39,736 bases of DNA from a virus, in the IMG/VR virus record IMGVR_UViG_3300009285_007455, positions 1 to 39,736 of that record; one strand, given 5' to 3'. Positions within the stretch are counted from its first letter, which is position 1; every line of letters begins with the position of its first letter. Both the position numbers and the translations under genes were made by a program. The notes under the pieces are model-generated. The model saw only the letters and a program-made list of their open reading frames with translations, was not told where the DNA came from and searched no databases. Below, in pieces: positions 1-39,736 of the stretch.

Positions 1-76
1 GGGGAGGATGGTCGCACGACGCGGAAATGTATTGTGCCAGGGCCATTTCCCGACTCAAATTGAGGTTCGGGCTGTG
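1..76 (+). CDS. 3' end of a gene cut by the window edge
   Basis: Reading from base 3, the frame is open to a TGA at 74-76 and its last residues are RLKLRFGL. The two pentapeptide-repeat proteins of this window end in IKSRFGL and IKLRFGL, so this looks like the C-terminus of a further family member or of a protein sharing that tail. The TGA overlaps the GTG start of the next gene (GTGA), as at the 3' ends of both complete copies. Bases 55-78 match bases 39604-39627 exactly over 24 nt. The body of the gene lies outside the window, so no function can be given. Frame 1 is also open here, to 63, so the call is tentative. Confidence 0.4.
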
Positions 77-634
77 AACAAGGAGGCAAAATTGAAAAAG
101 AAATTATCTATCAAGACCTGGAGTGGAACTCCGCTTTTTGAATATGAAGCGGAAGACAACACTTTAAAGCGAACCCTAGAAGCCGCCGTTAAATCCAGGG
201 CCGACCTCTCCAGGGCCGACCTGTCCGGGGCCAACCTGTTCAGGGCCGACCTCTCCAGGGCCAACCTGTCCGGGGCCAACCTCTCCAGGGCCAACCTCTC
301 CAGGGCCACCCTGTTCGGGGCCGACCTCTCCAGGGCCAACCTGTTCGGGGCCAACCTCTCCAGGGCCGACCTGTCCGGGGCCAACCTGTTCGGGGCCGAC
401 CTGTCCGGGGCCAAAGGCTTAAAAGACATTCTCCAAATCGGCCAAATAGGTTCAAGGAAATCATATCTCCTGGCCTTGAAACTCGACGACGGAAAAATTG
501 AGATAAAGACAGGATGTTTTTCAGGAACCATCGAGGAATTTGAAAAACAGGTAAAGGAAAACCACAAAGACAATAAGCATGGGGAGGCATACAAGATGGC
601 GGTGTCGTTAATCAAATCGAGGTTCGGGCTGTGA
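74..634 (+). CDS. Pentapeptide-repeat protein, left copy
   Basis: A 186-residue protein in three parts: an N-terminal stretch of about 40 residues, 14 tandem pentapeptides of the A(D/N)L(S/F)(R/G) type at residues 42-111, and a C-terminal domain of about 75 residues. Such repeats form a right-handed quadrilateral beta-helix; some family members mimic DNA and bind gyrase, but nothing here fixes the role. The GTG at 74 is preferred over an upstream ATG at 8 because similarity to the right-end copy begins exactly there and the GTG overlaps the preceding TGA. The two copies are nearly identical outside the array and differ in repeat number (14 against 17). No membrane segment or signal is visible. 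Confidence 0.85.
197..412 (+). repeat. 15-bp tandem repeat array (pentapeptide coding), left
   Basis: Fourteen 15-bp units lie in tandem (197-406), followed by a partial unit. Only a few positions vary, and they are linked: Leu codon CTC is followed by TCC AGG (Ser-Arg), whereas CTG is followed by TCC GGG or TTC GGG (Ser-Gly or Phe-Gly). One TTC AGG junction and one ACC codon break the rule. The pattern suggests that copy number changes by recombination or slippage of whole units. Confidence 0.9.
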
Positions 635-849
635 AGGGGTTGAGTTTAAGACAAGTGCAGACGCTTAAAAAAATGAGTAGTAGGTGGGTGACGGCGTATG
701 AGTTAGGTGTAAGTCTTTTAACGCTTGAGTCATTATATAGGCGGGGACTTGTCGAAAAACGGGGTATGCCTGGAATGTATTTTTATCCACGCACTTGTAT
801 TTATTTCAGACTAACCACCCAGGACGTAAAGGGGGAAGATGATGAGTGA
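631..849 (+). CDS. Small winged-helix-like protein
   Basis: A 72-residue protein starting at a GTG that overlaps the stop of the pentapeptide gene (GTGA), so translation is probably coupled. Residues 5-40 ([12 protein letters not shown], then [22 protein letters not shown]) look like a helix-turn-helix, and the following [15 protein letters not shown] could be the beta-wing. It resembles small MarR/winged-helix folds that occur as phage regulators, but the recognition helix is not distinctive. The end is acidic (KGEDDE). The target is unknown, and the fold call comes from sequence pattern only. Confidence 0.6.
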
Positions 850-1102
850 ACTTAATTTGGAATCCATGAAGGTCTTAATAGGCCGTATGGACAGATACAT
901 CAGCATGAAGATTGGAGCGCCAAGCGGATTCATGGGGCTATTCAATCAACTTGAGCATGAAATCGAGAGACTTAAGGTGGAAATACTGGCATTGAAGGAT
1001 ATGGAGTCCTTCTACAAGGCAGAACTGGAACACCGAAAAGACCAGTTGGATGAACTTAAAATTAAAATTGTCAGATTGGAGTTGGAGAAGGAGGGGGCAT
1101 GA
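839..1102 (+). CDS. Small coiled-coil protein
   Basis: An 87-residue protein beginning at ATG 839 (or the next codon, 842), inside the end of the previous gene. From about residue 35 to the end it is a nearly continuous charged heptad pattern (LEHEIERLKVEILALKD, then LEHRKDQLDELKIKIVRLE), so a long coiled coil is likely. The N-terminal part contains MDRYISMKIGAPSGFMGLFNQ. I do not recognise a family. It sits in a chain of small overlapping accessory genes and shares their lower GC content. Confidence 0.7.
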   Translation: MMSELNLESMKVLIGRMDRYISMKIGAPSGFMGLFNQLEHEIERLKVEILALKDMESFYKAELEHRKDQLDELKIKIVRLELEKEGA

Positions 1103-1266
1103 ACTATTTTAGAGTGTATGACAGTAAAGCGGAGAATTTTCCATATATTGATTGGGACAGCGCGGCTGTGTTAAAAGCACTGCGGAAATCTCAAAAGATG
1201 CGCTTGGGATTAGCGAATTTGCTGATTGATGCCGTGAAGTCGTTGTTAGATAATAAGTTGCCATGA
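1099..1266 (+). CDS. Small hypothetical protein (55 aa)
   Basis: ATG at 1099 overlaps the TGA of the preceding gene (ATGA), and its own TGA at 1264-1266 overlaps the ATG of the next gene at 1263. The upstream GAGAAGGAGGGGG is a strong ribosome-binding site. The 55-residue product starts MNYFRVYDSKAENFPYIDW and has an amphipathic C-terminal half (LRKSQKMRLGLANLLIDAV). No family is recognised. Support for it being real comes from the overlap at both ends and the strong ribosome-binding site. Confidence 0.65.
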   Translation: MNYFRVYDSKAENFPYIDWDSAAVLKALRKSQKMRLGLANLLIDAVKSLLDNKLP

Positions 1267-1463
1267 AAAAGAAAAATACTAAAATGCGGGCTCGGTTTGT
1301 TGGAATAGGTGATGGCGGTGAAGAAAACTATCGCTTGCGCCTGGAAATCGAACGCTTAAAGACGGCGTTGAAAAATTATGGGTGGCACTGGTGCTCTTGC
1401 GACTGGGAGATAACAAAATGTTCTTGCGGATTACGGGAACAGTTGGAAAGGAGACTGAAATGA
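1263..1463 (+). CDS. Small Cys-containing hypothetical protein (66 aa)
   Basis: ATG at 1263 overlaps the preceding stop. The 66-residue product has a basic N-terminus (MKKKNTKMRARF), a helical segment (YRLRLEIERLKTALKNYG) and a Trp/Cys cluster WHWCSCDWEITKCSCG, a CxC...CxC arrangement that could hold a metal. It ends in another charged helix. The next gene starts at the ATGA overlap at 1460. No family is recognised. Confidence 0.6.
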   Translation: MKKKNTKMRARFVGIGDGGEENYRLRLEIERLKTALKNYGWHWCSCDWEITKCSCGLREQLERRLK

Positions 1464-1825
1464 AAGAACTGACCATAGAAGCGTTAAGAGAAATCCTGGA
1501 AATCGTGAAGGACAGCAAGGCGTTCGTGATTGACCAGGCTCCCGGCTATGCCCAGGAGTTGGTGCGGTATGAGCTTGTCTCTAATGCCGCGTATGGAGTG
1601 ATAGCTATCGCGTGGATGGTGGGCTGCGTGACAATAATGCTATGGTCTTATATCCATTGGGCAAAACTTGATGGCGACACCAAATTCTTGTTCATATTAG
1701 CCCCCATAATGGCCTCGGCGTTCGCTATCATTCCGTTTCTGGCATCTATTCTTCCCGACTTCCTCAAAGCATGGACGGCGCCGAAGGTGCTGATAGTCGA
1801 GAAGCTCATGGCGATGGTGAAGTAA
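1460..1825 (+). CDS. Two-helix inner-membrane protein
   Basis: A 121-residue protein. ATG 1460 was chosen because a GGAAAGGAG ribosome-binding site lies 7 nt upstream and the ATG overlaps the previous TGA; the longer in-frame start at 1382 lies inside the previous gene. A soluble helical N-terminus (about residues 1-40) is followed by two hydrophobic segments at about residues 43-63 (YGVIAIAWMVGCVTIMLW) and 75-98 (FLFILAPIMASAFAIIPFLA), then a short C-terminal tail. It could be a holin or superinfection-exclusion protein, but its early-region location does not favour lysis. Function unknown. Confidence 0.65.
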   Translation: MKELTIEALREILEIVKDSKAFVIDQAPGYAQELVRYELVSNAAYGVIAIAWMVGCVTIMLWSYIHWAKLDGDTKFLFILAPIMASAFAIIPFLASILPDFLKAWTAPKVLIVEKLMAMVK

Positions 1826-1826
1826 T

Positions 1827-2726
1827 ATGGACCCTGAAGAGAGACGTTGTTATATTGGAGCATCAGACGCGGCAGCGGTCCTCGGGTTATCCCGCTGGAC
1901 TACTCCGCTAGCAGTTTGGGCCGAGAAAACCGGGAAAGTTGAGCCGGAGGATGTTTCTGAAAAGCTCGCTATCTGGCTCGGGAATGAACTCGAAGAGACC
2001 GTTGCTAAGCTGTTTGAGCTCAAAACGGGAAAGAAGGTCCATAAGGTAATAGAGCCACATATCCACCCTGTCCACCCATTCTTGGTCTGCCATATTGACA
2101 GGAAGGTGGAGGGGGAGAGCGCCGTCCTCCAGTGCAAGACGGCATCGCCGAGGAAATCTAAAGAGTGGGAAGGCGAGGAGATACCGATCGAGTATATTAT
2201 TCAGGAACAGCACGAGATGATGGTAACAGGCTACCAGCACGCCTACATCGCCGTCCTGATAGGTAACGAGCAGTTCGTGTGGAAGGAAATCAAGAGGGAT
2301 GAGGGGATTATCAGGGATATTATGGCTCGGGAGGTTTATTTTTGGAACACGTTCGTGGCCGCACGCGTTATGCCGGAGATTATATTAAAAGGGGATAATG
2401 AGACGCTCAGGCGCCTTTACCCAAGCGCGGTTCCCCTAAAATCAATCCAGCTAAACGAGGCTGGGTGCGTTATCGCCGAGGGTATAAAGAACCTGAAGGA
2501 TGACGTCGAAAAGCTTGACGAAATCATCAAGCAGCAGGAGGCCGAGTTAAAGAAAATCCTCGGTGACGCTGAGTTCGCGGAGTCTAAGACGTTCAAGGTG
2601 ACGTGGAAGAACCAGGCGCAGAGGAGAGTTGATACTGACAAGCTTCAGATCAACTTTCCCGACGTGTACGAGAAGGTCCTGAAGCCGATCAATTTCCGAA
2701 AGCTGCTAATCAGTCGTAAGAAGTAA
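1827..2726 (+). CDS. YqaJ-type viral recombinase (5'-3' exonuclease)
   Basis: A 299-residue nuclease of the lambda-exonuclease/YqaJ superfamily, expected to resect dsDNA ends so that the RecT protein encoded next can anneal the exposed strand. Visible features are the N-terminal IGASDAAAVLGLSRWTTP, the LGNELEETVAKLFE helix (residues 51-64), Asp91 in CHIDRK, Lys104 in LQCKT, and the YIIQEQHEMMVTG motif (123-135). The usual E-x-K pair reads Gln102-Cys-Lys104, so the acidic residue is replaced by Gln. A coiled coil spans about residues 218-245. ATG 1827 lies just after the previous stop. Pairing with recT matches known two-component phage recombination systems. Confidence 0.9.
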   Translation: MDPEERRCYIGASDAAAVLGLSRWTTPLAVWAEKTGKVEPEDVSEKLAIWLGNELEETVAKLFELKTGKKVHKVIEPHIHPVHPFLVCHIDRKVEGESAVLQCKTASPRKSKEWEGEEIPIEYIIQEQHEMMVTGYQHAYIAVLIGNEQFVWKEIKRDEGIIRDIMAREVYFWNTFVAARVMPEIILKGDNETLRRLYPSAVPLKSIQLNEAGCVIAEGIKNLKDDVEKLDEIIKQQEAELKKILGDAEFAESKTFKVTWKNQAQRRVDTDKLQINFPDVYEKVLKPINFRKLLISRKK

Positions 2727-2741
2727 AAGGAGGCAACAAAA

Positions 2742-3677
2742 ATGGTACAACCAACGGATGCGGCCGCGGCGCTTAAGTTCGTCCCGGCCGTGAAGGTAGC
2801 CCCGAACACGATCAAGTCGGTCATCAACATGCCGGCAATCAGGGTGAAGTTCACCGAGATGCTCGGGGAGAAGAAGGCGGCGGGTTTTCTATCGAGCGTG
2901 ATCTCGACATACGAGGGGAGCAAGGCGCTCAGGGAGTGCAACCCGATGAACATCGTCGCCCAAGCGGCGGTAGCGGCGTCCCTGGACCTCCCGATCGTCA
3001 ACGGGCTCGGGTTCGCGGCCCTCGTCCCCTACGGGGGGGTCTGTCAGTTCCAGATCATGGCCAAGGGGTTTATCCAGCTCGCGATTAGGACCGGCGAGTA
3101 TGCGGACATGAACTCCAGCGAGGTCTACGAGGACGAGCTCGAGCTCTACAACCCTATCACGGGGCAGATCAGGTTCACTCTACAGGGTAAGTGGAAACAG
3201 CGGGACGCCGGGGAGGCAGGGAAGATCGTCGGCTACGTCGCCTTCTTCCAGCTCCTCAACGGATTCCACAAATACCTCTACATGACCAACTCCCAGCTGA
3301 TGGCCCACGCGAAGAAGTATAGCAAGTCTTTCCAGAAGGGAAAGGGTAAGTGGGCGGACGACCCGCACGTCATGAAGCTCAAGACCGTGACGAAGCTTCT
3401 CCTTTCTAAATGGGGAATACTCTCCGTCGAACTGATGCGCGCGATCAGGGTTGACCAGGGGGTCGTGACCGAACTCCCTGGCGAGGAGGACAAGGTAGAG
3501 TACCCCGACCTCCCCGACGCCAACGAGCAGCCCGAGGCGCCGCCGAAGGCGGAGGACGCGAATAAGGAAGGCGGGTCAAAGACGCAGGAGCAAGGCGACA
3601 CAATCGGGAAGCCATTGATCGTCGCCGGGAAGGAAGATAGCCCGAGGGGCATAACGGGTAGCACGATCAAGTTCTAA
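2742..3677 (+). CDS. recT: RecT-family single-strand annealing protein
   Basis: A 311-residue protein, a normal length for RecT/Bet-type annealing proteins. The core (about residues 50-235) contains NPMNIVAQAAVAASLDLPI, LGFAALVPYG and FQIMAKGFIQLAIRTGEY, which is the standard RecT pattern. The C-terminal 75 residues are acidic and low in complexity (EEDKVEYPDLPDANEQPEAPP) and probably disordered. An AAAGGAGG ribosome-binding site precedes ATG 2742. Together with the upstream exonuclease it would promote annealing recombination during replication or repair of broken genome ends. Its codon use is GC-rich compared with the upstream accessory genes. Confidence 0.93.
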   Translation: MVQPTDAAAALKFVPAVKVAPNTIKSVINMPAIRVKFTEMLGEKKAAGFLSSVISTYEGSKALRECNPMNIVAQAAVAASLDLPIVNGLGFAALVPYGGVCQFQIMAKGFIQLAIRTGEYADMNSSEVYEDELELYNPITGQIRFTLQGKWKQRDAGEAGKIVGYVAFFQLLNGFHKYLYMTNSQLMAHAKKYSKSFQKGKGKWADDPHVMKLKTVTKLLLSKWGILSVELMRAIRVDQGVVTELPGEEDKVEYPDLPDANEQPEAPPKAEDANKEGGSKTQEQGDTIGKPLIVAGKEDSPRGITGSTIKF

Positions 3678-3723
3678 GGGTGAGGCAAGAGGCGAGTAAA
3701 TTCAAAAAACAAAAGGAGAAAAA

Positions 3724-3771
3724 ATGAACCAAAAGATCAGGAAATCCGAACAGGCCAACACCGGAGATTAA
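3724..3771 (+). CDS. Possible 15-aa leader peptide
   Basis: A minimal ORF (MNQKIRKSEQANTGD) with a strong ribosome-binding site (AAGGAG at 3713-3718, 5 nt from the ATG) ends 2 nt before the ATG of the next gene. The strong site leading to a very short frame suggests that it delivers ribosomes to the following gene by coupling. There is no protein-level evidence. Confidence 0.35.
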   Translation: MNQKIRKSEQANTGD

Positions 3772-3773
3772 TC

Positions 3774-3983
3774 ATGAAGATGAAGCGCTACAGGATCGAG
3801 TCATCGTTCATTCTCATCCTCCCTGACCCCGGGGGCGCGAACGTAGTTATGGAGGAGCTCCGCAGGAAGTTTAGGTCCTTCCTCGGCCCAGACATGAACG
3901 CGAACCTGACTTGTAAGATACTCAAGAGAGAGAAATCTCTGAGCAGTAACACCAGGGAATCTAAAGGGGGGAGGGATAAATGA
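3774..3983 (+). CDS. Small hypothetical protein (69 aa)
   Basis: A 69-residue protein, MKMKRYRIESSFILILPD onward, with a mixed alpha/beta pattern and a basic Ser/Lys-rich C-terminus. The segment from IESSFILIL through VVMEELRRKFRSFLG suggests one strand and one helix. Its stop overlaps the ATG of the ATPase gene (ATGA at 3980). The ribosome-binding site may be supplied through the 15-codon ORF just upstream. No family is recognised; its position suggests co-expression with recT and the ATPase. Confidence 0.6.
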   Translation: MKMKRYRIESSFILILPDPGGANVVMEELRRKFRSFLGPDMNANLTCKILKREKSLSSNTRESKGGRDK

Positions 3984-5215
3984 AAATCGTCGAATTGAAG
4001 GCAGAGAACATCAAGAAGCTCGTGGCGGTAGAGATTAGGCCGGACGGGAACGTCGTCCAGATCACGGGGCGCAACGGGCAGGGCAAGACCAGCGTCCTGG
4101 ACTCTATCTGGTGGGCGCTCGGAGGAGGCGCCGCGGTCCAAGCCGAACCTATAAGGGAGGGGGAGAGGTTCGCGAAGATCACGCTGGACCTCGGAGACAT
4201 AATGGTGACCAGGACGTTCAAGAAAGACAAGGAGGGGGGGACCTCCTCGAGCCTGTTCGTGGAGGGGAGGGACGGGACAAAGTTCTCGTCTCCGCAAGCC
4301 GTCCTCGACGGCGTCCTCGGGAAGCTGACGTTCGACCCGCTCGAGTTCGCGAGGATGAAGCCTCGGGACCAATTCGACGTCGCCAAGACGTTCGTCTCCG
4401 GTTTCGACTTCGAGGCTTGCGAAGCAGAGAAGCAGGCCTGCTTCCAGAAGCGCGCTATCCTCTCCAGGCAGTCGAAGGAGAAGAAGGCGGCCGCATCCCA
4501 GGTAGTCGTCCCCGCAGGCCCTAAGGCGTTCACGGACGAGACGCCGATCCTCAACGAGATCTCGTTCGCGGACACGCATAACATGCAGATGTCGTCCAGG
4601 AAGTCTAACAGGGAGACCGCCTACCAGACCATCGCGAGGAACCGCGAAGAAGCCAAGAAGCTGCTGAATGAGGCGAATGAGCTGGAGGCGCAGATCTCAG
4701 AATCCGGCCCGCTCCCTGAACTCAAAGACGTGACGGAGATCATGAGGCGCCTAGCAGTGGCGAGGGACGGCAACGCGGCATGGAGGGCCGAGGCGTCGAG
4801 GACGACTCTCGAAGACGAGGCGGAGAACCTTGAGGGAGAAGCGCGTGCCATGACAGACAGGATGGCGGCGCTCGAGGAGGGCAAGAGGGCGGCGATAGCG
4901 GCCGCGACCCTCCCTATAGACGGCCTGTCGTTCGGGGACGGGTCCGTGACGCTCAGGGGCGTCCCGTTCGACCAGGCATCTGACGCCGAGAGGCTCAGGG
5001 CATCCGTGGCGATCGCGATGGCGCTGAACCCGAAACTCAGGGTTGTAAGAATACGAGACGGCTCGCTCCTTGATTCAACGAGCATGGGGCTCGTGGCCGA
5101 GATGGCCGAACAGAGGGACTGCCAGGTCTGGATTGAGAAGGTGGACGAGACAAGCTCCATCGGGTTCGTCGTGGAGGACGGGAGGCTCGCCGAGAAGAAG
5201 CCGGCGGCCGTTTGA
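3980..5215 (+). CDS. RecF/SMC-like ATP-binding protein
   Basis: A 411-residue ATPase with the N-terminal half-domain of the RecF/SbcC/SMC type. It starts KIVELKAENIKKLVAVEI and has a clear Walker A at residues 30-37 (GRNGQGKT) followed by SVLDSIWWALGGG. The middle (about 165-310) is helical, with coiled-coil segments around residues 215-235 and 270-300. The C-terminal lobe has ASDAERLRASVAIAMALNP (signature-like helix) and LRVVRIRDGSLLD, where a Walker B would be expected; the usual acidic pair is not clear. Phages often carry this family next to recT, and a role in end processing or recombination is likely. The stop overlaps the TTG of the next gene. Confidence 0.85.
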   Translation: MKIVELKAENIKKLVAVEIRPDGNVVQITGRNGQGKTSVLDSIWWALGGGAAVQAEPIREGERFAKITLDLGDIMVTRTFKKDKEGGTSSSLFVEGRDGTKFSSPQAVLDGVLGKLTFDPLEFARMKPRDQFDVAKTFVSGFDFEACEAEKQACFQKRAILSRQSKEKKAAASQVVVPAGPKAFTDETPILNEISFADTHNMQMSSRKSNRETAYQTIARNREEAKKLLNEANELEAQISESGPLPELKDVTEIMRRLAVARDGNAAWRAEASRTTLEDEAENLEGEARAMTDRMAALEEGKRAAIAAATLPIDGLSFGDGSVTLRGVPFDQASDAERLRASVAIAMALNPKLRVVRIRDGSLLDSTSMGLVAEMAEQRDCQVWIEKVDETSSIGFVVEDGRLAEKKPAAV

Positions 5216-5529
5216 GCGTCAGGGGGAAGGTCCAGGACGTCGGCCGGAAGGTCGAGTCCTGCCTGAAGGACTACCCGCAGACGCGCAACGACGACACGCT
5301 CCTGATCTGGAAGGTCTGGGAGGTATTTTACGGCATTGAAGGGTCGGTGACGCTCCGGCAGATGATGGAGCTCCCGTCGTTCGAGACTATCCGGAGGACA
5401 CGCGCCAAGATTCAGAACGACGACGGGAAGTATCTCCCGTCGGACGAGACCGTCAGGAAGCGCCGCGGCCTGGAACAGGAATGGAGGGATGCCATGCAGC
5501 TGGACATGTTCGGCAGCGGAGGTTCCTGA
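5212..5529 (+). CDS. Small hypothetical phage protein
   Basis: A 105-residue protein. No ATG or GTG is available near the 5' end, and the TTG at 5212 overlaps the previous TGA (TTGA), so this start is accepted. The sequence is helical, with LLIWKVWEVFYG and the segment from FETIRRTRAKIQND to YLPSDETVRKRRG, a pattern I associate with small phage DNA-binding-like proteins of unknown function. Its TGA shares one base with the ATG of the amidotransferase (TGATG), so it is co-translated with the modification cassette and could be an accessory to it. Confidence 0.6.
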   Translation: MSVRGKVQDVGRKVESCLKDYPQTRNDDTLLIWKVWEVFYGIEGSVTLRQMMELPSFETIRRTRAKIQNDDGKYLPSDETVRKRRGLEQEWRDAMQLDMFGSGGS

Positions 5530-6947
5530 TGTGCGCCATAGCCGGCGGACACGTCCAGCTCCTGAAGGTCGCGGCCGGCATCGAGGCCATGAGGCATAGG
5601 GGGCCGGACTCCGCCGCGACGGCCGAAGTGAACCAGATACTAAGCGTCGGCCACGCCCGCCTGTCCATCCTCGACCTCGACAGAAGGAGCGACCAACCAT
5701 TCCGCTACCGCGGGTGGTGGCTGATCTTCAACGGTGAGATCTGGAATTACAAGGCCTTAAGGCGCGAGCTCGAGGAGAGGGGCAAGTCGTTCTCCACTTC
5801 CGGCGACACGGAGGTGCTCGCGGCGGCGCTCTACGAGTGGGGTATAGACGGCGCCCTACCGAGGCTCGAGGGCATGTTCGCCTTCGCCTGGGTATCACCT
5901 CTTGGCACGTCGGTGGCCCTGGCCAGGGACAGGTTCGGGGAGGTCCCGCTCCATTATTCCCTGGACCCGTTCGCCTTCGCCTCTGAACGGAAGGGCCTCA
6001 TCGCCATGGGGGTGGGACCAGAGAAGATCTACGACCTCGGGCCGGGCTGTACCCTCCAGGCCCCTCGGGGGGGATGGGAGGTTTCCCGGTGGTATACTCT
6101 AGGGCTAGATGAGGCCGAGGAGACGATAGAGAAGGCCTCCGGTATCGTGTTAGGCTTGCTCAGGGCTGGTGTGGCGGAGAGGATCATCTCGGACGTCCCG
6201 ATATGCACGCTAGTCTCGGGTGGGATCGACTCGTCGATCATCCTCAAGCTCTTAAAGGAGCTCAGTCCCGGCATCGTGGCCTACACGGCCGTCCACAGGC
6301 CGATGTGCGGGGACCTCAAGAACTCCAGAGCCTTGTGCCGCGAGCTTGGGGTCGAATTGAGGGAGGTCCAGGTGCCTCTGCCTCGCCCGGAGGACCTCCA
6401 GGAGGTCGTCAGGATCATTGAGACGTCGAGCAAGGCGCAGGTCGAGATCGGGTGGGCCTGCACGAGGCTCGCCGACGCGATCAGGGCCGACGGGTTCAAG
6501 GTGACATTCTCCGGGGAGGGGTCCGACGAGCTCTGGGCCTCCTACGGGTTCGCCTACTACGGGATCGAGAGGGACGGCTGGCATGATTACAGGGTCCACC
6601 TTGTCGCGGAGCAGCACCGTAAGAACTTCGCGCGCTGCAACAAGGTGTTCATGTCCAGGGGGGTCGAGTGCCGCCTCCCGTTCCTCCACAGGCCGTTAGT
6701 GGAGTACGCGCTGTCACTCCCGCGGGACGCCGTCTCGTCCAGGAGGTCAAGGCCGAAGGAGGTCCTGCAGAGGGCGTGCTCCGGCCTGATCCCCGACTCC
6801 ATCGTCCGGCGGGCCAAGGTGGCCTTCCAGGACGGCATGGGGCTGAAGGACTCCATCGCGAGGTCCATCGAGAACCCAGCGGGGCTCTATAGGATGAAGT
6901 TTGAGGAGATATACGGAAAAAAATCACAGGAGGTGTTGCCGCTATGA
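5529..6947 (+). CDS. AsnB-type glutamine-dependent amidotransferase
   Basis: A 472-residue class II amidotransferase. ATG 5529 is chosen because it places Cys at position 2 (MCAIAGG), the Ntn nucleophile that releases ammonia from glutamine. The glutaminase half has MRHRGPDSA, GHARLSILDL, FNGEIWNY and SGDTEVL. The synthetase half has the pyrophosphate loop LVSGGIDSS, then SGEGSDELWASYG and the segment from ARCNKVFMSRGVECRLPFL, which match asparagine synthetase B. It is about 80 residues shorter than E. coli AsnB. The family activates a carboxylate with ATP and amidates it. Because the gene overlaps a CmoA-like gene and precedes a DNA methyltransferase, I infer that it amidates carboxymethylcytosine; ordinary asparagine synthesis remains an alternative. 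Confidence 0.9.
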   Translation: MCAIAGGHVQLLKVAAGIEAMRHRGPDSAATAEVNQILSVGHARLSILDLDRRSDQPFRYRGWWLIFNGEIWNYKALRRELEERGKSFSTSGDTEVLAAALYEWGIDGALPRLEGMFAFAWVSPLGTSVALARDRFGEVPLHYSLDPFAFASERKGLIAMGVGPEKIYDLGPGCTLQAPRGGWEVSRWYTLGLDEAEETIEKASGIVLGLLRAGVAERIISDVPICTLVSGGIDSSIILKLLKELSPGIVAYTAVHRPMCGDLKNSRALCRELGVELREVQVPLPRPEDLQEVVRIIETSSKAQVEIGWACTRLADAIRADGFKVTFSGEGSDELWASYGFAYYGIERDGWHDYRVHLVAEQHRKNFARCNKVFMSRGVECRLPFLHRPLVEYALSLPRDAVSSRRSRPKEVLQRACSGLIPDSIVRRAKVAFQDGMGLKDSIARSIENPAGLYRMKFEEIYGKKSQEVLPL

Positions 6948-7639
6948 CCACAGGAGCGCTGTTAAAGAGGGGAGAGGATGGCAGGGTAAGAGAGTTCAGC
7001 TTCGACACGATCAAGGACTTCGACCGCCACATCCACTTGTCGATCCCGAACTACGACGTCATGTTCGATTCGCTCCTTAAGGTGTCGGAGTACTTCATCG
7101 ACCCTGGCAGGACGATCTACGATATTGGGTGCTCTACCGGGCGCCTCCTCAAGACGCTCGCCGAGAAGTTTCCGACGCAGAGGATGATCGGGTTCGACTC
7201 CTCGGCGAACCTGCTTCCCCAGGACCACGACCATGGGAAGATCAGGTTCGTCCTGACCGACCTGAACCAGCCTCAGGCCTTCCCGTCGGCGTGCCTGGTG
7301 TTCTCGATCTTCACGCTCCAGTTCCTAAAAAAGGAGTTCAGGCCAGCCATCGTCCAGGCCATATTCGACGGCCTCCCTGTCGGCGGGGCGTTCATCATCG
7401 CGGAGAAGTCCTATGCCTCCGAGCCGCAGATGCAGGACGTCTTCACGAGCGCATATTACGACTACAAGGCCAAGACGTTCTCGGCCGAGGAGATCTTCAC
7501 CAAGGAGCGAGACCTCCGCCTCATCCTCCGGCCGCAGACCTCGTCGCAGAACAGGAACATGCTGTACCGTGCCGGTTTCAGCATCGTCGAGCCGTTCTAT
7601 AAATACTTCCAGTTTGAAGCATGCATTTGCATCAAGTAA
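6944..7639 (+). CDS. CmoA-like carboxy-SAM synthase
   Basis: A 231-residue SAM-dependent enzyme close in length to E. coli CmoA (247 aa), which converts SAM and prephenate to carboxy-SAM. Matches along the whole chain include IPNYDVMF (CmoA VPGYSNII), the SAM site IYDIGCSTG (57-65), the distinctive FTLQFL (123-128), GGAFIIAEK (147-155), YYDYKAKTFSAEEI (171-184) and the C-terminal AGF...YFQF. Arg189, Arg192 or Arg196 could play the part of the E. coli Arg that binds the Cx-SAM carboxylate; the alignment is off by one there. ATG 6944 overlaps the amidotransferase stop. No CmoB partner is present, so the product is most simply used by the methyltransferase 13 nt downstream. Confidence 0.82.
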   Translation: MTTGALLKRGEDGRVREFSFDTIKDFDRHIHLSIPNYDVMFDSLLKVSEYFIDPGRTIYDIGCSTGRLLKTLAEKFPTQRMIGFDSSANLLPQDHDHGKIRFVLTDLNQPQAFPSACLVFSIFTLQFLKKEFRPAIVQAIFDGLPVGGAFIIAEKSYASEPQMQDVFTSAYYDYKAKTFSAEEIFTKERDLRLILRPQTSSQNRNMLYRAGFSIVEPFYKYFQFEACICIK

Positions 7640-7652
7640 ATTAGGAGGCGAT

Positions 7653-8957
7653 ATGATTGACGGGAAATACACTGTGGTCAGCACGTTCAGCGGGTGCGGC
7701 GGGTCGTCAATGGGCTACAGGCTCGCGGGGTTTAAGGTCCTCGCCGCCAACGAGTTCATACCGATCGCCGCGGACACGTACGAGAGGAACTTCCCCGGCA
7801 CGCACGTGTTCAGGGAGGACATCAGGGCGCTAAATGCGGGGATGATCTTCGGCGTCACCGGCCTAAAAGAGGGGGAGCTTGACCTGCTCGACGGGTCGCC
7901 GCCCTGCGCGTCGTTCTCGACGTCGGGGAAGCGCGAGCAATCCTGGGGGAAGGTCAAGAGGTACAGCGAGACCACGCAGCGCGTCGACGACCTGTTCTTC
8001 GAGTACGTTCGGCTTATCGGACAGGTCCAGCCCAAGACGTTCGTAGCCGAGAACGTCGCCGGCATGGCCATCGGCGTCGCCAAGGCGGTATTCGACGAGG
8101 TGACGGAGCTCTTCAAGCGGCAGGGGTACAGGGTCGCGTGTCGGCGCCTGGAGTCTCAGTTCTTCGGCGTCCCGCAGAAGCGGAGGCGCCTGATCTGGGT
8201 CGGGGTCCGAGAGGACCTCTGCGCGGCCCGCGGGGTCGAGCCGTCTCACCCGAAGCCGCAGACGCGCCCTATCTCCTTCAGGGAGGCGACGGCCGACCTC
8301 GAGCTGACGACTGAGGACCTCGGGCCAGCCATGATGCGGGAGACGTCCGCGGACGGGAAGAAGGAGCTCGAATCATGGACGCTCGCGATGAAGATGAAGC
8401 CGGGTCAGGTCGGGTCCGACTACCACCCGAAAGGCCACTATTTCAACCTCGTCCGAGCCAGTTTTGACAAGCCCGTGCCGACGATCCTACAGATGCACGG
8501 CTCTATCCAGGGAGCAGGGGTCCTCCACCCTACGCAGATGCGGAAGCTTACTATAAAGGAGATCAAGCGCTGTTTCGGGTTTATGGACGACTTCGTCCTC
8601 CTCGGGGACTTCGCCCAGCAGTGGGAGAGGCTCGGCCGATGCGTCCCGCCGCCGATGATGAGGGCGATAGCCCTCCATATCAGGCACGTCGTACTCGACA
8701 AGATCTACGGCGTCGAGAACGACTACAGGCCGACGTTCTACGACCCCGACGATGCGAGCGGCCAGAACACCTTCAGCTTCCTCTCCGATGTCACTGAATT
8801 CAAGAGGATCAGGGAGTCGGACCAGCCTCTTGAGGCCTTGATAGCTGTCCGGGAGAACATCATGGCCGGCGTCACCGCCGGCGATTTAAGTGAGGAGCTC
8901 TCTGAGCTCGAGGAGGCCGGACTGTTCATCGACGACGCCGAGAAAAGCCATGGATAG
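7653..8957 (+). CDS. Cytosine-C5 DNA methyltransferase with Arg in motif X
   Basis: A 434-residue C5-cytosine methyltransferase. ATG 7653 has an AGGAGG site 6 nt upstream; an in-frame start at 7413 lies inside the previous gene. Motifs in order: I, FSGCGGSSMG (12-21); IV, SPPC with catalytic Cys85 (82-85); VI, ENV (133-135); VIII, VPQKRRRL (173-180); a short target-recognition region (about 185-290); IX, MRKLTIKEIKRCFGF (296-310); X, LGRCVPPPM (327-335). The normal GN-x-V of motif X is G-Arg329-C-V. The C-terminal 85 residues are an extra helical tail. The neighbouring Cx-SAM synthase suggests that it transfers carboxymethyl rather than methyl. No restriction endonuclease is adjacent. Confidence 0.92.
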   Translation: MIDGKYTVVSTFSGCGGSSMGYRLAGFKVLAANEFIPIAADTYERNFPGTHVFREDIRALNAGMIFGVTGLKEGELDLLDGSPPCASFSTSGKREQSWGKVKRYSETTQRVDDLFFEYVRLIGQVQPKTFVAENVAGMAIGVAKAVFDEVTELFKRQGYRVACRRLESQFFGVPQKRRRLIWVGVREDLCAARGVEPSHPKPQTRPISFREATADLELTTEDLGPAMMRETSADGKKELESWTLAMKMKPGQVGSDYHPKGHYFNLVRASFDKPVPTILQMHGSIQGAGVLHPTQMRKLTIKEIKRCFGFMDDFVLLGDFAQQWERLGRCVPPPMMRAIALHIRHVVLDKIYGVENDYRPTFYDPDDASGQNTFSFLSDVTEFKRIRESDQPLEALIAVRENIMAGVTAGDLSEELSELEEAGLFIDDAEKSHG

Positions 8958-8981
8958 GACGCGCGCCATTCGTCTCCTAAA

Positions 8982-9434
8982 ATGGTACTATCTATGATAC
9001 CCATCCTATTCGTTGGTCAGGCGCCGAACTCGAAGAAGTCGGAGGATGCTATTCGGAAGAGACCGTCTTTAACACTGACCGGATCGTCGGGGAAAAGGCT
9101 CGCAAGCGCGTGCGGGGTCGGTTATATGGAGTGGCTGCGCCGCTCCGAGCGCGTGAACCTCCTCGACTTTTACCCCGGCGGCGCTTTCCCTAAGAGGCCG
9201 GCGCGCGACTCCGCGGAGAGGCTTGTCGATACCTTCGCAGGGAAGGGTGTCGTCTTCTTAGGTAAAACCGTGGCCTCCTGCTTCCCCTTCGGCCCGATGC
9301 GCATCCTCCGCTGGTATAGTTTCGGCCTGTTCAGCGCTTCCGTGGTCCCGCACCCCTCAGGCCTTAACAGGTGGTGGAACGACCACTCGAATGCCGCCGC
9401 CGCCAGGGCCTTCCTGGCCGGATCATTCCTATGA
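8982..9434 (+). CDS. Uracil-DNA glycosylase superfamily-like protein
   Basis: A 150-residue protein with the outline of family 4-type uracil-DNA glycosylases: ILFVGQAPN (motif A region), LTGSSGKRLASACG, VNLLDFYPG, VVFLGKTVASC and VVPHPSGLNRWWN, with HPSGL as the motif B loop. It is shorter than cellular enzymes (about 200 aa), and the usual EAPG acidic residue is Gln here, so activity is uncertain. ATG 8982 is used; ATG 8994, four codons later, is equally possible because neither has a good ribosome-binding site and a 15-codon frame (8950-8997) ends on it. Lying just after the cytosine-modification cassette, it could remove deamination products or act on odd bases. The stop overlaps the next ATG. 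Confidence 0.65.
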   Translation: MVLSMIPILFVGQAPNSKKSEDAIRKRPSLTLTGSSGKRLASACGVGYMEWLRRSERVNLLDFYPGGAFPKRPARDSAERLVDTFAGKGVVFLGKTVASCFPFGPMRILRWYSFGLFSASVVPHPSGLNRWWNDHSNAAAARAFLAGSFL

Positions 9435-10264
9435 CATACCGCAGGTCACCTGCCTTCCAGTTCTACCCGCTCGACTTCGTCGGGGACATGAACGTCCGCA
9501 TGATGACAAACCAAGAGCGAGGCTTCTACATCATGCTGCTCTGCCACTGTTGGCTGGAGGGCTCGTTACCAGATGACGCGGCCAGCCTTGCGATGATCGT
9601 CGGCGAGGACCTGGCCGAGTTTAAGGCTTCCTGGCCCAGGATCTCGAGGTGCTTCCAGGTCAAGGAGGGGAGGCTCATACAGAAGCGGCTGGAAATAGAG
9701 AGGGAAAACCAGAGGAAATTTTCAAAAAAACAATCAAGGAACGCTGAAAAGAGGTGGGAGAAACAAGCTTTACCGTCGGAGCCAAGGTATAGCCAAAAAG
9801 ATGCCATGGCAGAGCCAAAGGTATGCTCTTCATCTTCATCTTCATCTTCATCTTCATCTAACAAAGAAGCTAAAGAAAGGATAGCACTCGCCACAAAAGG
9901 CGCGGCGAGTGCCACAGAAGGCGAACCAAAGGCGGACTTTACCTTAGCCGTAGAGTATCTGATGGAAACTTGGAAGGCCGGGCCCGGGAGCGGCCAGAGA
10001 TACCCGTTCTCGGGGATCGACGGCAAGGCGGTGAAGCGGATCGTCGGGAATTACGGCCTGGTATACTTCAAGGCGCTGTGGTCCGAGTTCCTTGCCAGGG
10101 ACTGGAAGTGGATCAACAACACGAACCAGACGGTAACCCCCCCAAAAGACCTTCGCGTGTTCGAGTCGAAGCTCGTCGAGCTCCTCGAACACGGCGGGTA
10201 TAAGAACAGAATCCCGAAGATAACGAGCGACCTCGGCCTGAACATGCTTAAGATGAAAAGGTAA
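9431..10264 (+). CDS. DUF1376-type phage replication initiation protein
   Basis: A 277-residue protein. ATG 9431 is favoured by the ATGA overlap with the previous gene, and the DUF1376 motif begins at once: FQFYPLDFVGD, then MTNQERGFYIMLLCHCWLEGSLP. After this winged-helix domain (about 5-95) comes a charged, low-complexity linker with an 11-Ser run. The C-terminal domain (about 172-262; FTLAVEYLMETWK through LVYFKALWSEFLARDWKWI) looks like a replisome-organiser or helicase-loader module. Such proteins bind the phage origin and recruit host helicase. No helicase or polymerase gene is present, so host replication proteins are probably used. Confidence 0.75.
   Translation: MTYRRSPAFQFYPLDFVGDMNVRMMTNQERGFYIMLLCHCWLEGSLPDDAASLAMIVGEDLAEFKASWPRISRCFQVKEGRLIQKRLEIERENQRKFSKKQSRNAEKRWEKQALPSEPRYSQKDAMAEPKVCSSSSSSSSSSSNKEAKERIALATKGAASATEGEPKADFTLAVEYLMETWKAGPGSGQRYPFSGIDGKAVKRIVGNYGLVYFKALWSEFLARDWKWINNTNQTVTPPKDLRVFESKLVELLEHGGYKNRIPKITSDLGLNMLKMKR
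9827..9859 (+). repeat. TCTTCA hexanucleotide repeat inside replication gene
   Basis: Five perfect TCTTCA units (9827-9856) plus TCT encode a run of 11 Ser residues in the linker of the replication protein. Hexamer gain or loss keeps the frame, so the repeat would change linker length and not inactivate the gene. Confidence 0.9.
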
Positions 10265-10268
10265 CGAT

Positions 10269-10697
10269 ATGTTAGATACCGGACCGGTGATACTGACATT
10301 CCACAGGATTTATCCGTCTCTGAATAGAATCTTACGGATGAGCAGATGGGAGAGGGTGAGGTTGAAACGAGCGTTTATGGACGCGTGCCGGTGGGAGTTG
10401 AGGGCAGTCGTCCCGTACAGATTCCCAGGGAAGGTGAGGATCGAGATAAACCTGTGCTTCAAGGATAGGCTGGAGCGACCCAGAGACCCAGACAACTACC
10501 AACCGAAATGGCTCCTCGACTGCCTTGTTAAGGAGGGTGTTATAAAGGACGATAGTTGGAAAATAGTCGGGGGTGGAGCAGACGTGAGGTTTATATCGGG
10601 TGATCCACGCGATCACGTCGACGTGAGAATAACAGACGCGCGAGGGGACCAAATGGAACAGCTAACAGAAGGACCGGATAACAAGCCGCTGGCGTGA
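10269..10697 (+). CDS. rusA: RusA-like Holliday junction resolvase
   Basis: A 142-residue protein matching RusA in length and motifs: RPRDPDNYQPKWLLDCLV followed by VIKDDSW. By comparison with E. coli RusA, Asp73, Asp75 and Asp94 are the likely metal ligands; the 19-residue spacing from the second to the third Asp is as in RusA, and Lys80 is near the expected Lys. The enzyme cuts four-way junctions and would resolve recombination or replication branches before packaging. ATG 10269 follows the previous stop by 4 nt. The stop overlaps a GTG start downstream. The last 25 residues are probably disordered. Confidence 0.85.
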   Translation: MLDTGPVILTFHRIYPSLNRILRMSRWERVRLKRAFMDACRWELRAVVPYRFPGKVRIEINLCFKDRLERPRDPDNYQPKWLLDCLVKEGVIKDDSWKIVGGGADVRFISGDPRDHVDVRITDARGDQMEQLTEGPDNKPLA

Positions 10698-10906
10698 GGA
10701 GGGTGAAGCGCGTTGATCGCCGGCCAATATGCCACTCCCCGTTCTGGGGTTACAACCACGTCTTAACGCGGTGTGGGAGGCGTAAGGGACATAGGGGGAA
10801 CCATGGGGAGGCTAATGTACGGTGGCGATATGCCATGGGTATCTCTACGACAAGGATGGCGCCGGTATATCTCATCCACGAACCAGCAAAGAGGGAAAAA
10901 TGGTAA
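10694..10906 (+). CDS. Small Cys/His-containing protein
   Basis: A 70-residue basic protein with GTG start 10694 overlapping the rusA stop (GTGA). The segment from Cys13 (ICHSPF) to LTRCGRRKGHRGNHG contains two Cys and several His arranged like the small zinc-binding proteins found in many phages (C...C-x4-H-x3-H). Function is unknown. The distal part, ISTTRMAPVYLIHEP, looks unstructured. It overlaps the next gene by 7 nt. Confidence 0.6.
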   Translation: MRRVKRVDRRPICHSPFWGYNHVLTRCGRRKGHRGNHGEANVRWRYAMGISTTRMAPVYLIHEPAKREKW

Positions 10907-11115
10907 AGAAAGAAAACGCACAGGGAATAGTAAAATATAAATGCGCGGCATGCTTATGTGACGTTTATGAAGATCCTAGGGTTCCAAAAGCAAAAAGGGT
11001 CGTCCTTTACGAGTTCCATCAGGTCAGGTTCTTCGTGTTCTGCGATCTCGACTTCCAGGTGGTAGAGAGGTTCTTCCAGATCATAAACCTAAATAAAAAA
11101 CAAGAATTAAATTAG
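10900..11115 (+). CDS. Small zinc-ribbon-like protein
   Basis: A 71-residue protein. ATG 10900 with the upstream GAGGG is preferred to a more distal ATG at 10822 inside the previous gene. KYKCAACLCDVY provides a CxxCxC cluster, and a further Cys lies in FFVFCDLDFQ, a possible zinc ribbon. It is the last gene before the terminator at 11123, and the AT-rich Lys/Asn tail (NLNKKQELN) runs into it. No family is recognised. Confidence 0.6.
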   Translation: MVKKENAQGIVKYKCAACLCDVYEDPRVPKAKRVVLYEFHQVRFFVFCDLDFQVVERFFQIINLNKKQELN

Positions 11116-11122
11116 ACGAAAA

Positions 11123-11173
11123 AAGGATCAAGGAAGAGAATTTTTTTCTCTTGAGCTTCCTTTTTGTTTTTTT
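11123..11173 (+). terminator. Intrinsic terminator after the early/middle genes
   Basis: An outer stem AAGGA (11123-11127)/TCCTT (11158-11162) and an inner stem AAGAGAA (11134-11140)/TTCTCTT (11146-11152) form an interrupted hairpin. A T-rich tract (11159-11173, broken by one G) follows. It separates the replication-type genes from the packaging operon and lies just before a promoter. Confidence 0.75.
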
Positions 11174-11188
11174 AGTTAAAGGGGGGTA

Positions 11189-11217
11189 TGGACAAATCTG
11201 GAGATTAAGGCAATAAT
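11189..11217 (+). promoter_or_regulatory. Sigma70-type promoter for the packaging/structural operon
   Basis: TGGACA (11189-11194), a 17-nt spacer and AATAAT (11212-11217) fit a sigma70-like promoter. The start point would fall at about 11223-11226, at the ATG of the small terminase gene. The sequence GGGTATGGACAA around the -35 recurs at 35921-35932 with the same 17-nt spacing to a -10, which supports both sites. It lies directly after the terminator. Confidence 0.65.
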
Positions 11218-11224
11218 CTTTAGC

Positions 11225-11791
11225 ATGGAAGCCTCGAGCGCCTTGCGACCAAAAGAGACCACAGCAAAGACCTGCCCTGTAGACCTTCCCATAATCCTCA
11301 AGCTTGCCCGCCTTGGATGCACAGAAGCCCAGATTGCTGAGTTCTTTGATTTCTCCGTTTCGACGCTAACCCGAATGAAGCTTGCCTTTCCTGAATTGGT
11401 GGCTACTCTGAAAGAAGGAAAAAAATGGGCAGACGCCCACGTTGAGGATAGCCTGTACAGAAGGGCTCTTGGCTACACATTAACGGAAACCGTGACGAAG
11501 TTCTTTCACGGGATTTGGCATGAGACGAAGATTGAGCGGAACCATCCACCTGACACGCTTGCTTGTATCTTCTGGCTCAAGAACAGGAAGCCGAACGACT
11601 GGAGGGACATACACGCTGTTGAGTCCCGCTTCGTCTTCGAGTTTGTGAGCCGAGTCGGGTCTACTTTGAACAACCTCCTCCCTGAGGTCTGCCCACATTG
11701 TAAAGGGCGCTTAACTCTCCGCGAGTCAACGATCCGCGAGCTTGAACGTTTGTCCAAAGAACTTGAGATCTCAAGGGGAGCTAAATCATGA
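11225..11791 (+). CDS. terS: Terminase small subunit-like protein
   Basis: A 188-residue protein with an N-terminal helix-turn-helix (about 20-55; IILKLARLGCTEAQIAEFF, then VSTLTRMK). It is followed by helices and the LACIFWLKNRKPNDWRD segment (about 107-123), typical of small terminase subunits that recognise phage DNA and hand it to the large subunit. A CPHCKGRLT motif near residue 157 may bind metal. ATG 11225 lies at or within a base or two of the predicted transcription start and lacks a ribosome-binding site, so translation may be leaderless. It overlaps the next gene by 4 nt. Confidence 0.82.
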   Translation: MEASSALRPKETTAKTCPVDLPIILKLARLGCTEAQIAEFFDFSVSTLTRMKLAFPELVATLKEGKKWADAHVEDSLYRRALGYTLTETVTKFFHGIWHETKIERNHPPDTLACIFWLKNRKPNDWRDIHAVESRFVFEFVSRVGSTLNNLLPEVCPHCKGRLTLRESTIRELERLSKELEISRGAKS

Positions 11792-11988
11792 CACTTCGCG
11801 GCAGACTTTCAATACTTGCTGCAAGCCCTAATCAGAATAAATTGTATGATTTTTTCAATGGCCTCGTGGATGAGATCGAGGCATTGAAAAGGGATAAGGC
11901 AGCGCTTGATCTGCTGGTCCAGGGTATGAAGGAGAGGGAGATAGAGAAGTTCGTAGAACCAGTTAAACCAGAGCTTTCTGTTCGTTAA
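11788..11988 (+). CDS. Small coiled-coil protein in packaging operon
   Basis: A 66-residue protein beginning at an ATGA overlap with the terminase small subunit gene. LYDFFNGLVDEIEALKRDKAALDLLVQGMKEREIEKF is strongly helical and probably dimerises as a coiled coil. The stop (TAA) shares a base with the ATG of the next gene (TAATG). No function is recognised. Confidence 0.65.
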   Translation: MTLRGRLSILAASPNQNKLYDFFNGLVDEIEALKRDKAALDLLVQGMKEREIEKFVEPVKPELSVR

Positions 11989-12320
11989 TGGAAGGCGCGC
12001 GCGGAATCCAACAAAGCGAGTCCTCTCCGACCAACGAAAAGGGAAAGACCATGGAAATGACCAATAGACCAACAACGGCGCCGGACGAGACTACAGGCCC
12101 TTCCCTGACACCGATGCCAGCCCAGTCACTGGAGGACTTGCTTGCGCCTGGTGGATATACTGCCTACGCCATCATACGTAAGAAGGGTTCCGGAGGTTTG
12201 TGGGTCCTCCGGACTCTTGAGGTTACGGACGGGAGGATAATCAAGAGTACTGACTCTGTCGAGAATATCTCCGGCGTCCTTATTGGCGAAGTCATGTATA
12301 AAATGGAGGCGCAGCAATGA
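11988..12320 (+). CDS. Hypothetical protein (110 aa)
   Basis: A 110-residue protein. The first 50 residues are Thr/Pro/Gly-rich and probably disordered. The second half (YTAYAIIRKKGSGGLWVLRT, then VTDGRIIKSTD) looks like a small beta-rich domain. An in-frame ATG at 12051 is an alternative start; ATG 11988 is kept for the TAATG overlap. It lies between the terminase subunit genes. No family is recognised. Confidence 0.6.
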   Translation: MEGARGIQQSESSPTNEKGKTMEMTNRPTTAPDETTGPSLTPMPAQSLEDLLAPGGYTAYAIIRKKGSGGLWVLRTLEVTDGRIIKSTDSVENISGVLIGEVMYKMEAQQ

Positions 12321-12592
12321 TCTCGGCGGCGCTTATTGTCACCTTCGTATTCGCAGGGTTTATCCAAGGGTTCACGTGGTATATTGTCGCAGGGGTCCTT
12401 CTAAGTGCTGCGTTCCATGAACCAGTCTCCTCTATTGATTTAACCTGTCGTGTCCTAGAAAGGATATTCAGAGGGAGGGGAAATACGTCGCATGTCGAGG
12501 ACCAGGCAGCTATCCAGGAGCTTCGAGATCAAATTTCTAAGCTGAACCTCAAGGCAGGGTTCATGAAATTGAAGACGGAGGAGAAGGTATGA
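12317..12592 (+). CDS. Small membrane protein with coiled-coil tail
   Basis: A 91-residue protein. Residues 1-35 (MISAALIVTFVFAGFIQG, then WYIVAGVLLSAAF) form one long or two short membrane segments. The remainder is polar with a helix (QAAIQELRDQISKLNLKAGFMKL). A single-pass protein with a cytoplasmic or periplasmic coiled coil is likely. It lies immediately before the large terminase gene; in some phages a holin- or Rz-like gene sits there, but nothing diagnostic is seen. Confidence 0.6.
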   Translation: MISAALIVTFVFAGFIQGFTWYIVAGVLLSAAFHEPVSSIDLTCRVLERIFRGRGNTSHVEDQAAIQELRDQISKLNLKAGFMKLKTEEKV

Positions 12593-12593
12593 C

Positions 12594-14075
12594 GTGGCCG
12601 ACAATTCCGTCTCGATCGCGCTCGCAGAATTAGCGAGCCAACTCGGGAAGGCGCGCCCCTCGGACATAGACGTAGAGGAGGCGTGGAGGCGCGGAGACCT
12701 CTCATACAAGTTTTGGGAAGTCCAAAAGAAAATGGCGGCCGTTCTATGGTCGCCAGGTTCTTTGAAAAAAGTCTTAAACTGCTCTCGCCGAATACGGAAG
12801 ACGTCCACGGCGCTCACCCTGGCGATGGAGCTATGTATCAAGCGGAAGAACGCACAGGTCCGATACGTTGGGCCGACGCAGAAGATGATCCGAAAGATCG
12901 TCCACCCGCTGATCAGGCTCTTAACCCTTGACTGCCCCGGAGACCTCAAACCCGTCTGGAAGGCTCAGGACGGGTTGTATTTTTTCCCATCGAACGGCGC
13001 TGAACTACACGTGGCCGGCTCGAATAACGACCATGAGGATGACTCAAGGGGGACGGCAGCGGACCTCTGTATCGTAGACGAGGCCCAAATGATAAAGCGT
13101 CTAAGGTATCTGATTGATGATGTACTGATGCCTCAGCTGATAGCGTCCGAGGGCCCGCTCTGGATTATCCTGACACCGCCGAAAACGCCTGTCCACGAGT
13201 GTAGGGACTTCGTAATAGAGGCTAAGGCTGAGAATGCCTACGCGGAGTTTGACATCTACCAGTCAGAATATCCGCCGATGGCGATCGAGCGGTTCTGCAA
13301 GGAAGCTGGCGGGCCGCACAGCACGACTTGGCTGCGCGAGTACATGTGCAAGTTCGTGGTAGACTTGAACTACTCGCTGGTCCCTGAGTGGCAGGACTCG
13401 ATGGTAGAGGAATATTATCCTGATGAGTTTTACCAGTTCTACTTGAAGTATGAGGGACTGGACATCTCAGGAGGCAGGAAGCATAAGACCGTTAATCTGT
13501 ACGCGGTCTACGATTTTAAGAAAGCAAAGCTTTTCGTGCAGGACGAGACTGATATTGAAGCTACGCAGAGTACGACGCTAAACCTTGCGGAACAGATCAA
13601 GAAGAAGGAGGCAGAGATTTGGAAACATCCGGACAAGCCAAGCGAAACTATGAAGGTCCACTTGAGAATCGCGGACAATTCGAACTTGATCCTTTTGATG
13701 GACCTGGGAAAGGAGCACGGGTTGCATTTCGGGGCCACAACGAAGGACTCCCTGGACGCCATGGTGAACAACGTGCGCCTCTGGGTCGGGGCAGGGAAGG
13801 TAGCAGTATCTCCACTGTGCGCCCAGCTCATCGGGTCGCTTAAGTACGGAGTTTGGGACGACCGGAGGAAGCACTGGGAGGAGTCGTCGGTTTATGGCCA
13901 CTTCGACGCCCTGGCCGCGCTGATGTATATGTTGCGTTACGTTGATGTCTCGACTAATCCGATCCCGAAGAACTGGGGCGTCAAGCCTGACGATATGTTT
14001 GTCATGCCGGACAACGGTCTAGAAGGTGATGCTAAGAAGATGGCAGAGGCGCTTGGCGTGAAGAGGAAACGATGA
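12594..14075 (+). CDS. terL: Terminase large subunit (ATPase-nuclease)
   Basis: A 493-residue protein that pumps DNA into the prohead and cuts the concatemer. GTG 12594 lies one base after the previous stop, with a GAGGAGAAGG site upstream. The Walker A-like loop is CSRRIRKTS (63-71) and Walker B is LCIVDEAQ (158-165). ILTPPKTP (192-199) probably contains the coupling motif. The RNase H-fold nuclease shows three Asp candidates: GLDISGG (Asp290), IADNSN (Asp361) and GHFDALAAL (Asp438). Both halves appear complete. With the portal gene following at once, this is the standard packaging order. Confidence 0.93.
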   Translation: MADNSVSIALAELASQLGKARPSDIDVEEAWRRGDLSYKFWEVQKKMAAVLWSPGSLKKVLNCSRRIRKTSTALTLAMELCIKRKNAQVRYVGPTQKMIRKIVHPLIRLLTLDCPGDLKPVWKAQDGLYFFPSNGAELHVAGSNNDHEDDSRGTAADLCIVDEAQMIKRLRYLIDDVLMPQLIASEGPLWIILTPPKTPVHECRDFVIEAKAENAYAEFDIYQSEYPPMAIERFCKEAGGPHSTTWLREYMCKFVVDLNYSLVPEWQDSMVEEYYPDEFYQFYLKYEGLDISGGRKHKTVNLYAVYDFKKAKLFVQDETDIEATQSTTLNLAEQIKKKEAEIWKHPDKPSETMKVHLRIADNSNLILLMDLGKEHGLHFGATTKDSLDAMVNNVRLWVGAGKVAVSPLCAQLIGSLKYGVWDDRRKHWEESSVYGHFDALAALMYMLRYVDVSTNPIPKNWGVKPDDMFVMPDNGLEGDAKKMAEALGVKRKR

Positions 14076-14091
14076 AAGAAATGGAGGAAAA

Positions 14092-16173
14092 TTGAGCGAC
14101 CCGTCGCAGTCTTACCGGAAGGACCAGTACTTCGCGTCCCTGTCCCCGTTAGAGATTGCCAAGTGCCTTGACGAGAAGGTAGAGACGTTCGGCCGATACC
14201 TTTCAGCTTCTGGTCGCCTCTCGGTCTGGGGGAGGTCGTATAATTTTTATAACCAAGGTATCTACAAGGATGCCCGCCTCAACCGCGTCGGAACCAACGG
14301 CGAGTATACTGAGATGTACGTGAACCACTACCGAAACCTCCTCACGCACGTCTTGAATATAACAACGGGGCAGCGCCCGAGCTTCGATGCCAAGGCCGTT
14401 AACACCGATTTCTCCAGCCTATCACAGACTATTGTGGCTAACGGAGTCGTGGAGTACTATGCTCGCTATAAGAAAATGGGGACCATTGCCAAGAGGGCGG
14501 TAGAGGATTTCCTCCAGTTCGCTGACGGCTATGTCTGCCAGACTTGGGACTTCAGCCTCGGGGCCGCTGTTGCGCCGGATATGGAAACCGGGGAGACTGT
14601 CAAGGAGGGAGACGTCTCCCATAAGAACTATACGCCTATGGACGTCGTCTTCGACCACGTGGGCGGGCTCGTGGACGCTACCCGCCAGTGGTATATCGTA
14701 CGTGACTTCCAGAACCGTTGGGACCTCATCGCCCGTTTCCCCGAGCTTAAGGCGAAGATCCTCCAGGCAGCCGTCGACTCCAAAATCTGGAACATCATGC
14801 GTTTCGGCCCGATGGTGGGTGACGACGCCAACGACTTGGTGCCGGTATACACGTTCTTGCACGACCGGACCGACGCCGTGCCAGACGGCCGCTATTTCGT
14901 TTACCTTAATGGTGATTGCTGGCTGCTTGATTCCCATCTCCCTGAATTTTATAAGACCATCCCGGTCAAGCGCCTGTGCGCCTCCGAACAGCGTGGAAGT
15001 GGGTTCGGCTACACGATCGGCTATGACATGGCCCCGATTTGCGAGGCAATCAATGGGCTCTATTCCACGATTATCACGAACCAAAAGACTTTCGGCGTCC
15101 AGAATATCCTGATGCCGTCAGGGGCTAATATCTCTGTGGCCGAGCTCGTTGACGGCCTGAACCTCATCACATACGACCCCAAGAGCGGCCAGAAGCCGGA
15201 GGGCCTCAACCTTACCTCTACCCCGATCGAGATCTTCGAGTTCATCGCGCGCCTTGAGACGGTCCTTGAGGTCATCTCCGGCGTCAACTCCGTGGCACGC
15301 GGGCAACCTGAGGACTCGCTAAAGAGCGGGTCCGCCCTCGCCTTAGTCCAATCAATGGCCGTCCAGTTTATGTCGGGACTCCAGGAGGCATACGCGATCT
15401 TCCTCGAGGACCTGGCAACCGGCCTGATTGAGATCCTCCAGAAGCAAGCTACTACCCCGAGGCTCATTCAAATCTCCGGGAAGAACAATAAATCTTACAT
15501 GCGCCAGTTCACCGCCAAGGACATCGGAAGCATCAGTCGCGTGACTGTGGATCTAGGTAACCCCCTAGCCCGGACCACAGCTGGGAAAGTCTCGCTGGCG
15601 GATAACCTCCTGAAGCAGGGTATGATCGAGACGCCTGAGCAGTATTTTCAAGTGCTAACAACAGGCCGGCTAGAACCGATGTTCGAGGGTAAGCAGGCCG
15701 AGATCATGAACATCAAGGCGGAGAACGAGGCGCTGTCATCGGGGTCTGCCATCGTAGTCCCTGCAGGCGAAGACTACGCGACCATCATGCAGCAGAACCC
15801 CGCCTTAGCCCAGGGGGTGCCGGTCATCGCGCTCCTGATCGACAACCACCCGATCCACGTGCGCGAGCATAAGGCTGTTCTGGCTGACCCTGAGATGCGG
15901 AAGAACCCTCAGGTGGTCCAGGCGGTCCTTAACCACATCCAGCAGCACATCCAACTGTGGGTGACTGCACCGCCGCAACTCATCCAGATGCTTAAGGAGG
16001 AGTTCCCTGCTATGCCGGCGCCTCAGGCAGGGACTGGGGACGCGCCGGGCGCGACGGAGGAGCTTGTCACCGGTAACCCGACGACGAAGAGGGCCTCAAA
16101 GATCAGGCCGGCGAAGATGCCGAAGATACCGGTGATGGCAGCCGGAAAAAACGGGAATGGAGGAGCAATATGA
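14092..16173 (+). CDS. Portal protein
   Basis: A 693-residue protein directly after the large terminase gene. The start is a TTG at 14092, 4 nt after a GGAGG site (14083-14087); the next in-frame start is much further in. The size fits the large portal proteins of short-tailed phages. Recognisable stretches include YVNHYRNLLTHVLNITTGQRP (split here as a conserved N-terminal region), ISGVNSVARGQPEDSLKSG and LALVQSMAVQF, the helical wing/crown region. The C-terminus (about 640-693) is rich in Pro, Gly and Lys. The portal is the dodecameric DNA channel and scaffold nucleation site. The stop overlaps the next gene. Confidence 0.88.
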   Translation: MSDPSQSYRKDQYFASLSPLEIAKCLDEKVETFGRYLSASGRLSVWGRSYNFYNQGIYKDARLNRVGTNGEYTEMYVNHYRNLLTHVLNITTGQRPSFDAKAVNTDFSSLSQTIVANGVVEYYARYKKMGTIAKRAVEDFLQFADGYVCQTWDFSLGAAVAPDMETGETVKEGDVSHKNYTPMDVVFDHVGGLVDATRQWYIVRDFQNRWDLIARFPELKAKILQAAVDSKIWNIMRFGPMVGDDANDLVPVYTFLHDRTDAVPDGRYFVYLNGDCWLLDSHLPEFYKTIPVKRLCASEQRGSGFGYTIGYDMAPICEAINGLYSTIITNQKTFGVQNILMPSGANISVAELVDGLNLITYDPKSGQKPEGLNLTSTPIEIFEFIARLETVLEVISGVNSVARGQPEDSLKSGSALALVQSMAVQFMSGLQEAYAIFLEDLATGLIEILQKQATTPRLIQISGKNNKSYMRQFTAKDIGSISRVTVDLGNPLARTTAGKVSLADNLLKQGMIETPEQYFQVLTTGRLEPMFEGKQAEIMNIKAENEALSSGSAIVVPAGEDYATIMQQNPALAQGVPVIALLIDNHPIHVREHKAVLADPEMRKNPQVVQAVLNHIQQHIQLWVTAPPQLIQMLKEEFPAMPAPQAGTGDAPGATEELVTGNPTTKRASKIRPAKMPKIPVMAAGKNGNGGAI

Positions 16174-18236
16174 CATCGTTCTTAAAAAAGGTAACCGCCT
16201 GGGCTGGGAAAAACATCATCGGGGTTGCAGTGGCATCTATTGTTGTCACCACCGTGGCGTTATCAGGATTTCCAGCGCACGGGTTCGACGGTTCGGCTAA
16301 CCCAGCTGCCATCCGCTACAGCTCCGACGTCTCCACCACCACGTCGCTGTGCAGGCCTGCCACCTACCAGCTTGACCTCGACGATCTCCAGGTAAATCGC
16401 GTCTCTGTCCAGGTAGTCTATTCGACATACACGGCTTTGAGGGCGACGGTCTTCGACGGCGCACCCTCGACAATCTCTCTAACCATCTCCTCGAACTCGG
16501 CGTTGGCCGCCGCGACCTCGTTCATGCAAGTTACCATCTCCTCGTTACCGGCCATCAGCGCCGCGACCGCTTATGTTAACATCTACGTGGCGTCGAACAC
16601 CGCCCTCGTTGGGGCTAGCGTCTCGCTCATAAAGTCTACAAGCCCAGACGGCATCCACCCGACAACGTTCACGTTCCTGGAGGGTAGGGACTGGAGCCGC
16701 AACCAGTTTAACACGAGCTCCGGCGTGGTAAACCTCGCCAACAACTCTTCCATGACGGCAATATCCATCGCCTCCGCGTTAGACTTCTCTACCTACGGAG
16801 TCACGGCGTCCACCCCGAGCGTGTTTATCCAGTCTTATATCTCTACAGGGACGCAGGCGCAGACAAACGCAAGCATCGTTATCGTGCGAGCCATTCAGCC
16901 AGGGTTTTACGGCAACTACTGGAGTATGCAGACCTCGACCCCTGCGGCCTTGATGGTCGCCTACTCCACGGCCACGGCTGGCAGCGTCGAACCTCCGGGG
17001 GCGTCCACCAGGACGACGCCGGTGAACCTCCGGTCTGGCAGGGACGCGGCAGTTATCACCCTAATCACCGATGCTACCAGGTATTTTACCGCCGGCAAGG
17101 ACTTTGCCGTCGGGACGACCTCGACCCAAACAGCCCTTAACGTCGCGGCCGTCTTAAATTACAGTTCCTATTCTATCGTCGCCTCCACGAACGACGGGGC
17201 GGTTTACGCATCTAGGACGTCCACCGGAGCGCACCAGGTCCTTGTCCAGGCCGTAACCGCTGGTGAGGCCGGGAACCTCTACCAGTTAAAGAGCTCCACG
17301 CAGTTCGCCCTCGTCGTGGCCCTGTCCACCACCGTGTCTGGCGCGAAGGCGTTTTCCGGACCACAATACCTCCATGGCGGGCGCGACGCCGCCTATTTGA
17401 TCGTGAACGGGTCGAGGTTCACCAACGGCGTCGATTGGGTCAGCGGGTCCGTGGCCTCGGCAACCGCGTTCTCTATCTCCTTGGCCCTGGCCAACGATCA
17501 CTTGACGAGCTCGGCTACGGTCATGGTGTCCACCGCCCAGATGTTTAACAGCCCGACTCTGGCCATCCTTTACTCCACGTCGGTCTTGTCCGGTCCTAAC
17601 AGGGTCGGTTGGCTATCCTCGACTCAGGCTGCACTGACGTTATCTAACATGACTACGGGGCAATTCGGGAGCTCAACAGGGACCATGACCGGAGGATCTT
17701 CGTCTCAATTTAGCACGAATAGTTACACGTTCTTGTCCACCAACACGTTCATTTTCAGCCAGGGAGTGTGGGTGTCTACCAGGAATTTCTCCGCGGCACT
17801 GAACAGCTTGCCGGGGAGGTTGGTCCCGGGCAGCACCTATTTCGTTACGGTAGCGTCCGGGAGCGGGTCCTCCGACGGCCAGATCAGGCAGAGCTTTACC
17901 CTTGCCCATACCTCGACCGGAGCGGCAGCCGGAGTCCCGTGGACTGGAGGTCTCTCGACACAGTCCGCACAGGGAGGTAGATCATTCGAGCTCGTTCCGG
18001 TGACGTGGGAAGGGGCAGCCACCTTCAGCATGGCCGTGTCTAACAACGGGACGCAGTGGGTGAACACGCCACCTGTCGTATCGGGGGCCTCCATAACCGT
18101 GACCATGGCTACGCTGCCAAACTCCACCACGTTCTATGACCTCGGCACGGTGAACTACCGGCACGTGAGGTTCAATATCGAGGCGTCATCGGCTACCCCA
18201 TCTATCTGGAAGGTGAACGTGAACGGGAGATACTAA
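16170..18236 (+). CDS. Ser/Thr-rich repeat protein with N-terminal export signal
   Basis: A 688-residue protein with about 15% or more Ser and Thr by eye. It starts with a basic region and a hydrophobic helix (IIGVAVASIVVTTVALSGF), then PAHG-FDG, resembling a signal peptide or anchor. Three segments of about 130 residues begin with a GRD motif (LEGRDWS, RSGRDAA, HGGRDAA) and end near a Gly-Asn or Tyr turn; they resemble the beta-domain found in other virion proteins of this window. The C-terminal 110 residues look like a beta-sandwich. Its place between portal and scaffold suggests a virion or decoration protein. The signal sequence is odd for that role. Confidence 0.6.
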   Translation: MTSFLKKVTAWAGKNIIGVAVASIVVTTVALSGFPAHGFDGSANPAAIRYSSDVSTTTSLCRPATYQLDLDDLQVNRVSVQVVYSTYTALRATVFDGAPSTISLTISSNSALAAATSFMQVTISSLPAISAATAYVNIYVASNTALVGASVSLIKSTSPDGIHPTTFTFLEGRDWSRNQFNTSSGVVNLANNSSMTAISIASALDFSTYGVTASTPSVFIQSYISTGTQAQTNASIVIVRAIQPGFYGNYWSMQTSTPAALMVAYSTATAGSVEPPGASTRTTPVNLRSGRDAAVITLITDATRYFTAGKDFAVGTTSTQTALNVAAVLNYSSYSIVASTNDGAVYASRTSTGAHQVLVQAVTAGEAGNLYQLKSSTQFALVVALSTTVSGAKAFSGPQYLHGGRDAAYLIVNGSRFTNGVDWVSGSVASATAFSISLALANDHLTSSATVMVSTAQMFNSPTLAILYSTSVLSGPNRVGWLSSTQAALTLSNMTTGQFGSSTGTMTGGSSSQFSTNSYTFLSTNTFIFSQGVWVSTRNFSAALNSLPGRLVPGSTYFVTVASGSGSSDGQIRQSFTLAHTSTGAAAGVPWTGGLSTQSAQGGRSFELVPVTWEGAATFSMAVSNNGTQWVNTPPVVSGASITVTMATLPNSTTFYDLGTVNYRHVRFNIEASSATPSIWKVNVNGRY

Positions 18237-18314
18237 ATAGACCAACCCTAACCCATAAAAGGGCAGGGAGCATGGCTTTCTACACAAGAGAGGGCCTGCC
18301 AAAGGAGAAATAAG

Positions 18315-19307
18315 ATGCCAGAACAAACTACTATGCCACCGACGACGGCCATTACGACTACTGTACCAGATACCACCGCGGCAGAACCGGTGGAGGGGGC
18401 GGCTCTAGCAACGCCGGCCACTACCACTGCCAAGGTGGCGACAGAGAAGAACGCTGACGGCACGGAGAAGAAGCTGGCCGCAACCCCTGCCCAGGCGGCA
18501 GAGGCCAAGAAGGACCCTGATCCGCCCGATGCAGCCAAACCGTTCCGGATCGTCGTTGACGGGAAGGACCAGTGGTACTCCCAGGCCGAGATCGTTAAGA
18601 TTGCCCAGAAGGGTATGGGTGCGGACAAGCGTTTCCAGGAAGCCCACAAGATAAAGACGGCCGCGGAGACGTTCCTCTGGCTCCTAAAGAATAAGCCGCG
18701 TGAGATCCTGGAGAACCCGAAGCTAGGCATCGACTTCAAGAAGCTGGCTCAGGAGTTCATCGCGGACGAGATCAAGCTCGAGATGATGACGCCGGAGCAG
18801 CGCGAACTCCATGAGGCGAAGATACGGCTCGCTGCTAACGAGGAGGAGAAGAAGGCTGCGACCCAGAAGCTCCAGCGGGAGCAGATGGAAGCGGCTGTCC
18901 GGCAGCAGAGTGAAAACTACGAGCGGGACATCACCGAGACCCTTAAGACTTCCGGTCTCCCGAAGACGCGAGAGACTGTCCGGAAGATCGCATACTACCT
19001 CTCGGAGGCGCTTAAGCAGAATGTCGTCCTGAAAGCGGCCGACGTCATCCACCTCGTAAAGGCAGATTACGACCAGGCTATCAAGGACCTCTTCGAAAAC
19101 GTGGATGGGGACGCGCTCATGAGTTTCTTGGGTGACGGTAATGTCAAGAAGCTGAATGAGGCCCTCCTTAAGAAAATCAAGGCCGGAGACGTCAAACCAC
19201 CTTCCGCGCAAGGTGACCAACCTGTCAGGACTGGCCAGAGGCCGAAGTTCTTGGACAAGGAGGAGTGGAGGAAAGAAGTGGACAGGAGGGTTGCTAGCCT
19301 CCAATAG
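18315..19307 (+). CDS. Scaffolding protein
   Basis: A 330-residue protein lying directly before the major capsid gene. The first 75 residues are Thr/Ala/Pro-rich and disordered. The rest is charged and helical, with a strong coiled coil at about 155-215 (QRELHEAKIRLAANEEEKK, then AATQKLQREQMEAAVRQQ) and a basic helical C-terminus (FLDKEEWRKEVDRRVASLQ) of the sort that docks to coat protein. The ribosome-binding site AAAGGAG lies 7 nt before ATG 18315. Scaffolds direct prohead assembly and then leave or are degraded. The call rests on composition and position. Confidence 0.8.
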   Translation: MPEQTTMPPTTAITTTVPDTTAAEPVEGAALATPATTTAKVATEKNADGTEKKLAATPAQAAEAKKDPDPPDAAKPFRIVVDGKDQWYSQAEIVKIAQKGMGADKRFQEAHKIKTAAETFLWLLKNKPREILENPKLGIDFKKLAQEFIADEIKLEMMTPEQRELHEAKIRLAANEEEKKAATQKLQREQMEAAVRQQSENYERDITETLKTSGLPKTRETVRKIAYYLSEALKQNVVLKAADVIHLVKADYDQAIKDLFENVDGDALMSFLGDGNVKKLNEALLKKIKAGDVKPPSAQGDQPVRTGQRPKFLDKEEWRKEVDRRVASLQ

Positions 19308-19482
19308 ATTTTAATAGACCAGAGGGGACGACGAAAGGCTATCCCCGAGGGTCAACACTGGCGAACCAGGCGCGAGAGCTACCAGGAGCCAGGAAGCGAA
19401 GACATAAGGTCCAAAAGGCATGAGGACGCAAGAGCTATCCGAGGCCCGAGGCAAGAGCATACACTAAAAAGGAGGCACTAAA
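19308..19482 (+). other. 175-nt leader of the major capsid gene
   Basis: No gene of convincing length lies here. The stretch ends in a strong ribosome-binding site (AAAAAGGAGG) before ATG 19483. AATAGACCA occurs just after the scaffold stop and also just after the stop at 18236. No confident sigma70 promoter is seen. It may be a translation-enhancing leader or a processing site. Confidence 0.35.
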
Positions 19483-20766
19483 ATGCCAACGACAACCACG
19501 GATCTCGACGGTCTGTTCAAGGAAGTCTACACTCCAGACGGCCTCATCAATCTGATGCCGGAGGCGTCCCGGCTCGTCAAGGGGATCGAGTTCTCGGAAG
19601 ACGAGAAGATCGGCGACAAATATGTCCAGCCAGTCGCCCTGACGTACGAGCACGGCATCACCTATGGCGCGCCTGCCGCGGGTGCGTTCACGCTGAGGGC
19701 TGCCGTCTCGATGAAGACAAAGAAGGCCGAGGTGGACGGTTACCAAATGGTCCTCCGCTCGCAGATGGATTACGAGACCGCAGCCAAGGCCCAGAAGGGC
19801 GGAGCCAGGTCCTTTAAGAAGGCGACCCAGCTCCAGGTCGAGAACATGATGGAGTCCTTGACCAAGCGTCTCGAACTCTCCATCCTCTACGGCCAAAGCG
19901 GGATCGGCCAGGCATCCAGTTCCGTTAACACTGACGCGACGACCACCGTCCTCCAGATCTCCACGGCCTCCTGGGCCACGGGCATCTGGGCTGGCATGGA
20001 GAATTGCCCGCTGAACGTCTTCAACGCGTCCTCGGGCGCTTTGGTCTCGTCCGGCGCCGACAGCATCTTCATCATCAGCAAGGTAGACGTCGCTAACAAG
20101 AAGCTTACAGTCACAGGGACGGCTACCGGTATCTCTGCCCTAGATACCCTCCTGAGCACGACGGCCGGGGACATCTTCTTCGACACGGCCAGGGCAAGCG
20201 CGTCGTCCTACTCGGAGATGGTCGGCCTTCGGGCGATCATGGTCAACACGGGTTCGCTCTTCGGGGTCAGCGCCTCGACCTACAACTTGTGGGCCGGGAC
20301 GCTCTACGACGTCGGGTCCACCGCACTCACGTTCGGCAAGATCATCAACGGGATCGCGGAGGCCTCCGGCCGCGGGTTGCAGGAGAAGATGGTCGTTTAC
20401 CTGAACGACAAGACCTGGGCCAACGTGGCCTCGGATCAGGCAGCGCTCAGGAAATACGACGCCTCCTACTCGGACGGGAAGGCGACCAACGGCTACCGCT
20501 CGATCACGTTCTACAGCCAGAACGGAGAGGTCGAGCTCCAGCCGTATAACTGCGTGAAGGAGGGAGAAGCGCTCGGTCTCCCCCTTAAGCGAATCAAGAG
20601 GGTCGGCGCTCAGGACCTGAGCTTCAACTCCCTCGGAAACGACGGGAGGATCTTCAGGGAACTCTCGGACGGTGCTGGGTTCGAGTACAGGATCTACAGC
20701 GACCAGAGCGTCTTCTGTGAGACGCCGGCCAAGCTGATCCTGTTCCAGAACATCGTCAACAGCTGA
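19483..20766 (+). CDS. Major capsid protein
   Basis: A 427-residue protein preceded by the best ribosome-binding site of the region (AAAAAGGAGG) and a long leader, as expected for the most abundant virion protein. It starts MPTTTTDLDGLFKEVYTPD and contains VKGIEFSEDEKIGDKYVQPV, FKKATQLQVENMMESLTKRLE (long spine-helix candidate) and, near the end, FEYRIYSDQSVFCETPAKLIL, typical of HK97-fold coats in short-tailed phages. It follows the scaffold gene and precedes a decoration-like gene. A perfect 12-bp hairpin lies just downstream. Confidence 0.88.
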   Translation: MPTTTTDLDGLFKEVYTPDGLINLMPEASRLVKGIEFSEDEKIGDKYVQPVALTYEHGITYGAPAAGAFTLRAAVSMKTKKAEVDGYQMVLRSQMDYETAAKAQKGGARSFKKATQLQVENMMESLTKRLELSILYGQSGIGQASSSVNTDATTTVLQISTASWATGIWAGMENCPLNVFNASSGALVSSGADSIFIISKVDVANKKLTVTGTATGISALDTLLSTTAGDIFFDTARASASSYSEMVGLRAIMVNTGSLFGVSASTYNLWAGTLYDVGSTALTFGKIINGIAEASGRGLQEKMVVYLNDKTWANVASDQAALRKYDASYSDGKATNGYRSITFYSQNGEVELQPYNCVKEGEALGLPLKRIKRVGAQDLSFNSLGNDGRIFRELSDGAGFEYRIYSDQSVFCETPAKLILFQNIVNS

Positions 20767-20793
20767 ACCATCGGTTAAAAATAGGCGCACCTC

Positions 20794-20826
20794 CTCCGCC
20801 GCCGGATTCATCCACCGGCGGCGGAG
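20794..20826 (+). terminator. Strong GC hairpin after the capsid gene, no U-tract
   Basis: A perfect 12-bp inverted repeat (20794-20805 with 20815-20826) of CTCCGCCGCCGG type has a 9-nt loop. No T-run follows, so it is not a canonical terminator. A 3' mRNA stabiliser, a partial attenuator or a processing site is more likely, helping to set capsid expression above that of the genes downstream. Confidence 0.55.
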
Positions 20827-20855
20827 TGTCCGCCTCACTTTAAGGGAGGAAACAA

Positions 20856-21662
20856 ATGTCTAACCACATCGTAGTAATCGACACGTCGCTCGGAGCCGAC
20901 CACGTCCTCAACCTGGTAGGCGGAGGCGATGATAAGGGCGGGATGCTCCCCCGAGTCGGCCAGATCCTCGAGGCCGTGGACGGCGGGGCCTATTCCGGGA
21001 AGGTTAGGGTTAAGGTCGGCGGGACGCAGGCGTCAGGGACCATCACCTTCGCGTCCTTCGTCGAGGACGACACGGTCACGATCAACGGAGTCGTGATGAC
21101 CGGGAAGGACGCGCCGAGCGGGGACGTCCAGTTCGAGACCGGCGTCTCCGACCAGAGCACGGCCAACTCGCTCGTGTCGAAGGTCAACGCATCCGCGACA
21201 GCCAAGCTCGTCGGGACGGTAGGGGCGACTCGGCGCGCGACAGTCATCCTTAGCGGGTTCGTCGAGGACGACACGGTCACCGTCCAGGGATACGTCTTCA
21301 CCGCGAAGAACTCCCCGACCGAGGGTAACAAGCAGCAGTTCACCGTCGGACCCTCCGACGCCGTAACAGCCGAGAACCTCATGCTCGCGATCAAGGCGCA
21401 CCAGTCGACGAACACGATCACCGTCACCAGGTCCTCGGCGACACTGACGCTGAACTTCTACGGTTCGCTGACGCTGACATCCTCGGCCCACTCCACCGCG
21501 GCCAGCGACATCGTCGTTGTCACCTGCGTCGTCCCGGGGACCATCGGGAACCTCTGCACCCTCGCCATCTCCGCTAACGGGTCGGTCTCCGGCGCGGCCC
21601 TGACCGGAGGCCTCGAAGGGACGGCATACACTTACTCGAAGAACAGGGACCTCGTAGTCTAG
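20856..21662 (+). CDS. Capsid decoration-like protein with duplicated domain
   Basis: A 268-residue protein following the capsid gene, with a GGGAGG site upstream. It contains two copies of one beta-rich unit: ITFASFVEDDTVTINGVVMTG (about 63-83) and VILSGFVEDDTVTVQGYVFTA (130-150), each followed by a helical segment. The DNA repeats exactly over 23 nt at 21057-21079 and 21258-21280, 201 bp apart, so the duplication is fairly recent. Ser/Thr/Val-rich beta structure and location suggest a head decoration or head-fibre protein. The domain recurs in the 27474 gene. Confidence 0.6.
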   Translation: MSNHIVVIDTSLGADHVLNLVGGGDDKGGMLPRVGQILEAVDGGAYSGKVRVKVGGTQASGTITFASFVEDDTVTINGVVMTGKDAPSGDVQFETGVSDQSTANSLVSKVNASATAKLVGTVGATRRATVILSGFVEDDTVTVQGYVFTAKNSPTEGNKQQFTVGPSDAVTAENLMLAIKAHQSTNTITVTRSSATLTLNFYGSLTLTSSAHSTAASDIVVVTCVVPGTIGNLCTLAISANGSVSGAALTGGLEGTAYTYSKNRDLVV

Positions 21663-21673
21663 GGAGGCAGGAC

Positions 21674-23068
21674 ATGAAGAAGATACTCGCGCTGGTCGTC
21701 GCGCTGGCGATCCCTGTCCTGGTCCGACCATCGGCCGTCCACTCATACATTACACTGACAATAGACGGCGTGGATTACTCGTTCCCAGAGGTAGACGACG
21801 AGGATTGGGGCCAGTACGTTACCGACTGGGCCGAGGCGATCTCAGATGGAATCTTCCAGAAGACCGGCGGGACGTTCCCCTTGTCCGCTGAGGCGTTCTT
21901 CGGGAGCACCTTCTCCGTCAGGGTCGCCTATCTCAGGGACGCAAACGCCCTTCCAACGGCGACAACCGGATTCCTTCGTCTGGGAGCGACGTCCTATATC
22001 CAATGGCGGGACCACGCGAACTCGTCCAACCTTACACTTGGATTAGACGTCGCGGATAACCTCGTGTTCAGGGGTTACATCGTCGGGCTAGCTACCTCGA
22101 GCCTCTACGCCTCGAACACGAACTACGCCCTACGCGACTCCGTCGCGGTCAGCACGGCGCTCCTCCAGCTTGTCGCCTCGAACACGAACTACGCCCTCTG
22201 GCTGGACGTGTCCCTGGCGACGGAGACCATAGGGCTGACGGCCTCGAACACTAACTACGTTAATACCGGCTCTTCGTCCCAGACCATCCTCGGGAGCCTT
22301 TACGTCGGCGGGATCAGTTCGAGCACGCTCGTGATCGCCAGCTCCGCCACCCTGAAGGCCTTGTCCGTGGGGGCGACGAACCTCTACGTGCTCCCGGGCG
22401 GCGGGATGGGGATAGGTACAGTATCTCCCACGTCCATGCTCGACGTTAGCGGCGGTTCCCTGACCGTCCGCGGGTCCGGATCTGGTATATCGGCCGAGGG
22501 AAACTCGAACTTTATGGGGTCTCTCGCCTTCCGGACGACCTACTATTTCGTTGCCGGCTCACAGTTCATCACCGGCCACGCGTCTAACACCGTCGTTGTA
22601 TCGACGAGCCCGATGAACGGTTGCCCGCGGTTCGACCACAACACCGATACCCCTGGGCTCAACTCCGCCTGGTATAAGTTTATCGTCCCCGAGAACTACG
22701 TCCAGGGCAGCACCTGGAGCATCCGTTACCTGGCGTCGGCTACAACAGGGTATGTGAACCTTAGCGAGGTCTATACCTTGTCTTTCGCAACGGCGACTAC
22801 GAATGGGCTGCCCATAAATGACTCGGGGACTACCACTCTCGCCTTCGGGTTCGGGAAAACGATGGAGATAAACGGCGCGAACTCCGCGCTCGGCGGCCAG
22901 CGAGAGAATAAAACCGTCTTCTATGTCCCCGGCCTTTCCGGTGTCATGGGAGGAGGAAATAAGACGCTCTGGGTCCGCGTGACAAGGAACGGAGACATGG
23001 CCCTAGACACGTCGAACACCCAGAGTTATCTCACGGGGTTCATCATGACGGCGGTTTACCAGCAATGA
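21674..23068 (+). CDS. Fibre-like protein with signal peptide
   Basis: A 464-residue protein. The N-terminus MKKILALVVALAIPVLVRP then SAVHS-Y is a good Sec signal with cleavage near residue 24. A stalk region (about 135-200) has three 22-residue repeats, each with ASNTNY. GGGMGIGTVSPTSMLDVSGG is a motif common in phage tail fibres and bacterial surface proteins. The last 170 residues look like a globular beta domain. GGAGG lies 8 nt before ATG 21674. It is either a receptor-binding fibre or an exported surface protein; the signal argues for the latter, the motif for the former. Confidence 0.6.
   Translation: MKKILALVVALAIPVLVRPSAVHSYITLTIDGVDYSFPEVDDEDWGQYVTDWAEAISDGIFQKTGGTFPLSAEAFFGSTFSVRVAYLRDANALPTATTGFLRLGATSYIQWRDHANSSNLTLGLDVADNLVFRGYIVGLATSSLYASNTNYALRDSVAVSTALLQLVASNTNYALWLDVSLATETIGLTASNTNYVNTGSSSQTILGSLYVGGISSSTLVIASSATLKALSVGATNLYVLPGGGMGIGTVSPTSMLDVSGGSLTVRGSGSGISAEGNSNFMGSLAFRTTYYFVAGSQFITGHASNTVVVSTSPMNGCPRFDHNTDTPGLNSAWYKFIVPENYVQGSTWSIRYLASATTGYVNLSEVYTLSFATATTNGLPINDSGTTTLAFGFGKTMEINGANSALGGQRENKTVFYVPGLSGVMGGGNKTLWVRVTRNGDMALDTSNTQSYLTGFIMTAVYQQ
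22109..22263 (+). repeat. 66-bp tandem repeats in the fibre-like gene
   Basis: The motif encoding ASNTNY occurs at 22109, 22175 and 22241, exactly 66 bp (22 codons) apart. The first two share 23 identical nt (22109-22131 and 22175-22197). The period fits a coiled or beta-helical stalk whose length can change by unit gain or loss. Confidence 0.85.
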
Positions 23069-23922
23069 AGAAGGCTGCGGCCCTCTCCTTCCTGCTGGTC
23101 TCGGCCTTCCATTTTAGGGCCGAAGCCTTCCTACAGATGCAGTCCTTCAAGCCGATCTCTACGGCCAGCCAGGTCATCGTCGTTGGTGGCAGCCTGGTGA
23201 CTGTCCCGACCGGGACGGTCGCGGTGTTCATTATGGATGAGGGGTCTGGTAACTCGGTTTACGAGCTGAACGACCCAGGCATAGTCGGCCAGGTCCTGCC
23301 GGGTGCCGTCTTCAATTCCACGGGTGGTGCCAGGGGGCAGCCAGCCGTAACGAACACGAACACGACAGGTTACGTATCCGTCCCTGCCGCGGACGCTTCC
23401 TGGGCTGCTGGCCACGCCGGCACGGCGAACGTCGGAGAGCAGACTGTGATGATGTGCGTTGAACCTAGGACGAGCGTCGCGCAGGCCGCCCATCCTTTCG
23501 GGTTCTGGTCGCACGAGGATAACTCGGGGACGAAATACGCCTATACGATCTTCTACCAGTCGGGGGAAACCCTTAACTCTCGTCTCAGCACGAGCGTAGG
23601 GGGAGGGGTAAGCACATTCATCACTACGTCGACTGTATTGAATCTGGGAAAAAGGAACTCGATCGTAGCCAGGGTGGACAAGACGCAGACGCAGGCTCTC
23701 TCAACAAGGATATTCGTGAACAAGAACCTGATGTCAGGGAACGCCTCTGGGACGCTTAACACCACTACCGACCCGAACGTCGACCTCCGCTTCGGCCTCC
23801 AGGGCGCGGACTCGTCGAGCTACTCAAACTCTAACTTAAGCTTTTACATCTACCTGACGCGGAACGTCACCCAGGCGGACATCAACGCGTTCCACGACGA
23901 CTGTTCTGCACTGGCACCATGA
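23065..23922 (+). CDS. Secreted LamG/lectin-like protein
   Basis: A 285-residue protein with ATG 23065 overlapping the previous stop (ATGA). MKKAAALSFLLVSAFHFRAEA-F is a clear Sec signal with an AEA cleavage site near residue 21. The mature part has a concanavalin/LamG-like pattern: VAVFIMDEGSGNSVYELND, the exposed strand FGFWSHEDNSGTKYAYTIFYQ, and the closing NLSFYIYLTRNVTQADINAFHDDC. Such jelly rolls bind carbohydrate. It may be an adsorption or surface-binding protein; a signal peptide in a virion operon is unusual. Confidence 0.65.
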   Translation: MKKAAALSFLLVSAFHFRAEAFLQMQSFKPISTASQVIVVGGSLVTVPTGTVAVFIMDEGSGNSVYELNDPGIVGQVLPGAVFNSTGGARGQPAVTNTNTTGYVSVPAADASWAAGHAGTANVGEQTVMMCVEPRTSVAQAAHPFGFWSHEDNSGTKYAYTIFYQSGETLNSRLSTSVGGGVSTFITTSTVLNLGKRNSIVARVDKTQTQALSTRIFVNKNLMSGNASGTLNTTTDPNVDLRFGLQGADSSSYSNSNLSFYIYLTRNVTQADINAFHDDCSALAP

Positions 23923-24263
23923 GAATATTCTTGGTAGTCGTTTCTGTCGTCTTCCAGTTAGCCTCTTCCGGATCATGCTGGATGGCGGCGCAGGAGCACA
24001 AAGGGGTCCGATTCGCGAAGTACCTTTACTCCGGCTACCCTGTATGGTCGGACAGGGATCGACTGGAGATCCTGGCCAGAGCCAGCAGGTCGTCGCACAC
24101 GGTCACGGCCGCGGATTTCACGAGCATAGGACCTACCACGGATCAGAAGGCCGCGGTAGAGATCGCGTTCCCTGGCGGGCGATGGGAGGGACTTTGGTAC
24201 ATCCACGAGAGGATCAGGGTTGAGCTCGTCAGGCGACTACTTCAACAATTGGAGAATCCATGA
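23919..24263 (+). CDS. Small exported protein
   Basis: A 114-residue protein with ATG 23919 overlapping the previous stop. The N-terminal MRIFLVVVSVVFQLASSGSC is a signal sequence; Cys20 is in a poor lipobox (SGSC), so it is either cleaved after Ser or a lipoprotein. The rest has Trp-rich segments (FAKYLYSGYPVWSDRDRLE, then PGGRWEGLWYIHERI) of unknown fold. It is the third successive gene with a signal. Function unknown. Confidence 0.55.
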   Translation: MRIFLVVVSVVFQLASSGSCWMAAQEHKGVRFAKYLYSGYPVWSDRDRLEILARASRSSHTVTAADFTSIGPTTDQKAAVEIAFPGGRWEGLWYIHERIRVELVRRLLQQLENP

Positions 24264-24460
24264 TCATAGACAGGAGACGTAACGATAACATCTTCAAGGT
24301 CCTCGTCACGATAATCATCTGCGGGTTAAGCTGGTGGATGATGAGCGTCAACTCGAAGGCAGAGAGGGTTCCGGTCTTGGAGGAGCGGCTTACGAACTTA
24401 CAGATGAGCGTTAACAAGATCGAGGTAGGCATTAAGGAGCTGCTCTCAAGGCGCAGGTAA
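24260..24460 (+). CDS. Single-pass membrane coiled-coil protein (lysis region)
   Basis: A 66-residue protein with ATG overlapping the previous stop. A basic N-terminus (MIIDRRRND) is followed by one membrane segment (IFKVLVTIIICGLSWWMM) and then a coiled-coil tail (VLEERLTNLQMSVNKIEVGIKELL). The topology matches an inner-membrane spanin (Rz-like) or XhlA-type accessory, though it is short for Rz. It sits two genes before the endolysin. The frame runs on without a sense start into the next entry. Confidence 0.6.
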   Translation: MIIDRRRNDNIFKVLVTIIICGLSWWMMSVNSKAERVPVLEERLTNLQMSVNKIEVGIKELLSRRR

Positions 24461-24613
24461 TCTACGAGATGCTACAGGTGCGATGAGGGGTTTGACGGCG
24501 GACAACGCGTCGGGGTCTGCTACTACTTCGGGTTTGACCCCTGGGAGCCAAGGGAGCGCCACTTCCATGCCGACGGGTGCCGGCAGGGAGATGGCGGAAA
24601 GGAGCGTACGTGA
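24461..24613 (+). CDS. Cys/His-rich small ORF lacking a normal start
   Basis: Directly after the TAA of the previous gene and in the same frame, 50 codons remain open to TGA 24611-24613. The product reads CYRCDEGFDGGQRVGVCYYF, then FDPWEPRERHFHADGC, which looks like a folded zinc-binding protein and not chance. The TGA overlaps the GTG of the endolysin (GTGA), as is usual for real genes here. No ATG, GTG or TTG lies in frame; an ATG at 24469 is in another frame and stops after five codons. Options: a rare start codon, stop readthrough, a frameshift or a sequence error. The competing ORF from 24484 (Ser/Thr/Gly-rich) looks less protein-like. Confidence 0.45.
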   Translation, partial: STRCYRCDEGFDGGQRVGVCYYFGFDPWEPRERHFHADGCRQGDGGKERT

Positions 24614-25317
24614 ATTTTAAGTTATTCTTGAGCGCGTTCCGAAGGATGGTCTCAGCTAAAAAAGACTCTTCGTCAGTAACGGTTACTACGACTCGGACCG
24701 ACATGGAGAACGAACCGGCATGGGACGGTCCGGTCTTGGTCTCTTCTCTCCTCGTGAGGCCGCAATTTGATCTGAGGAGTTTCGCGACCGTAGCCGGCCC
24801 TGCTGCGAAGAAGATGGAGGGGAAAACCGGTGTCAACGGACTCGTAGCGCTCTCCCAGGCCTCGCACGAGAGTAACAACGGCAATTCGGTCCTTGCAAGG
24901 AAATATGGTAACCTTTTCGGGTTCAAGGCATCGCTTGGCTGGGAGGTTCGGGGGAAACCGGTAGTCGTCATGCGGACATGGGAGGTCGTGAAGACGGCCG
25001 ACCCGGAAAAATACGCTAAGTTCAACCCGCAGACGCTGCGCACTGACAAGACGTCGTTGGGCACGACGATCTACGAGCTCCGTATCAACGTCGACCAAGA
25101 TTTTCGGGTATACGAGAGCTGGGACGATAGCTTCCTTGATTACGCGGACCTGATGATCGGGAGGTCAAGGTATGCCGAGACGCTGGATCTCATGAAGAAG
25201 GGTCGCCTCCTAGAGGCCATAGAAGCTCTGGGGCGCTCAGGGTATGCGACAGACCCCGAATACGCGAGGAAGCTGCTCGCGAGGTACGAGGCTGTCCTGA
25301 AAATAAAGGAGGCATAA
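24610..25317 (+). CDS. Glucosaminidase-type endolysin
   Basis: A 235-residue protein with a FlgJ-like glucosaminidase domain at about 65-200: VNGLVALSQASHESNNGNSVLARKYG (shown in part), with Glu in SQASHESNNG as the catalytic acid, and NLFGFKASLGWE, then the segment from YESWDDSFLDYADLM, all family hallmarks. It cleaves peptidoglycan glycan strands. GTG 24610 overlaps the upstream TGA and has GGAAAGGAG 5 nt before it; an earlier ATG at 24577 would truncate the Cys-rich ORF. No signal peptide is seen, so a holin is needed; a candidate lies at 26003. A virion-borne role in entry is possible. Confidence 0.83.
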   Translation: MNFKLFLSAFRRMVSAKKDSSSVTVTTTRTDMENEPAWDGPVLVSSLLVRPQFDLRSFATVAGPAAKKMEGKTGVNGLVALSQASHESNNGNSVLARKYGNLFGFKASLGWEVRGKPVVVMRTWEVVKTADPEKYAKFNPQTLRTDKTSLGTTIYELRINVDQDFRVYESWDDSFLDYADLMIGRSRYAETLDLMKKGRLLEAIEALGRSGYATDPEYARKLLARYEAVLKIKEA

Positions 25318-25318
25318 C

Positions 25319-25981
25319 ATGAAGAAGAAGATCTGGGAGGTGACGGCCTGGACCGCGGCCGTCGCTCTCATGCTCGTGACGGCATGCGCCAACAAGCAGA
25401 AGCTGGTGAAGACGGCAGAAGACGCATCTATCGTGAGCCAAAAGGTCACCGACGAGACGAACAGGTGGATGGACTACGCGAGAAAGCTCGAGTCCGTCAT
25501 CAACGCTCTCAATGCCATCATCCAGGAGCAGACGCGGTCAATAAAAGTGGCGACGGTAACGCCTCCGGCATCTCCCGCGCCAGCCGAACAGCCAAGACCG
25601 CAGGCAATCAACCCTGCGAAACCTTGGGGAGGGATTATATCCGCAGGCCTGATTGCCGGGAAGTCGGTCCGTTTCGGGTTCGACAAGCATGACGTCGACC
25701 CTGACCAGGAGAGGGTCGTATCAGACGTCTCCGATGCCCTATTAAAGAACCCTGATACCAGGATCTTGCTGACTGGCTACGCTTGCAGCTGCGGTTCTGA
25801 AGATTACAACCTCGCTTTGGGCTTGGCCAGGGCCGTTTCCGTCGAAGAGCTTCTCGTGCGTGCGGGCGTCAATTCAGATAAGATCAAAATGGCGACGGCT
25901 GGAGAGGGGCAACCGTTCTGTATTGGGGCAGGGAAAGCATGTCACGCGCAGAACAGGGTCGTCACGTTCGAGGCCCTATAA
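25319..25981 (+). CDS. OmpA/Pal-like peptidoglycan-binding lipoprotein
   Basis: A 220-residue protein. MKKKIWEVTAWTAAVALML then VTAC is a lipoprotein signal with lipobox VTAC (Cys23). A helical segment (about 35-75) and a Pro/Ala linker (about 77-95) lead to an OmpA-C domain (about 110-220): VRFGFDKHDVDPDQERVVSD, ILLTGYACSCGSEDYNLALG and the segment from GLARAVSVEELLVRAGV to the final NRVVTF. The domain grips peptidoglycan from the outer membrane. It probably came from a host pal-type gene. In this lysis cluster it may act in place of an outer-membrane spanin, or block superinfection; both are inference. GGAGG precedes ATG 25319. Confidence 0.82.
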   Translation: MKKKIWEVTAWTAAVALMLVTACANKQKLVKTAEDASIVSQKVTDETNRWMDYARKLESVINALNAIIQEQTRSIKVATVTPPASPAPAEQPRPQAINPAKPWGGIISAGLIAGKSVRFGFDKHDVDPDQERVVSDVSDALLKNPDTRILLTGYACSCGSEDYNLALGLARAVSVEELLVRAGVNSDKIKMATAGEGQPFCIGAGKACHAQNRVVTFEAL

Positions 25982-26002
25982 GTTCCTTAAAGGAGGAGCG
26001 TC

Positions 26003-26263
26003 ATGGAGACCAACATCATACTTGCAGTCGGGGCTGTAGTCAGCGTGATCATCCCGCCGCTGATGAACTGGCTTAAGGAGAAGTTCCCGAGCTGGGAAAA
26101 AAAGGCCTTGTTTCCTCTCATTTTCGGCGCAGTTTCGACCGCGGCGGCATCGATGTCGCTCGGTCAGGTCCACGACTGGCCGTCCGTCGGCATCTCGGTC
26201 CTTACAGGCCTCGGGGCGGGGGGAGTAGCCAGCTCGATCAGGGACGTGGCGGTCGGAAAATAA
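26003..26263 (+). CDS. Holin-like membrane protein
   Basis: An 86-residue protein with AAAGGAGGAG upstream of ATG 26003. It has an N-terminal membrane helix (IILAVGAVVSVIIPPLMNW), a charged loop (LKEKFPSWEKKA), a second helix (LFPLIFGAVSTAAASMSL) and a third weak hydrophobic stretch (VGISVLTGLGAGGVASSI). Size, topology and position two genes after the endolysin fit a class I or II holin. Holins have little sequence identity, so the call is by context. Confidence 0.65.
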   Translation: METNIILAVGAVVSVIIPPLMNWLKEKFPSWEKKALFPLIFGAVSTAAASMSLGQVHDWPSVGISVLTGLGAGGVASSIRDVAVGK

Positions 26264-26297
26264 CCCAGGGGAACCTGGAGGCAACACCGGAGGGAAC

Positions 26298-26531
26298 ATG
26301 ATGGGCAATGATATGGACGCTCGGTCGAAGAGCCTCATGGAGCTGATGTCCGCCATGGGGCGGGACGAGGTCAGGCGTATCCCCGGCGTGACTATCAGGA
26401 TCGAGGTCGATGACGACCGAATAAAGGAAGAGATCTCTCCCGAAGGCGCCGAAGAAGATCGCGATGATGAGGACGTAACGCCGTTCCAGAAGCTGATCAT
26501 GGACAAGAAGAGGGAAGCGAGGAAGGCGTGA
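26298..26531 (+). CDS. Small acidic hypothetical protein (77 aa)
   Basis: A 77-residue protein with ATG at 26298 (a second ATG follows at once) after GGAGG. The N-terminal half is helical with MDARSKSLMELMSAMGRDEV; the middle is a very acidic stretch (EEISPEGAEEDRDDEDV), then a basic helical end (FQKLIMDKKREARKA). It may be an assembly or chaperone-like protein for the connector gene that overlaps it. Family not recognised. Confidence 0.6.
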   Translation: MMGNDMDARSKSLMELMSAMGRDEVRRIPGVTIRIEVDDDRIKEEISPEGAEEDRDDEDVTPFQKLIMDKKREARKA

Positions 26532-27472
26532 ATATAGACTTTACCACCACCGCGCTCCTCGAGTCGATAAAAAGGCGGGCTATGATCCCTGCCTCGCAGG
26601 TCCTTTTCACTGACGCGGAGCTCCTGAGCGTCCTGACAGAGGAGCTCCATGCGGACATCGTCCCCCTCATCCTCTCTGTCAGGGAAGATTTTTTCTTATA
26701 CAACCATGACCAGTCCATCGACGCGTCGGAGAATAAATACGCTATCCACGCCAGGGCGTTCGGTCAGAAGCTTAAGGACGCTGTCCTCTTGAACTCCGAC
26801 GGGAAGGAGGTAGATTTACCGAGATCCAACCCGTCTTCTTTGAAAAAAGAACAGTCCAAGGGGACATTCTTGTCATCCGGCCCGACCTTTTACTTCGAGG
26901 GTGACGAGGTCGTGATATACCCTGACACCTCGAACCTCGGTAGTATGAGTTTAAGGATGAAGATTTACAGGAGGCCGAACAACCTCGTGGCACAGAGCGC
27001 TGCCGGACAGATCACGGCGGTCGACACGTCGCTTAAGACGATCACCCTCTCAAACTTACCGTCCGCGTGGGCGGCTGGTGATGACGTCGACGTGATCAAG
27101 GGGCAACCAGGCTTCAAGTCTAGGGGGGATGACCAGGACGTCGCCTCCATAGTCACTGCCACGAAGACCCTTACCATGACCGCCGCGATACCGGACGGCA
27201 CGGCCGTCGGGGACTGGGTGTCTCTGGCCGGGGATAGCCCGATCCCACAGATCCCCTATGAGGTACATAACATCCTGGCGCAGAGAGGCGCGATCAAGGT
27301 CCTCGAGAGCCTCGGGGACGCTTCTGGCCTCCAGGCGGCGGCCGACGTTTATACGGACATGGTAGACAAGTTCAAGATAACCGTGACGCCGCGCGCGGAC
27401 GACTCGCCAAAGAGGCTCGTCAGTTCAAGCCCGCTCTTTGGAGACAACGGTCGGTCCAGCGGTTGGTGGTGA
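26528..27472 (+). CDS. Head-tail connector/adaptor-like protein
   Basis: A 314-residue protein with GTG 26528 overlapping the previous TGA. The helical N-terminus (LLESIKRRAMIPASQVLFT, then DAELLSVLTEELHADIVPLI) and C-terminus (YEVHNILAQRGAIKVLESLG, then DASGLQAAADVYTDMVDKF) flank a beta-rich centre with FYFEGDEVVIYPD and two short VDTSLKTITLSNLP and VTATKTLTMTAAIP repeats. This helix-beta-helix plan is that of adaptor proteins that plug onto the portal in short-tailed phages. Position before the stabilisation-like protein agrees. Confidence 0.65.
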   Translation: MNIDFTTTALLESIKRRAMIPASQVLFTDAELLSVLTEELHADIVPLILSVREDFFLYNHDQSIDASENKYAIHARAFGQKLKDAVLLNSDGKEVDLPRSNPSSLKKEQSKGTFLSSGPTFYFEGDEVVIYPDTSNLGSMSLRMKIYRRPNNLVAQSAAGQITAVDTSLKTITLSNLPSAWAAGDDVDVIKGQPGFKSRGDDQDVASIVTATKTLTMTAAIPDGTAVGDWVSLAGDSPIPQIPYEVHNILAQRGAIKVLESLGDASGLQAAADVYTDMVDKFKITVTPRADDSPKRLVSSSPLFGDNGRSSGWW

Positions 27473-27473
27473 G

Positions 27474-29951
27474 ATGCAAGCCCTAAGCATCCAAATGGGT
27501 GGTCTTTATACGCACCCGAACCCGTTCTCTAAGGCGCCGCTCGGCTCCCTTGTGAAGGCGAAGAACATGGTCGTGGACAAGGACGGCGTCGTTGAGACCA
27601 GGCGCGGCTTGAAAAAATACGGGGACCTCTTGACGTTATCTGGGTCAGAGAAGATCAACGCCATCCTTAACTATAAGGACACGCTTATCATCCATTACGG
27701 CTCAAAGCTCGCCAGGGATTCCGATGGTGCAGGGACGTGGATGGACTATTCGGGGACTTATGATGCGCCTGCTGGTGCTATAGCCATCCACGGACTTGAA
27801 GCTAATAAGAATTTTTACTTTACGACTGACGCCGGCATTAAGAAACTCGATGCCGTAGCAGGGACGATCGGGGACGCCGGAATGTACAAGGGGCTTGACG
27901 GGACGGCGACGAAGAATTCGTCAGTAGGGTTCCTCGCTGACGATAACCAGGTGGCTTACAGGGTAGTCTGGGGGATCACCGACGCTAACGGGAACCTCGT
28001 CCTCGGGGCTCCAAGCCAGAGGTTCATCGGCATAAACGCTGGGACTGGAGCGACGAGGGATATGACGATAGTCATCACAGTACCAGACGGAGTGACGACG
28101 TCGCACTTCTTCCAGCTCTATCGGTCCGTAGCCTCCGGCGGGGCAACGACCATCCCGAACGACGAGCTCGCCCTCGTCTACGAGGCCAACCCGACGAGCG
28201 GCGAGATCACAGCGAAGTCCATCACGTTCCTGGACAGCGTTGTCGAGAGCCTCAGGGGCGCGACCCTGTACACGTCGCCGAGCCAGCAGGGGGTCTCCCA
28301 GGCGAACGACTCCCCCCCCCTCTGCCAGGACATGGCCTTTTATAAGAACTACACGCTCTTCGCCAACACGATCAGCAAGCAGCGAAAGATCATCACGATA
28401 ATCGCCATCGGAGGGACTCCCGGCATAGCCGCGAACGACACGATTGCTATAGGGGGCGTCACGTTCACAGCTAAGACGTCGGAGGACGCGTCAGCCGGCG
28501 AGTTCAAGGTCACGACGTCGGGAACGCCGGCGGAGAACATCGACGCCACGGCCCTGAGCCTCTGCAGGGTGATCAACCAATACGCGAGTAACACTACGTT
28601 CTACGCCTACTACCTTTCCGGGTACAACGACCTCCCAGGGAAAATCCTGATCGAGGAGAGGGGGATCGGCGGGTCCACTTTATCCATTATCTCAAGCCAC
28701 GGGACGGCCTATAACCCGAACCTCCCGACGTCAGGGACGACGGTCCAGACCTCGAGCGACGCTTCAAGGAACGCCCTTTACGTCTCTAAGAACCAGCAAC
28801 CGGAGGCCGTCCCGATAGCGAACAAGCTTTCTATCGGGTCTGCGGACAAGAACATCCTCAGGGTTGTCGCCCTACGCGACTCCGTCTTCATGTTTAAGGA
28901 GGATGGCGTCTTCCGGATCACGGGGGAATCTTTGGAAAACTTCCAAGTATCGCTCTTCGACTCCACGGTCATCCTCAAGGCACCGGAGTCGGCCGTCCCG
29001 TTCTCGAACCAGATTTTCGCCTATACATCCCAGGGTGTTGTGGCCATATCCGATACCGGGAGCGCTATCATGAGCCGGCCGATCGAGGTGGACCTCCTCC
29101 CGATCGCGACTTTTACGAACTTCTCCAACCTGACCTTCGCCGTCGCCTACGAGTCGGACAGGAAATACATCCTCTTCATGCAGAAGATCTCCACGGACAC
29201 GGTCCCGAAGCAGGCCTGGGTCTATAACGCGCTTTCCAATGCCTGGACGAGGTGGGAGATGACTCGCGGTTATGGGATCATCAATTCTGCGGATGACAAG
29301 CTCTACCTCGGTTCCGCGGACAGCGGATACGTCTATCAGGAGAGAAAGGCCTTTGCCACCGCGGACTATGCCGACGATGAATTCGTAGTCACGATCGTCT
29401 CGAGTAGCGGCGTAACAGTGACGCTAGCGAGCACGACGAACCTCGTCAAGGGCCAGACGCTTGTCCAAAGTAGCCGGCTTGTTTCCATCATCTCCGTTGA
29501 TAACGCGACGCAGATCACCGTGGACGAGACTAAGAGTTGGGTCGCCGGCGCCGCGACCGCCTACAATGCCATAGACGTTGAGATGGAGACGGTCCAACAG
29601 GCAGCTGGCAACCCAGGGGTATTGAAACATTACAGGGACATTACTATATTTTTCCGCCGGGCCAAATTTCGAAGCATGACAATTGGTGTCAAGACGAACA
29701 TATCGGCAAGTATAGTTGACCAGACCATCCTCGCTCCCCTGTCCGCTACAGGTTGGGGGTCTATACCGTGGGGGCAATTGCCTTGGGGCGGGCGTAACCA
29801 GGACTACCAGACGATCAGGACGTACATCTCCCGTGATAAGCAGAGGGCGCACTGGATCTCGATCGTCCTCAGACACTCGGAGGCGAGGGAGTTCATGGCA
29901 GTAGCCGGGATGAGCCTTCAATTCGAAACGATGTCGTCGAGGACGCACTAA
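27474..29951 (+). CDS. Tail/stabilisation protein (beta-rich, 825 aa)
   Basis: An 825-residue protein. ATG 27474 lies just after the previous stop; ATG 27438 would add 12 unlikely residues. The start, GGLYTHPNPFSKAPLGSLVK then AKNMVVDKDGVVETRRGLKK, is the signature I associate with P22 gp10-like head-completion proteins. Repeated blade-like segments (FYFTTDAGIKKLDAV; SVFMFKEDGVFRITG; FAYTSQGVVAISDTG; KLYLGSADSGYVYQE) suggest a beta-propeller hub. Residues about 304-420 are an inserted copy of the DTIAIGGVTFTAK domain also found in the 20856 gene. It is probably part of the tail tube or plug. Confidence 0.7.
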   Translation: MQALSIQMGGLYTHPNPFSKAPLGSLVKAKNMVVDKDGVVETRRGLKKYGDLLTLSGSEKINAILNYKDTLIIHYGSKLARDSDGAGTWMDYSGTYDAPAGAIAIHGLEANKNFYFTTDAGIKKLDAVAGTIGDAGMYKGLDGTATKNSSVGFLADDNQVAYRVVWGITDANGNLVLGAPSQRFIGINAGTGATRDMTIVITVPDGVTTSHFFQLYRSVASGGATTIPNDELALVYEANPTSGEITAKSITFLDSVVESLRGATLYTSPSQQGVSQANDSPPLCQDMAFYKNYTLFANTISKQRKIITIIAIGGTPGIAANDTIAIGGVTFTAKTSEDASAGEFKVTTSGTPAENIDATALSLCRVINQYASNTTFYAYYLSGYNDLPGKILIEERGIGGSTLSIISSHGTAYNPNLPTSGTTVQTSSDASRNALYVSKNQQPEAVPIANKLSIGSADKNILRVVALRDSVFMFKEDGVFRITGESLENFQVSLFDSTVILKAPESAVPFSNQIFAYTSQGVVAISDTGSAIMSRPIEVDLLPIATFTNFSNLTFAVAYESDRKYILFMQKISTDTVPKQAWVYNALSNAWTRWEMTRGYGIINSADDKLYLGSADSGYVYQERKAFATADYADDEFVVTIVSSSGVTVTLASTTNLVKGQTLVQSSRLVSIISVDNATQITVDETKSWVAGAATAYNAIDVEMETVQQAAGNPGVLKHYRDITIFFRRAKFRSMTIGVKTNISASIVDQTILAPLSATGWGSIPWGQLPWGGRNQDYQTIRTYISRDKQRAHWISIVLRHSEAREFMAVAGMSLQFETMSSRTH

Positions 29952-30355
29952 TGTCCGCCCTCCCGCCGATCAAGAGGATCACGAAGGAGGACCTCAGAGA
30001 AGCCCCGAATTGGATCGACAGGCTCCTGATCCCCCTCAATCAGTTCTTTGACAGCGTTTACGGTGCTTTGAACCGGAACCTGACCTTCGAGGAGAACATC
30101 CGCTGCCAGGTCCAGACCTTCCAGTTAGTGGCCGGTGTGGCCGCATCGGATAACACGACGAGCTTCGCGCTGACGCTCAAGCGCGTCCCCATCGGTCTTT
30201 TCGTCGTGAATAAGAGGAAAGTGGCAGGGAACTACGCGGCCATCGGTTCGTCGGTCGAGGTGGAATGGGATTATGACGGGACGCTTGTTCAGATAACGTC
30301 GATCACTGGGCTGACGAACGGCAGCACCTACTCGTTCACGGTCGTCCTGATCTAA
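29951..30355 (+). CDS. Small tail-associated protein (134 aa)
   Basis: A 134-residue protein whose ATG overlaps the previous stop (TAATG). The N-terminal 45 residues are helical with WIDRLLIPLNQFFDSVYGAL, then a beta-rich part (VQTFQLVAGVAASDNTTSFA, then SSVEVEWDYDGTLVQITSIT). This arrangement resembles small proteins that link the tail hub to fibres. No family is firmly recognised. Confidence 0.6.
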   Translation: MSALPPIKRITKEDLREAPNWIDRLLIPLNQFFDSVYGALNRNLTFEENIRCQVQTFQLVAGVAASDNTTSFALTLKRVPIGLFVVNKRKVAGNYAAIGSSVEVEWDYDGTLVQITSITGLTNGSTYSFTVVLI

Positions 30356-30365
30356 GGAGACAGAA

Positions 30366-31847
30366 ATGGCATACCTTTTTGACGAACTCTCCGAAGAGGA
30401 GAGGAAAAAACTGGAGGAGAATCAACTCGTAGCTGGCGGGACACCCACTCAAGGGTCGGCCAGCGGGAGTTCTCTCTTGGGAGAGGGGGGAGCGGCCGCC
30501 CTATCGTCGGGGCAACCGGCAACGCCTTCTTCTAGCGGGTGGACTAACCTCCGGTCTTATTTAGACGCAAACAAGGAGCAGGGCGCGGAGCTCGCCGGCC
30601 AGGTGGCCAGCGGCATCACCAGGACTGGGGAGGAGGCGCGGAACCTCGTCCGGTCGAGCGTCTCGGACTATAACGCGAGGCTCGGGGCCTCCTCCCCAGG
30701 AGATATAAACTCATTTATATCCGACGCGGCGTCAGACCCGTCGTCGTTCGCCTCGAGCCCGGAGAACGTGGCCAGGTTCAAGGCCCTGAGGGGTGGGATA
30801 TTCTCTGGGCCTGGGGCGTTCACGACCGAGCCGAACTACGCGGAGATCGCGAGGAAGGCAGCCGAGGCGTCCTCTCTCGGGGAGACTGGCCAGTCTCAGG
30901 GCGGCCAGAGGGAGCTGATCCGGACATTAAACCCGAACCAGACCGCAGGCCAGCTGGACCTCAACCAGCTCATCGTTTCCGGAGAACCGAGCGCGAGGGA
31001 GAAGATCTCCGCTGCCGCTCAGCCGTTTACCGGCCTTAGGAACGAGCTCGACGCGGGCGCGGTAACGGCGGAGGCAGCGAGGACCAAGGCGATCGGAGAC
31101 GCGGGGGCCGTGTCGGGGAAGATAAACACGGAGTTCGTGGCGCCGCAGACGGCAGCTGCCAAGAATATTCAAAAAGACATAAATAAGAGGGTAGCGGGCT
31201 TCTCAGCTGACGAGGCGAGCAGAAACGAGGCGATCCGTTCGTTGAAGAACTATTTTCAGGGTTACGATGCTGACCTTAGTCCCGAGGAGAGGGCTCTCTT
31301 TTCTCCGGAAGGGACCAACTTCGATGAGTATGACGAAAATTATATGAGGGAGGAGGTCGGGAAGACTATCTCTGAACTCGTCAATCCGGCATTCGCAACT
31401 CCTGAGTACATACAACAAGGGGTCAATTACTTGACGAAGGGAGAGAAAATAGACGAGGTCTTACGCGGCGCAATAGACCCTCTCAAAGCTAACCTTTCTG
31501 ATTATAAAAATGACCCGATCACAAAGTTAAGGAGGAGCGGATCGGTGGGAGACGACTTTCTTCAGGTATTTTTCCCGGGGACGCAGATGTCATCGGGGGA
31601 GGCAACGCCGGCAACCGTCTCCTCTCCTGAAGAGGCGGCGAGGATCGTCGCCCTGCAAAAGTTGATCGAGGAACTGTCTCCATTCCTTTCTGAGGAGGAC
31701 CTAGCCCTTGCAGGGTCGTATATGCCGGCGACGATCGGGAGATATTCTCCGAGGATTCAAGACAACTTAGGTCCGCCGCCTCTGAATAGAATGCTCCCGA
31801 AAATACAAAATAACCCAGGGCCGCCACCTTTTAGTCGTTTCATATAA
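30366..31847 (+). CDS. Putative internal virion/ejection protein 1
   Basis: A 493-residue protein rich in Ala, Ser, Gly and Gln with long predicted helices and no signal peptide, the first of four such genes before the end of the operon, where short-tailed phages keep ejection proteins. The N-terminus (MAYLFDELSEEERKKLEENQ) is charged; residues about 75-110 and 215-270 are amphipathic helices. The C-terminus repeats a short Pro-rich unit, PRIQDNLGPPPLNRM and PKIQNNPGPPPFSRF. Such proteins leave the capsid with the DNA and form a channel across the envelope. Role inferred from context and composition. Confidence 0.6.
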   Translation: MAYLFDELSEEERKKLEENQLVAGGTPTQGSASGSSLLGEGGAAALSSGQPATPSSSGWTNLRSYLDANKEQGAELAGQVASGITRTGEEARNLVRSSVSDYNARLGASSPGDINSFISDAASDPSSFASSPENVARFKALRGGIFSGPGAFTTEPNYAEIARKAAEASSLGETGQSQGGQRELIRTLNPNQTAGQLDLNQLIVSGEPSAREKISAAAQPFTGLRNELDAGAVTAEAARTKAIGDAGAVSGKINTEFVAPQTAAAKNIQKDINKRVAGFSADEASRNEAIRSLKNYFQGYDADLSPEERALFSPEGTNFDEYDENYMREEVGKTISELVNPAFATPEYIQQGVNYLTKGEKIDEVLRGAIDPLKANLSDYKNDPITKLRRSGSVGDDFLQVFFPGTQMSSGEATPATVSSPEEAARIVALQKLIEELSPFLSEEDLALAGSYMPATIGRYSPRIQDNLGPPPLNRMLPKIQNNPGPPPFSRFI

Positions 31848-31857
31848 GGAGGGGAAA

Positions 31858-33135
31858 ATGGTAGCACCAATTGTAGCAGCATCGCTCATCGCCGGAGGGA
31901 CGACTCTTGCGAGTAAGCTCCTTGGCCCGAAAGGCGACCCTGGAAGGAGGTTCAACGAGGAGGCATTAAGACAGTTCCAGGGTATCGACACCCCCGATCT
32001 TGAGGAGTTGAGGGTCCAGCTCGAGAAACTCGTCTACCAGGGAGACCTGACGCCGGAGCAGGCAAACTCGATCCTGCAGGACCCAAGCCAGTTAAATAAC
32101 CTTGATTATGGGACAGAAGGGAGGGAGGCGCAGCTCGCCGCCCTGGACCAGCTCCAGGAGATCATGGTGGGAGGCGGCATGACGGCGGAGGACAAATGGG
32201 CCCTCAACGAAATCCAGGGGAGGGTCGGGTCCGAGGACAGGGGTCGGCGTCAAGCAATCCAGCAGAATTTCAGGGAGAGGGGCATGGGAGGGTCGGGTAT
32301 GGAACTCGTGTCGGAGCTAATGGGCGCACAGGACGCGGCGACCAACGCGAACAGCATGGCCCTAGACGTTAACGCCCAAGCCCAGAGTCGAGCCCTCGAC
32401 GCCATAACCCAGACAGGGCAGCTCGGCGGACAGGTCCAGGGACAGCAGTTCGGCGAGGCGGCACGGGTGGCCGAGGCCCAGGACGCCATAAATCGGTTCA
32501 ACGCCCAGACCAAGCAGGGTATAGAGATGTATAATACAGAAAGCAGGAACGCAGCGCTCGACCGAAACCTTCAAGAGAAACAGAGGATTGCGGACGAGAA
32601 CGCTAAGATCTCTAGCGATCAGAGCAAGGCGAATGCCAGCGCGACCCAGGCGGACTACGACAACAGGCTCGCGAAGGCCGCCGGAGCGTCCGGACAATTC
32701 CAGAACATGGCGGCCGGGGAGAGAGAGGCGGCGAACGCGAAACTCGGCTTCCAGGGCGGACTCCTGAACACGGCAGGGACAGTAACAGCTGGCTACCTCG
32801 CCTCAAAGAAGAAGCCGGACCAATACAATATCGTCAGCGACGAGAGGCGTAAGACAGGGATCGAGGATGCGGGAAAGGAGGACATCATGGCTTTTTTAGC
32901 GTCCCTCGACCCCAAGACGTTCCGGTATAAGGACGGCGGCGTGGCGCAGGGTGAATCTCCAGGCGAGAACATGGGTGTTATGGCCCAGGACGCGGAGAAG
33001 ACGCCAGTGGGCCGCATGATGGTCCGGAGCGGACCGAACGGGAAGGAACTGGACATGCAAAAAGGGTTCGGCGTCATCCTGGCGGCTTTAGCCGCCCTGC
33101 ACGACAAGCTCGAGGAGGGAAACCATGCCGCTTGA
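31858..33135 (+). CDS. Internal virion protein with C-terminal S74-like chaperone domain
   Basis: A 425-residue protein with GGAGG upstream. The N-terminus (MVAPIVAASLIAGGTTLASK) is hydrophobic, then Gln/Ala/Asn-rich helices (about 150-310) typical of ejection proteins. The last 99 residues match the peptidase S74/intramolecular chaperone domain: SDERRKTGIED with Ser327 and Lys332 as likely catalytic pair, then FRYKDGG, MGVMAQDAEKTP, and GFGVILAALAALHDKLEE. That domain usually trims trimeric tail spikes after folding, so its presence on an internal-type protein is notable. It overlaps the next gene by 11 nt. Confidence 0.65.
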   Translation: MVAPIVAASLIAGGTTLASKLLGPKGDPGRRFNEEALRQFQGIDTPDLEELRVQLEKLVYQGDLTPEQANSILQDPSQLNNLDYGTEGREAQLAALDQLQEIMVGGGMTAEDKWALNEIQGRVGSEDRGRRQAIQQNFRERGMGGSGMELVSELMGAQDAATNANSMALDVNAQAQSRALDAITQTGQLGGQVQGQQFGEAARVAEAQDAINRFNAQTKQGIEMYNTESRNAALDRNLQEKQRIADENAKISSDQSKANASATQADYDNRLAKAAGASGQFQNMAAGEREAANAKLGFQGGLLNTAGTVTAGYLASKKKPDQYNIVSDERRKTGIEDAGKEDIMAFLASLDPKTFRYKDGGVAQGESPGENMGVMAQDAEKTPVGRMMVRSGPNGKELDMQKGFGVILAALAALHDKLEEGNHAA

Positions 33136-34333
33136 CCCAAGTATTGTCGAATACCTAAAAAAGAAAGGCCTTTTACCTGCGGGGGTCACCTCTACGGCAC
33201 AAACGGCGGGGGTAGAAGGCACGCTTTCTGCCACTAAAACGCCTCCCGCCACCCCTATACCCCAAAATGGGCAATTCGGCTTCCCTGATGCCCTAGCTGT
33301 GTCCCTGTCCGGTCTCGGGGATGCCTTCAAGACGGCCGGTGGCTACCAGGGCTCAGGTTCTGCGGCCGCCACGCTTGACGCGCTCCAGAAGGCCCCTGCA
33401 GCAGCTACCGCCAGGATCAAGTCGGCCCGGGAGCTCGGTGAACTCACCGAGGACGACGACCCTGCCTCTGAGACATCCAAACAGTACCAATCGCTCGCCG
33501 CAAAGTATACGGGGAAGCCCCTCGATTCATTTGCGGGCGCTAGTGCCACGAAGATCAAGGCCGTCCTCCCGATCATCGAGAAGGCCTACCAGGCAGACGA
33601 GGCCAACAAGACCAGGAAGGACATCGCGGAGGAGAATAGGTTATCCCGGGAGGCTATGCTGAAACTCGCGGAGAGTAACAAACAAGCCAAGGGAACGGTC
33701 GCCCAGCAAGCGGTTGATAAAAAATTTGGGACAGAGTACGCCGACTACGTCGCCGGCGGAGGGTTCGGCGATACTATGACCCAACTGTCCACGCTTCAGG
33801 GCGTCCTCGATCAGCTGAAGGCAGGGAAATCAAACCTGACAGGTCCGGGGATAGGAGCGCTACCAGACTTTGCTCGGAAACGTACATATAAAGAAAGCTG
33901 GGCCGCCCAGCAAGCGGTCGAGCAGAGCGTCCAGAGGACGCTAAAAAAGACGCTTGGAGGTCAGTTCACAGAGCGGGAAGGGTTACTTTTCATGCAGAGG
34001 GGCTACGACCCATCGCTCCCAGAAAAAGAGAATGCCGAAAAGCTTGAGAGGTCGGTCGGGCAGTTGAAGATTATGGCGAAAGCGAAACAGGAGGCTGTCG
34101 ACTACTATGAGAAAAACGGGACGCTGAACGGTTATAAGGGGAGGTTTTATACGTTACGGGATGGGCAGGTCGTCGAGGCGACGCAACAAGACTTCAATGA
34201 GATGATCAATGGGTCTATCACTGGTAGAGACCAATCAAAAACTATCGATGATAAGGGTTATGAGGTTGGCAAGAGGTATAAGATGAAGGACGGCGTCATG
34301 GCGACCTACAAGGGCGGAGGAGTGTTCGAGTAA
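33125..34333 (+). CDS. Putative ejection protein 2
   Basis: A 402-residue protein, ATG 33125 within the end of the previous gene. The N-terminal 110 residues are Ala/Pro/Thr-rich. A long helical part (about 150-235) leads to SVQRTLKKTLGGQFTEREGL then FMQRGYDPSLPEKENAEKLE, a motif I associate with ejection-type proteins of short-tailed phages. The end, YEVGKRYKMKDGVMATYKGG, is a small beta hairpin that occurs at the C-terminus of many phage virion proteins. Position between two other internal-type proteins supports the call. Confidence 0.6.
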   Translation: MPLDPSIVEYLKKKGLLPAGVTSTAQTAGVEGTLSATKTPPATPIPQNGQFGFPDALAVSLSGLGDAFKTAGGYQGSGSAAATLDALQKAPAAATARIKSARELGELTEDDDPASETSKQYQSLAAKYTGKPLDSFAGASATKIKAVLPIIEKAYQADEANKTRKDIAEENRLSREAMLKLAESNKQAKGTVAQQAVDKKFGTEYADYVAGGGFGDTMTQLSTLQGVLDQLKAGKSNLTGPGIGALPDFARKRTYKESWAAQQAVEQSVQRTLKKTLGGQFTEREGLLFMQRGYDPSLPEKENAEKLERSVGQLKIMAKAKQEAVDYYEKNGTLNGYKGRFYTLRDGQVVEATQQDFNEMINGSITGRDQSKTIDDKGYEVGKRYKMKDGVMATYKGGGVFE

Positions 34334-35904
34334 TGACCTATACGCTCGACGACGTAGCGGAAGAACTAGTTTCCAAAAAAAAGTACACGCTCAATGACGT
34401 GGACACGCAGGGAGTCTCGAAGATTAAATCCGCGTCCATCGGGGCTGCCCAGGGCGCCTCTATGGGGTTTGGGGATGAAGGATCTGCGATGGTGGTCTCC
34501 CTCGCCAAGAAGTTGATGGCTAAGGGCGGGACCTTCGAGGAAAACTACGTCAGGGCCCGAGATGCCCTCAGGGGTAAGATCTTGGAGGCAAAAGAAGCGA
34601 ACCCTAAAACCTATATGGCTGGCGAATTTGCCGGAGGCATGGCGACTACGCCTCTGGCTGGCGGGACTCCAACGGCGGCGAGGTTGGCAGCCCTCGGTAT
34701 GATCCAGGGCCTCGGAAGCTCCGATGCAGACCTGACGCGAGGCGATGTCGGCGGGGCAGCAAAGGGTGTGGCTGTCGGCGGAGTCGTCGGCGCGGCAATG
34801 AAACCGGTAGCCGCCGGAGTAGGGGTTCTAGCTCGCGGAGCAGGGAAACTCATCAACCCCGAGTGGCTACAGAGCGTGGCCCGCATGCGAGCCTTGCGCT
34901 CCCTCGGGTTCTCGAAGGGCCAGGTTAAAACGCCGGAGGCTCTTGAGGTGGCGAAGAAGACAGGGCAGACGATGCTCGACGAGGGCGTTATAAAATGGAA
35001 TGCTGACCCAGAGGACATGGCCGGCGGTGTCTCGGACATAATCGAGAGGAAGGGTAAGGACATCGGGGCGTTCCTTAAAAACCGAGGGAACGGGATCGAG
35101 GCCTCGTCTATGATAGGCGCATTGAATAAGGTTCGCCCTGTTGACGCCGAGGGCAGATGGCTCCGCGGCGGCGAATACGATAAGATCAACAAGATAATTG
35201 ACAGCGCAATCGACACGGTCCGGGCCCACGGCGACCTGATCCCTTTTGAAGACGCGAACAGGCTCAAGGGCGTCCTCCAGAACGTCGTGAACTGGACCTC
35301 CGGCCGAACCGAGCAGGAAACCGGGAAGCGGATCGCCGGTGCCGCGAGACAGAGCATCGACGACACGCTTGAGTCAAGGGCCAAGAGCGTGGCCGACCCT
35401 TACCTCACCTTCCGCGACAAGTATTCGTCTCCGGAGGAGGCGACGAAACGTGTCGAGCAATTCTTTAAGGATAAGGAAGTTTACGGCGCTGCCCAGCACG
35501 CCCAAGACGCGCTAGCAAATAGACTTTCCAGCGACGTGGCAACAAAGGATTTTGGCCTTACGGATACCATGGTCGCAGCCGCTAACCCTAACGTCGGAGG
35601 AGCGGCAGCGATCCTCGCTAAAAAGGGTTACGAGCGCTTTGGTAACCAGGCGATCGCCCACGGCGCCGACGCCGCCTCGAAGAAGCTCTACGCGATCGGG
35701 GATAAAATCCCTGAATTTCTAAAGACAGCCCCGCAGAAACTCGGGAAGTATGCTGCTATGCTCGGAGCTGCTGCGAGGCAGGGAGCGCAGGCCGTCACGG
35801 TCCGCCATTTCGTCCTCTCCAACACGGACCCCGAGTATAGGATCATGATCAGGGAGCTCGAGAACCAGGACCCCGGCCAGGTGCCGGCCGAGGTGATGCC
35901 CTGA
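34333..35904 (+). CDS. Putative ejection protein 3 with Gly-rich membrane-active region
   Basis: A 523-residue protein, ATG sharing a base with the previous TAA (TAATG). The N-terminus has two YTLDDVAEEL/YTLNDVDTQG units. Residues about 95-180 are Gly/Ala-rich with glycine-zipper character (GEFAGGMATTPLAGG, then GGAAKGVAVGGVVGAAMKPV), likely to enter membranes. The remainder is helical. The features fit an ejection protein that helps DNA cross the host envelope. It is the last gene of the structural operon. Confidence 0.6.
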   Translation: MTYTLDDVAEELVSKKKYTLNDVDTQGVSKIKSASIGAAQGASMGFGDEGSAMVVSLAKKLMAKGGTFEENYVRARDALRGKILEAKEANPKTYMAGEFAGGMATTPLAGGTPTAARLAALGMIQGLGSSDADLTRGDVGGAAKGVAVGGVVGAAMKPVAAGVGVLARGAGKLINPEWLQSVARMRALRSLGFSKGQVKTPEALEVAKKTGQTMLDEGVIKWNADPEDMAGGVSDIIERKGKDIGAFLKNRGNGIEASSMIGALNKVRPVDAEGRWLRGGEYDKINKIIDSAIDTVRAHGDLIPFEDANRLKGVLQNVVNWTSGRTEQETGKRIAGAARQSIDDTLESRAKSVADPYLTFRDKYSSPEEATKRVEQFFKDKEVYGAAQHAQDALANRLSSDVATKDFGLTDTMVAAANPNVGGAAAILAKKGYERFGNQAIAHGADAASKKLYAIGDKIPEFLKTAPQKLGKYAAMLGAAARQGAQAVTVRHFVLSNTDPEYRIMIRELENQDPGQVPAEVMP

Positions 35905-35925
35905 AAAAATAGTTCAAAAAGGGTA

Positions 35926-35954
35926 TGGACAAGTTTCTGGTATCATGGTAAAAT
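35926..35954 (+). promoter_or_regulatory. Sigma70-type promoter at the end of the structural operon
   Basis: TGGACA (35926-35931), a 17-nt spacer and TAAAAT (35949-35954). The preceding GGGTA and the -35 are identical to the site at 11184-11195. A start near 35961 would give a transcript that meets a terminator at 35998-36032. Confidence 0.6.
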
Positions 35955-35997
35955 AACATCAGGATGAAAAACCTTGGGGGAAGCAGACACGAATTTC

Positions 35998-36032
35998 AGG
36001 CCGCAGGCTCAATGAGCCGAGCGGCCTTTTTT
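35998..36032 (+). terminator. Intrinsic terminator at the end of the structural operon
   Basis: AGGCCGC (35998-36004) pairs with GCGGCCT (36021-36027), and inner GGCTC/GAGCC (36006-36010/36014-36018) extends the hairpin. Six to seven T follow. It ends the 25-kb late operon and any RNA from the promoter at 35926. Confidence 0.85.
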
Positions 36033-36111
36033 GTGCCCAGGCTCCGGTTATCTCCCAAGGTTCCCGTCCTGGGACGTTTTTCGCCCACCTATAATAAGGA
36101 TGGAGGCTACC

Positions 36112-36381
36112 ATGCAAAGGATTAGGAAGTATGATACCGAAGGAAATGTCTTGACAGAGGATCAGCCGGGCCGCCTCGAAATTATCTGTGACGACTGCGG
36201 CAAGAAGACAGACTGGGCTCATTGGTATATGGGTATGGATAGAAAAAATATCCTCGACGTCTGCTCCAGCTGCCACGTGGAGCGCAAGATTAAGAGGGCC
36301 GAAAAGGTCACGTCTTTCCTTAAAGAGAAAAACATAGAAAAGGCGAAGGCCAAAAAGGATTGTCAGGGAGGAAGGTCATGA
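36112..36381 (+). CDS. Small zinc-finger-like protein (89 aa)
   Basis: An 89-residue protein. ATG 36112 is chosen because GGAGG (36102-36106) lies 5 nt upstream; ATG 36100 is in frame but has no site. CDDCGKKTDW and CSSCH form two CxxC pairs 24 residues apart, a zinc ribbon. A highly basic helical tail follows (VERKIKRAEKVTSFLKEKNI). It could bind nucleic acid. The stop lies inside the start of the next gene. Confidence 0.65.
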   Translation: MQRIRKYDTEGNVLTEDQPGRLEIICDDCGKKTDWAHWYMGMDRKNILDVCSSCHVERKIKRAEKVTSFLKEKNIEKAKAKKDCQGGRS

Positions 36382-37085
36382 GTCGCCCTACCGAAGATGT
36401 CATCTCGAAAATCCGTAAGTGCCTCGCGATGACCAAGTCCACGTTTGAGGGCGAGGCCAGAAACGCGATGGCCCTGGCCACGAAATTGATAGAGGAACAC
36501 GGCCTGTCTATGTCTCAGGTCGAAATGTCGGATGACGGCCATATCAAGGATAGTGGCATTGTCGAGAACGCCACGAAGGAGTGGGACATCTGGCCGTGGG
36601 AACAAGGCATCGCCAACGTCGTACACAACCTCATTCCTGTCGAGTATTTCTACCGGCGCAGAACGAAGAAGAAGTCGATCGTGTTCATCGGGACCGAGTC
36701 TGACAGCGCCCTGGCGATCGAGGTCTATAACATCTTCCGTCAGGAGCTCCTTAAGATCTCTCGGGACGAGCCCAGTCCAGTAGAAAGGCGGTCGTTCTTA
36801 CAGGGCTGCATCGATACACTCAGTAGCAGGTCGAGAGATATTAGGTTGAAGCGAGAGGAGGTTATAACGCGCGCCAGGAGTAAGACAGAGTCAACGCTGA
36901 AGACGGGAATATCTGGGACCGAGCTGATGATTATAAAGCAGAAAGACATTAAAGAGTGGATGGAAGAAAATATCAAACTCTCAATGTTTAATAGCCGCGG
37001 CTCAGCGGTGTTCGGTGACTCGTATAATAGGGGGGCGATAGCCGGCAAATCAATTAACCTAAACTTTCAGAAAGCTATAAATTAA
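36378..37085 (+). CDS. DUF2786-type phage protein
   Basis: A 235-residue protein. ATG 36378 has GGGAGGAAGG upstream and overlaps the previous stop. Residues 8-48 (VISKIRKCLAMTKSTFEGEA then RNAMALATKLIEEHGLSMSQ) are the DUF2786 motif, found in many phages and of unknown function. The rest is an alpha/beta domain (NVVHNLIPVEYFYRRRTKKK, then FIGTESDSALAIEVYNIFR) as is usual behind DUF2786. No catalytic residues can be assigned. Confidence 0.75.
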   Translation: MSRPTEDVISKIRKCLAMTKSTFEGEARNAMALATKLIEEHGLSMSQVEMSDDGHIKDSGIVENATKEWDIWPWEQGIANVVHNLIPVEYFYRRRTKKKSIVFIGTESDSALAIEVYNIFRQELLKISRDEPSPVERRSFLQGCIDTLSSRSRDIRLKREEVITRARSKTESTLKTGISGTELMIIKQKDIKEWMEENIKLSMFNSRGSAVFGDSYNRGAIAGKSINLNFQKAIN

Positions 37086-37114
37086 ATGAATTATATGTTG
37101 TTTAAGGCGAACCT

Positions 37115-37267
37115 ATGATAACCCTTACCATCCGCGACCGATGTGCTTGGCTCTTCATCCACGAGGATGGGACGGCGCATTTCGCGCTCATCAGATACGA
37201 CGGGCCGAGGATGAAGGTGCGGGTAACGAGCGAGCATGTTTGGAGAATAGGAGAGGGAAAGTTGTGA
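37115..37267 (+). CDS. Small hypothetical protein (50 aa)
   Basis: A 50-residue ORF, MITLTIRDRCAWLFIHEDGT onward, ending VTSEHVWRIGEGKL. It reads like a compact beta protein (alternating hydrophobics, two likely hairpins). No clear ribosome-binding site; a 7-codon ORF at 37095 ends just before it and may couple. Its TGA overlaps the GTG of the next gene. No family is recognised. Confidence 0.5.
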   Translation: MITLTIRDRCAWLFIHEDGTAHFALIRYDGPRMKVRVTSEHVWRIGEGKL

Positions 37268-37524
37268 GAGTGAGACTGATGCCCGAATCCGTTTATTCCA
37301 TCGTCAAGCGGCTCATTGAGCGGAACGGCTATGTCACGAACGCCATGATAGAGCCCTTCGGCGTGGACGTGGTCTATACCGCCAGGAACCGCATCCGGGA
37401 ATATGAGCATCGGGAGCTCTTGCCGAAAGGGAAATGCTTGCGCTACGAGAAAGGGGAACTCTGGAAGGAGAACCGCTGGACAGTGGAGGACGTCAAACCC
37501 GTCCAGATGGAGTTGGCGGTATGA
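37264..37524 (+). CDS. Small winged-helix-like protein (86 aa)
   Basis: An 86-residue protein. GTG 37264 overlaps the previous TGA with GAGAGGGAAAG upstream; ATG 37279 is an alternative. PESVYSIVKRLIERNGYVTN, IEPFGVDVVYTARNRIREYE and LPKGKCLRYEKGEL suggest a winged helix with a beta-wing. It may be a small regulator. Its stop overlaps the ATG of the next ORF. Confidence 0.55.
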   Translation: MRVRLMPESVYSIVKRLIERNGYVTNAMIEPFGVDVVYTARNRIREYEHRELLPKGKCLRYEKGELWKENRWTVEDVKPVQMELAV

Positions 37525-37604
37525 TTCTCTGCCTCCTGGCGTGGATTGCGATCGGCATGACCATAGCTGGGTTGGGCGGATTGATTTGGTGTTGGCTGGC
37601 ATGA
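37521..37604 (+). CDS. 27-aa membrane peptide
   Basis: MILCLLAWIAIGMTIAGLGG then LIWCWLA is a single hydrophobic helix. ATG 37521 and stop 37602-37604 each overlap the neighbouring gene by 4 nt (ATGA at both ends), which supports a real gene. Very small phage membrane peptides of this kind may affect lysis or exclusion; the role is unknown. Confidence 0.5.
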   Translation: MILCLLAWIAIGMTIAGLGGLIWCWLA

Positions 37605-37906
37605 GACACTTCCATAAATTCGGCGCCAAGCAAACGGAAATTGATGGCATCAAGTTCGCATCGAAATTAGAATCTAGTGTTTACGAAGGGCTTGTCTTGC
37701 GAAGAAAGGCGGGCGATTTGATTTTCTTCCTTCGGCAAGTGCCGTTCCATCTGCCCGGAGGCATCCGCTATGTTGTGGATTTCGTGACGTTCGACAAAGA
37801 TGGCAGCGTTCATTTTATCGACGCAAAAGGGTTCCGAACAAGGGAGTATATCATGAAAAAGAAGTTGGTCGAGGCGGAATATCCGGTGGAGATAGAGGAA
37901 CGATGA
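37601..37906 (+). CDS. DUF1064 endonuclease-like protein
   Basis: A 101-residue protein beginning at an ATGA overlap. FHKFGAKQTEIDGIKFASKLE, FLRQVPFHLPGGI, RYVVDFVTFDKDGSVHFIDA, KGFRT and YIMKKKLVEAEYP follow the DUF1064 pattern, a small PD-(D/E)xK-type fold in phages. Candidate metal ligands are Glu23, Asp66 and Asp77 with Lys79 (D-x-K in IDAKG). Likely a DNA endonuclease, perhaps a junction resolvase. The in-frame upstream extension overlaps other genes and is rejected. Confidence 0.72.
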   Translation: MRHFHKFGAKQTEIDGIKFASKLESSVYEGLVLRRKAGDLIFFLRQVPFHLPGGIRYVVDFVTFDKDGSVHFIDAKGFRTREYIMKKKLVEAEYPVEIEER

Positions 37907-38733
37907 CCTGCCCCTCTTGCGGAGCCCAGATGAAATACGTCCCGCCCGATGGGGATGAGAAGCTGGGGCATTACGTCTGTTCCAAGAGCGGGCAGGCGGT
38001 GGGGAAGTGCGGGGTGGGAAAAGGAGGCAGTCATGTGCAACTACAAGTCGGGCATCGTGACCCGCGACGGGCAGGTGTTCGTCGAGATAGACACAGACTC
38101 ACACGAGGAAATTGTCAACCGCCACAAGCTCCACGAGGGGACGACGGCAGACCCCTGGGCGAACTACGTCTCCGCCGAGTGCCTGCCCAGGCGGGACTTG
38201 CTCTCGCGCAGGCGGGAGGACTGGGACTACCGGCTCGACGAGCCGGACAGGAAGCCCGCCTGGTATGCCGAGGACGAGGCGCGATACGAGGACGCCTTTT
38301 TCGCCGCGCTCCTCTCGCACCTGGACGCGAGGGAGGAGGAGTTGCGGCTGACAGGGAAGTGGCGGGGCGGCCTCACGCTCTGGGAGGGGACAACGCTCAC
38401 CGCGCTGGAGCTCAAGACGGCGGGAGGGAACATTGGGCTCCGCGAGGGCGCGACGCTCAACGTGCCGGGGCTCAAGACGGTGGGGGGCGGCCTCATGCTC
38501 TGCAGGGGCGCGGTGCTCACCGCGAAGGGGCTCAAGACGGTGGGGGGGAACATCTGGCTCCGCGAGGGCGCGACGCTCAACGCGCCGAGGCTCGAAAGAT
38601 GATTTTTCCCATCCGGGCGTGTCACCTGTGTCAAACCGCGAGGGATGCGGAGGCAAGCGTCACTTTCCGTTCCGCGACAACAGGTTCCCGAGACCGGATG
38701 GGCTCTTTGAAAATGGGCGGCGTGGCTGAATAA
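37903..38733 (+). CDS. Zn-ribbon ORF running into the next gene
   Basis: ATG 37903 overlaps the previous stop. The first ~42 codons, TCPSCGAQMKYVPPDGDEKL then GHYVCSKSGQAVGKCG, are a convincing zinc ribbon. After about 38030 the frame stays open for 230 codons only because it overlies a GC-rich repeat gene in another frame, giving low-complexity Gly/Ala/Arg sequence. So the true protein is probably short and its stop may have been lost by an indel near 38010-38035. The last 44 codons (from ATG 38599, MIFPIRACHLCQTARDAEAS) overlap the stop of the 38033 gene and could be a separate small gene. Confidence 0.4.
   Translation: MTCPSCGAQMKYVPPDGDEKLGHYVCSKSGQAVGKCGVGKGGSHVQLQVGHRDPRRAGVRRDRHRLTRGNCQPPQAPRGDDGRPLGELRLRRVPAQAGLALAQAGGLGLPARRAGQEARLVCRGRGAIRGRLFRRAPLAPGREGGGVAADREVAGRPHALGGDNAHRAGAQDGGREHWAPRGRDAQRAGAQDGGGRPHALQGRGAHREGAQDGGGEHLAPRGRDAQRAEARKMIFPIRACHLCQTARDAEASVTFRSATTGSRDRMGSLKMGGVAE
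38033..38602 (+). CDS. LKTVGG-repeat solenoid protein
   Basis: A 189-residue protein with AAGGAGG 6 nt before ATG 38033. The N-terminal 110 residues are charged with YVSAECLPRRDLLSRRREDW. The C-terminal ~78 residues are four repeats of about 20 residues ending in LKTVGG or a variant (for example GGNIWLREGATLNAPRLER), the kind of beta-solenoid repeat seen in other phage proteins (LTSVGG-type). Function unknown; an interaction surface is likely. It overlays the Zn-ribbon frame. Confidence 0.65.
   Translation: MCNYKSGIVTRDGQVFVEIDTDSHEEIVNRHKLHEGTTADPWANYVSAECLPRRDLLSRRREDWDYRLDEPDRKPAWYAEDEARYEDAFFAALLSHLDAREEELRLTGKWRGGLTLWEGTTLTALELKTAGGNIGLREGATLNVPGLKTVGGGLMLCRGAVLTAKGLKTVGGNIWLREGATLNAPRLER
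38366..38599 (+). repeat. 60-bp tandem repeats in the solenoid gene
   Basis: About four units of 60 bp (20 codons). Units share GGGGCTCAAGACGG and GAGGGCGCGACGCTCAACG blocks nearly unchanged, so recombination between units is easy. The repeat keeps all three forward frames open. Confidence 0.8.
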
Positions 38734-38871
38734 CCGCCTCCTTACGCGGAGTGAAGCGCAGGAGATGGTAAGGCACTGATACGCAGGGTTAGTCCTGCTG
38801 CGTCAGGTTGCTAGATGCGGGTAAACCGGAACTCCCGCCGCCGTCCACAATTTTGGAAGGAGGTAGATGAT
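38603..38871 (+). other. 269-bp stretch without a confident gene
   Basis: It contains a possible 44-codon gene (38599-38733) and a competing frame ending at 38729 whose end, HFPFRDNRFPRPDGLFENG, also looks protein-like; neither can be preferred. From 38734 nothing codes. GCAGG/CCTGC with a 6-nt loop (about 38783-38798) is a small hairpin. A tRNA fold was sought and not found. Confidence 0.4.
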
Positions 38872-39024
38872 ATGGAAAGTCCGAAGTATGTTTCTAGAGT
38901 GTGGCCGGGGGCAAACACCGGTGCTTGTGAGCACTGTTTCTGCTCGACGATGATGGCCAGCGACAGACGGCATGAAGTCTGCTGCATGTGCCAGACGAGG
39001 CGGCTTGCTATAACGATGCTGTGA
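38872..39024 (+). CDS. Small Cys-rich protein (50 aa)
   Basis: A 50-residue protein. ATG 38872 has GGAAGGAGG about 8 nt upstream, better than the earlier in-frame ATG at 38815. [20 protein letters not shown] then MCQTRR gives a CxxCxC...CCxxC zinc cluster. Its TGA overlaps the GTG of the right pentapeptide gene. No family recognised. Confidence 0.6.
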
Positions 39025-39626
39025 ACAAGGGGGCAAAATTGAAAACGAAATTATCTATCAAGACCTGGGGTGGAACTCTGCTTTTTGAATATGAAGCGGG
39101 GGACAACACTTTAAAGCGAACCCTAGAAGCCGCCGTTAAATCCAGGGCCGACCTGTCCGGGGCCGACCTGTCCGGGGCCGACCTCTCCAGGGCCAACCTG
39201 TTCGGGGCCAACCTGTCCGGGGCCGACCTGTCCGGGGCCGACCTCTCCAGGGCCAACCTCTCCAGGGCCGACCTGTTCGGGGCCTACCTCTCCAGGGCCA
39301 ACCTCTCCAGGGCCAACCTGTTCGGGGCCAACCTCTCCAGGGCCAACCTGTTCGGGGCCAACCTGTCCGGGGCCGACCTGTTCGGGGCCGACCTCTCCAG
39401 GGCCAAAGGCTTAAAAGACATTCTCCAAATCGGCCCAATAGGTTCAAGGAAATCATATCTCCTGGCCTTGAAACTCGACGACGGAAAAATTGAGATAAAG
39501 ACAGGATGCTTTTCAGGAACCATTGGGGAATTTGAAGAACAGGTAAGGGAAAAACACAAAGACAACGAGCATGGGGAGGCATACAAGATGGCGGTGTCGT
39601 TAATCAAATTGAGGTTCGGGCTGTGA
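39021..39626 (+). CDS. Pentapeptide-repeat protein, right copy
   Basis: A 201-residue paralogue of the protein at 74. GTG 39021 overlaps the previous stop; similarity to the left copy begins at this codon. The N-terminal ~40 residues and C-terminal ~75 residues are nearly identical to the left copy (for example [20 protein letters not shown]), while the array has 17 instead of 14 pentapeptides, with a different order of Ser/Phe and Arg/Gly variants. The upstream gene is unrelated to that of the left copy, so the gene moves as a unit. Role unknown; DNA mimicry is one possibility. Confidence 0.85.
39144..39398 (+). repeat. 15-bp tandem repeat array (pentapeptide coding), right
   Basis: Seventeen 15-bp units with the same three codon variants as the left array (CTC TCC AGG; CTG TCC GGG; CTG TTC GGG). 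One unit has TAC in place of GAC/AAC. Confidence 0.9.
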
Positions 39627-39736
39627 AGGGGCTGAGGAAGAAGCGGTTTTGGTCATATACGGATTGGAAGCAGAAAAGATTGAAGCAGATTGGTCAAGCA
39701 CTTTCATGCCCCTTGATTCCAGAAGATATGTTTGAT
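39623..39736 (+). CDS. 5' part of a gene cut by the right window edge
   Basis: GTG 39623 overlaps the TGA of the pentapeptide gene. Thirty-eight codons remain open to the edge: [20 protein letters not shown] then [18 protein letters not shown]. It begins MKGL like the protein after the left copy (MKGLSLRQ), a result of the shared 3' flank, then diverges. No function can be given. Confidence 0.5.

Follow-up and report, generated by a model that had tools for sequence, protein, structure and literature searches.

Carboxymethylation of cytosine by phage S-B43

A CmoA-CmoX-CmoY system was recently described in Synechococcus phage S-B43 (Yang et al., Nat Commun, 7 Dec 2025; PMC12783734). In that phage, CmoA makes carboxy-SAM (Cx-SAM), and CmoX forms 5-carboxymethylcytosine (5cxmC) from Cx-SAM, the only cofactor that the wild-type enzyme (SpCmoX; crystal structure 8YF3) accepts. 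CmoY, a homologue of asparagine synthetase, joins 5cxmC to glycine as an amide; the modified base was detected in phage DNA by mass spectrometry, and DNA containing 5cxmC was shown in vitro to resist HhaI (PMC12783734). A survey in the same paper, which used an SPPC motif and an arginine at SpCmoX position 350 as criteria (asparagine at this position being the SAM-type residue), returned 5,615 CmoX candidates and 2,251 ligases, with a ParBc partner common near CmoX. The second-largest ligase cluster has a glutaminase domain, and glutamine-derived ammonia was predicted as its substrate, but no soluble protein was obtained; further ligase clusters with unknown amines exist (PMC12783734). In the literature searched we found neither demonstrated activity for a glutaminase-type CmoY ligase nor 5-carbamoylmethyl-2'-deoxycytidine as a demonstrated product.

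A candidate glutaminase-type cassette

The window, that is, the whole 39,736-base viral record analysed here, has matches to terminase, portal, major head protein and endolysin, and likewise encodes RecE/RecT-like and RusA-like genes. Reading the ORFs directly placed genes for an AsnB-type ligase, CmoA and CmoX next to one another in that order (Table 1) and confirmed the spacing given in a preliminary description of the sequence: the CmoA start overlaps the AsnB-like stop by 4 nt, and CmoX starts 13 nt past the CmoA stop. The AsnB-like ATG itself overlaps the stop of an upstream ORF (5212-5529), and the protein begins MCAIAGG, with Cys2 as the catalytic residue. Longer program-listed starts at 5481 (AsnB-like) and 7413 (CmoX) were rejected as upstream extensions, homology beginning at 5529 and 7653.

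Table 1 Features of the predicted modification cassette in the window.
Feature	Coordinates	Strand	Basis
Glutaminase-type CmoY ligase (AsnB-like, 472 aa)	5529-6947	+	Pfam GATase_6 and Asn_synthase, AF2 model, site residues
CmoA, predicted carboxy-SAM synthase (231 aa)	6944-7639	+	Best NCBIfam family, PDB sequence and fold matches
CmoX, predicted DNA cytosine C5-carboxymethyltransferase (434 aa)	7653-8957	+	8YF3 as best solved relative
GGAGG, ribosome-binding-like site before the AsnB-like gene	5518-5522	+	Sequence
AGGAGG, ribosome-binding-like site before CmoX	7643-7648	+	Sequence

The three genes very probably work together as a single DNA-hypermodification cassette of the published CmoA-CmoX-CmoY type, here in the form with a glutaminase-type ligase, which would amidate with ammonia. 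CmoA would convert SAM and host prephenate to Cx-SAM. CmoX would flip cytosine from duplex DNA, attack C6 with Cys85 and, with Arg329 holding Cx-SAM, pass the carboxymethyl group of this cofactor on to C5. The AsnB-type CmoY would then adenylate the carboxylate of 5cxmC, and ammonia freed from glutamine by its N-terminal domain would attack that carboxylate to give 5-carbamoylmethylcytosine, most likely the final base. Evasion of host restriction would be the likely benefit. Cx-SAM synthesis and carboxymethyl transfer are proven for the S-B43 homologues of the window proteins (34% and 41% identical, respectively), and the S-B43 ligase has been shown to form an amide between 5cxmC and glycine at the expense of ATP; that the three proteins here act likewise, that ammonia is the amine and that the phage benefits are what we infer.

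As in S-B43 (L047), a putative Cx-SAM synthase, C5-carboxymethyltransferase and AMP-forming amide ligase lie in one operon, and SPPC, the arginine at position 350 and a K-x3-E signature in the ligase are common to both. The two loci differ in gene order (ligase-CmoA-CmoX in the window versus CmoA-CmoY-CmoX), and the window ligase, unlike SpCmoY, has an N-terminal glutaminase domain and shares hardly any detectable sequence identity with it. The preliminary description had proposed the same logic, from Cx-SAM to 5cxmC to an amide. This matches the S-B43 pathway, whose marker residues the window proteins carry, and because both that pathway and the ammonia prediction are published (PMC12783734), the proposal agrees with existing work; the novelty that it implied falls away for the same reason. 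The carboxymethylcytosine core was already known from S-B43 in December 2025, and the amide-capping branch was predicted there.

The ligase and its amine

The window ligase matches Pfam GATase_6 (9e-34) and Asn_synthase (1e-38), and the AMP-forming Asn_synthase domain adjoins CmoX/CmoA. Its AF2 model (pLDDT 87.5) best matches E. coli AsnB (1CT9) across both domains (TM 0.84). The two proteins, 30% identical, share the two-domain fold, the glutaminase site and the PP-loop, and the glutaminase residues C2, R44, N68, E70 and D93 as well as SGGIDSS are all present in the window ligase. They differ in context, the window ligase sitting among DNA-modification genes, and in one segment, in which Thr-Thr-Ile-Arg of AsnB is replaced by Ala-Gln-Val-Glu (T322, T323 and R325 become A303, Q304 and E306). 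This Thr-Thr-x-Arg segment was reportedly found by Schnizer et al. in 1999 to be essential in E. coli AsnB.

Arg325 was rejected as a universal asparagine-synthetase marker; most cellular homologues compared also lack it, and a K-x3-E comparison, defined in this analysis rather than published, was therefore used. The signature (K302-x3-E306 in the window), which the proven SpCmoY also has, occurs in 34 of the 36 glutaminase-type ligases and in 20 of the 24 short ones (with the lysine in 23 of the 24), versus none of 18 cellular AsnB-like proteins; E. coli AsnB has V and R at the two positions. Those 18 ordinary AsnB-like proteins, 26-37% identical to the window ligase, came from a scan of bacterial genome contigs with that ligase, which found no cassette. 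On the evidence of this one scan, of low sensitivity, the phage ligases appear not to be simply borrowed host AsnB at close range.

Amidation with glutamine-derived ammonia, predicted in PMC12783734 and here, draws on the intact glutaminase, K-x3-E and genetic linkage. Alternatively, CmoA and CmoX could act as proposed while the ligase uses some other amine in place of ammonia, such as an amino acid or hydroxylamine, to give a larger amide. SpCmoY, after all, makes a glycine amide and ligase clusters with unknown amines exist (PMC12783734), and the window ligase is structurally related to TsnB9 (7YLZ), a hydroxyamidotransferase. However, the window ligase keeps all of the glutaminase residues tested, whereas SpCmoY has none, and an intact glutaminase fused to a synthetase normally supplies ammonia, which makes a different amine rather unlikely.

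Second, the ligase could be an asparagine synthetase in its own right, or another cellular-type amidotransferase, that stands by chance beside CmoA-CmoX, so that the DNA would stay at 5cxmC. It scores just above the cut-off of the asparagine synthase family TIGR01536 (268.5 versus 267.1), and no ligase was detected nearby in 67 of 125 CmoX loci. It also keeps the acidic pocket SGEGSDE (residues 328-334; SGExxDE in asparagine synthetases), which binds the aspartyl amino group in human ASNS (PMC6748925), so asparagine synthesis stays compatible with the residues alone. The K-x3-E signature argues against such independence, as does Glu306 in place of E. coli Arg325, SpCmoY also having glutamate there. 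So does the company that these ligases keep: when relatives were sought with the ligase alone, 25 of the 26 found had both a CmoX and a CmoA homologue within the fetched stretch, and we consider a chance neighbour improbable.

Linkage and gene order

Among new loci found with CmoX alone, 74 of 77 had a CmoA homologue, and ParBc was near CmoX in 76 of 125 loci, with the cluster assigned by eye. Streptomyces phage TurkishDelight (gp123-125, L046) resembles the window in having adjacent genes for CmoX (43% identical), a glutaminase-type ligase (46%) and a CmoA homologue (25%). Its order is CmoX-ligase-CmoA, and two ParB-like genes lie upstream, whereas no ParB_N match was found in the window. This cassette presumably belongs to the published second ligase cluster (A0A7T0Q3R0).

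Almost all glutaminase-type loci have the order CmoX-ligase-CmoA, and ligase-CmoA-CmoX was unique to the window among the loci examined. The nearest CmoA (49%) and CmoX (51%) in our sample both come from L027, whose ligase is of the short S-B43 type, and the ligases nearest to that of the window are those of L001 (53%), L002 (51%) and TurkishDelight (46%). The window is thus unusual both in its gene order and in pairing L027-like CmoA-CmoX with a TurkishDelight-like ligase. These identities suggest that a ligase exchange between cassettes is likely, if not firmly established, since a quick CmoX tree joins the window and L027 at an SH-aLRT of 87, under the 95 mark. Taking chemistry and exchange together, we think it probable that the cassette yields 5-carbamoylmethyl-2'-deoxycytidine, through a relative of asparagine synthetase acting on a base carboxylate within double-stranded DNA, and that the ligase module is exchangeable among related CmoA-CmoX pairs, so that one carboxymethyl handle would be capped differently across phages. 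Glutaminase-type ligases are the second-largest ligase cluster around 5cxmC, a natural handle found in 2025. To their amide branch the window adds another candidate, with a complete active site, a mass prediction of dC + 57 Da and a mutable K302-x3-E306.

One close relative of the ligase counts against the cassette reading in that it stands where neither CmoX nor CmoA was found. This ligase (L002:4989-6413, IMGVR_UViG_3300005323_000039) is 51% identical to that of the window and keeps K-x3-E, and no C5-methyltransferase or CmoA match was found on its 115-kb contig. Its neighbours include a radical-SAM protein at 6815-8245 and, at 9641-10297, a homologue of thymidylate synthase, and a base might here receive its carboxylate in another way.

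CmoA and CmoX

The best NCBIfam family of the window CmoA is CmoA (TIGR00740, 7e-28). Its 97.9 bits fall below the cut-off of 193.3, as does the score of the proven SpCmoA (115.6). Its best solved relatives by sequence and fold are 4GEK, 4IWN and 1IM8 (Z 27 over 212-213 residues; AF2 model pLDDT 85.7), with the SAM methyltransferase CysG close behind in fold (Z 26). E. coli CmoA and H. influenzae YecO, to which it is 26% identical, share its fold, most SAM-contact residues and the glutamate at the E164 position, but the window lacks their CmoB partner.

In E. coli CmoA, Arg199 binds the carboxylate of Cx-SAM (PMC3663124). The corresponding residue in the window is Glu188, a further point against our preferred explanation; Arg192 follows four residues, or one helical turn, later (E. 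coli 203), at the position of an arginine in the experimentally active S-B43 CmoA. Arg199 was rejected as a CmoA marker, being absent from the proven SpCmoA too. Altogether, 42 CmoA sequences fell into three classes, with a basic residue at 199, an arginine at 203 or neither, the third having mostly aspartate where Glu164 stands. Homologues of this third class (at L004, L006, L008-L013 and L050) are common CmoX partners, for which Cx-SAM synthesis is only putative.

The window CmoX matches Pfam DNA_methylase (1e-49). Its best solved relative is SpCmoX (8YF3, E 1e-76), ahead of the next group, DNMT1 (2e-22), by about 54 orders of magnitude. The SPPC motif lies at residues 82-85, with Cys85 as the predicted catalytic residue, Arg329 aligns with the cofactor-selecting R350 of SpCmoX, and a C-terminal tail covers about residues 351-434. 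The protein thus carries both published CmoX hallmarks and has a CmoA encoded nearby. A precedent for the arginine is the engineered M.MpeI N374K, in which a basic residue replacing the conserved asparagine lets a C5-methyltransferase use Cx-SAM (PMC12783734), although that residue is an introduced lysine and the arginine of the window CmoX is natural.

The arginine column was invariant in all aligned methyltransferases that adjoin both CmoA and a glutaminase-type ligase, and an unrelated methyltransferase (L044) has asparagine there. Across 125 related methyltransferase loci, most of them found with search patterns that left out the arginine region, 118 had both the arginine and a nearby CmoA, 5 had neither and 2 were mixed, an association (Fisher 1.5e-7) that calls for care, given the common ancestry of the rows and the shortness of some contigs. 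That CmoX is instead an ordinary 5-methylcytosine methyltransferase using SAM, with a generic SAM methyltransferase as the CmoA-like protein and unrelated neighbours, would fit the generic family names that all three match in Pfam and PHROGs (methyltransferase, DNA methylase, asparagine synthase) but is very hard to credit given Arg329 where the SAM-type residue is N, the use of Cx-SAM only by wild-type SpCmoX, the occurrence of that N in L091 and L133, on whose 10-11-kb contigs no CmoA match was found, and the best match of the CmoA-like protein to CmoA by family and fold. The natural Arg/Asn contrast, correlated with the presence of CmoA, offers a sequence readout of methylating versus carboxymethylating phage C5-methyltransferases.

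Several relatives depart from this pattern. L091:675-1670 and L133:1347-2354 encode SPPC C5-methyltransferases nested in the CmoX tree, with asparagine replacing the Cx-SAM arginine, and a natural reversion to methylation is possible. Three SpCmoX-like proteins (about 39%; L041, L042 and L043) keep SPPC and have leucine in the Arg350 column, with no CmoA found. At L039 and L040, CmoX homologues adjoining CmoA keep the arginine and have GFPC in place of SPPC; the published SPPC filter would overlook them. Staphylococcus phage vB-SscS-F1 (L049:4977-7495) encodes CmoA, a short ligase and a very divergent methyltransferase with GSPC and a glycine in the arginine column, on a long branch whose alignment is unsure. 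L102 has two CmoX-type ORFs on a 15-kb contig on which no CmoA match was found.

Other features of the viral record

The GC dinucleotide stands at 0.89 observed/expected in the window, uninformative as a depletion signal. A reading of the window as a defence system was rejected, PADLOC giving only generic methyltransferase and ATPase models. Its large terminase has a single weak phage match. CmoX is followed after 24 nt by a gene (8982-9434) for a protein of the uracil-DNA-glycosylase superfamily (PF03167, 4e-6), of which no homologue was found in the neighbourhood of related cassettes. No terminal repeats were found in the record, and the proteins encoded at its two ends (8-634 and 38988-39626) match the same PHROGs set (7713, 923, 20532 and others), so that members of one duplicated gene family lie at either end.
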